Shown piece by piece: positions 1 to 64,000 of a stretch of DNA of 64,000 nucleotides. Where the stretch lies: positions 1 to 64,000 of the forward strand of contig JNDT01002413.1 in the NCBI GenBank assembly GCA_000697055.1, given 5' to 3'. A model generated the notes under the pieces. The model saw only the letters and a program-made list of their open reading frames with translations, had not been told where the DNA came from and made no database searches. A program made the translations under genes and the position numbers. This DNA is from Saksenaea vasiformis B4078. Lineage: Eukaryota; Mucoromycota; Mucoromycetes; Mucorales; Saksenaeaceae. How positions within the stretch are numbered: position 1 is the first letter of the stretch; every line of letters starts with the position of its first letter.

Positions 1-123
1 CATGGGAGAAGGTGAGTTATGGCCTTCGCTACCAGAGTCATAGTCAGGAACAACAGGCTTGACAATTTCCGAAATGGCAGTAGAGTTGGCAGTAGTGTTT
101 TCAGCAATGTTCAGAGTAGACAT
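1..123 (-). CDS. N-terminal fragment of an unidentified protein, cut by the window edge
   Basis: An open frame on the minus strand starts at an ATG at 123 and runs off the left edge, giving 41 codons. The peptide is rich in Thr, Ser, Asn and Ala, then acidic, and ends around the residues DYDSGSEGHNSPSP. I do not recognise a family. A start here is plausible because the 350 bases upstream are AT-rich and non-coding. The low-complexity Ser/Thr/acidic character fits the disordered N-terminus of a regulatory protein, but no function can be given. It could be a chance frame, since only 41 codons are visible. Confidence 0.35.
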   Translation of the reverse strand, partial: MSTLNIAENTTANSTAISEIVKPVVPDYDSGSEGHNSPSPM

Positions 124-479
124 CTTGATGGATAGAATTTGAGAATTCAACGTAAAAAATGTGAAATTTGGCTAACTGAGAGATGGATAACAACGGGAAT
201 ACGTTGAGACTCTTAGATGATTGTTTATTATTGTTTTACAGAGAGCTTTTATAGCAGTGGCGGTGTTCTTGAGAAATAAAAATTTTACAATGATAAACCA
301 ATGATCGATGTTAAAGAGGTTTCAGGTACAATCGGGTATTGGACCCTGATATGATTTGTACTTCAGCTTAATCATTATTTATCCGGTTTCTCATCTGTGA
401 GGTTTATCTGTAGATGTCGTGATATGATTTAGTCATTCTGTATGTAGAATACGACACTTGGGCATGTACATGTTAATAC
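124..479. other. Intergenic, AT-rich
   Basis: No coding signal is seen. It separates the start of the edge gene from the stop of the kinase gene at 480. It presumably holds the promoter of the edge gene and the 3' end of the kinase transcript. Confidence 0.5.
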
Positions 480-1716
480 CTAAACCATTAAGGTTACTAG
501 GCTGGGAAGAAGTGAGTCTGGATGATGATCTCCTGGTTTCGTTAAGTAATGTGTGGCGTCGCCTGTGATTTCGGTAGTGCCCGTTGTTGAGGAGGTAGAT
601 TGTGAATGTTCAGATGCCGTTTTAGAGAATGCAGATGATTGGGATCGATAGATACGTGGTGTAAGAGGAGGAGAGGGTGGCAGTTCCTGACGATCAGCTG
701 CAGCTGTATCAGCCACAGGTGATTTAGGCACGCGCAGGCGGCGAAATCGGGACTCTTCCTGAAGACGCTCCCATCGATCGACTTCGGCTGTTCTGGTAAA
801 GTATTTGCAGTTCTGGATACGTTCTCTGAGTTCTTTGAGACCAATGCGACGAATCGGATCGACACAGAGTACCCGTTTCAAGATCCGATGCAATCCTCGT
901 GAGATCGGCAGAATATTCAGCAAGAATTCAGGGTCGGTTAAATAAGCCCGGAATGACTCATCCTTTAGAGAGGCCTGTTGCCATGCATTTCTTCCGGTGG
1001 CCAGGTTAATTAAAATTACACCAAGTGCCCAGACGTCATTTGGAGCAGTGGCATAGCCCACACGGTTCGATTCACGAGCATGGTCACCTTGGCATTCTAT
1101 ATGCATTAAGACAAAGTTTAATAATGATCCTTGTAGGAAGAAAAGGCTAGGGGCTTTTTTTTTTTTTTTTACCTGGAGAGAAATAAAAAGTGCTTCCACA
1201 ACCATAGTCTTTTGACACGACAGAGGTAGTCGCAAGTCCAAAATCGGCTAATTTAATTGTACGTCCACCGTCAAAGACAAGAATATTTTCCGGTTTGATA
1301 TCCCGGTGGTAAACACCATTTTCATGACAATAGCTGACTGCATCAATGAGTTGCAGAAATACTCGTCGAATAAGCGGGTGGTTGCCGGCATAAATGTCGC
1401 GTTCTGTAATTGCTTCAAAAAGATCGCCTTCAGAACCATATTCCATTACAACATGGGTCCAGTCCAGATCACGGATAACACGTTCGAGTTGAATGATATG
1501 TGGATGACCTGAAAGTCGAGAGTGAAGATTGATTTCGCTGCGTTGAAAAGCTCGTTGACGATCGTCCATCTTGCTTTGTTCAAGTGATTTTACGGCGAAG
1601 AGTTGATCATCGTCTGTACGTGCAAGATAGACTTGGCCATATCCACCAGTGCCAAGAACACTGATGAGCTCAAGATCATTGATACGTGTTCCAATTGGCA
1701 AAGTGGTGTGTTCCAT
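480..1716 (-). CDS. Ser/Thr protein kinase, Ran1/Sks1/Vhs1-like
   Basis: There are two exons, 1716..1173 and 1096..480, with one GT-AG intron whose donor is followed by a long A tract. Splicing restores the kinase signature FYFSPECQG across the junction; read unspliced, the frame ends in a lysine run. The 386-residue product has a glycine loop (GTGGYGQVY), the catalytic Lys in AVKSLE, the loop HRDIKPEN, DFGLA, and DVWALGVILINLATGRNAW. The last motif is typical of the fungal Ran1 (Pat1)/Ksp1/Sks1 group, which links nutrient status to meiosis, filamentation or glucose response. A Ser/Thr/Pro-rich tail of about 90 residues follows. All catalytic residues are present, so it should be active. The subgroup assignment is from memory of motif style. 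Confidence 0.85.
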
Positions 1717-2892
1717 TGTTGTTGTTGTTGTATGTATTATTTATATAAATGTCGTGAAGTGGATAAAGTAAAGAAAAAGGAAGGAAGGAAAAAAAGAAGC
1801 AAGAAAAAGACAGTTAATTTATAGTTGACGAAAGGTCCAATTAAAGCACAAATAAGGGGGACATGTATTGGGGGAGAAGGAAGTGGTTAAGAAAAGGAAG
1901 GAAAATGATAGGGGGTTCCTTTTTTGGGGGGATGTTAAAAAAGAGGTGTGTTATTGGTGGTGATGGTACGTGTATATAAGATCGGCAACCAAGGGAAAAA
2001 CTACTCTTTTTTCTTGCTTACTTCTCCCTGATCTTCCATTTTTGGAAACTCTTTTTATTTTCCACATGATATCATCACACTGTCTAACATCTTTCGATTC
2101 TGAATTGAGCTAACCAATCCTCCCTAGAATATAACCACCCCCCCACACACTCTCTCTCCCCTTTAAACATACAAGTTAGATCTTGCGTTAAAGGTAATAT
2201 TTACCAAAATTGTGTATTTTTCATTCACATCTACAGGGATGAACCACCGAAAACGACATGGACCGCATCAGTGACGATGAACCGAAAACTACGATGTTTT
2301 TGATTGCTGCAAAATGTCGCACAAACATCACCCCGCACGTTCTGAAAAACTGTGACCTTTTTCACCGTGCGACTCACACAACACACAGATATGCATTCTA
2401 CGCATGGTCTACAATCGTGATAATGTCAACTCATTGAACATGTTGTAAGAGAAATACCCATCATGTAGTCGAAATTCCCATCCTACAAGAATGAATGACT
2501 GAATATTCTTTCAGTTATGTTACTGGAGGTCACTGTTTATTGGAAAATTGCTTATTGCGTACACATTTGATCTTGAGTAATTCAAGGAGTGATTAATAGA
2601 TTCACAAACGCCATTATCTTCCCTTCTTTTTTTCCTATTTACGCCTTCTCTGGCGTTTGTCAATGACTGATCAACTCAATAGATTTAAGTTTCGACTGAA
2701 CCAATCATACATTGGCAACAAAGTCTGTCGGCAAACAATTGTCATCATCCACTGTATTTCCTTTCTAATTACCGACGTACCCTGCATCTGCGCATTTATT
2801 CTTATGTCCTTTGTTCATTAAGAAAAGTACTCATTCTTGAGTATATGTCTGAAAATAGAACCAACTAAGGTTCCCTGAAGATCGATTGCCCT

Positions 2893-2925
2893 CTCTTTCT
2901 CTCTCTCTCTCTATATATATATATT
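2893..2925. repeat. Dinucleotide microsatellite (CT)n followed by (TA)n
   Basis: A run of CT repeats passes directly into TA repeats. It is visible in the sequence and generates a spurious Ser/Leu and Ile/Tyr open frame. Confidence 0.85.
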
Positions 2926-3869
2926 TCTTTTTGCATTCGCGCGCCTTTTTTTTTTTTTCCTTTTCCCTTGCATATCTATTTAACCGAGCTTGCGTTAAAA
3001 AAAAAAGCAATCTCCCTATTTATGTGTCCTATGCTTTTTGTTTTGCCTCCTTACACAATTACTCCTTCTGCACCGACCACCACACCAACTAAATGTTGTT
3101 TGTGACGTACTCCAGAACTTTCCCTCGTGGAGCGTTTCAGAATTGAGCAAGAACTCTCCCGATTAGGCAAGTTCATTATTCTTTGTTCGGCAAAGTGGTG
3201 GTGGCGGCTCTATGTTCCTTTTGTCTACTCAATGTGTATGCAAACAAGAAAATAGGTCCGTCTGAAAAAGGGGGGTTATATACAAAACAGTCTATCTTCC
3301 CAGCGATATGGGTTATGCGTGTCGTAAATGTGGAGAAACATACAAGCATGTATTGTCTATTTTTTGTGTCACCGTCCTTTCAACTTTTTTAGTTTGACAT
3401 CTGTGAAGACTTGAATCGACTTGTTTGTGGCGGTTTGTCACTTCGAAGTAGGATCATGTTGTCACCTAATGATGAAGATCTCCTCGACAACCACAAAAAA
3501 AAGACTTCTTTTTTTTTTTGCTTAAGGAGAACATAACAGTAGTAAAGCTCGCACAGTTGTATAATCAACGTGCATCTCATCCATTTGCTATAGATGCGTG
3601 AAATCGTAAAGCGGAACGGATAAAATGGAAAAGAAAGATTTGCCAAGACCGGATTGTACAGCTAGCATTTCTTCGGTGCATATAGTTATCACAGAAATAT
3701 ACGTCTTTTCCATCTTCATGCTCTCCTTAATTTCCATACTTGGAACCATGTGCCCGAATAAACCGTTTTTCTCTCACGCCGCTGCGCAGTACAAAGGAAA
3801 ACGCCGTTAAGGTTCAATTTCCGGCGTAAGACGAGTGATCTGCATCATGCCTAACCCCTCTTTAGTGTA

Positions 3870-3889
3870 ACAGAGAGAGAGAGAGAGAG
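3870..3889. repeat. (GA)n microsatellite
   Basis: About nine GA units in intergenic DNA, immediately upstream of another short A/G-rich stretch. Confidence 0.8.
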
Positions 3890-4541
3890 GAAAAGATACC
3901 CTTTTTTTCCCCAAATTTTATGCAATATGACATGGCTTCTTCTTTCTTTGTATGATGACAAACGTAGGAGAAATGATAACCATCCCGAAGAGAGATGGAA
4001 GCATAACAACACAGGAGAAACAACAGCACTTAATTTTTCTTCTTCTCTTTCCTACACTTTGCAAAAGAACGTCATAACACAGAACCATGTAAATGAGATC
4101 GACGGCAAACAGCCACAAATGGAAAGACAAATAAAACAAATCCGAAACTTTCGGCTATCGCCCAAGCTCTGACATCTCTGATCTCATCTTTATTTGGTTC
4201 CTGCATGACGTTATTGGCGGTAAATCTGTGCAACCAATTGCGCTACCCTAAACAAACTACAGGTAAGGCGAGCAATATATGCCGTTTGATATAAATGAGG
4301 GGGGGAACGGAATCAGAAGCAATTATTATTAATCAGATGATATGACCATACACGAAATAACAGCAGATAAACGGGAGTGATAATAAGGTTCTCTCAATTT
4401 TTGACTCTCTATGATGTGATACAATTCTTAAATAGTTCATATACAGAGTAGATTGTTCAGCTGCACGTTACGCGTTACGCTTTTAGAAAGTTGCTTGACC
4501 CTGCACGTACTTTATAAGCAACAGTTATTGGGAAAAGGCGG

Positions 4542-5241
4542 TTATGGAGTTGCGGCGTTGCTCGTCGTTGCTACATGAACGACATCTCAGTAAATCAAAA
4601 AAGATACGTTTTAAGCTTACATTGACTTGGTGTAGAAGAGGATGGAAGATCTGTCGTAGCATTCGAAGGGCTAGGACCAGAATAGTTACCGGGAATCAAA
4701 CGTCTGCAGCCATTTTGAGAAGCACCAGCATTGCAATCTTTCTTCTGATGCTGCACAGACTTGGTTAGACTGTGTCATCATCGTGCGGCTAGGGTTCACT
4801 TACGCAACAGCGAATGCAATAATCATTTTGTGCAGGTTCAATCAAACTCACAAAATACTCATATCCTTGGCAAGAAGCTCCCTTCGGAGCACGTGTGTCA
4901 AATTGACCACCTTCATCGGTTGGAACTAACTGTGCTTTCGTGGGATCCATTGTTCCTGTGACTTGCACAAAGTTCTGCGTTGCATTGAAATGGGAGGAAA
5001 GAATGAAACCGGATGGAAATTGTTCTTGTCCTGACGATGGATAGTTGCAGTAGGCTACAGCTGTGCCTTCATTGTCCGCGATCGTTCGATCCGTTGCATT
5101 TTTTGGAGGCAACATCAAGCAAAAGCTGCTGTTTTCAGTAGCAATACGCACTGTAGTTTGTGGTAAAATACTACTATTCGTTTGCTGGCCTTGACAATAC
5201 GAGGCAAAAAGGAGTAAAATACCAATTCGAGCAATGTACAT
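4542..5241 (-). CDS. Small secreted cysteine-containing protein
   Basis: I propose three exons: 5241..4804, 4750..4621 and 4570..4542, giving 198 residues. The first exon opens with a clear signal peptide (MYIARIGILLLFASYCQGQ). The mature part carries a CIRCC motif at the first exon end, and the next exon continues HQKKDCNAGASQNGC followed by IPGNYSGPSP. This matches a family of small secreted fungal proteins with a conserved C-terminal cysteine cluster, whose function is not known to me. The tail is Ser/Thr-rich. The last intron is less certain: without it the protein would end about ten residues after PSSSTPSQ. Several N-x-S/T sequons suggest glycosylation. A TATA box lies just upstream. 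Confidence 0.75.
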
Positions 5242-5273
5242 GATGAAGGGTTTAGGAGTTCTGAAGGGAAGAC

Positions 5274-5282
5274 TATATATAC
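5274..5282 (-). promoter_or_regulatory. TATA box of the secreted-protein gene
   Basis: The sequence tatatatac lies about 33-41 nt upstream of the ATG at 5241. This is close for a fungal TATA box, so the 5' UTR would be very short. Confidence 0.45.
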
Positions 5283-7437
5283 TCTTCTACCTGAGTTCCA
5301 AAGTTTAGCTCTTGCAAGATCAGACTAAAGAAATTGGCTCGGTTTCATCTGTTTTTGTGCGTGGGCCCTCTTGGCAAAGGTCATACCGTTTTTCATGGGA
5401 CTGGGCTAGACTCAACAGCTGTTTTAAAGTTGGAAAAAAAAATAATAATAATGAACGTGTAGATCAGAAAGTTCAGCAAGTTGTAATCAATGTATCCGTA
5501 AAATTCTCGGTGAATGGTAGCTTACGAGAGAACTGCAGGGACTAACCGCTATGCCGATAATGAGTGTAACGGACGATCTTTTCCCCGAATAACGACGCCA
5601 TTGATTTTGTTATATTACCGTACAACATTAAACGATGTCCACTAAATGCTCTTCCTAGTTATTTCGTAATTACAGAATCATACTCGAGTTTTAAATTCTT
5701 TCATTCCTGGCTAAAAAGTGTCTCGCGCAGAATTCTCAGACAACAGTAAATAGTGTTCCTTCCAACCTTTAGCCAGGATGTTTGTCCCTTCAACCCCCTA
5801 AACAAATTTGGCTACTAAAATAGCGCTTTACAACTTTTCCACTTCTAAGTCTAACTCTTGGTTTGTAACTAGTATTTTAGCACCATACCACATGCCGAAA
5901 CAAGAATAAATAACTTCTCAGTAACTTTATATTTGGAACCCATGTGTCATTTTGGCGATGTTGTCATAGTAGAAGGATAGCATGACTCCATTCATGTCAG
6001 GTACTTTCGTCATATGGAATTTGCATGCAAAGATCAGCATCAAATCGGTAATCCTGAAACGGATAACCTATAACGTCTTGGTTTGTTTACCCACGACCAA
6101 GATTGTATTCCAATTGTTCTCTCATCACTCTATGCTCTGATATTGACAAGAAGGGTTCATGAGACTCTGTTTATTCGTCTAAAAAACAGATAAAGGAACA
6201 CTTGCAACTAACACTAACTTCAGTGGTGTACATGTTGCAGCTCTCTGATTCGAGTGGTGACGTTAAAGGACGTCAACGCTACCGACAGTGGCACCGACGA
6301 ACAGCTGTGCTTAAAGGTGGAAAAAGTCCAAGTATTGCTTTGCTTTCGTCAAACGCGATCTTGTCCTGATTCACTTGGCTATATACTGACGAGAATTTTC
6401 AGTGACATGGTTACCAGCTCGTAACAGTAGACTATGATTTTACCATCTACATTATACCTAAGAGGATGATTTACCTATCGCCGACAAGCAGTAGCCTCAT
6501 GAGTCCAGCCACTTGCGATAGCGAGAACATGTCAGTCAAGAATTTCTTTTCAACAGTATCGCCCTTGTTTGTTCGCAAGGCTTCCATCATTATGAAGCGA
6601 CTATTCCAGTAGCTACTGATTAACAATCCAATTGGAGGGCGACGGCCGGCATTGTGTCCTTCATGCGGGAGTGTAGGAGTCTCAATGGGCAAATCCGCGG
6701 TCAGACCATCCCAACTTTGGGTCCTAAAAGCTTATAAGTCTTCAAATAAAAACAGGCGACGACATAAGGCAGGGCCAAAAGATATGCATACGTAAAACTC
6801 TATTTCATCCAGAATACGAGTTCATAATTGACAGAACGCAAGGTTTGCTTTGGGGAAGGGTGTGTCCCCATCCAACGTGTGTCCAAACTGAACTCGAAGT
6901 CTATCTACCAATTATCTGGAGGTTGGCCTAAACCCAGTAATCCCCCGTGGGTGGGGCTGCCGTTCCCGCCGCACCTGATTGGCTCGTTTTACTGGAATAG
7001 CTGTTCTTTTTCTCTGATCGATGCGCTATCCTGGGTAGAGAGGCTCCAACTTCCTTCATCTGGTTTATTGCTCTTCTAAACAGACATAGATTAGGCAACA
7101 TGAACACTTTTTCCGAGGACGTAGCGTAATTACGGGTAAATAGCAGATGATTTGTAATTCTTTCATGCCTAACTTTTATAACGAGATGTTCAGTTGGGTA
7201 AGTTTCAGGATGATACGAGTATACAAAAATAATCTTGCGGAGTTTCTTATACGCGCAATGCAATCACTACAAGACACATTTGTTTTGCATGAATTGACTT
7301 CCTTTTTTTTTCTCATTGATTATCAATTTGATAAGCTTTTCCTTTTCTTTGCCTTGAGAATGGCATTGATGCAGAGATTGATTCAAAAGGCGAAACATCC
7401 TATGGCATCATTTCATAAACTCTCTCCCAAAAACAAT
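5283..7437. other. Intergenic region with one coding-like fragment
   Basis: Mostly AT-rich DNA without a recognisable gene, apart from the exon-like fragment at 6475-6723 (minus). The 5' end of the PKA transcript should lie in its last few hundred bases. Confidence 0.4.
6475..6723 (-). pseudogene. Exon-like coding fragment, unidentified
   Basis: An 83-codon open frame is bounded by a good 3' splice site (CTTTTAG) and a good donor (GTAAAT). The peptide includes TPTLPHEGHNAGRRPPIGLL and KKFLTDMFSLSQVAGLMRLL, which has ordinary protein-like composition. No start codon, stop codon or neighbouring exon could be found. It may be one exon of a decayed mobile-element gene. I do not recognise the family. 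Confidence 0.3.
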
Positions 7438-9032
<1,595 letters not shown>

Positions 9033-9321
9033 TCTTTTATTTTGTGTTTCACATGCATGAGAAGTATGGGATTCCTTTGTAAATTCAAACAGAATAAAAG
9101 AATTCCAATTCTTATTTAAACCACTAAGAAACAAAATCTTATTTCCTCTTGCGAAAATGGTTAAGCAACAAAGTTGTGAAATAATAATAAACAACAAAGA
9201 TTTTTTCCAATGTCTCAGATCAAATTAAAAACATAGGAATTTTCGAGTAAAGAGACGATTCTTCTTTTTCCGAACCTTTTTGTTCCAAATACCTTTTTTT
9301 TTTTTTCCCTCAAAAACAACA

Positions 9322-10918
9322 ATGGATTCCCGCGAACTATATATGCCAAAATATATGCTGTACTGTGTAGTTATCAGCTGTATCACATCTTTTTGTGTTG
9401 GCTGGACTATTGGTTCCCCTAATATTGCAGGTGATATTACACACAGCTGTCCGACTGGCTATGCACGTACCGTCAACCCTTCTTTCCCAGATTGTCTTCC
9501 GATGAGTACTGCATTATGGTAATTATCATCCATTTTGTAGCGATAGTTCATCTTTCTGTAGGGGTTTTGCCGTCGCGTCATTTTGTGTTGGTGGTCTCAT
9601 TGGTGGTCTTTGTGGTGGCACTGTACAAATGACCCTGGGTCGTAAAAAGACGGTTATCCTAAATACATGTGGATGGATCCTCGGCTCCATATTACTCGGC
9701 TTATCCGTACACAGCAGCATGTTTATTGTAGGCCGTATCTTATGCGGATTGTCATGTGGTATGGGTACCCTGGTTACACCCACTTACGTCGGTGAAGTCT
9801 CCACAATCAAGGCGAGAGGCGCCATGGGTACTTGTAACCAGTAAATATTCTTCTTGAGAACAACAAACGATCTTTTGCAAACCACGCTTCTTTTCTTGTT
9901 TACTAGGTTTTTTATTGTTATCGGCATTCTGATCGCCTCGATTGTCGGCTTACCTACCTCGACCGTGCCTCTTTGGCGTGTTAACTTTTCTGTGGTGGCT
10001 ATTCCAGCTATAATCCAAGCTTTTGCAATGCTAAGTTGTGTCGAAAGCCCACGCTGGCTTATCTCAGTAAACCGTATGGATGAAGCAACAATAGCTCTCC
10101 AACGATTACGTGGTGCAGATGCAGATATTTCACATGAGCTATTTGATATTGTTGAAGGCCAAGTTGGAAGCGTCGAAGCTCGTCAAAGACTTGCCTTGCC
10201 ACCAGAGCCACCAAGCAATCGAAATAGCAAAGACGACGAAGAGGACGATGGACGACCTCCCACCCAAAAGTATGAACCAATAACGATCATCCAAGTGTTT
10301 AAGGACAAGGTCATCCGTCGCATTGCATTCTTAGTCCTGTTTCTGCACACCTTTCAGCAACTCTCCGGAATGAATGCTGTCATGTATTTTTCGACGACCG
10401 TGTTCCAGAGCGCTGTCGACCGCCAGACAGCCAAATACATGACCATCGCCACCATGGCCGTCAATTTTGTATTTACGCTTGTGTCTGTGGCCATGATAGA
10501 CCGTATGGGACGCCGAGCTTTGCTCCTCCTGGCTACCACCGGGACGTGTGTCTTCTCCATCACGCTAGTCTTCGGTTCCAGCTTTAACATACCCACCTTA
10601 CTGGTCGTCTCCGTGTTTCTCTACGTGGCCTCCTTTGCCATTGGTATCGGTCCCATCCCTTGGATGATCACTTCCGAAATCACTCCCATTTATGCTTCCT
10701 CCTCTGTTGGCGCAGCCGCTACTGCAATGAACTGGGCGATGAACTTCTTAGTAGGCCAGGTATTCCCCGTGGTGTTCGCTGCCATCGGAGGCTACTCCTT
10801 CCTTATATTTGCTGGGACCTCGTTTTTCGCCTTTATTGCGATCTTCCTTACGTTACCAGAAACAAAGGAAAGACCTATCGAAGAAATTGTACAAAGTTTC
10901 CAAAAATATCGCTCGTAG
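9322..10918 (+). CDS. MFS sugar transporter
   Basis: Exons 9322..9518, 9562..9840 and 9907..10918 give 495 residues with twelve predicted membrane segments. Family signatures are visible: GRKKTV after TM2, VGRILCGLSCGMGTLVTPTYVGE, ESPRWLI before the central loop, QQLSGMNAVMYFS, DRMGRRALLL, GPIPWMITSEI and the terminal PETKERPIEEI. These mark the GLUT-like sugar porter family, which moves hexoses across the plasma or vacuolar membrane. The central cytosolic loop contains an acidic stretch (DDEEDDG). The second intron splits a glutamine codon. The ATG at 9322 follows a T-rich then CA-rich leader. Substrate and exact location cannot be read from sequence. Confidence 0.9.
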
Positions 10919-11793
10919 TTTATCCCTCTATCCCCCCCATTTGCTTTTTATTGTACATATTTTTTCTTTATTGTACATACTTTATGGTGTATTTTCGGTG
11001 TGAGTTGCTGGTATAGGTAATGCCCTTCCTTTCTGCTTTGGTGGTTTTTCTTCTGTTTTTTCTTTTGTTCTTTTTTTCTTCCCATTACCATGGTTTTCCA
11101 AGTGTGTTTTAAAATTGAATAAAAAGAAAAGGTGTAAGTTACTGGATTTTTGTCCATCCAGCGGATGTTCGAAAACTATTGATATGTCAGCATGATGCTG
11201 CCGTCCGTGAAGGAGTATATATAAAATTGGTCAACATTTAAAAGGACAAACTATTTGGTTGTGTGTTTAGGTATGTCCCTGCTTAATCTACTACGTACAC
11301 ATCTTTTTTGGTTCTATAACTTGCGTGATCTGTCGGTAGCCCTTGCCATGCACACTACGTCAGATGTTTCCTTACATGTGGAGACGCATTTACTCTTTTA
11401 TATCTCATACAGTAGCACCTATCAGAGGTTGCATGGCTCTGCTACGTATCATAATCTCTAATCAATTCACTCCAATAACAGTATGTGTCAGAATCGTGAC
11501 TAATGCAATCGTGAAGATTACTTCCTCTGGGATAGACGAGTGTACCAGAAGATTTTAAGGATGCTTCTCTCTTTCGCAGCCGCCCATGCCGCTGGAATGA
11601 GCTTTCATGTCGACCGAGGACTATATTCAGAATTTGTATATGGACGATGCTGCTCCTCCCACGGCTTAACCCTCCTGTCACAGTCCATGTCCAGAACACG
11701 TCGAACTAACAGGAAGTAATCTCACTTTTGGATAAAAACAAAGACTTGGGTTTATTATAATGCAAAAGTGTAAGTGAATGAACAAAAATATGT
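10919..11793. other. Intergenic between convergent genes
   Basis: It lies between the 3' ends of the sugar transporter (+) and Kre33/NAT10 (-). T-rich downstream sequence follows the transporter stop. Short frames on both strands have no recognisable content. Confidence 0.5.
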
Positions 11794-14700
11794 TTACGAT
11801 CTTCTGGTCTTTTTGGATGTCTTGAGCTTGCCGTTTTTACGCTCCTTCTCTTTTTGGGCCATTTGTTGTGCAGTTTCTGCCAGCTTGCGTTTCTTGGATG
11901 AGTTTTCGTTTTTGATACTGATGACGGAACTCAAGGCCTTCTTCTTTCCTGTTTTCAATGCCTTGACCTGAGATTCTGCTGCCTCCCAATCTTCATCGGC
12001 GCCACCGATAGCATATTTTGACAGATCCAAAGAATCGATCAACTCGCGCTGCTTAGCCTTCAGGCCCTCCAATGCTTCATTTCCAGCTTCTTGCAAATCC
12101 TTCTCCATATCGTCCTTCAGTGGTCGCCAAGCCTCCTCATCAGCAATCTCTCGCTTCCCTGATGCCTCTTCCTCCTCGTCTTCTTGCTCTACTTCCTTTT
12201 TCTTCTTTTGCAATTCTGGCATTGTATCTTCGATTGCTCTGCTCTCCACCTTCGCAAAGTACTGACTGAACTTTCGTATGATCTTGACAAATAATGCCAG
12301 CACTTGATTGCTTGCCAGTGACAGCTCCTTCTCCAATTCTTCCACTGTCTTGTGCTGAAGGCCAATACCAAGAAGAATAGCACTCTGTGCACCAGAGAGC
12401 TTCACTTCGCTCGACATCTCATCTCTAAAGTAAAGCTCACTGATAACAGGAACCATGTCCAGGACGACATGATAATCAACCATATTGTTGGCGTATGATT
12501 CGAGACGCTTCAAGTCATAGGGACCGAAGAACAAAGCCAACTTTTCCTTCGTCAATTCTCCTTCGGCCATCTCACGTCCGTGCTTAGCGGCTTCCAAGAT
12601 ACTCAACGCACTAATAGCTGGGAAGTTGCGGAACTGGTATGACAGGAGATGCAAGAAACGCTTGGAGAAATCGGTTGCAAATGCATCAAGCCAGGATGCA
12701 TTTGAAACACGCTCACCATCACCACCTGTAAGTGTCTTGATCATGACACAAGAGTGTTCGCCTGTTAATTCATTGGTCGTCTGTCGCAAGTATAGTGGAA
12801 CAAATCCTGCACGCTTCCAGAATTTGTGGAGACTCGGTGTAAGACCGTAGGAAACACCAAGGTAATCCAAGCGAGGCGCCTGTTTCTCTGCCAACTTGGT
12901 CAAGAGAGGTGGCATCTTACGTGGGTCGCGCACTTTCACTTGATCAGTCTTTAGATCTGCGTTCTCAATCTCCTCATCGTCCACTCGAACAAGCGTTTCT
13001 TCCTCAGCATCCATGGATTCCGCCAAGTCAGACATTTCTCCCTTGTAGAACGATGTGAGCTGCTCAAGTGCTCTGGAACCGTAACCCATCTTTGCATAGT
13101 CGGGATGAGTTGCGATACGAACGACACGAGCACCTGACAAGCTAGCGAAGTCATCATCTTGGAACTGTTGCGAAATAAGCCATGGGATCATGTCACCGGC
13201 AGGACGTTGACCACGCGAAAGCGAGTTCATCACTGTTTGTCGAGAAATTTCACCTTCCAGACACACCTGAACAACGACAAGAGGATCGGGAAGACTACTG
13301 CTATTCTCGGCAATAGGAGGCAACAGGACAAACAAATGGTGTGCAGGAGCGTCACTCATCAATTGCAAATCGTTAGGAGTGTTCTTGTAATGGCTAGCAA
13401 CGTACAAAGCCATCATACGCTGCAAGAAGGTTTCGCTGACAGGGTGGTAGGAGAAAAGGGTGTCACGGTTGACATAGTAGAGCTCACATTCCGAAGGATG
13501 GGGACAACCCTGAATGTTTTTGGATACAACAGTTGCATCCAAGCAAAGCAGCTTGTTAAGCCACTTCTCGACTGGGTCATTTGGAGCATAACGGATTGGC
13601 TCCTCCAATTTGACCTCCTTGAGTGTACGACCACCCAGAGCGCTGCTATTGACATCATCGGCCTGCTTCTTTGCTTGAAGATCACGTCCGACAACGATAT
13701 TTTCACCCGATGCATCCTTTGCAGCATCTCCTGCTTTACCAATAAATCCACGCGACTGTTCTCGAAGTTGCTGGATCAACTTGAGCGACAAAGATCTACC
13801 GGTGCCTTCGTAACCGTTAATGGTGGAGGCCATGAACACGAGGTAGGGACCAAGAAGCTTGCGGACAATGGGCAAGGGAATAGCTGCAGCCTCATCAATG
13901 ACAACCAACTCAGCTTGACCGAGGACATGAGCATCTTGAGGTTGGATATACTATAGAGATCGTTCTTGCTTAGCACAAGCTCTGTGCTCACATGTATTAA
14001 TTTCTTTACCTGGATGGTTTGGCGATGCTGTCTAAAGATGTTGACACGAACAATAGCCTTATTAAATTCGGGGTTCGTCGACTGAACAATATCGTAATCA
14101 AGATGTTCTTCATAACCCAGTGCGTCAAAGCCCTTGAACACGAATTCGAACAGTGTCTTCAAATTTTCGGGGCTGGGAGAGGTGACGAAGATGTTGGAAT
14201 AGCCATAGGCCACTGCCGAAGCCATAGCAATACCAAGAGCAGCTGATTTACCACGACCACGAGCAGCAGTAAGAGCTACAGTGCTTCGAAGTGACTTCTC
14301 CGAAATAGCTTCAATGAACGTCAACAAAGCCTTTGCTTGATCGACTGTCTTGGTGCATTTGACGAGCGATCCAACAGGTTCCGTATCTGCCAAGGATTGT
14401 TTCAACTCGTCCAATTCCATCTCCTCCGTCGACTTTGCCTCGTCTGCCGACTTGAGAGGCAGCGGTTTAACATGCTTGCCCATGCTGATAGGGAGCACGT
14501 TCAACTCGTCGTCCACAACCAAACAGTTCTCGCTTGATCCCAACGAGAGGATAAAACGTTCGTTGAATCGAGCAACAATATCGCTATGCGCCTCGGTACG
14601 ATAGCGTGAATGAACATCCTAGATCTCGAATTAGCTACACCTGTTTTAGCTCGCACATGCATTACCATGGTCATGGTATACAACTGCTTCAATGAGTTCA

Positions 14701-15275
14701 TGCTCTTCAACAGCAACACAACCATGCCTCCACCTTCAACCGTTTCGATCGTTCGTGCGAGTGTGTTGGGCGTAATGGCTTCAAAATCTTGCAAAATACA
14801 CATGCCATAGGTGTTACCGAGAATCTTCTGCGTCTCTTTATAGTAGGCGTATCGAATGTTGGTTACGGTAACAAAAAGCTCAAACGGATCATCGGCATTG
14901 GCTTCGCGAATGCCACGCTTAATGTCTTTCTTAAGTTTGGCTTCACGCTTCTTACGGTGACTATATATGCAACGTAAGCCATTGCAGCGTTGTAAGGGGT
15001 TTGCTGTCCTTTACCTAGTGAAGCCCAATTCTTTCTTGTAACACCATAGAACAGAAGGACGAGCGCTAACCTGGGCTTGCGACAAAAGCCAGTGCAAATT
15101 GACGATCTGTGGAGTGTAAGATCTCGGTTAGATCCACTTGATAATACCAGGCACGCCCACCACTTACTTGATCTCGACCCTTATCACCGACAACGACAAA
15201 GAAGGAACGGTGCTTTGTTTGCACACAATTCTTAATAAGGGTATGAACCCGAGAATCAACCGCTTTCTTCACCAT
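11794..15275 (-). CDS. KRE33: RNA cytidine acetyltransferase Kre33/NAT10
   Basis: Five exons (15275..15168, 15106..15015, 14960..14666, 14618..14010, 13950..11794) give 1086 residues, the usual length. The enzyme makes N4-acetylcytidine in 18S rRNA and tRNA and is needed for small-subunit assembly in the nucleolus. Visible parts: N-terminal TmcA-type segment with VLWCYKKELGF; helicase-like domain with Walker A AARGRGKSAALG and Walker B VVIDEAAAIPLP; GNAT acetyltransferase region with SGARVVRIATHPDYAKMGYGSRAL; and a C-terminal basic tail (KTGKKKALSS, then KKRKL and SKKTRRS) for nucleolar targeting. The start MVKKAVDSR resembles the yeast N-terminus. Each join restores the family sequence without gaps. 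Confidence 0.95.
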
Positions 15276-15735
15276 GGCAGAGGTTTGCTTAGGGTGACAG
15301 AAAAAAAAACCGCCCGTTCTGGATAAGTAACTGTGGCTGCGTACCAGCAGTAAAGACAGTCCTTTGGAGAATGGCACTGCTCCGAAAATCCCGACCGTCC
15401 GGCAGCGCTTGGATCTTCAACTGATCGTGTTGGAAGAGTGCGGTGTTACACGAGTTGAAAAGCCATTCGCCATCTGTCACTCATTCTCTTCTTTCTCTGT
15501 AGCGCCCTACAACTCTAATTCTATTGGATAATTAAATACTCGAATGTTGAATCGTTGACTATTGATACGATAAAGAAAATAGAAGGAAATTACTAGGGCA
15601 CTCCAACGGGACACTTCATTACGCAGATTTTTATGCAAAACCACGCAGTATGTCGTAATATCTCCATCATATCATTTAAAACACGCTAACGCCAAAGATT
15701 AACTGTCACGTTTTAACGTATTTCACTATTCCTAA
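15276..15735. other. Upstream region of Kre33/NAT10
   Basis: Promoter-proximal DNA of the minus-strand Kre33 gene. A 63-codon minus frame at 15289-15480 is open but not recognised and probably not coding. Confidence 0.4.
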
Positions 15736-15739
15736 AGAT

Positions 15740-17165
15740 ACTATATTTGATAGGAGCAGCTATTTTGTGTATCCTGTCATTCGAGGTATCTTGTCTTTTT
15801 GAAACGCGTCTACCGCTTGCATCGCTCCACCAATATGAACACCTTATAATCTGTCAATCCTCAGAAATAAGCGGGGCGTTTATCTATGAAGCTTTTGATT
15901 TTGAGGAAGCTGGAGCACCCCGTTGGAGAGGAAGGTAAAGTCGCAAAAACAATTTCATGTAGCTCATATTACCAGTTGCAACCTCAAAAATTGAGCAAGC
16001 AAGCGAAGAGGAACTGTCCTTGTGTGAATATGTCTTCGCTAGTATGAATAGTTCCTTTGAAGTGGTAATACGGGAATAGAAGTCGTAGGTTTATTGATCA
16101 CAACCTTTCCAGAGATTAGCACTGAAGAATGCGGAGACTACAAGTCTCAGGGTGCAGTCTGCGTTGAGCAAATGAACGTATGACCCACTACTTAGGAAGA
16201 TAGGTAGCGAAGACTCGTCCGGTGGCTCCTTTAGCGGAAGCGACCCGTCATATCTTCCGGAGCTTTCGCAAGTCCCGAACAGACCTGACGAGGCAATGGT
16301 AATTTGGTTTACACAAGTCGCTTACCCTTAATCTCTAATGAAAACAACTTTTTTGTTTTCATAGTGGATTGTGCACGGTGTGAATCTGTCAGGAGAGACT
16401 CCACACATTTCACAAGGAGTGCAAACTTCGAGCAGAGAGAGCGGTGTCCTTAGACCCCTACCAAGCAATGGCAATAAACCACGTGTACCCGTTCTCTGCG
16501 TCCGACAAAGATTGCAGAAGCTACTTGATGTGGGCTTTTACTGATGTGGTTTTGAAGGAGGTGGAAAAGGACATTACAAGACCCGAGGGTTGGGTAACAT
16601 TGCCAGATGAGAGCAATGACTTATGTTTGAGGATCGAAGACGTAAGTAGCACCTGGGTACTGGGCAATCCTTCTAATAACATCTACGTGCTTAGATGGTG
16701 GTGTCAAAAGACAGGATAGGTGTTGAAGATTGCCTTGTGAAGGCAATGTCGTCGACAACATTTGGCTCGGTTGAGCGAATGGTTACAGGAGTCCACAGCA
16801 GACTGTACGTTCTTTAAGGCGTGAAAATCCATCTAAGATTTATCTTCTAGATGCGCGAACTACCTAACAGATATTGATTTCTCTATAATGAATGAAGACT
16901 CATTCGAAAACATAGTTGTGAATCCATTTATGGAAGATATCTTCCTAGGAAACGGTGTCAATTTTACAGGGTCAGTATTGCAAAAATAAGAGATGTGAAT
17001 CAAAGCGCCATGCAACTCAACGTCTATGCAGACATTTCACAGCTTTAAATGACGGCTCTAAGCGAGCAAAGATTATCCGGATATTACGATAAATACTGCA
17101 AGTTCGAAATGAGCGTAATGACATAGTCGTTGTTGAAATCAAGTCGCCAAAATACAGTGGGCGCG
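15740..17165 (+). pseudogene. Decayed multi-exon gene with PD-(D/E)XK-like motif
   Basis: Several coding-like blocks on the plus strand join through plausible splice sites. One block covers about 16440-16640 (QAMAINHVYPFSASDKDCRS); it joins at 16695 to a block containing VSKDRIGVEDCLVKAMSST, then at about 16850 to one with MNEDSFENIVVNPFMEDIF. A last block, about 17031-17155, ends in NDIVVVEIKSPKYS and is broken by an in-frame TAA. The E-x-K pair after a hydrophobic strand (VVVEIKSP) is the core pattern of PD-(D/E)XK nucleases. No clean start was found. It is oriented like the Fanzor relic immediately downstream. I infer a mobile-element passenger gene in decay and cannot name the family. Confidence 0.4.
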
Positions 17166-17224
17166 CGTCACAATTATACCTTCGGTGAGGAGAAAAGTTG
17201 ATAACCCTTTGTTGCATTCAATAG

Positions 17225-17633
17225 CAAATGGAAAAAGGCGCCTATTGACAATGACAACTCCAAAGTTCCCCTGCTTTGTTTTGGTAACGCCAACTTTGGA
17301 CGTAACTCATATGGGGCAAAACCTGCCGGGTTGGCAAACCGTTGCAAAACGCTGATCAAACGAACAGAAGGCGAGGGACGTTTGGTGGTCATACAGGTCG
17401 ATGAATATTGTACGTCTCAAGTACGTTCGAAGTGTGGCGCGCGAGAATTGGACAACGTTGTGATCGGTGCAGATCAACATTTGCATAGCGTTCTGAGCTG
17501 TAGAAGTTGCGGAACTATTTGGCAAAGGGATCGCAATGCATCGCGAAATATACATGCTATTTCTATGTCATGTATCGTTTCTGGTGAGCGACCATTGATT
17601 AGCCGAACCGAACCACAGTCGCCACCACATTGA
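17225..17633 (+). pseudogene. Fanzor (eukaryotic TnpB-like) C-terminal relic
   Basis: An open frame of about 135 codons follows a splice-acceptor-like CAATAG at 17221-17224. It contains FGNANFGRNS, then VVIQVDEYCTSQ, a zinc-ribbon half CRSCGTIW, and the RuvC-III segment QRDRNASRNIHAI, ending at a TGA. This is the C-terminal layout of Fanzor/TnpB RNA-guided nucleases: RuvC-II, zinc finger, RuvC-III aspartate. The first zinc knuckle reads VRSKCG where family members have VCSKCG-type CxxC, so one zinc ligand is lost to Arg. No RuvC-I or N-terminal recognition lobe is found upstream in the same state, so I call it a relic. The frame itself remains open, suggesting fairly recent decay. Confidence 0.65.
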
Positions 17634-17854
17634 TCCGCGTATCAAAACTGCGTGGATGTTTACGCTGCTTAGGTAAACACCATTGACTTGTCTACTCTAT
17701 GTGCTAAACCCGGGTCTATTTTAATCCGGATACTTTTTCAGGAGTAGTGTAGAAATATAGATGGCAAACAGAGTTTGGGAAGCTGTACAAGTGAGCACAG
17801 ACTTATTGCCGTGAAGTGTAGTGATAGCACCAGTCATTCGTTCTTTATTCATGA

Positions 17855-20800
17855 CTATTTCATTGTCATCTGTAGCGCACTGTAGTGTTGCACCTGGCTT
17901 ATCCACTGCCGCTTCTGACTCGCAGATGATGTCTTGACAGAAATCACTTGATTCATGTATACTATCTGGAAACTTGTGTCCTCTACAAAGCTGTTGGTAT
18001 GTTTGCGACTTAAGATAATGTAGCATTTACCTGAGTTGTTCCCAAATGATGCTTTGAGTGTCATATTACTCTGTTGGCGTACCGTTACATCCTCAATATT
18101 CATGGGCTAAGAACGTATTAGATGGCTTGAATCAGCCTTTCAAAATATTACCTCTCGATACAGTCTGTAAAGATAGCCTTCAGGACTTAGTCCTTTCAGT
18201 GCCTCGGCAAGAATCAACATATCGTTAAAGAGATAGCCATGTAGTTTACGGCCACTTTTTGTCTTAAAAAGAATGCTCTCCATCACGAACTCTCTTCCGG
18301 GTGCATCCAGACGCTGTAGAAAGGTTAGTAATGAACCAGTTCCATTTTGCCATCTTACCCCATGGTTTCCCATATCTAGAATCCTACTTAATTCATTGAT
18401 CTTCTGTCTATTCTCATAGCGTCGTGTCTCTTCATTGACATCTTCCAACACCCTTTCTGCTCCAACAAGTGCTGAACGCACCAAACCATAGTCGGGATGC
18501 TTCTTTGGGGTTGATTTTAAAATCTATCGAAAGTTGATAAGTCGGTGCCTCGTTGCATACGCGTGATACCTACTTGACGAAGCAAAAGAGGGTATCTGGT
18601 TATGCGCTGCATTGGCTGTAATAAGAAATGGGAGAGGTCTAATGATCTGCATTCAGGACGAGTTTGTGCGGTCTAACAATTTTGATGAGCATAAGATTAC
18701 ATGCATCTATAACCAAAAGTACCTTCAAAAACACTTCAAACCATTGGTCTTGTTCTCTCTTTCTTTGCAAGAACCGGCTTGCAAACGATTGATTCCGGCA
18801 ATAGGTTGAATAGCATTTCAAATTCTCCGTCTATCTCACGATAAGGCTCGGTTCTGGTCTTATGAAACTGCAACTTACATGTTTGAGGAAAACATCACCG
18901 ATGTTGTTAATGACATTAGCATTTTCCCGCTGTCTTGCTTCCAGATCGCTCAACAACTCTGTATTGCACAGCAATAAATCGTCAATGTTTGAGAAGACGA
19001 CATCTTGCTCTTCTTGTGATAAGTATTTGCCCGAGTCAACATAGAATGTCTATCATCCCGATTAGTGGAACCAACTACTTGTGTGGATCTTAGTACATTG
19101 ACGATCATTTGCAAATCTCGTAAATAGCTGCGTTCGCTGGTTATCAACTCATAGATAGCTTCCTGGCGCGTGCGCTCCTCCGGGGGTATAACATCCAATT
19201 CATGCTCATCCATCGTACTAGCCCATGTTGTCATCACAGGACTTTCTGGTCTGGCATGCGACAGAACCAAATTTGGGGTACCAATATTGCCCGTGCCAGC
19301 ATTGCTCGCTGCTCGACGGCGTCTATTCATCTCGATCTTACTCATACCCAAAGCAGTTTTTTTCATCACTGGCGTATTTGGCGCAGACAGTCCACGCGGC
19401 AAGTCCGCATCAGATACGCTTAAGAAGCTTCCATCAGAGGAGTTACGGTTATTTGACGCAATCGGCATAGGTAAGCTGGCGCTTTGTGCTGGCACAGCAT
19501 CCACAGCATTGCTTTCCTTGGACTTAGACGAGCCTACAATATGCATTTATATTTGGTCACCATTACGTATACCTTGTCCTTTACCTGCGTCAATTATTTC
19601 CGCGTATGACTTGGGGAAGTAACCGAACTCGTGTGTATCTTCATTCGAACCATACCACCAATCGCTATCTTCATCTTGGAACGGCTGTACAAGGATGATC
19701 TCATTTTCAACAAAGCCTAGATCATCCTCTCGAGACTTCTTGAATTCATATAGTGTCCTGACACGGAAGGCTACAGTGATTTTGTTGTTAATGTTATTTC
19801 TTGCTTTACTTTCTGTTTACCTTCTTCAACAACTTCCACGTAAGTACGAGGAAAGAACCCAACTTGCCCAGTAGAGAGAGAGGTACCATACCACCAGTCA
19901 CTGGAACTGTCTTTTGAGGGATGAGCCTTGATGATTTCGTCTTCGATGAAGGAAAGGTCATCCTCACGCACGCCTCGGTATTCGTACAATGTTTTAACCC
20001 GGTATACTGTTAAACAAAGTATGGATTATTACACGCACCAAGAAATATCTAAAGAGGCAAGCTCTTACCCACGCTAAAATCAACTTCGTCTTCAATGTCA
20101 ACACCATACCCACTCGTACCAGCGGTGGCTTCATTTGTTTCAGAGAATGTTGTTTCTTCTTCCTGGACGTTTTCGATTTTCGCCTGCGTTTCCTTTTCCT
20201 TCTCGAGTTCCGCTTTTCTCTTTTCCTCCTCAATTCGTTCCGCCTCTTCCCGTTCCTTCGCTTCTTGCTCTTGTCGTTCAGCTTCACGACGTTTCTCTTC
20301 TGCTTCTTGCCATTCTCGACGCCGTCTCTCCTCTTCAAGCCTTGCTGCTTCCATCTTTTGCTGTTCGCGTTCAATTTTCTCTTGTAGCAGGCGTCTTTCG
20401 CGTGCAGCTTTTTCCGCTGCCAATCTTGCTTTTTGTTGTCTCGTTTTTTCTGCTATTCGTTCTTCTTCTTCTTTCTTCAGAGCCAAGTCGCGTTCACGTT
20501 GCTCCTCTTCTGCTTTTTCACGTTCCAATCTCTCCATTTCTTCCTTTTGTTTTTGACGTAACTTTTCGGCAAGTTCCTCTTCAGCTTTACGAACCTTTTC
20601 GCGACGCTCCTCCTCTTCTTTCTCTTTCCGCCGTTTTTCTTCTAGCATTTCGGCTTCAGCTGCAGCCGCCGCTTCAGCCGCAGCCTTTTTACGCTTTTCT
20701 TCCGCTTCTGCCTCTTGCTGTCGCATTTTATTCCTTTTCTCGCGCATCGTTACCAATCTCTCCCTGGCCTCCGCTTCAGCTCGTCGTAACTTCTCTTGAG

Positions 20801-21926
20801 CGGCTTTCTCGTCCTCGCTAATCATAGTATTCTCCACCTTCACGGATCGCTTTGCCTCGACGGTTGGACTTTGATTATACTTGTTTACAAATAATTGTTT
20901 ACGCTGCTCTATCCGTCGTTGTACTTCAGCCTTGATGTCAGCAGCCGATCGCGGTGAGCCCGGTCGTTGCGAAGTCGGTATGGGCGGCGGAGCAGGAACT
21001 TCGTTTGGCATAACAATGACAGGTGTAACAAAGGCGGGGGCGGATGACGATCTGGATGGCGGACCAAATTTTGTATGTATCGGCGATGCATCACTTACAG
21101 GCGCATCAAGCAGATCAATGAATCGTGCAAGGGTATCACTCACATAGAGACCTTGTTCAAACATTTGACGTTTGCGCAGTTCTTTGCGTCCGTGATCAAC
21201 ATCTGCGTCAATTAATGCCAGTTCGTTTTGTAGAATGGCATTAATACTATCCTCTGTTTGTTGGATATGGCTCAACTGTCGATCAATCTCAGATAATCGT
21301 TGCCGACACTCAGTCTCTACGCTATGGACCTTAACATCAGCATTCTCTGGTATCCGATGAAGTCGTGCGTTCATCATTGCTTGTGCCTTCACTCGAATAC
21401 GCTCCTCATCTGATATATCTGCATGGTTTTTCGATGTGCTTCCTCCAACTTTCGCGCGAGCCAGATCAAGGCTTGCTTGATTGAGACGTTCTGTTTCAGC
21501 GAGCAATTTGGCATAGGTATCTCTCACGCCAGTTTCCATCAGGTAGTCTAGTTCTTTCTTTAGAGCTCTACGTTGGTCTGCAAGATCCTCCAAAGTCTGT
21601 AGGTTAAGCTTGTATCTTGCCCACAGGTGCGGTGAGGATTTTTGCCGACTATTCGTTCCCATCATGGCGGACGGTCTTTCATGTTCTTTAAGTTCTCGGG
21701 AAATAGTACGAATGCGAGTCTTCATGTCATCTAAATCGCTGTCATGGGGTTGATGGTCTTCTTCTAAAGCAGCAAGGAGTATCTTTTGCTCTCTTATCGA
21801 TTTTTGCAGTGAATCAATACGTTCAGCCCGCGAACGTTCATCGTCAAAGCCCGCTTCATTACTCCGGGTTGACCACTGAGAGGCATTCCAGAGACTCGTT
21901 GATGCATCTCTTAATCCATATACCAT
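17855..21926 (-). CDS. Coiled-coil/SH3/SH3/DH/PH protein, intersectin-like RhoGEF
   Basis: Exon 1 (21926..20069) encodes about 620 residues. A Pan1/intersectin-like helical region comes first, then a long charged coiled coil of Glu/Lys/Arg, then an acidic patch ([13 protein letters not shown]). Exons 20006..19821 and 19770..19585 each encode one SH3 domain ([14 protein letters not shown]…[19 protein letters not shown]…DWWYG). From 19533 come a Ser-rich linker, the DH domain ([19 protein letters not shown], then [16 protein letters not shown]) and a PH domain ([20 protein letters not shown], ending [11 protein letters not shown]). Several small introns interrupt DH and PH. DH-PH modules activate Rho/Cdc42 GTPases, and with SH3 domains this suggests coupling of actin to endocytosis. 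EH domains are not seen upstream. The start is the first ATG of the long exon; an upstream acceptor at about 21950 leaves room for another exon. Confidence 0.82.
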
Positions 21927-24208
21927 CGTGAGCTGCCCTCTCTACAAGAAAGGTATGCTTTGCTCTATGTGAGGTGGTGCAAAGTGTTTTGCATATGAAT
22001 TTGCGCCGCTTAAAATGCACTGTTCGGACTGGATGATCGAATGTTGATGGGACTTTCAACGGCTCAGCGACATGCTCCAGATGGCATTCCTTGACAATGG
22101 CTGTAATGTATACATGTGGAAGGAAGTAGATGTTTACTTAATTGTTTGCATAAGCTCCTAATCGTCCGTTGAGAAATCGTTACTGGGTAATGAGCGAAGC
22201 TCTATTACGTGGATAAACTTGAGAATAGACAAATTGGAACAAACCACTAGCAGTATGCTTGTGCCTCCATTCCTTAAAAAAGAAATTCACTGAGTGAGCG
22301 CAAAACGATAACTGGCATCAATGACAACTGGTTACGTTAGTTAGAAGCCGATAGAAACAAAAAATTACCAGATATATCAACTTGTATTCATGAACTTGCA
22401 CGGAATGAACGTTAATTAAAGTGCATAAGAAGCAAAAAAGGAGTCTACGTTGTCTAGAATCTGACCTGTAAAGAATATTTCTTTTTTCTTTTTTTACTAC
22501 GGTCGAGAATTGTGATCAGCATATGTATACATCCTCACTATATTGTGCAATGGGAAGTTCAACCAGTAGTCCATAAATGCTGTTTTACGTTCCCTTTGTT
22601 AAAACCATTTGAGGAAAAAATTCGCGGTGATAGGATAATTGCTGTACAACAGCAGCATATCCAACTCTTAAGTTCATGGTTCTGGATTAACAAGAGGCTT
22701 ACTATCTTCACCCGGATGGTCCCCTAAAGGCGTCGGCAGCTATATAAATAATAAGGTACCACACCGGTTGTAATAACCAGGAATATGGAATAATTTAAAG
22801 TCTGGCTCCTTACGCTCACCTTTTGAGTTCTGCTGCGATTCCTTACCTCTAACTATGTGAATCGGCAGCATATTGTCTTCAGCATGACAGATCCATTAGA
22901 AATCAACCATTGGCAGTATCATCCTCTCCGTACGCCACTTTGTGTGATTTGCAGATTAGTATTTACTGTTGCCAAATGCATAATTACGTAGTAGGGAAAG
23001 CTAGATTTTAGTAAAACAACTTACCATAACGGTTTTGACCTCATTGGCTCTTTAGTATCAGCTACAATAGCACAACACTAATATGCTAACGAATACGTTC
23101 TTTATCCAGCAAGGCTTCGTCGGCACGTACAGTGCTATTCTTTTGCTGATTACTACCACAACGTGATAGAAGTTCGGCGAAAATGTAAGTATTACATAGC
23201 AGACCTGGCATGATATGAATGTGAACATTTGGCTGGATCCCTGCAATCCATCCAACCAGATCACTGTGACAAATGTGGCTGCATCACTACCCCAAGCAGC
23301 GGGAATACAAACACGAAAGTCCTATAGCAGGTCAAACTCCTTCAGTTTATGGTTTCTAACGATCTCAGATCTCTCTTTCCAAGTCGTGTTGGAGTATCTG
23401 TTACATTGGCAAGTAAGACGACACGCATGGACTCACTTGCCGTTCAGTCCACGGGAATTATCGAAAAGGATACGCCAATGTTTTAGTACGTCGAGAGCAG
23501 CTTAAATTGTGATGATTTTTAACTATCTCCAGTCAGTTGTCAATAACATCGATGTATTGGCAAAAGGTAAAATTTTGATAACTTTTCAGTAAAACCTAAA
23601 TTCGACGATAGAGGGTTGTAACTAAACAACGCATAAAGAAGCTGATAGGGACAGTTATTAAAACGCCGCTAGATCAAAGGATCGTGCTTTAGGGCAAAAC
23701 TTCCTCTTATCATCCAAACTTAATGGTAAAGGGTTAGAATGTACTTCGAAGTATACGAAAGAATCATGAAAGTACTTCCGCCCAGTAAAGATTGCTCGAG
23801 CTTCTTCCAAGCTATGCTCGCATGTTTGTAAAGCGAGACTGACCCTGCATGCTAAATAGTTTTTACGCTTTAACTCCATTCATGCATGTTTAAAGTCGCG
23901 TTTGTCGAGAGAAAACTGCGCCTATTGTAGGATCAATGTGCCCAGAGAATAAGCGTTGCTTGTATGTTTCAACCTCCGCCAACGCAAGAGAGAGAATACG
24001 CGGCAAACCCTGGCCCGGCCCTTTTTTTTTTCTTTCCTTTCCGTCGGTTCTTGATAACGACACGTTCACGAGTCACCAGAAGGTGTGAGAGTAGATAACT
24101 ATCGCGGAAACTTCATCACCCGATTACGCAGCGGCCTAGTCATCTTTATCGAAAACAACGCGCCATACCGTTTCCCGCTCCTCCTTTTGTCAGCAACTAC
24201 ATATCGAT
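21927..24208. other. Intergenic, nothing recognised
   Basis: Shared 5' region of two divergent genes. It holds AT-rich DNA and short frames on both strands with no recognisable motif. A 73-codon minus frame at 23658-23879 is open, but it stands alone. A T/C-rich tract near 24022-24045 probably belongs to the Gem1/Miro promoter. Confidence 0.45.
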
Positions 24209-26987
<2,779 letters not shown>

Positions 26988-27170
26988 ATGTACTTCTACT
27001 TTGCCTTATGATCAAATCATGCGCTTTCTTTTTTTCCTTCTGTGAGCAATCTGCGTTTTGTTAAGTTCAGCAGATACCTTTGTGAGTCCGCTCTTTTTTT
27101 TTTCTTTTCGTTACAACACAAGCGTTTTTATTCCCATTTTTAACTATCCTTTCTTTTTACATCCTATACA

Positions 27171-27764
27171 ATGGGTTGCTGTGCATCTCGCCCATCTTCA
27201 ACACCGGATGACATGACAATGACGCCAGCATCGCTGGCAGTGCCTGCAGATCGAAGTAAGTGGAAGGTACATAACCATTTTTCTGATCGGTAATGGTTTC
27301 TTTTTTTTTTTTTCGTCTTGCAAGATCCCATGACAAGAGATCTGGATGGCAAGCCCGATGTCACGTCGTCACCACTATCAGCACCGAAAGCATCTAATGT
27401 GGTAGACCCTGTCGGCTCATCCATTCAAACAGGGGCAGCGGAAAAGCTGCACAATGAGGCTACGAAGCTGAGTTCCTCAGCAGCGGACACTTGGCCTATC
27501 CAAGTGCGCCTATCTTCGACCGCTCAGGACGTTAACCTCACCATTCCTGCCTCGGCACCATTCTCCTCTATATCGGATTTAAGGCAGCTTTTGAAGCCAC
27601 ACATTGACGCAACCTCCTCGACACGTATCAAGTTTATCTATCTCGGCAGGTTGTTGCCCGACTCTCTACTCATTGTCCCCGCCACAGCCAGCACACCAAA
27701 GCAGAATTGCATCCGAATCCAAAAGGATAGTGTGATACAAGCAATGGTATCCAAAGTGCAATGA
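27171..27764 (+). CDS. N-terminally lipidated ubiquitin-like domain protein
   Basis: Two exons (27171..27255, 27325..27764) give 174 residues. The N-terminus MGCCASRPSS has Gly2 for myristoylation followed by two cysteines for palmitoylation, so membrane attachment is likely. A Ser/Thr/Ala-rich linker precedes a ubiquitin-like fold from about residue 85: WPIQVRLSSTAQDVNLTI, SISDLRQLLKP, RIKFIYLGRLLPD, IRIQKDSVIQAMV. The GRLL core resembles UBTD and Dsc3-type ubiquitin-like domains. There is no diglycine end, so it is not a conjugated modifier. It may recruit ubiquitin-pathway partners to a membrane, which is inference. The ATG is preceded by a pyrimidine-rich leader. Confidence 0.75.
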
Positions 27765-28706
27765 CCAACTTTATGCCCCCTTCTTTTTCAATCATTCACT
27801 TATTGACAAACATTTTTTTCCCACGTTGTACTTTATCTTAACGGGTTTTCTACCGACACGACACGTCTGAAAATTGGGATACGACAGTTGTCTGTCCAAA
27901 CGGTATTTAACAGTGCCTCCATCCATGACACTCCGTGGCTTAAATACCTCCGATTTGTGCGCATATTCCCCGTCAGCGAAGTGGTTTCTCAGTAGCAGAC
28001 TATAAATGATCAAATTATGTGATACATGTGGAATTGGAAGTACCATGTAGCTTATATGATACTTGATCGGCTGATGGATCTGGTATGAATTACAGGTCGC
28101 GAGCTTTTATTTTATTTTATTTTTTGTCCCTTACTATTATTGTTCGAGATTATATAAACCTTCTTGGACATGGCCACCGGAACATGTGTCCAATTTGAAG
28201 ACAAGCGTGGGTTGAGGTCCAGATGGTGTTCGACGTAGAGTAAAATTAAAGAGGCGGACTATCATAGATGAACATGCACGAACGCTTATCTCGCATGATA
28301 GTATTTGTGATGACGCTTTTATCAGTAACATAGGTGTACAAAATAGCATATTGTTTTCATCATTTGATAAAATTGACTAGGTGTTTCATACTATCTAAGG
28401 AAAGAGAGATTGAAGGGTGTGACCTTCACCTCTTTTAATGATGTGGCAACAGATGGAAATACCTATGCGTGTGAGAGAAGGTATGTTCAATGCTGTACGT
28501 AAAAACCGCTATTGGCCAAGCTTGATTGCAATAATCGGGCAAATGTAAGGACCAGAGTTACTGAAAGGCTGGCTAGGCCTACGATGCACAAAATAGTATA
28601 TTACTTATGTTCGTACGAAAACGAAATTATCGGCAATCCTTTACTACATATTAGTGCTAGCACTGTACAAGCTTAGGAACAAAGGCTCTGTGTCCTTTTT
28701 CTCCGT
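27765..28706. other. Intergenic with two short minus-strand frames
   Basis: Lies between convergent genes. Minus-strand frames at 27792-28046 and 28137-28349 are open, about 70-84 codons each, with ordinary composition. I could not join them by splice sites or recognise a family. They may be remnants or chance. Confidence 0.35.
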
Positions 28707-31064
28707 CTAGGCAAATCGTCTACTATGAAAATCTTCGGGTACTTCCTGGAAATCATAGCCAACCGCAGCCTGATATACCTCGATATCTATTATCAAGTAT
28801 TATTAATAGATAGATCTTAAAATGTTTTCATGAGAATATTATTTACCCATAGGCTTTTTCTTTCGGATTAGACAATCTGTGATTTTGTCTGGATGCAATC
28901 GCTCCTCTCGATTAAACTTCAACCGCACCTGAGAACGCGTACGACCCGGCAAAAGCTTTGAAATCATCTCAAAATCTGTGCCAAACTGACATAATGCCTA
29001 TTTTTAAAGTTAGAACCAATCTATTGTCACTCTGGTAAATAGTTACTTCGTAAAATTTATCTGTTTCGTCGATTGTCCAGCGAGCACTCCTTGATTTTCT
29101 GCCATATGTTTGACTGTTGACTTTGCGCGACATTGTTGTTTCTTCGACAACTTCCATATCTTCATGCGTATAGTTTGCTTGAGATGCATGACGATCAATT
29201 ACAAGCGATTCTGTGTCCAGCACAATCTGTCCATTGACAATGCGAACCTGCGGGGCATGCGATCTAATATAGATGTAAATAAGCGGTATTTAGTCTCATT
29301 GCAGTTACTTACGTCTCCGCTAGGACAGAGCTTTCTTGCATTCGATTTCGTCTCTCTTCCTCTTTCGCAGCAGCTTCTCTTTTTTCTCGCTCCTCCTTTT
29401 CTTCCTCCTGTTTCTTTAACATCTCACGTTCTTCTGGGGATAATTTCTCTCGATCATTCTCTTTTTGTTTCTTGCGCACAGCCTCTATCTCGTGGTCCTT
29501 AAACGCTTTTGATACAATACCCGTCATAAGATCTTTTGTGAAGTATGACATGGGTTTTTCCAAGTAATCAGTACGAGCCGGATCGTAGTCAATATCATCC
29601 AACGTGAGCATTTCAAGAGGATCAATCCAATTTTTGGGTCCTTTTGCTTTTGGAGCAGCTGCTGATGGAGAAGATCGCTCGCTAGCTGCTGCACGATCGT
29701 TTTCTTCGGATCGTGATGGGACACCAATTGCAATTCCTTTCGTTTTCTTTTGGCGTGCAGACGCGGATGATGTCGCAGCTGCGGGCTCCTTTGCTGAACT
29801 GCGCTCACTTGCTGCTGCCTTTTCACCTCTTTTTTTCGGCGCAGATGCCTTTTCTGAACCGGGTTCGGTTGGCGCTGCTGGCTTTCTGCCTCTTTTTTTA
29901 GGTGGTGTTGTCGATACAGTTGCATCTTCTGCACCAGGCTCGCTAGGCTCACTGGGAGCTGCTGGTTTTCTACCTCTTTTCTTGGGCGGTGTTGTAGATG
30001 TGGATGGTTCTTCTGCGCTGGGTTTACTTATTGCAGCTGGTTTTCTGCCTCTCTTTTTGGGAGGCATTTTAGTCGCAGCAGTTGTCTCGTCATCAGCGGT
30101 GGTGGTCGTCGCTGACGTTGAAGCTTTAGATTTTTTACGTGTTGTGGTAGGTTCACTACGGGTAACTTTGCGTTTAGTCCGTTTCACCAATGGTACAGTT
30201 TCGTTCTCGTTTTCCCCTTCCGCTTCTGCTTCATGTCCCGATGCTTCCTCTCTTGGATACTCTTCTCTTGCAGTTTCTGTCCTTGCTGGCAACGATTCCG
30301 GCGATTCTGCTTTGATTGGAATGGTATCTGCGCCTATGTCTATATTTTCTCTTTCTGCAAATGCACAAGCTGGACCACCACTTTTGATTTCTGAATCTTC
30401 CCCAGGTGTTGTTTCCCTAGCAGTTATATTGTGCTCTGCAGTAGAGACCTGACTAGTAACTGAGGGAATAACAACTGGTAATGCTCGTCGAGGATTAGGG
30501 ATTTGTCGGCTAGTTGATGCTTGAATCGTCGGAGGGTTATTCCTTGGTGGTTGTATAGGTGAAGGTGGAGCCACTACGGTTGGCACCGTAACAGTGGTTC
30601 GTACTGTAGTATTGATTCGCGCTGCCACTTCACAGCTTGGGGGTGGAGCAGCGCTTTTTACGTTTGCCAAATTATCTTCATGGGAGGCGTTTCTTATTGT
30701 TTCTTCTAATCTTTCACTACTTGGACCAGCGTTTGACGATTGCTTTTGTTTCTGTGTTTTCTGTTGCGATCGGGGTTGTGGTTGGGATTGCGACTGTGGT
30801 TGCGCCTGCGGTTCCGGTTGTGGCTGCGGCTGTGAATGTGATTGTGATTGTGATTGCGATTGCTGCTGCTGTTTCTGCTGTGATTGTTGTTGTGATTGCG
30901 ATTGTTGCGACTTCTGTTGCTGTGCTGGTGCAGGCCGTCTAGCAGGGCGTGCCTTCACTTTTGGAGCGAACCTTGCACTGTTTTTGTCTATATAAAGTAT
31001 TATCACGTTGTGTATAACCTCTTTATGTGCACTTACTGACACTCAAAGAAGTCAATGAAGACAT
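28707..31064 (-). CDS. BDP1: TFIIIB component B'' (BDP1)
   Basis: Five exons (31064..31037, 30987..29313, 29263..29047, 28997..28847, 28786..28707) give 716 residues. The first is only 28 nt and supplies MSSLTSLSV before NKNSARFAPKVKAR, the usual BDP1 opening. A Gln/Ser/Pro-rich low-complexity region and three or four repeats of PPKKRGRKPAA (AT-hook-like) follow. The diagnostic extended SANT domain is KVNSQTYGRKSRSARWTIDE, then ALCQFGTDFEMISKLLPGRT and QVRLKFNREER. It ends in KPMDIEVYQAAVGYDF. BDP1 joins TBP and BRF1 on RNA polymerase III promoters. The Gln-rich tract on the opposite strand produces false Cys-rich frames. Confidence 0.92.
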
Positions 31065-31896
31065 GTGGTGAAGAAGGCGCAGATAGAAGGAAAATTTTAG
31101 CTGCACGATTTGATGTATGCTGAGCTTTAAATTGCGTCTGCACCTGACAGCTTTTGCACCATGTGTTGGAACGACACGTTAGAAAGCTAGGGATTATGGT
31201 ACGCTTGGAAGAGTAGAAAAGACATCCGGGACTAAGGAAATCTAGCTCAGCTTATCTATATAGATCTGTCCCAGTGACCCGTCTACACTAGTACCTAAAC
31301 CAGTTTAAAGCCGTCCAGATACAGCGAGGTTTCACAGCAACTTTGGCAGAATGATTACAATACTCCGAAGATCGTTTGTTAATCATCTTGCAAATTGCGT
31401 TGTGCATCTGGCAAACATTTTAGCGTCTCTTGAAGGAAAGCATAGAAATCAGTGAGTCTATTAATTTCAGGTTATTCATGAATAGCGCGGCACAAGTCTT
31501 TGGTAAATAGAATTCTCATAGATGAAACTGATCAGCTGTCCAAGGTTGGATATGGATTACGGATACACAATGGTGAAGAATACGTCATGCAGGGTTCACA
31601 CAATGTGAGCGTATTATGGGCTTTGATAGACACAAGCTTCATTTGAAACCATTGTTTCAAAAATAAACAAAATTAGAGTACAATATAAAATAGCAAGTCG
31701 GGGTAGCACCCTTCGTTTTGTAATAGAACAACAGAAATACATATCAAGAAATGTAACTAACAAATGTGTAGTCGTTTCTTTCAGACAGAGGAATCAGTAG
31801 GTAGTACAACATAAAAAGACACAAAGGATAAATATATCTAACAGGGACAGAAAGTCAGGTTACATTGAAAGATAGCTTTGCACTACTTACAGTTAA
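31065..31896. other. Intergenic, nothing recognised
   Basis: Between the BDP1 start and the end of the DUF3712 gene. It includes the BDP1 promoter and the 3' region of the next gene. No coding signal seen. Confidence 0.45.
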
Positions 31897-34800
31897 CTAA
31901 ACTCTGAATGGCCAGAGGAAGTGATGACCGCTGTCAGAAGTTGTGCTGGCAGGAGGCTCCGAAGATTTGGTTTCAGAACTACCCTTCGATGGCTCAGAGG
32001 TCGGCTTTGGCTCATCAGAGGTGGGCTTTGGCTCATCAGTGGTCGACTTCGGCTCTTCAGATGAGGTTGGCTTTGGTGCCTCAGTTGGTTGCGGCTTGTC
32101 CTGGCTCGTGGTCTGCGATGGCTCAGGCTTGCTGCCGATTACAGACGTAATAGTGCTCTGCAAAGAGGGAAGAATTCCAGAAGATGTAGTGGAAACCGGT
32201 GTAGTAGTAGTAGAAGGTATCTTTCCACCGTTCTTGATAATATCAGTGATGTTGGCCGGCAATTCACCACCGAGTGGGATATTAAGACCCAGGAGGTCAG
32301 CATCTATTTCCAAGGGAACGCTGTTTTGATAATAATACATATCAGAAGAGTAACCATCGCCGACAATAGTGGAGACATTCTGCTTCACATCGATAACCTT
32401 GTTCTTGGAGGCAATGACCTCGAGGAGTTGGAGGAGATCGGCATCGACATTCACAGGCAATCCGTCAGAAGTTGCTTTACCGCCAGCTGGTACAGTAACA
32501 GGGCTTGAAAGCTTGTAGTCAATGTGTCCCATTTGGAAAGGTCCGTTTTTGCCATTGTAGGTTACAGCTGCATGCACTTCGGTCAGTGTATACTGCGTCT
32601 TGAGCGGGTTTTGAAGTGTAATGTATGCAGTGGCCTTCTTCGCCAAAATATCAGCGCCAGCCTTGACCTTGACACCAGCGACCAGATTAGACTGGATACC
32701 GGTCATTTCAGTGGCGAGCTTGACAGTAGAGAACGCGTCTTGTAACGAAGCAATGTTGGTGGATTTTGTGGTTCCTTGGATAGTCAACGGTACTTTAGCA
32801 GCCGTTAAGTAGTCACCGAGCATCTGACTAATAGCCTTGCTGTCGGTTCCGGGTCCACCCAAATGGAACTCTGCGTTGAACTGGTTCATTCCCGGTTTGA
32901 TAACCACATTTTTGAGGTATACGTTTCCGATATCCGAATTGAATTGATTCATGATTGTGGAGAACGATATATCCCCAACGTTAATGGTGATCTGAGAGGG
33001 ATTGTTGAACGCGACGACCAGGTTGATCAGAATATAATCCTTCGTGCCACCGACAACCTCCAGGCTCAAGATATTGTTCTTCCCGTCGAAGTTAGAGAAT
33101 CCTGGAAAATATGATAAGTATTGTGGTTATATAAAAACAATTATAATAGCTTACCAGCCAAGCTCGTCTGAACATTGAAACCAATGTTGTTCAACTTTAG
33201 AGCTCCAACGGCTGTGTCAGTAACGGCATTCGAAGATCCAGCAAGTCCAAATGTTAAGCCATTCTGAGAAGTCAACAGTTTAACGAAGTTGTTAAAGGCG
33301 GGATGTGCGTTGTCGAACACTTGGAAGGGAACGTTGGAGAACTGGGTAGTAACCAGACCGCTACCGCTTGTAGTCGCTTTCTCATCGGGAATCTTGAGAG
33401 TTGCGATATTAGAACCACCATAGTTGGCGTTGACAAGCATGTTCAACTGGCTGACACCGAGAGGGAAACCAAATGGATTCTTCAGCTGTGCCTCAACCTG
33501 CTTAGAACTGGATGGCGGCGCATAAGCATCCTTCGTGAAGTCCATCTCCATGTCCTTCATAGTAATAGCAGGGATCAACACTGGCTTCTCTTTTGGACCC
33601 GGCAATATGACGTTTTCAATCTTGAGAGTCTTGAAAGCAGTTGTCAGCCAACCAACTTGACCACCAGGACCAGAGCCAGAAGCACCTTCAACAGAAACAA
33701 TAGAATTGTTTGCAGATAGGTAATTCTCAAAGACCTTTGTAACGGCGTCAAGTCCTTGTTGGGAGTCTTGATGGATCAGGCGACCCTTCATGTTCATTTC
33801 GGTTGATCCGCGAGGTGGGAAGACTGCATTGCCGTCTGAAGCAAGGGGACCCAGCAGAACATTTTGGAAGTACGTGTTGAAGCCTACGCCATTGAGGTTG
33901 AAGCCAACTTGACTAGGGTTCTTGATTGTCGTCTTGGCCGTCAAGGTAATACCGCCAGCAGGGTCATTAGCTGGAAGATCAAACGAGTTGATTGTTACGC
34001 AATCCTTGAAACCATTTGCACCGGTAAGGTTCACGAACTTCTCCATATGGATGTTATTAAAGGTGAAACCCAGAGCGCTAACGTCCACCGAGTTGGTGTA
34101 GATATCCCATACGAAATCGTTGTTGTTGATCAGGTAACCAGCGAATTTTGCCATATAGTTTTGGTCAGAGATCGTAAAGTCACCACTGACGTCGAACTGG
34201 GCACCAGCATTTGGTTGAGCCTGGATAGTTGGCATGGTCACCTTACCAAGCTCCTTGCCTTGCCAAGCTACGGTCAAAGGCTGAGGGAAACTGATAGCGG
34301 CAGCCATAGGACCAGTATTGGTAATAGAACCCTTCATTTGGACCTTGAAGTTGGCATCGGTAGGCGCTGACAGAATAATTGTATCAAAACCCAACTTGGC
34401 ACCATCGACGATTTGCTGTACAATGGGTTGGCCAACGATGGGGATAAGGCGGGTCACAGAATTGTCGGTAGAGACCTTGACATTACTCTGAGCAAACTGC
34501 AGATCATCAGTATACTGGCCAATGTGCAAGGCCGATTGCAACTGAAGATCGACTTCCAAGCCCTTCATGGCTTCCATGACGTAGTTGGAAATGTTGAAGC
34601 CTTGGAACACCTCGGGTTGCGGGGACACATTTTGTTGACCTTGGATGTGGAAACCGCCCATACCAAGAAGTGCGTCAAGAGCATTGGTATTCAGATTAGA
34701 CTTGACAGCCAGCTGTCGAAGAAGTAATGCCACTGCGGCAGGCTGCAGGTTCATCTTCATCTGGAGTGGGGAAGACTGACCAGTTGCATGACCGGGAATC

Positions 34801-37059
34801 ACAATCGGGTTGTTGCTGATGTCCTGGTTAATGTTTCCTACAGGCATCCCTTGAAAAGTAACAGAAGATACGACCTTGGTGATGGACAATCCAGCAGAGA
34901 ATGGATTGGCAATACTGACTTGCACACCAACTAAGCTTGTCTGAGGTGTGTCGGGATTGACCGTCAACGCAGATCCCTGGATCAAGGGAGCCTTCAGACC
35001 AGGAAGAGTGGTACCAATCGAAATGGCTCCAAGAGCATTTGCCAGCGATGCGATACCAGTCGAACCGTCAAATCCAGCAATTTGAACAGCGTTGTCCTTG
35101 CCCATGACGAACGTACTCAGCAGATTTTGCCCGACCTGTGAGCTCTTCGGGTCAAATGTAGCAGTCGCCAAAACAGTATTCTTTCCGCGGACCAGATTGA
35201 GATTGCTCAAAGTTACCAGACCCAGTTGCTGGTCGTCAGCTTTCATAGCAAAATTCACATTGCCTGTGGAGATGCTGAAATCCGAAGGGTTGTCCATGGA
35301 GACATTGATGGCAAGTTGAAGCGCCTTATCGGTACCACCAGTAACGTCGAGACTGTTGATAGCAGTTGGTGTACTGTTCAAGAATCGCAGACCATGAAGT
35401 TCTGTGGGCACTTCGAAAGAGATACCAGAAAGGGTAATCATACCAATTGGTGTCTGAGTCTTGGTTGTCGCATTTCCACCAACTTGGAAAGAATACAGAT
35501 CCGAAGAGGTGAGAGAGTAGGTGTATTCGTTGAAAGCCTTCTCTTTTCCAGGAAGACCCGTGATGGCATTGTTATTCAAGGCGAATTGGAGCTTGCCAGA
35601 CTTCTGGTCACTCTGGGCGGGAACCATGGGCACTTGAATGATGGCGAAGTCACCTGAGGAGTTCGTACCAAGAGAAATATTTTGAGAGACCTCGGTGATG
35701 TTGAGCGAGAATCCAAAAGGAATGGAAAAGTCGGCGATGACAGCAGGTGCAGATGCAACAGGGGCGTATGGGGCATTCTCGCTGAACTTAAGATCGAGAT
35801 AGCCCATGTTAACCGCATTGATGAGCTTGAGGGGCTCGCTAGCAGCAAGGCCGACATTCAGCTGAACCGACTGGAAACCTTCAGAGAGCCAACCAATTGC
35901 ATCCTTGCCGTTAGGCGCACAAGAGAGGCCGGTAGCAGTTGTTGTGGAGATCTTTCCTGCAATGTAGTTGGAGAAAAGTGTGCTGATCTTTTCCAAGTCA
36001 GCCGTGTTATTCTGCGGCTTCAAGACACCCTTGAGGTTGATCATGTTCTCGCCCTTTTGCAGGGTAATCCCGTCTGCGGAGACATCACCAAGGCTGACGC
36101 CATCGTAACCAATCGCCATTCTGATTGTACCGAGCTGGACGCCAATAGGAGAAGGACTGACCAAGGCTGTCCCCAGTTCTACGTTGATGCCGCCCCCTGC
36201 AGCATCGGAGGGAAGCTGGAATGACTTGATGCTAACTTGCGGAAAGCCATCCATGCCTAATGAAAACGTGTTAGCTTAAAAGTCCTTTAAATTGCGCGAT
36301 TTGTAGCCTTGTGTCACTTGCCATCGATAGATATGATTTTGTCAAGATTGACCGTGGCAGTCCTATAGAGGGGAAGTTAAGTACAAACAGTTACAGATGC
36401 AGAGGTCAACCTTACCTAGATAGAGCAGTGATATCAAGCTTTCCTTTCATGTTCCAATCAAAAGATTTTTTAGCTAACATATCACGAGAGAATGCCGCAA
36501 AGTACGTTGCATTTTGAATCAAGAATGGCGTGGACGCGTCAAGCTGACCAGAACCGCCAGCAATGCTGGTATCTGGCAAGGTAATGGTACCAAGCAGGGT
36601 ATTATTGTAGAAGACACTAATAGGGTTCTGGAACTTGATGCTCGCGGAAAAGGGACCGGTGTTTGAGAGCTTGCTCTTCATCGCCATATAGAACGACTTT
36701 TGTGGATCCAAATCGCGTTTTGTAAGTTTCAAAGCATTGGAACCGTGTAAATTATTAGGAGGCGTAAACGTGATCTGAGCTGATTCCACTTCGATACCAG
36801 CGTGATTCATAAGGGACTGAGCGATCATAGGGAAAAATACAAATACAGCGAGCAATACAACGACGAGAATAATGATGGCACTGATAACCGCGCAGATGAT
36901 CCAATATTTCTTCTGCTTGTAGAATTTCTTCTTTGGTGGTGGTGGCGGCTTTTCCGAATATTCCTCCATAACACCTTCTTCGACACGGTATGCAGTGTGG
37001 TAATGCGCGTCTGCAGCTGCCGTAGCCAGCGGCTCTGTTTGCTGATCGCTTCCGTGCAT
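31897..37059 (-). CDS. Large DUF3712 membrane protein, Tag1-like
   Basis: Four exons (37059..36416, 36362..36322, 36256..33155, 33101..31897) give 1663 residues. The cytosolic N-terminus is Pro-rich (EKPPPPPKKKFY), followed by one membrane segment (YWIICAVISAIIILVVVLLA). A very long extracytosolic region follows, with repeated β-rich DUF3712/LEA2-like modules. Similar blocks recur, e.g. INSFDLPANDPAGGITL and IKSFQLPSDAAGGGINV. The Thr/Ser/Pro/Glu-rich end has repeats of EPKPTS(D/E) and ends HHFLWPFRV. DUF3712 proteins with this layout include yeast Tag1, a vacuolar membrane protein acting in autophagy termination. Vacuolar location here is inference. The second intron uses a GC donor. Many N-x-S/T sites suggest heavy glycosylation. 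Confidence 0.85.
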
Positions 37060-39455
37060 GACTAGCTGCGTCTCTTTTTCTTATTAAAGAAAGAAAGAAA
37101 AAAAAAGCTGAAAGAGTGGAGAGTAAATTGAATTGAAAAAAAAAGAATGTATGTTTAATAGCGCAGCGGTTGAAGCACCGGCTATGTATAATAAAAGAGA
37201 TTGGACGTAAAAGTAAAGAGCAAAACGATGTCGAAAGGGAAGTGGAAGGAGTGTCTAGCTTTATAATTTGTCGTTTTTGTGAGTCCGAAGTATAAACGCT
37301 CCACTTATTCTACCTTGTGGGGAACAAATAGATTTTGGTTATCTGTTCTGGTATAGTACATGTGAATTACCCATAGAATGCCGAAGTCCAATATGGTTAG
37401 TCTCCTAATTGATCACAGGAAATAGAAAGCTTTGATTTATTGCAGTTGGTTTGTTTCATTCAGCTGCATCTCGTCGCACCATTTTGACATTTTTGTTTCC
37501 ATAGTTCAATTGTTTCTTTCGCAGCGATCGCTTTGCAGTATTATTTGTTGACGATAGGTACGCAGCGCTACCATTGAATTATAGGTTACACATTCTGTGG
37601 ATTCAGCCTATGTCTATTGCAGTTTCTAGTTAGTCGCCTAATCACCATGGTTAGAATTTGTTGCTCAGACAACTTCAACAAAGAGATGTACTAAACGGAA
37701 GAAGAAAGCGTCATTTTAATCCCTCAGTAACACTTCTTCCTGAAAACAAATACAGTTTCCACCATCTACCCTAGCTAGGGGAAACAACTTGCAAATGGTC
37801 AAAGGGGTACACAATACCATTAAAGTTCACAGCCACAGGTCGATCTTTTTGATTTCCGAAGCGATAAATTCATACATCACATCAAGGAGCCCCTTTTTGG
37901 TACGACGAGGTTACTGTACTACCAGATAGATATGGGTTTCCTTGGCCAGATCTCACAATAAGCCGGAGTTATGAATGTGCGGATCTGGAAAGGCCATTTT
38001 ATAGCCTCTTACGATGGTAACCATATAACGGAAACCTTGTGCGTTTCCCGTCCCGCTATTTCTAGTGTGGTGGAATTGGCTCAATATCCTTTTCCATCCT
38101 GCGAAAAAAACAAAGGTTAAAATATTTCATATTCAGAGACAGTCGTTATGAAACCAACAGAGGTGGCTATGAAGCTAGTAATGCCAAGCTACAGGAATCT
38201 GAGTACAAGAAAGTGACGCGACATACAGATGCCGTTCTAGTATTATGGAAAAGACTTCGCCTCACCACTTCCGACGGTGATGTGTGGGATGTGCACGTGT
38301 ATGCCTCACGTTAGTAACGAAAAGTAATGTCATGTAACGACTGATAGGCTTTCGGGAAAAACCTTGCTCATATAAAGGCATGAACATCAGGTTTTCTTTT
38401 TAGTATGATTGCCGGGGCGAGCAATTTCTTTGACAATGTTTCAAACCATTCGGGGGAAGCATCAATACAAAGAAGAGGTTCAGGATGTACTGTTGCCTTT
38501 TGTAGTATAGACTTTGAGATATAAGATAAGTTCTATGCCTAATCAGTTATCTTTTTTGTGCCCAGTCCATGCATTGGTGCCCTTTTCCCCGCATCCCCGC
38601 ATGCTCTCCATCATCACCCAGTATAGGAAATATATTCGGGCCTCTGGTCAAAGCGGAGATACACACGTCTTGGATGTGCACTCTTAGATGCAGAAAGCAG
38701 TTTCCTTTTCATTTGGCAACAGCACGTGTGCATAAATACCGTGGACGTAATAGAACTTTACTGTGGGAAAATTATTCATAGAGTGTATTCTTCAGACTCG
38801 TGCCCCAAAAATAGGGCGCCTGTGGATGTATGATGTGCAAAGGCTACACAAAATTTCATCTGTGAAACACCAATGACCTGGCGATTACTAACAAAGAATT
38901 ATTTTGCTGCTGTGCCAAGTGAAGAAAAAATTTATCAGGCACCACATTTTTCCATTCACGGAGACTCGTCCTTCTTTCGGCGACGTCTACCACAATAAGT
39001 GGAAGTAAGCATAACAGCCCTGTATGATGATGCTGACACGCAGACGGACCCCTCCGATAGTTTGACGACTTCAGACAGCTGTTGAGCAACACAAGACGAT
39101 CTGAGAACCCGATCAAGCTGTCCGCCCATAAAATTTTTTCCAAATGAGAACCTTTTTACACAGGTGGAGATTCAACCCGTAGTACGTAAATCTTGTGTCT
39201 ACGATGAGGTAACAAGAATATATAAATAACTCACTCAATCGTTCCACCGTTGGATCTCAATGATAAGAAACGTTTACAAACTCTGTCGATATGTCAGTAA
39301 GGTGACATATACAAGAACATAGTTTCAGTAACATAACCATGTCAACAATAAGCTTCCAGATCATGATTTTCCCTTGGTCTAGCAAACCAACACATGTGAA
39401 TATATATGAACACAATATCCTGATCTATTCGATAATATAACGTAGTTTATTCCGT
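37060..39455. other. Long intergenic stretch with one coding-like relic
   Basis: An A/G-rich tract at 37080-37145 is the T/C-rich promoter of the Tag1-like gene on the minus strand. Apart from the fragment at 37971-38314, no coding signal is recognised. Confidence 0.4.
37971..38314 (+). pseudogene. Coding-like relic, unidentified
   Basis: From the ATG at 37971 the plus strand encodes about 48 protein-like codons (MNVRIWKGHFIASYDGNHIT). After a short intron-like gap with an acceptor at ATTCAG it reads on with RDSRYETNRGGYEASNAKLQ and DAVLVLWKRLRLTTSDGDVW to a TAG at 38312. The style resembles mobile-element passenger proteins of this window, but I cannot assign a family. Confidence 0.25.
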
Positions 39456-40215
39456 CTACATTGTGTACACTCTCATAGGGAAGTAAGATCCTAAATGACA
39501 TGTCAGAACAAACGCGTACCACCGACCTAAAACAGAAAAAGTGCAACTACAACTTACCGTCATTGGGAGGCACAAAGTCTTCCGAGACCTTCCACTCCAT
39601 CTTTCGTCCCCAGTTGGGTGTTGGAGCAAGCTTATCTACGCTGTACAATTTCTGGCTGTTCAGCACTTCGGCAAGAGGCTTCGCCTGAGTCACTTCGACA
39701 GCTGCAGCGGCTTGGTCATTGGATTCTGCAGGTGGCAAGCTGACGGTACTCGGTAATCAATATACCGCGTTTCTTTTGATTATTTTCAACCCATACCTTG
39801 CCTTCGCGGATTTACCCTCGAGCAAACCGGCAACATCCTGTTGCGTATACACTGCAAGACGTGGGTAATTTCTGCGAACATCACGCTGGTAGTAGTAGTT
39901 GCCGCTAATGTTCGATGCTTCCGATTTGGGGTATCGGTATTTCTCAGGTCGGGAACTAACAAAGACCACATCAGCTTCGGTTTCTTCACAGCTCTCAGCG
40001 TATCATACCCCACAGCTGGTGTTCTGAATTTGCCTACAACAGGCATACCATCGGTGGAAAGTGGGTTCTAAATAAAACGCGATTGGTGAATATAACGGAT
40101 TCTACGACTACACTAGTTTCGTTTCGCGATCGATGCACAAACGCGACGGGGCATTGATGCATACCACAGAGAAATACTTCTTGACCCAGGCCCACGTTTT
40201 CGAATTCCAAGACAT
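39456..40215 (-). CDS. Probable mitochondrial complex I accessory subunit (fungal 18-21 kDa type)
   Basis: Five short exons (40215..40165, 40067..40009, 39955..39797, 39739..39558, 39526..39456) join in frame through GT-AG introns to a 173-residue protein. It begins MSWNSKTWAWVKKYFSV, then NPLSTDGMPVVGKFRTP, GSRPEKYRYPKSEAS, YYYQRDVRRNYPRLAVYTQ, LYSVDKLAPTP, and ends GSYFPMRVYTM. The third exon only makes sense when joined by the GTATGA donor at 40008, which yields VGSRPEKYRYP. The RDVRRNYPRLAV pattern recalls a fungal NADH:ubiquinone oxidoreductase accessory subunit; that identification is from memory and tentative. The gene itself is supported by five consistent frame joins. Confidence 0.62.
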
Positions 40216-42310
40216 TCTAACAAAAGCACCAAATTACAGTTTAGACGTTGATTTTCTCGGCATACTCTATTGTTTGCTTACGTTCAAGAGTGGGGAGTTT
40301 TTCGAGTATTTACTGGCAAAAACACAACACACACCTGCATCCGGTCGAAAGTCAAAAGCAAATGACGTCAATAAACTCAACCAATCATTTAATTTTACAT
40401 ACGCCCGGCAGCGTTCGCCCGCTGCACCACCAGCCAGGAAACTCAGGCGTAACGAGAAGGCAATATACCATCTCTCTAACCGCCTTGCCACATGTTTCGT
40501 GGGTAAAGAAGAGAAAGCCTTAACCAGAATTTCCATTGCCGTATACCGGCTGACTCATTGCTGTGACCTACAATGAACTCCTGAAATGTATTCATTCGTA
40601 GGTTATAGAATAATAGTACCAGTTAAACATTATCCAGAGAGCTGATTGATGTTTACCAAAAGAGTGCCGGCTTAGGCAAACCGTCAGACATTATAGCTAC
40701 TCATAGTTTGACATATTAGTCAGGTCACGTTTACAGCGTTGTAAAAGTCCAACGAAATAGCTGTATTTAGCTGTTCCTTGAATCCTTGTAACTTGACCAG
40801 TATTTGAACCACGATTCAAGACGAAATGGGTTATAATCAGGATCTAAAAGAAGTATCAATAGTTGCTTCTTCAATCAAAAAGGAGAAGGAAGAAACAAAA
40901 GTTGTCTTACTTGGAACGCAGAGCAGCGTAAAGCACTCCGAAGTCATGTCCAGGTAGTTTGAAGAAGAGATCCTTTGAACGCCTGATTCCTACCTAGAAT
41001 GGGTTAGGAATGCTATGCAAATGAATTGAACTTACGCCACTTGGTGTCGCAATCAGTTGAGATAACCCATCCCCTGCAGGATAATATGCCATTATTGACG
41101 CCTGTATAAACAGTCGGTAAAAACTGTTTGTGACGCATTTTTCAATGATGCATAATCAGTATGAACCTGCAATGGTTTGGTTGAAGATGATGAAAGTCGA
41201 GCTTTTCCTATTAGATGAAAACGCTTCTTTTTTCTTTTTTATTGACACGGCCCAAGACATGCTGCACATCATGACACTCGTGTAGCCCACACGGCCCTTC
41301 CTCTTACTACTAGGTCTGCTGATATAACGTTAAAATGAACAGAATATGATATGTCCAGCAGATACCCGCAATATTAATCTTGCTTGTTAATGTCGCCTCT
41401 TGGATCTACGCGCAATAGTCGGGGGAAATGCAATCATGGATAAGGATGAAAGAATCTAGAACCACAGCTTTCATCCCACGGTAAGATATCCTGACCCGAC
41501 TGAAATGATTTTGAGAATCATTCGCTAAATGCTCCCAGGTCACGCTTTCCTTACAATCAGGCAAATACACTGCTCTCAACAGACATTGGGGATAACAGAA
41601 ATATCTGGAGGTTAATGGTGCTGATATTCGATTATCAAAGTGGCAGCGACGAGAGACATGGGAAACGCAACTGAGCGATAACGAAATGAAACCGAAAAAA
41701 AAATCATTTCTCGGATAAGATTTCTCTTCGAGCATGATTTCTGCTGGGTTCAGTCATTTTACTACTACAGAGAAAAAGTAAAGACAAGTTGCATCATAAA
41801 GGTTCGATTAGAGTGAACAGGGCGGACCGATTTATCAAGTTACTCCGATGTGTCTAAAAATGATCTGTGCGAAGCTGATCTGCATGAAACCGTACTAGCC
41901 CTCTATGGTGCTTGACCCAATAGCACTGACGAAAATATGATGTAACTTGTATTTTCACCACAAAGCACTGACACTATGGGTGAATATTTGGATTATATTG
42001 TAGCCAGATGTACACTTCGCCACTGAGCATGTCCGCTCTAGCCAGTTCCGAGAAAGAAAATAGGAAAATCCGTTATTCGCGTAAGGGGGAAAGGTAGACG
42101 AATAGGGTTGGCGGAGAGACCAAGGAACGTGAATAGTCGCTGCAAAAGGAAAATTTGCCATCACCGGACACTTATGTCATATACATTGTAGTTTAAAAAG
42201 TACTATTGCCGTCCGCATTACTGTCATTCTCTATTTGCAATGCAGGTTGTTGACGTCGAAGAAGCTCCGAGGACTTACCAACGTACAAATCACCACCAAT
42301 CGATACTCTC
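40216..42310. other. Intergenic with a possible short gene fragment
   Basis: Contains the weak minus-strand candidate at 40775-41222 and otherwise AT-rich DNA. An isolated minus frame at 40267-40536 has a presequence-like start (MEILVKAFSSLPTKHVARRL) but lacks a recognisable continuation. Confidence 0.35.
40775..41222 (-). pseudogene. Possible short multi-exon gene or fragment
   Basis: Minus-strand blocks read LIGKARLSSSSTKPLQ (about 41216-41169), ASIMAYYPAGDGLSQLIATP (about 41100-41040) and RRSKDLFFKLPGHDFGVLYA (about 40985-40905). The last block is DPDYNPFRLESW (near 40845-40800). Splice-like donors and acceptors separate them, but the last junction leaves the frame ambiguous and one donor is weak. 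The composition is protein-like and one block resembles a WD-repeat strand. I cannot identify it. Confidence 0.3.
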
Positions 42311-42436
42311 ACTACGGGAAAAGATCTTAACTATTGCATAGTCTTGGAAAATTCTTAACAAAATCTTAGCGAGATCTTGGAGAAATCTTACAAAACCAAC
42401 AAAGTCCAAGATTTTTCCAAGACGTTTTCCCGTAGT
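42311..42436. mobile_element. 126-bp MITE-like element with 12-bp perfect terminal inverted repeats
   Basis: The ends are actacgggaaaa (42311-42322) and its exact reverse complement (42425-42436). The interior is AT-rich and built from repeated words of the type aatcttgg and aatcttaa. These include tcttggaaaa and its reverse complement ttttccaaga, forming a second inverted pair. No clear target-site duplication was seen and there is no coding capacity. This fits a miniature inverted-repeat transposable element. Confidence 0.65.
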
Positions 42437-43556
42437 TTCTTGTATGACAAGAAGCATGAAGCTCAGTAACTTGCCTCCGAACAGGCTATGCGTATGTGAG
42501 GGTAAACATACTAAAGTCGGCAGCATCACGATTCATTGAAAATCTTAGGGGACCTTCGCAGATTAGCGGAGGACTTTACAGTCTTGCGAACCGAATACCA
42601 TCAATCTTGCGAACGTCCTTGTTCGCAGATAGTGCGAACAGCGTGCAAGTGATCCTGGTGTTGAGTTCCCGCAGTTGCATAACGGCAACTTGTGGACAAA
42701 AGCAATCCGAATAGTGAGAACAACCGTGCATGGTGTTGGAGAGGTAAGTTTCCTAAAAGTATCTAAACCTTTACTGTTTTTTTTATTAACGCAAAGTCTA
42801 CTGGGAGCTTTAGTTAATAATAACTTTTACACGATACTACGACTGGTTACGGAAATCTGCGATAGGACACTGCGAACATAAATACTCTCAGTTCTTGTAT
42901 TTTGGTTTATCATAATGTACAAAGATTGGTACGAGCGTCCTGAAACAACAGGTGCAACGGATGTCGTGGTGTGATATCTTCTTGCGCAGATTATGCAAGG
43001 AGATATATCTGTCTGATTGATCAACCTCGACTAAACAGATGAGCAAATGGCAGGCGCTACCTTGGGACAAACATACCGACATACATCACTTACCTGTTCT
43101 ACGCTCACTTTCTTCGCCTAAAAGAACGTTCAGGCATTAACCTCCCCGCTGCCGGCCCAAAGGGGTCACGGTAAGAGTATATAAGACTCGTCACCTCGAA
43201 AGCCAACGTAGATTGTCTATAGCAAACGGGCGGTATCGTGGGTAACAGTTTACCGTGTGGTTCTCGACGAAGAATGGCAGGGCATGCGGTTCAGAGCGAC
43301 ATGCTGGCTTGTTATAGGCATGTTGTTGTCTAAGGACATGCAATTAGTAATTGTAATTAGGAACAATTTAATCTATATCATCTGTTTTTGTAAACGTGGA
43401 TGTCGAAGAGCTGGACCATGCAGACGAGAGTACGAGCCAACTTTATCCCAGAATAGTTAGTTACACGCACCATCTGCATGAGTTTTCGGTGCAGCTGGAT
43501 TCCAGAGCGATGGTCATTGCGTCCCCTCCCAAACCATCAAGTTTGTTACGTACCTG
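42437..43556. other. Intergenic upstream of Fanzor relic 2
   Basis: A G/C-rich patch at 43141-43170 is followed by a TATA-like tatataag at 43178-43185 on the plus strand. This may be the promoter of the decayed gene downstream. No intact gene is seen. Confidence 0.35.
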
Positions 43557-44049
43557 TTGATACCACGGTGGCTCTGGTATCTTTTCAAACATGCATCGAA
43601 TAACGGGAAGCATATTCCTCAAAGATTGACAGTACTTTTGGTTTTTGCATTCGTCGACGCGAGGAAAAATATTGGAGGTCTTCATTTTACAAAAGGCAGA
43701 ACGGACAATTTATTCAAAGGGACCGCTTTACCATACAAATGCGAGACACGGCGTCGCGCGAATTACTATGGGGGCAAGTGTTTGATATCGATGCTTGCCA
43801 GCGGAACAGATGGCGATGGAACGGTAGTAACAATTGACTACGCGTACCTGCTATTTACAGAGTTGGCTGACCACCGCAGCCAGGCGTACCCTATCAAGGT
43901 ATGCCAGAGCCATGAGCCACCTGTCGTAAGTATTTGATATAAAATATGTGGCCAACTAAAACATCAGCAAAACAGTAGTACTGGAATCGAGATATCAACG
44001 CGGGCAGGAATATCGGGCAGATACTGGCAAGTTGCATGGAGAGTGACGG
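43557..44049 (+). pseudogene. Fanzor (TnpB-like) C-terminal relic 2
   Basis: An open frame on the plus strand includes TDGDGTVVTIDYAYLLFTEL and KVCQSHEPPV. A donor-like GTAAGT at 43924 and an acceptor at 43976-43977 then join it to YWNRDINAGRNIGQIL and a TGA near 44049. The segment WNRDINAGRNI is the RuvC-III signature of Fanzor/TnpB proteins, and VVTIDYAYL corresponds to the VDEYLTS block before the zinc ribbon. The zinc cysteines are mostly gone (only KVCQS remains), so the protein would not fold normally. No RuvC-I was found upstream. It is more decayed than the relic at 17.2-17.6 kb. Confidence 0.55.
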
Positions 44050-44099
44050 GTGATATCCGTTTCCGTTCATTGGCTCTTCGGCGTCGAGGGGAAAGAAGG

Positions 44100-44226
44100 A
44101 CTATTCGGTCATCCTTTCTTCTTTTTTTTCTTTTCGTTTTTCTTTTTCTTTTTCTTCCTTTTTTTTTTTTTTTGCTGTATTGTATTATGTTTGAGAGTGT
44201 AATCCGCCAAAAAAAAAAAAAAAAAA
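44100..44226. repeat. Low-complexity T/C-rich then A-rich tracts
   Basis: A pyrimidine tract (44103-44174) and a run of about 18 A (44209-44226) flank a short unique spacer. It creates a false Phe/Leu-rich frame. The A run could be the scar of a retroposed transcript, but that is a guess. Confidence 0.6.
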
Positions 44227-44940
44227 GTATTTGTTGAAACTCGCTCTGATATTTTCATTGGCTTGCTAACTCTACACCCGACGTAAAATTTTATTTGGGG
44301 TCAGCGCCAAATAGTTTAGAAGCAGCGCAGAAATGCAGGATAGATTCGAAAGTTCGATAAAACAAAACGTACTCTCACACACTTGGTATGACACGGATCG
44401 GCGCGGGCGACTAATACGAAAACGAACAAGAATCTGGACATTCGCAGTGATAGTAAGACAAAGCCTGGTAGGAATAGGTTTTGTCTCACAGTCTGCTTTG
44501 CAAATTCGTAGGCAAAATTCGGCTTACAGGTTCAACGGTATACCGCATAGGTTGTGTATGATATCCGAAATCATGCAGCTGGATTAGCACTGCTGATACA
44601 CTGCAACAACATGTAGTTCAGCAAAATGTAAAACTGTGCAGTACATGATCCTCTACCGATTCTGCTGCACATAGGGAAACGCATAATGAGATAACCATAA
44701 CATTATTATACGGTTGAATATTACTTTAATGAAGCAAAGAAATCAAGCAATAACTCAATGCAAACATAAAGAGTTCAGGGCTTCAACTTGCGTTGAGCCG
44801 CTGTGCTGTTGCCTTCCGTGACCACCTGTGAAGAAGAACAATCTGATTGGTCGGTACTGATAGACGTGAAAGAAGTTACTGTTTATGAAGCGACGGCTGG
44901 CCCCCTATTTTTGGTACTGTCATTCCTTTCATCGTCTGTT
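44227..44940. other. Intergenic upstream of the MYST gene
   Basis: No recognised content. The frame of the MYST gene is open upstream to 44803, but the ATG at 44941 begins the basic MPVQRKHIKSRKGRTRA segment and is the better start. Confidence 0.4.
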
Positions 44941-46801
<1,861 letters not shown>

Positions 46802-48515
46802 AAACTATGACTTTTGTCACAGCTTGCATGACTTCCAGAAAGGTGTTTTTATACCTCGTCGTGTTAGATTTAAACTGCATTCAAAAATGGCTAGTAAGCG
46901 AAGGCCAGAGTTGATAACAGGAAGGATAGCATCTCAAACGATGCGCGTTCTGCGCACCATTATTGATCGTTCCTGATTTACGATGTGGTTACTTTATCTT
47001 GAAGTTTCTCGTTTCTGCCCCGAGAACTCCTGACTTTACGTAACAGGAGGCTGATATTGTGATATTTTGTCCCGTATCCTAGAAACTATACGATCAAAGC
47101 GTTTGAGAGCCTTGCTACACAGTATGGAGGATTACGAGCAACGATAAAAAATAAGCTGGCTGTACTGGACTCCCTTTCTCTATCATTGCTAAGGATGTAA
47201 TCAACACGCTGTATGATATCCGATTTCTCTCTGTCTTCGCAGAAGCTGTTTCTGACTTCAGAAACAATGTCCTTTACCGCAGCCTGAACCTACCACTGTA
47301 AATCTTATCATTGCGGAATGCGTTTATGTGCCTCTTAACTGCCTTGAACAAATACTGGATATTTAGTGAGTGTTTGCATATTGACGTTCAGGCCAAATAA
47401 TTTTAGCACTGGAGAGTGATGCGTCTTGGCCTGAAGAAACGGTTCATTTTGCATTAATCCAAGGAATAGTTCGCGCCTAGGTAACCTCAGGTTTTGCATT
47501 AAACTGCTTCAACGATGGGATTTCGATATTCTTCGGAAGCAGTAAACATGTGTTCCAGGTAAGGAAAATGTCCCATTTGAAAACAAAAAATAGTTTTTGC
47601 ATTAAGTCACTTCAGTGGTGTTTTCTCAGTATAGGAACACTTGGCCCTACCCCTAACATATCCTAAGTTTCACAGAACTCATTTAGTTCGTGCACCGTGC
47701 TTTGTGGGAATAACGAAGCGGAAAAACGCCAGATTAAGGATAATAAAAAGTTCCGGGGATTATTGAACTCTCTTTTAGTGCAATGATAAGCCTCAAATTA
47801 AGCTACATGTTGAAACGTGGCAAATGTGCATACAATTAAGACACACTTGGTATCTCCTTCAAGTGATGCGAGATAGGATGCACACAGAATCAAATATATG
47901 TAAATGTCTTTGCCATCTTTTAAAATACGATAAATGTATTGTGAATCCAAAGTACGTTTCACGATAGCATTACTGAGATGCGTCATTAATTCTTTTAAAG
48001 ATTTTCATTGCACCCAAGAGATACTATGATAAGCCGAAGTAGGTATGCGTAAAGACAATCTCTCACCAAATACGACATATTTCTGAATTGTTCAGGGTTT
48101 ACGAAAGGATACCTGGATCTTCTCTTGTAGTGAGGATCTCAGACGTGCCAACGATCATCTGATACCTATATTTTTATTTTCCGCTTACAACGTTAGATTC
48201 GCTTACAAGAGACAAAATCTTAAAAAAGTGAGAGCCAGACTGTCATGAGTCATTACTGTTCAAACCCGTACGGTAGTTTTTACGGACATCCTTTCAAACT
48301 TTCTCCAAGTCTCATTGGCCAAAGTGCAGAAAAGTTAAAAGTGTCCTTCACCAATTTAATCGGAGTAACGAAATCCCGGAGGATAATCACATTAAGCGCA
48401 CTTGGCAACTATTAAGGGCATTTGAAACCATCTGTTACTAACGTATGTTAAGCCATTTCACCTGCTTAATCACTGGTGCTATTGCAGTTAGTTTGCTTAC
48501 CTTATAGATGGTCGC
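46802..48515. other. Intergenic, nothing recognised
   Basis: AT-rich DNA without a recognisable gene or repeat. Confidence 0.45.
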
Positions 48516-48871
48516 AACTAAGAATCATGGCGCTAGTTGAGTAGCGCCACGACATTAAGTCCCGAACCAAGGCATAACTATTCTGCCGGCGACGCATCAG
48601 GTCGGGACGTGTGACCCTGATGCCAGCCATTTAGAGTGCGAAATAAACATATACGAACAACGATTGTAATAGACCAACCTCCAATGCTGCGGGAACTAAG
48701 AATCATAGCGCTAGTTGAGTAGCGCCACGACATTAAGTCCCGAACCAAGGCATATCTATTCTGCCGGCGACGCATCAGGTCGAGACGTGTGACCCTGATA
48801 CCAGCCATTTAGAGTATGAAATAAACATATACGAACAATGGTTGTAATAGACCAACCTCCAATGCTGCGGG
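48516..48871. repeat. Tandem duplication, two 178-bp units with hairpins
   Basis: Units start at 48516 and 48694 with only a few substitutions between them. Each unit holds a short hairpin around (g/a)gcgcta-gttgag-tagcgcc and a longer inverted pair around gcatcagg…ccctgatgc. The minus-strand frames in the two copies are near-identical but lack any recognised domain. It may be a structured non-coding repeat or a tandem copy of a small non-autonomous element. Confidence 0.85.
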
Positions 48872-49072
48872 AAACTTCAGTAGACTGACGATCAACGCTT
48901 TTTTGGGATCGCCTGGATGTGAGGACGTATTTCTGCAAAGGTCCGAAATGGTGGATCGAAAAATTAAGATGTCTGGTGTCACCACATCTTGTGCCAGTTT
49001 GTGCTCAGTTCGTCAATCAACTGGTTATAAACCGGTGGGCAAGTTCAGTAGTTCCTTTTTCCTTGTTTCACC

Positions 49073-50652
49073 ATGTTTTCTACTGATAATCGATCCCGCA
49101 CAACGATTACATCCGAAACCACTAAAAAGGCAGAAGCTACTACCACAGCGGCGGAAGTCGTCTATGCACATGTGCTTGATAGTTCACCCTTCCCCGCATT
49201 GGCATCGCTAAACGAAGTCGCGCAGATCCTCACACGGACTTCGAGTAATCGGACGCAATGTAATAAAGCGGACGTAGAGAACTGCGTTGATGAAGATCGA
49301 TCCATACAAGAAAAGCCAGCGGCTGCAGGATTTGAGCCGTATGGGACTGAAGGAATTAGTAATCCTGGGTGGATTGTCGTCCTTTCAACATTTATGGTTA
49401 ACTTCTTTGTCTTTGGCACCGTGTTTAGCTGGGGAAATTTCCAGCGCTTATACATCGAAGATGTCTACAAAGGTCAGACAGATGCGTTTCGCATTGCCTT
49501 TGTAGGCACATCCGCAACAGCTTGTCTTCTGTCTTGTGGTGTGTTCATTACGCCTGTGATTCAACGGTTTGGTTTCCGAGGCACCATGGCTATCGGTGCC
49601 ATCTTGGCACCCTTGGGACTAATTCTCGCCAGCTTTGCGACTGAACTGTGGCACATTTACCTCTCCCAAGGCATTCTGTTTGGTATCGGTGGCACATTTG
49701 TGTTTGCGCCGTCCGTCGCTTTGCCTGCGCAGTGGTTTGTCCGTAATCGTGCCCTGGCCACAGGCATAGCCGTGAGTGGATCAGGAATCGGTGGATTGGC
49801 TATCTCGCCCATGACACAACGCTTGATGGTGAGCATCGGCTATCGCAATACTTTGCGAGCTATTGGTGGTATGGGATTCGGAATCCTAGTAATTGCTACA
49901 GCACTAGCAATGTCACGTTGGAGACCACCACCTTCCAAAGACAGTTTCTTCCGCTCTTTTATCGATCCCTCTCTCATTGACAAACGGTTTTCGATCTTGC
50001 TGCTTTTCGGCTTTCTTGTACCATTCGGTTACGTTGGACCTTTCTTCTTAGCTCCCACATACGGCCCTACGATTGGCATGAGCGCCGCATCCGCCGCTGC
50101 TCTCGTTTCCATCATGTCAGCAATGAATGCACTATGTCGTATCACCCTCGGATTTTTCGCCGATTATGTCGGACGTTTGAATACCATGTTTTTTGCGACC
50201 TTTTTAGCAGGTACGAGATCAAAATTTTAACATGTGCGTAGCTTACACATAAGAAAAAATTAAGGTGTTTTCACCATGATACTCTGGGAATTCTCTCTTA
50301 CACCCGAAGTCTATACCGCCTATGCAGTTCTTTATGGCCTTACAGGAGGCGGATTTGTCTCGTAAGTTTTCTTCACTTTTCGGATCAAAGCTAGAGCACG
50401 AACTTTAGGCTCTTCCCCGTCGTTGTGGCTGATATTGTCGGTCTTTCTAATGTCCAGCGTGGTCTGGGCATGTGTTATTTGTCAACGACTATTGGAACTT
50501 TGTTAGGCACGCCCATTGTCGGCGAATTGGAACGGCGATATGGTTGGACAGCAGCCATTCAGTGTACCGGTGCGCCGACTGTATTGTCAGCGTTTGTCCT
50601 CCTTATTCTGCGCTTTATATGCAGCCGAGGCAAAGCCTTTGTCAAAATCTAA
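49073..50652 (+). CDS. MFS monocarboxylate-transporter-like permease
   Basis: Three exons (49073..50210, 50265..50361, 50409..50652) give 492 residues. A hydrophilic N-terminus of about 95 residues precedes twelve membrane segments. Typical fungal MCT/Mch-type features are GWIVVLSTFMVNFFVFGTVF in TM1, SWGNFQRLY after it, and QGILFGIGGTFVFAPSVALP. RNRALATGIAVSGSGIGGLA and a C-terminal repeat QRGLGMCYLSTTIGTLLGTP follow. The family moves monocarboxylates or related small acids; the substrate is unknown. Both introns restore the membrane-segment sequence. The ATG at 49073 is the first in frame after the repeat-derived upstream DNA. Confidence 0.88.
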
Positions 50653-51143
50653 ATCTCAATATTTAATTTTGTTCATCTTCCTCTCCCCCATCTTTTGAAT
50701 GATTCTGTATATACAATCATAACATACCTACTACTTGCATTATAAAGTTTATTTTGCAAAACCGGCCGTATTAATAGTGTGTGACCTAATTCATTTTGTC
50801 ATGCAAGTATTACTGTCTCTGCACAATGAACGAGTTTTCCATTCAGGGAAATTTTAGGAGACTGAAACACATCTACTTTACCCGGATCAGTCCTTAAACA
50901 AAGGTCCATGAGACACGGACCTGTTTAAAAAACAGATCACCTTACCGTACTGCTGACACAGCCTTTTTTCGTATATTGAGTCAATGATGTGTTTCCTTTG
51001 TGCAAGGCCGCAAAAAAATGGTTTCGAACTCACACCTAAAGAAAAAAAATTGATCGTCTCGGTGGCTGTGTCTCATTTTGGGCAACCTTTCCAAAGAGAA
51101 ATAGAAACGCGCCTTTTTAGCCTTCTCTCTGTGAGTGCCCCTT
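50653..51143. other. Intergenic between two plus-strand genes
   Basis: Contains the transporter 3' region and the leader of the CDK-like gene. No further gene is recognised. Confidence 0.5.
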
Positions 51144-52637
<1,494 letters not shown>

Positions 52638-53208
52638 CATAAGGCATATCTTATTCCACCTCATACCACATTGTTTATATTTCACGCAACAATCATAGTT
52701 TTCGCACAGGAAGTATAGCTGGACTTCTTCAACAGTAAACTTTGCTCATGCTCAATAACATCTTTTTCCAACCTGAGGTTGAGACAATTTTTAATTGTTT
52801 CAAAACAAATAGTATAACTCGAATGTACAATTCAGGCAACGTGAGAGGGGTAGTTGGTATTTTCCCTTTACTGCGTTTAGATAGAAGGTATATATCTTGC
52901 GCTCATTGGACTGATTCCTGTTGGTCATGCTTTATTCATCAATTTCTTCCCTTAGAACCATTCCAGTAACATGTTTATGAAAGTGCATCAATGCTGTGCG
53001 ACCTAAATATCTCCGCTATGCGGACCGGGCTTCGTCAGGCCCGAGACTGTCATTCCGATGTCGAACAGTATTTGTGTTCATTGATCCTGTGCACCATGCT
53101 TGCTCCCCCCTCTTGAATTCCTTTTATTCAATACTTTGTATGTAAGCATCCTTCACCCAACAGATGGATGGATTGATCTGAACTCATTGTGATTTTCCTT
53201 ATCAGCAA
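52638..53208. other. Intergenic and uS5 promoter
   Basis: AT-rich in its first half. The last 100 bases include a pyrimidine-rich stretch typical of ribosomal-protein gene leaders. No other gene is recognised. Confidence 0.45.
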
Positions 53209-54158
53209 ATGGCTGACTCTGCACCGGCCGATAGTAAGTCCGTTGCATCGCCCTCGCGAATGACGATTTCTCAACGCATGGCTTGTTAGGACGTGGTGGA
53301 TTTGGACGTGGACGCGGTGGACGCGGTCGCGGTCGTGGCGGTCGTGGACGTCGCGGCGAAGAAAAGAACGAATGGTAAAGCGAAAGAGAGAACGCCTAAA
53401 GACACGGCAGAAGCGAGAATGAGAGCCCATCGTTGACCTTCCATTAGGGTTCCCATGACCAAGCTTGGTCGTCTTGTCAAGGCTGGCAAGATCAAGAGCA
53501 TTGAAGAGATCTACTTGTTTTCGCTCCCCGTCAAGGAGTACCAGATTGTCGACTACTTCTTGCCCAAGCTGAAGGACGAAGTGATGAAGATCATGCCCGT
53601 TCAGAAGCAGACCCGTGCCGGTCAACGTACCCGTTTCAAAGCTTTCGTTGTTATTGGTGACTATGATGGACATGTTGGTTTGGGTGTCAAGTGCTCCAAG
53701 GAAGTGGCTACCGCCATCCGTGGTGCCATCATCCTTGCTAAGTTGTCGATCATTCCTGTTCGCCGCGGCTATTGGGGCTCTGCCCTTGGTGAACCCCACA
53801 CCGTGCCTTGCAAGGTCACCGGCAAGTGTGGTTCTACCCTCTGCCGTCTTGTGCCTGCTCCTCGTGGTACTGGTCTTGTTGCTGCCCCCACTTCTAAGAA
53901 GGTCTTGCAGTTGGCTGGTATCAGTGACTGTTACACCTCTTCGCGTGGTTCCACCCGCACCTTGGGTAACTTTGTCAAGGCTACTTTTGCTGCCATTGGC
54001 AACACCTATGGTTTCTTGACCCCTGGTAAGACGAATATAGGCTTGACACCTCCTTTACTAATTTGCTGCAATCAATAGACTTGTGGACCGAGACCGAGTT
54101 CATCAAGGCTCCTTATCAGGAGTTCACTGACTTCCTTGCCGTCAAGCAGAGAAAGTAA
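53209..54158 (+). CDS. RPS2: 40S ribosomal protein uS5 (Rps2)
   Basis: Four exons (53209..53233, 53290..53374, 53448..54025, 54079..54158) give 255 residues. A 25-nt first exon encodes MADSAPAD. The RGG-rich arm ([20 protein letters not shown]) follows, then the S5 domain: [60 protein letters not shown] and [20 protein letters not shown]. It ends in [11 protein letters not shown]. uS5 lines the mRNA entry channel and affects decoding accuracy. The RGG arm is a usual arginine methylation target. Codon use is strongly biased (AAG, ACC, GTC, GGT), in contrast to neighbours, as expected for high expression. Confidence 0.97.
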
Positions 54159-54738
54159 AAGTTTGGACTTGTCCCCTTCTCAGAAAATAAAAACCTAGAA
54201 GCAAGCAGACTTTTGTTTTGCTCCGCCATCTATTTGAGGATCCGTGTGATAGGTTATCAACCTCTATATTCCCTAGATCGTTCACGGGTGTCGTTTTTGA
54301 TGTTACTCGCGAAGAAAAAACTTCCGAGATTTGTAATATTTTCGATCGATGGACTTTGCAACAATTAGACCATCTGTATGGCTACAGCGCATTATGATAC
54401 TGCGATGCTCACATGAAAAACGCAAAAGATTATTTGTATCAAAATGCTTGACAACGATTGACCATGCCATTGACCCAAGAATGGCTCCGATATTATAAAG
54501 GGGTCTATTGATCGAGGTACAGTTCGGGGATACGGCAACATCAGCGTTATAATTGACACGAACGGAAGGCCCAATGTCTGTGCAATAGACCATTGAGCGT
54601 CTTTTTAGCAGTTGAATAGGCAGAAGGACATGATCAGCGCTATTCAAAGGCAGTAGGATGTTAAACGTGATCCACATCCACAAGCAGTAATCAGAAGAGT
54701 CGACCTTTGAATTGCTAAATATGGTGATCAGAAGCAAA
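54159..54738. other. Intergenic between uS5 and the TIR element
   Basis: Holds the uS5 3' end (aataaaaacc near 54185). A minus-strand 148-codon frame lies at 54303-54749 with no recognisable domain and is probably spurious. Confidence 0.4.
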
Positions 54739-54830
54739 GTCGCAGCCAATCAAAATTAATGTCGCTTGCCAATGAAAAATGATGTCACAGGTCAATCAAA
54801 ATTGAAGTCGCTGGCCAATCAAAATCAATT
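54739..54830. repeat. Four imperfect 22-24-bp tandem repeats at the left transposon end
   Basis: Units of the form gtcgc..gccaatcaaaattaat begin at 54739, 54761, 54784 and 54808. The last overlaps the left terminal inverted repeat. The right end has only one unit. Subterminal repeats like these are commonly transposase-binding sites. Confidence 0.6.
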
Positions 54831-54894
54831 TCTTTTTTTCAGAAATGGAAGTCGTATTTTTAGAAACCACGTCGCTTGCTGAGCGTTTGCCTTG
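54795..54894 (+). repeat. Left terminal inverted repeat
   Basis: 100 bp, matching the right repeat in inverted orientation with a single t/g difference within the T tract. The outer end reads atcaaaattgaagtcgctgg. Confidence 0.85.
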
Positions 54895-55080
54895 TGACTA
54901 GACGTGGGAACAACAGCAATGTGCTGTTTCTTCTTTTTCTTTACTTTTTTTCTTTTACCATGTCGTTCTACTGTATATGGCCATGGTCATAGAGGACGCG
55001 TCGGGCGGTCATCCCATCTCTCGCTTTTTGTCTGAGCTCAAAGCAAAAGACAACAACCAAACGATGCATGTCCAGATTCT

Positions 55081-57307
55081 TTAGCGATGGGTGGGGGTGA
55101 TAAAGATGTTATGGTGAGAATGGGGATGGATCTGAGAGCTGACATCAACGATTTCTCGGATCTGATCATAATCGATGCGCTTTTGGTGGGCGGCCTGTGC
55201 TTCCATGCCCATATTCTGCAGAAAGTACTATTTAAACGCTGTGAACATACATTATTACCATTGAGTACAACTTTTTACCTTGAAACAGAACAGATGATCA
55301 AGTGTTGTGGCCACGGACTTGAACTCACTAGGCGATTTGGGCAAGGGTAAGATGCCAATTGTCTTGGCAAAGAAGAGACCATTGATAGACACGAGCATAT
55401 ACATGTATCCAACGAATCCTATGCGGGTACCCCCAAAAAATAAGCGAATTCATTTCTAGTGATCATTCCTTTCTCTTGCACCAACCAACAAAGTCAAAAC
55501 CAACAATCTGATCGAGCCCTTGGCTTGGATTCAGAGATTGCAAGTGGTTGAGGATAGTTGCGTTTGTGCGAAGGTTTTTGCTCTGCTGCTCCATGATGGA
55601 GCCAGGAGCTGCTGTTGGTCGCTTGATCTCGACTGAACAGAGCTCCACATGTTTCTTGGTCATGCCATCATATCGAAACAGAATGTCTATTTTGCGGCCG
55701 GATGCCTGCTTATCATGGCTGATGCCAAGTAGGGTATCATTGTATTCTCTGACGGCTTGCGTGCAGTTCGATTCCACCTCACCTCTATAAAGATAAAAAA
55801 AACATCATCAATACGGTTTAGAGCATTTGCCAACCATCTATTTTCTTCCTACTCAGCGATCTTGATGCTTGTGTTGGAAAAAAGGTGGGTAAATATCGTG
55901 GCGTAAAGACGGTGCACCGTGGATTCCGATTGGTCATTGTCGTAATTGCCAATCGCATCAATGCTTTTCAACGTGATTAGATGTCAAGATGTGGAATCGT
56001 TTTTAACTCACAGCAATTCGAGGATCTTGGTCAAGCGGTAGAGCTGGCAATCACGAGCTTTTGCTCGGAGGAGAGGTGCTTGCATGTCGTGGATGGCCAA
56101 CAGACACGCTTCGATGCCAGAGTCAACCCTATGGTGTGCCAACAAAAAGCATAAGTGCCCTAAACCACGCAAAGATTATTTACATTGTGGTGATGAGCTG
56201 GTTGAGGGCGCTGATTGATGTTTCATCCAAGCCATTCTTCTTGAAACGATTGATACAGGCTTCCACAGCAGCTTCATTGGTGGCCTTGTGATGAAGATAC
56301 TTAGAAATCTTGTTGTAGTGGTCCTGGTTCATCATGTTCACAATGCCCGAGACGCAAAGCCTTTCATAAAAGAATGAAAAATGAGAGTCAGCAGGTCGTA
56401 TTTTTGGTTGCGTGTGCGTGCAGCATTCACAATGGTATTCTTACTTGAGATCTACAAGATCCTTTGACGATTCAATGGGGCCACCACGGATCATGTCGAC
56501 AATGCAAGGCGCAAGTTGCTAGTTAATGTCAATGAAAGGGTTATCGATCAAGTCGTTGAGGATTGCCATCTCCCTTTCGCTCAATGGCTTGTTTGCGAGC
56601 TAAAAAAAAGTGGGGGGTAAGATAGGCGTACAGTATCGAAGGCATTACCTTTTTCAGACCCATGATGAAAATTGTGTCTTTCAAGCCATGTCGACGTTCG
56701 CAGTTCAAGGCGTTAGTATCCGTGGAACTGGCGGATGAGGCATTTGTGGATGAAGCGTTTGTGGACGAGGCGTTTGTGGACGAGGCGTTTGGGGACGAAG
56801 CGTTTGTGGACGAGGCGTTTGAGTACAAGGCGCAGGCGGCGTTCGAGATGCTGGTATCAATGATGCAATCAGACTTGTCATCATCCATGGTATCATGAGC
56901 TCTTTTGCCAAGGTGTGTCTTGTTGCCGCCTTGCAGCTTGCTTGCCGCCCTCGTGCTATACTCGCTCAAGGTCTCCAGACTGCTGCACGTAAATTCCACA
57001 TCGGCCTGAAACTGCATCGACGTGATTTTTGCGATTGCTTGCCATGGTGGACCATTCATTTTCATTCTACATTAAGACATGAGCAATCGAGCCCAAGAAA
57101 TTTCAATGTATCCACTTGCCCAACTGCTTTCACATTAGGGCGCCGGATCTTGAGCCATCTGGCATATCTAACAGACCATATCTCGTACAAGTCCTTGCCG
57201 CTTTTGCCAGGAAACATCGTTGACCAGTCAGAGAGTTTGTCATGGTTTTGGGAAACAAAATCCTCAAACGATGGATGTTTTCTTGTCTCGATATAGGTGA
57301 TCAATTC
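55081..57307 (-). CDS. Transposon-borne multi-exon protein with PD-(D/E)XK-nuclease-like core
   Basis: Minus-strand exons join into one long protein. The blocks are ELITYIETRKHPSFEDF (from about 57307), a low-complexity NASST repeat, and FIMGLKK. Next come LANKPLSEREMAILNDLIDN, QLAPCIVDMIRGGPIESSKD, MMNQDHYNKISKYLHHKATN, LLAIHDMQAPLLRAKARDCQ and ESTVHRLYATIFTHLF. The core is SGRKIDILFRYDG, then ELCSVEIKRP, then GYMYMLVSINGLFFAKTIG, ending ITPTHR at a TAA (55081-55083). The ID…(E)-x-K spacing is the PD-(D/E)XK pattern, and KNLRTNATILNHL after it matches a Mucoromycota protein family I recall without a name. An in-frame TAG lies at 56519-56521. The 5' end may extend upstream into the 264-bp repeats. 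Function as a nuclease is inference. Confidence 0.6.
56735..56830. repeat. 15-bp minisatellite coding for NASST-type pentapeptides
   Basis: Six or so copies of a 15-bp word (gaggcgtttgtggac and variants) lie inside the transposon gene. On the minus strand they give Asn-Ala-Ser-Ser-Thr repeats, likely a flexible linker. Confidence 0.8.
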
Positions 57308-57469
57308 TAAAAGCTTGATTAGAGAAGCTTATCGACCCATTCATCTTACCATCACAACCAGGGTAGAACGACGTCTAGTCACTGCGGGCACTGTGACCGT
57401 GAATTGATCGGAGCTTTTTTTTTTCTTCCTCCCTTACTCTCGGTTTTTTCTTTTTTCAATGGACCAGAT

Positions 57470-58129
57470 AAGGAATCTGTTGGTTGCATCATCGATGGCT
57501 GGCAGTAGTCGAATTGGAATACGTTCCTTTTTGGCGGCCTAAGTGAATGTGGCCACGTCGTGCAGCGTCATTGAGGTTGCATTGATAATCCACTAGTAGC
57601 GTTGCTCTGATGGAAGAATGTTGGTCGACCAATCCAAGGTAAAGGAGTCATTCAGTTGTCTATTAAACTTTAACGTTTTCCGCTGTAATCACTATTGTTT
57701 TATATAAATTACTATGGAGCACCTACTGTGGCCAAGGAATCTGTTGGTTGCATCATCGATGGCTGGCAGTAGTCGAATTAGAATACGTTCCTTTTTGGCG
57801 GCCTAAGTGAATGTGGCCACGTCGTGCAGCGTCATTGAGGTTGCATTGATAATCCACTAGTAGCGTTGCTCTGATGGAAGAATGTTGGTCGACCAATCCA
57901 AGGTAAAGGAGTCATTCAGTTGTCTATTAAACTTTAACGTTTTCCGCTGTAATCACTATTGTTTTATATAAATTACTATGGAGCACCTACTGTGGCCAAG
58001 GAATCTGTTGGTTGCATCATCGATGGCTGGCAGTAGTCGAATTAGAATACGTTCCTTTTTGGCGGCCTAAGTGAATGTGGCCACGTCGTGCAGCGTCATT
58101 GAGGTTGCATTGATAATCCACTAGTAGCG
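57470..58129. repeat. 264-bp tandem repeat, two and a half copies
   Basis: Copies begin at 57470, 57734 and 57998; the third is cut after about 132 bp. They are nearly identical (one g/a change seen). On the minus strand each full copy reads DSFTLDWSTNILPSEQRY, TAG, WIINATSMTLHDVATFT, TAG, AAKKERI(P/L)IRLLPAIDDA. This is a coding-like sequence with two in-frame TAG triplets. It probably duplicates an upstream exon of the neighbouring minus-strand gene. Confidence 0.85.
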
Positions 58130-58617
58130 ATGTGCCTCAGTAGGTATTTGCAAGGCGTCAAGAACAACACTGCATTTCAATGACTATTGATGATCAGAGC
58201 CCAATGTCCCCTAGTGTATCTTATACTTGTTGGTGGAAAATCAACAGGCAAATTGAAAACAAGTCTACAAAATAAACGCGACTTGTGAGCATCCATCCAT
58301 CGACTCAGGGCTGCGCAACTGGCGTGTGCGCAAAAAACCCATCCATGCAAGAAGGTCACATGCACGATGCCCTTCCATCAGAAATTGGTCTCTTCACCCT
58401 GAAAAGAAAGATATTTAGACAATGCCAGATTCTTCGCTTTTTATGCGGCTGCTGTACCAAACCTTGGTTGCCAACCTTCACCTATCCAGCGCAAAAAAAA
58501 AGAGATTTCTGTCATCCAGCAGACACAGTTTTTGATTTGGATTGGGGTTTAGGGGCTGACGTTGATGCGTTGATGCCAAGGTTGTAGCTGGCTCCATGGC
58601 AACGTCGCTATCATCCT
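58130..58617. other. Transposon interior without an intact gene
   Basis: Short frames only. The minus strand next to the fragment below stays open for about 45 codons (KEDDSDVAMEPATTLASTHQ) after an in-frame TAA. Confidence 0.35.
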
Positions 58618-58631
58618 CCTTTTAAAGATCC

Positions 58632-58800
58632 TGATAGCGGCTCAAATTTAAGAGGTTTTCCAAGACCCCTGTTTCGTTTTCGTCCATTTCCACATCGATA
58701 GCATAATGCCCTTCTTCATCATACACGTTTCCATGGCCATCCTCGTAAAGAAAACGACTTTTCTTTTCTCTGTGGCTTGATTTTCTCTGCTAAGCCGAAC
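58632..58800 (-). pseudogene. Fragment related to the transposase N-terminus
   Basis: Minus-strand peptide RFLYEDGHGNVYDEEGHYAI matches the transposase opening LFLYEDGHGNVVDENGG. It continues for about 30 codons to a TAA at about 58632. A TTAGCAG acceptor-like site precedes it. It is a second, diverged copy of the first exon of a related transposase gene, now without catalytic domain. Confidence 0.6.
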
Positions 58801-59093
58801 TATTTTCCCTCCACGGGCGCCTTAAACTCTCTCGACAGGTGCCTTGTTTATTTTGGAGACGGTGACACAAATCCCCTCATTGAGCGACTCGGGTTTTTTT
58901 GGGGTTGCGCCTTTCAACATGCAACTGGCTGTAAATCAGAAGGGATTTAGTCATAGTCAATAAAGAGCCGCTGCAGCTCATTTTGGAGCCACTGCAGCTC
59001 ACTTCGACCAATCACAGAATTCTGTTTTTTTTTTTTGTTGCTGTTGTTTGCTTACCGTTGCATTATTGACTTTTGATAAAGTCGTTATGGCTA

Positions 59094-60377
59094 TTACATA
59101 GGCTCTTTGTTTCGACACTTATCCCAGCACTTGTAAGAATGTGAAACGAAACCTTTGAAGTGATTTTTCTCCAAACTTTGGCAGGCTTCTGTGATTCTCT
59201 TTGATAAAGTGTCTTCCTGCAAAAACCTATGACGCTTTACCTTACTTTTCGCCACTGCCCAGAACTGTTCTATTGGGTTAAGCTCAGGAGAGTAAGTAGG
59301 AAGATACACACATTCATATCCTCGATATTCAATATATTTCTTTATGTTCTCATGCTTATGAATGGGTGCATTATCCATCACTATATAATGACCTTTCATA
59401 TGTGGATATTTGTCCATTTCGTCAAGAGTCGTTTTTAGGAAGCTAATGTAGTGACCTGTTACGGTTCCTGAGCTTATATATCCATCAACTTTTCTCTTCT
59501 TAGCTGGTCTTGGTTTTCTTACGCCGACTGCGATCAAACCTGAAGCAGAGATAGCACCCAGTATAGACGTTGTGTTTGCTCTCGTTGTAGGTCGGGTAAC
59601 AATAGCACGAGTACCTTTTGTAGACCAAGCTCTCGAACGCTTCATGTTGATATCAAAAGCAGACTCGTCAAGAAACACGCAATTCGCTAGGAAGTTCATG
59701 TCTGTCTTTTCCCATTGACAAACCCAATTGTATCGTTCCTTAATCTTTGCTGGACTATTTCTTTCAATAGAATGGAAATCGGCTTTTTTCAACGAAAGGT
59801 TGCATTCACGTCTCATAAAATTATAAACTGTGCTGCGAAAAACTTTAAGATCATGAAACCGTTTCAATAAATATTCGGTCACTTCAACAACAGCGGCAGA
59901 GGGATTAGCATCAATGAAATTGACAATAGATCTTTTATGCTCATCTGTAAGAATACACTTACGACCTACTCTGTTACAACTGTCAAAAATGTTGTCAGGG
60001 CATTTATTATACTGCTTAACCCATCTCTGTGCTGTTTGAATATGAATGCCCAACTGTTTTGCTGCAGCTGATGCACTCAGACACTTTTCAATCTTCAGAT
60101 CGAAAAATCTGGCCTTATCCAGGGCTGTATAACGTACGTAGTCCCGTTTTGTGTTCGCCTCCTTCATATGGACATCTTCATCTTTTGACTTCTCTACCAA
60201 CATTGGACAAGTCGAAGAAGACTCATCAGAAACTGCATTTTCCAAGTAATCAGTATGAGTGGCAATGGTTTCAACAATAAACTCATTCTGATCAACAGTG
60301 TACTCCATCGGTTCAGGACCACCATTCTCATCAACGACATTTCCATGCCCATCTTCATATAAAAATAACGTACTCAT
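59094..60377 (-). CDS. DDE transposase, IS630/Tc1-mariner-like
   Basis: A single uninterrupted frame of 427 residues. After an acidic N-terminus of about 80 residues there is a helix-turn-helix region (SASAAAKQLGIHIQTAQRWV) and a second HTH-like region. The catalytic DDE_3-type domain shows CVFLDESAFDINM (first Asp), HYIVMDNAPIHKHENIKKYI (second Asp) and LPTYSPELNPIEQFWAVAKS (Glu). The last block is the hallmark of Tc1/mariner-IS630 transposases. All three catalytic acids are present and no intron or stop interrupts the frame. It lies 65 bp inside the right inverted repeat, transcribed inward. A T-rich tract precedes the ATG. Confidence 0.92.
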   Translation of the reverse strand: MSTLFLYEDGHGNVVDENGGPEPMEYTVDQNEFIVETIATHTDYLENAVSDESSSTCPMLVEKSKDEDVHMKEANTKRDYVRYTALDKARFFDLKIEKCLSASAAAKQLGIHIQTAQRWVKQYNKCPDNIFDSCNRVGRKCILTDEHKRSIVNFIDANPSAAVVEVTEYLLKRFHDLKVFRSTVYNFMRRECNLSLKKADFHSIERNSPAKIKERYNWVCQWEKTDMNFLANCVFLDESAFDINMKRSRAWSTKGTRAIVTRPTTRANTTSILGAISASGLIAVGVRKPRPAKKRKVDGYISSGTVTGHYISFLKTTLDEMDKYPHMKGHYIVMDNAPIHKHENIKKYIEYRGYECVYLPTYSPELNPIEQFWAVAKSKVKRHRFLQEDTLSKRITEACQSLEKNHFKGFVSHSYKCWDKCRNKEPM

Positions 60378-60442
60378 AAAAACTTGTTAAAATAGTTTTT
60401 TAAAAAAAAAAAAGGTGTCCCCAATTTATATTTTTCGAGTAC

Positions 60443-60542
60443 CAAGGCAAACGCTCAGCAAGCGACGTGGTTTCTAAAAATACGACTTCCATTTCTGAAA
60501 AAACGAAATTGATTTTGATTGGCCAGCGACTTCAATTTTGAT
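60443..60542 (-). repeat. Right terminal inverted repeat
   Basis: Reverse complement of 54795-54894 with one mismatch. It lies just upstream of the transposase start, so it probably includes the transposase promoter. Confidence 0.85.
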
Positions 60543-61800
60543 CTATCTCTGCATAAGGAACTGTAGCTATGACTTCGTCGTTATTGGATGAATTAAATCT
60601 CCGGTACCCCCAAATATCACTGCTTCGAAGCGTGGCTTATGTTATATCCTACTTTTGGCAGGTGTGACGCAAGTACCCCTCGTGTAACGTACCCCCAAAA
60701 TTCACAAGATCCGTTATTCGTTTTTCGTTCGCATTAATATTTCAGGAGAAAGAAGTAAAAAAGTAATCTTTCGACAAGGATTGGCTGTCGGACATCTTCT
60801 ACTTTCCATATTGGGACGAGGTCCATCTTGGCGCACGATGTGGAATTTGACTTTCAGATGAATACTGCACGTGTGGAGGCAAACATTGGACGCATGGGAC
60901 CAGCTGAATGGGAGAGGCGAAAGTGAGATATTGCAGCAGAGCAAATACCAGAAGCTACACTGGATGACATAGTCTCAAGTAACAGCAATCTAGCTAATTA
61001 TGTGAGATGCCTGGCCGTGAAGTAGAAAACACTGCTCCATTAAGCGAAAAAGAGCAATTGAAAGCAAAAACGCTGCTTGCGGAATTCCGTGAATTGTTGT
61101 CACAAAGAAGCATTCGACACATCAGCGTAGATGAAAAGTTAAAAAAGGAGTTAACCTTGGGAAATGGCTATTTTCACTTCGATTTGGACAAAAAAAATCA
61201 TTAAATAGAGCGAAACGAGGAGAGTAAGACTATACTATTTTCCCGTTCTTAAGTTACATACTTCTTGAGATAAACGGAAAAAAAAACAGTATTTCGGTAA
61301 GGATTGGCTATCCAAGTATTCTTATCACCAGATTAATTCAAGGATTGTTTTTTAGCACTGACCACATTCAATCGGTGATGAGTTTTAGTGATATTGTTGT
61401 ATCCAGCAACTAGGCTTATATCAGGTTGGAATGATCGATTCTATTACCGATCCTCTATACAATGAACTTCTCCGAGATTATATGATCTGCTACGAAGAAA
61501 AGCTTGAGTAAAGAAACCTAACCTTAAACAACATGGAGAAACAACATCCCATTCGTCTATAATTACAGTCTAATCCATTTATGGCAGCAGACATTTCATT
61601 TAACAAAGAACACAGAACAGTCTCACTGAATCTTCCCGTTTTCTTTGTTCTTTCACTTCTAGTTTATTTGTTCTTTCCATAATTTTTTTTTAGTACTGAC
61701 CACATTTAATCAGATATTTATTAACAATCAGTTTTCACAGCATCTTTTCTTCCTCAACCTATCTTCCATTTGCTGTCTTCCCTTTGCTATCTTCCTGCTG
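60543..61800. other. Spacer between the TIR transposon and the Fanzor gene
   Basis: A short frame (61007-61204, MPGREVENTAPLSEKEQLKA) has charged, protein-like composition but no recognised domain. Two imperfect direct repeats of about 25 bp (tttagcactgaccacattca at 61352 and its variant at 61690) lie here. The last 70 bases are T/C-rich, as in a fungal leader. Confidence 0.4.
61352..61714. repeat. Two imperfect direct repeats upstream of the Fanzor gene
   Basis: tttagcactgaccacattca at 61352 and tttagtactgaccacattta at 61690, each after a T run, 338 bp apart. They may be promoter elements or traces of an insertion boundary. Confidence 0.45.
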
Positions 61801-64000
61801 ATGGAACCCCTTGCTGAAGAGGGACCCCCGCGACAACGGCAACGGCAACGGTATCGGCAGTCGCTGTTACCACGAACCGATGGGAGAACTTCAAGGGTTA
61901 CCAGAAAGCTGAAGCTTTCGAGCTTTCTCAATGAAGACTACAAGTATCTGCGAGTAAGGCTTCACTGCATTGGTAAATATGTTACTAAAATGCTATTGAC
62001 AGGAACAAATCCGTTTCGTTGCTGATGAGTATCATGTAATGAGGCGGGATGCGGTTAACCTGGTGAACCTACACTTGCGTCGCTGGGTCGAAGGACTAGG
62101 CACAGAAAGCACATTCGGCTTCCCGCCTATTACGACCAGAGCTTTTTGGGTTAAAGCTTTTCGTATCACAAATGATCGAGTCAGTAGGGTGTTAGGAAGC
62201 TTAGACGTAAGTGCATCCTACAATTTTATGGAGATGTCTAAAAGGAAGATATGTTGTTTAGCCTCAATGGCAACTAGACCTACTGGAGACGTTTATGTCC
62301 CACTTTTATCCCTTGCGCAGAAACATAGACGCTAACGAAAGTAAGATATATCTGCTCATATCCACCGACCGTTTCTAAATTGTATGCATAATAGACTTTT
62401 ATGAAGTCGTAGAAGTGCAAGGAGTATACATTCCAATTGCATCCGCTTTTGCCCCAGAAATCGTACAAAGTACTGTGATGATCGTATTATTGATGCATGG
62501 TTAACATTTGTACCTTATGTCAACAGATGTGAAGCGCCATTTGGTGATAAATGTTCCTGTGTTTCTGAAGTCTGTCTGCCGTGCCTATTTTCTTCAACTG
62601 AAGGAAAGGTTTGGAGGAAACCTTCCTGGAGGTGGACCAGCTCACCACGGTAAATAAGCATCTTTCTAAATGGCTGGTAGTCTCGCTTCTATTATTTATA
62701 GCTGACACGGCTGTAGCAAATATTCTGAACCATGAACCACTACAGGACGACATGTGGGAGGATATGCCTCATCGGGCAGAACTAGCAGAGTTTTACCAGT
62801 AAGCATGACATAAACTGTCCACAGTTGACTAATATTTATGCTACTACTACAGTGTTCAGCACGAACTATACGAACGTCATATGGCTGGTGTGGAAATCCA
62901 TAATTTGGACCCGGAAGACGATGAAGCTGTTCCGCTCATGTCACGCATTGTTCAATATATATATCACTTGCACCAATATAGTACCGAGTATAACGGCAAA
63001 ACCTGGTCATTACTACCAGTGATCAGTCATCAGATTGGTCATTTTCCCATACACACATCCGTACTGTGGTATCTGCTGCGAGACGCCTATTTGGCAAACC
63101 AACACGTTCCCGAGTCATTTCTGGTAACGCTCCATTTGTACAGTGCATGTAACTGACATTTTTCACTTTAGGGAGGACCGCAAGTCGGAGGACGAGTGAG
63201 ATACCTGCCTCTACAACAATTTGAGCTTCGTTGTCGCGACAGTGAGTGGAAAGAGGCACTTTGAGAAGAAATTTTCAACATCGATAAATGCCAAGCGAAA
63301 CGTCGACGATTTGATCCTGACCGTAAGCCATCATTCGCTTTAAGTCTATCATCTAATTGATTTGTTTTTAAAGATCATCAACCGGAACTACAGTTGGAGT
63401 TTGCGTATTACTTGCAAACTGATGGGGTATCGGTCTCTGTGCAGTTCGACCGCCGTCGCTCGGGTACGCCAATGGAAAGTTTACTACTACTTACTATGTT
63501 TGATTAGAACGATATCCATCTTCCAAACGAGATTTTCGGCTGCTTCCGCGAGAGATGGACCTGAGCACCTGGCAAGGAGGCATATATCATCTGAACAAAG
63601 AGCCTCATGGGCTAGATCAAGACCGATTAGCTCAGTCAAGAATTGTTGGCGTGGATCCAGGTATAAGTCAACTAACTATTTCATTGCCATGTCTAATATA
63701 TTGACAGGGATCCGATCGCTGTTCACAGCCGTAGATACAAACGAAGCTATGGACACGCCCGAGCTCCGCAACACTCATTCTGCCACGATCAGTAACAAAG
63801 AGTACCAGTGAGTTACAAATGTCCCCCTATTGTTGAGCTAATCCCAGCATTGGTAGATTGCGTTCGATGTTTACATGGTCGAAACAGAATGAACTGAAGT
63901 CTAGAACCACGGCCCAAATACAGCCACATTACGACTTGTTGACAAACAATCCTCCCACCGTTATGAGCGTACAAGGGTTTAAGGGATATATTGCCGCCTT
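61801..64000 (+). CDS. Fanzor-like RNA-guided nuclease (eukaryotic TnpB homologue), partial
   Basis: I join twelve exons: 61801..61953, 62003..62206, 62262..62340, 62395..62469, 62527..62649, 62702..62798, 62853..63123, 63172..63322, 63374..63463, 63508..63660, 63708..63807 and 63857 to the edge. All junctions keep phase, about 546 codons so far. The N-terminal lobe has YHVMRRDAVNLVNLHLRRW, KRHLVINVPVFLKSVCRAYF and HTSVLWYLLRDAYLANQHVP. RuvC-I follows: RIVGVDPG then IRSLFTAVDTNEAM, with the catalytic Asp. NKEYQLRSMFTWSKQNELKS comes next, and RuvC-II, the zinc ribbon and RuvC-III must lie beyond 64000. Fanzors cut DNA guided by an omega RNA usually encoded by the element's flank. An in-frame TGA (63262-63264) interrupts exon 8. 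A donor at 63242 joined to 63374 would skip it in frame. Confidence 0.72.

Follow-up and report, generated by a model that had tools for sequence, protein, structure and literature searches.

The right edge of the window (the whole stretch of DNA that was analysed, 64,000 bases in length, which is the start of the 247,464-base contig C662 in a genome of 38.7 Mb and 666 contigs) cuts through what is very probably a Fanzor1 gene. It forms part of a multicopy DNA element of about 5 to 6 kb and, by analogy with the family, would encode a protein guided by an omega RNA. The host is a mucoralean fungus and a near relative of Apophysomyces: its NAT10 gene shares 89% identity with Apophysomyces ossiformis and no more than 77% with other named species among the best 120 matches listed. 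Mucoralean Fanzor1 genes, their association with MuDr elements, Fanzors with ten exons, and families with a constant 3' and a variable 5' part are all described by Bao and Jurka in 2013 (available part of PMC3627910). New here are a divergent 18-exon family with a C3H zinc ribbon and a MULE transposase stretch that stands beside Fanzor1 in one copy, with pieces of it in others. As this diverged family offers at least one open copy and 20 right ends with as many natural flanks, its omega RNA, target motif, and mobility are directly testable.

Gene structure and coding state

A sequence-only reading of the window had placed a twelve-exon gene at this edge and had expected its remainder beyond it. 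Indeed, the contig goes on past 64000, and the rest of the gene is readable there. The twelve exons are real (exons 1 to 12), but the full spliced gene, at 61801-65081 (+), has 18 exons and 17 introns and comprises 807 codons, with the stop at 65079-65081. The introns measure 44 to 57 nt; 16 of them are GT-AG and one is GC-AG (64737-64789), and introns 12 to 17 all lie beyond 64000. Likewise, the claim that the small introns can be joined into a continuous reading held, with its exons and introns found in place.

61801..64000 (+): in-window part of the Fanzor1 gene, exons 1-12 of 18 (spliced model and contig continuation)
61801-61953, 62003-62206, 62262-62340, 62395-62469 (+): exons 1-4
62527-62649, 62702-62798, 62853-63123, 63172-63322 (+): exons 5-8
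63374-63463, 63508-63660, 63708-63807, 63857-64018 (+): exons 9-12, exon 12 being cut by the window edge at 64000
61954-62002, 62207-62261, 62341-62394, 62470-62526 (+): introns 1-4 (dynamic-programming parse and copy alignment)
62650-62701, 62799-62852, 63124-63171, 63323-63373 (+): introns 5-8 (same methods)
63464-63507, 63661-63707, 63808-63856 (+): introns 9-11 (same methods)
63262-63264 (+): in-frame TGA, codon 365 of the window copy (model projected on 22 aligned copies including the window)

The automatic parse against diverged copies gave exons 1 to 11 and the beginning of exon 12, while exons 12 to 18 were placed by hand and checked via the substitution phase in 21 sequences. These phases pointed to the GC donor at 64737 in place of a GT donor at 64741, which puts exon 17 in the wrong frame. 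The parser's final intron at the window edge (63960-64003) was spurious and was dropped once the contig beyond 64000 had been read, and a hand-drawn intron 4 (62475-62526) gave way to the computed one (62470-62526) because it disrupted the frame. A bacterial-style ORF reading was of little use, as the gene is spliced.

Short introns are easily invented, and a splice model of this kind might be an artefact in which chance open stretches have been joined. We give this explanation next to no credence, as it is contradicted by both the splice-site and the codon-position statistics. A GT or GC donor and an AG acceptor were jointly kept in 186 of 192 intron tests in 16 divergent copies and in 44 of 46 tests in five close copies. 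For single sites in the divergent copies, GT was present at 170 of 181 donors and AG at 189 of 191 acceptors, compared with 145/406 (GT) and 100/248 (AG) for unused intronic dinucleotides. When the window copy was compared with C525, 808 codons had 91, 57, and 271 differences at positions 1, 2, and 3 (11.3, 7.1, and 33.5%), and 211 of 688 intron sites differed (30.7%). Furthermore, dN/dS values for 36 pairs among nine copies ranged from 0.07 to 0.39 and were mostly near 0.1, the maximum being that of the pair C624-C552, whose dS is only 0.057. The reading frame is under purifying selection. The artefact explanation is also at odds with the intact frame of one copy (C420) and with the fact that the spliced product is homologous to a Fanzor encoded without introns.

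The gene had previously been described as mostly open. The frame of the window copy is open apart from one codon, but this codon, 365, is an in-frame TGA, a premature stop that probably keeps the window copy from yielding a full-length protein. The TGA is absent from C420, which is 98% identical to the window copy and has no stop, indel, or broken splice site across all 18 exons. Six copies span the start codon to the right end (window, C420, C525, C456, C624, and C552), and C420 is the only undamaged one among them; C525, C456, C624, and C552 are each interrupted by one or more stops or frame-changing indels.

Active-site motifs and relatives

63648..63709 (+): RuvC-I GVDPG, with the catalytic Asp D464 at 63654-63656, interrupted by intron 10
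63708..64000 (+): exons 11-12, after RuvC-I
contig 64494-64496 (+): RuvC-II E663
contig 64515-64526 (+): zinc ligands CSNC (C670, C673)
contig 64831-64842 (+): zinc ligands CHHH (C741, H744)
contig 64944-64946 (+): RuvC-III D763 in WNRD

The GVDPG motif and the LFTAVD strand that follows it, both reported earlier, are present where they had been read, and the RuvC-II Glu, the zinc ribbon, and the RuvC-III Asp anticipated downstream were all found past 64000. The motifs run GVDPG, DEYKTSK with CSNC, CHHH, and WNRD, which is the Fanzor order. D464 is Asp in 16/16 copies that hold the codon, six further copies being without this stretch. Seven active-site and zinc residues were compared in 16 to 17 copies each: four are invariant, and the other three (E663, C670, and C741) are replaced in a single copy each, by G, Y, and Y, respectively. 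The RuvC-II Glu stands six residues ahead of the zinc ribbon (Ealt; E663-YKTSKM-C670 in the window copy) and is Glu in 15 of 16 copies. According to the available part of PMC10711439, DPG and a Glu six residues before the ribbon occur together in <1% of TnpB-family homologues and are typical of Fanzors. The spacings (201 residues between D464 and T666, and 17 between H744 and R762) lie within the published Fanzor/TnpB motif, D-X(125,275)-[TS][TS]xx-[C4 zinc finger]-X(5,50)-RD (PMC3627910, in part). However, the finger reads C3H rather than C4, as its second knuckle is CxxH and not CxxC.

A comparison with TnpB profiles, proposed together with the first reading, had a mixed outcome: the OrfB (TnpB/Cas12f) zinc-ribbon domain PF07282 was found (E 6.3e-5, 23.5 bits), but below the curated cut-off of 26.3. 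The sole solved structure matched by sequence is the Fanzor1 of Parasitella parasitica (PpFz1; PDB 9cf0-9cf3), and this match is weak (E 0.0017 with a single sequence and 0.027 with a profile). PpFz1 has the same Fanzor1 RuvC/zinc-ribbon module, and DE(F/Y)(R/K)TS before the ribbon aligns, although just about 80 residues are alignable. The genome also encodes a 450-aa Fanzor without introns (C525:134565-135917), to which the C-terminal half, residues 365-780, aligns with a BLASTP E of 4e-19 (for that one comparison alone) and an hhalign probability of 98.6%. No outside relative of the whole protein was found at E ≤ 0.001 among 5390 candidates, and a 135-aa C-terminal piece had one relative, P0001 (205 aa; E 1.7e-3). 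Viral contigs, scanned with two N-terminal peptide patterns, and GTDB contigs, scanned with six C-terminal patterns, contained no relative. The proposed Fanzor-type identity is upheld by the ordered RuvC-I, -II, and -III motifs and ribbon, with PpFz1 as the one structure match and PF07282 below its cut-off. Judged by sequence against this structure, P0001, and two Fanzors of its own genome, the gene is a divergent Fanzor1 and its product a candidate nuclease.

Searching the genome with the PF07282 profile gave at least 137 zinc-ribbon matches of TnpB/Fanzor type at E ≤ 0.001 (388 candidates, 150 scored); 131 rows were marked as above the cut-off, some only together with in-frame neighbours, and two matches that were read are both Fanzor-like. 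The 18-exon family is missing from this list because its ribbon is split by introns. As 42 Fanzor loci are reported for Spizellomyces (PMC10432273, in part) and about 150 CMe-1A copies for Cyanidioschyzon (PMC3627910, in part), the load observed here is large, though not unprecedented. A second Fanzor-type C-terminus lies in the window at 17230-17633 (+), with a PF07282 match at 17385-17552; it looks decayed, as arginine replaces the first zinc cysteine (read by eye).

Right end of the element and candidate omega RNA

The Fanzor1 gene sits on a multicopy DNA element inserted at many unrelated sites, and its size is about 5 to 6 kb in copies whose left limit could be placed. Genome matches numbered 28 stretches for 61801-63600 and 26 for 64701-65700, in both cases with the gene's own copy included and some contigs counted repeatedly. 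Family identity is about 75 to 99% across the N-terminal part, and shorter, more diverged pieces occur besides. Twenty right ends were read (C420b and C637, from which the end is absent, were excluded), and 15 of them terminate in precisely the 15 bases GTGACTTAAGTGCAC, with slight deviations in C382, C275, C638, C666, and C170. In the A-type copies (window, C420, C319, C382, and C331), CGnAG follows the right end in 5/5; after the remaining 15 ends comes TG in 15/15 and TGG in 13/15, with other DNA beyond. When the right flanks of 19 stretches (17 anchored at the end; C170 and C420b anchored too early) were compared pairwise, only the window and C606 had common sequence, in opposite orientation. 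This 274-base sequence (C606 260-528, contig 65216-65489) stands beside two different Fanzor insertions, and no third copy was seen among the genome matches listed. The match in C344 begins at about 64927 although the contig continues, and has an 11-nt gap inside; this copy therefore seems to consist of the last exon and the right end only.

contig 65082-65197 (+): conserved noncoding end of the element

Compared with C525, the last 61 coding bases (stop included) contain 4 differences and the next 61 contain 11, followed by 16 in a stretch of 36 and by 1 in the final 17 bases. The consensus fold of 18 sequences has the hairpins GCCCC/GGGGC and GGCAGU/ACUGCC. Among its 34 pairs, 0 were changed on both sides, 6 had one-sided changes that still pair, and 11 were broken in one or two sequences. 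Single-sequence folding gave a z-score of -1.82, with 11/200 shuffles folding equally well, and Rfam had no match in contig 64000-66000. Both the zinc ribbon and an omega RNA had been expected just past the window; the ribbon is there, but the omega RNA stands as a prediction, for which the conserved hairpin-forming 3' end is the candidate. Spizellomyces SpuFz1 is likewise a multicopy Fanzor1 element and has an omega RNA; in contrast to the spliced gene described here, it is a single ORF in a locus of roughly 2.1 kb with inverted repeats (available part of PMC10432273).

Variable 5' sides and possible modes of movement

At least three types of 5' side occur on one 3' module. Type one comprises the window and C620, type two comprises C420, C525, C456, C552, C537, C316, and C261 (C231 and C435 were added solely for 341 and about 410 common bases), and type three comprises C421, C624, C540, C368, and C276. 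Types two and three have about 660 bases upstream of the start codon in common, and C428 only 40. The left limits are ragged, grouping around -1545 or -2700 to -2790 relative to the start codon, and the right end is fixed. Upstream of Fanzor1 in C421, on the same strand, a 473-codon open stretch contains MULE (E 8.9e-8) and Mutator transposase (E 6e-6) domains, both above cut-offs, and related pieces are present in C624, C276, and C368.

60713..60949 (+): internally deleted MULE transposase gene remnant, 5' of the window Fanzor1
60542..60712 (strand not assigned): end of another repeat (CACAAGATCC), adjoining the Fanzor element

Two parts of the MULE gene in related copies are matched within the remnant: the leader (at 60713-60828) and the C-terminal region (at 60834-60949). 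Other DNA follows the same repeat end in C401, C402, and C536; these were rejected as empty sites, being ends of another repeat.

Third positions of C420 and the window copy differ at 14 of 51 sites in exon 1 and at 14 of 757 in all other exons together, the first 41 coding bases of C420 equal those of C316, and its upstream sequence belongs to the second 5' group. C420 is accordingly a recombinant that unites a different 5' end with a window-type body. It is conceivable, though we see only a modest chance of it, that the Fanzor1 gene and the RNA-coding right end form a 3'-anchored unit that recombines with various MULE-derived 5' parts, perhaps at its own RNA-guided breaks, C420 being a recombinant caught in this state.

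Related arrangements appear in the available part of PMC3627910. Like the present family, MCi-2 of Mucor circinelloides has a near-identical 3' Fanzor region on several 5' regions and no recognisable TIRs; it differs in its 11- to 12-bp target duplications and partial Crypton transposase, whereas here no duplications were found and the 5' partner is a MULE. ROr-4, PBl-3, and MCi-4 also carry Fanzor1 in Mutator-type elements of Mucorales, and that source gives them TIRs, 9-bp duplications, and no encoded MuDR transposase. In contrast, the present family includes a copy, C421, with a MULE transposase stretch, and its terminal repeat, if any, is short and imperfect. The Fanzor1 elements CRe-2 and CRe-3 of Chlamydomonas are also multi-exon, with 3'-biased copies, but they are Helitrons with ten EST-supported exons, compared with 18 here (PMC3627910, in part).

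Going by the family, the spliced protein of about 800 residues would bind an omega RNA to which the 3' end of its own gene and the right end of the element both contribute. The last ~15 to 20 nt of this RNA would act as guide, copied from the DNA flanking the insertion, and the protein would cut guide-matching DNA beside a short motif. Once the empty site is cut, repair could favour retention or copying of the element. As introns are retained, movement would take place as DNA rather than via spliced RNA.

The unit might instead be moved by MULE cut-and-paste transposition, with Fanzor as cargo, an explanation that we rate as possible but doubtful. The MULE/Mutator stretch of C421 and its relatives in three other copies are in line with it, as are the published MuDr-type Fanzor1 elements of Rhizopus, Phycomyces, and Mucor (PMC3627910, in part). 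Furthermore, CTTATGTCAC, which marks the left limit in both C421 and C525, is close to the inverted right end, CTTAAGTCAC; since the best match of C421 lies at its left limit and the same CTTATGTCAC recurs in C525, a short imperfect terminal repeat is possible. However, when the full upstream regions of ten copies were searched, the closest matches to the inverted right end had 4 to 6 mismatches in 15, no better than shuffles (average, 4.5 to 4.9), and in five copies, whose left ends are uncertain, right flank and left limit shared no 9-mer (≤1 mismatch). Two 8-nt duplication candidates (C624 at -3051 and C456 at -2246) were rejected as lying away from the left limits, and a 10-nt candidate in the window (65202/58708) as lying beyond a mariner element and another repeat. 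The raggedness of the left limits next to a fixed right end also speaks against MULE transposition. One-ended, 3'-anchored copying of a rolling-circle-like kind would account for both the fixed 3' end and the variable 5' ends, and we hold it in similar, tentative regard. It agrees with the near-constant right end, which has a subterminal hairpin in the single-sequence fold, with the several 5' architectures on one 3' module, with the truncated match in C344, and with the 3'-biased copies of Chlamydomonas Fanzor Helitrons (PMC3627910, in part). Against it, no Rep/helicase gene was seen among the few ORFs scanned with Pfam. The right terminus, moreover, is presumably not a canonical Helitron end.

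It is improbable that the family has been domesticated or has decayed, with a protein that is no longer a nuclease and copies that ride passively on MULE elements. Damage in five of the six start-to-end copies and the internal deletion in the window's MULE part would fit such a state, but several observations argue against it: the seven active-site and zinc residues are nearly constant, diverged copies have dN/dS values near 0.1, and C420, so similar to the window copy, has an open frame.

Several other features neighbour the element. An uninterrupted Tc1/mariner-type transposase ORF of 427 aa (59094-60377 (-); DDE_3, E 5.3e-30) lies upstream of it, and what reads by eye as the start of a RAD2/XPG-like gene lies at contig 65593, about 395 bases beyond its right end. 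A 264-nt unit is repeated three times in tandem at 57470-58261 of the window, with copies one and two identical and the third 65% identical.
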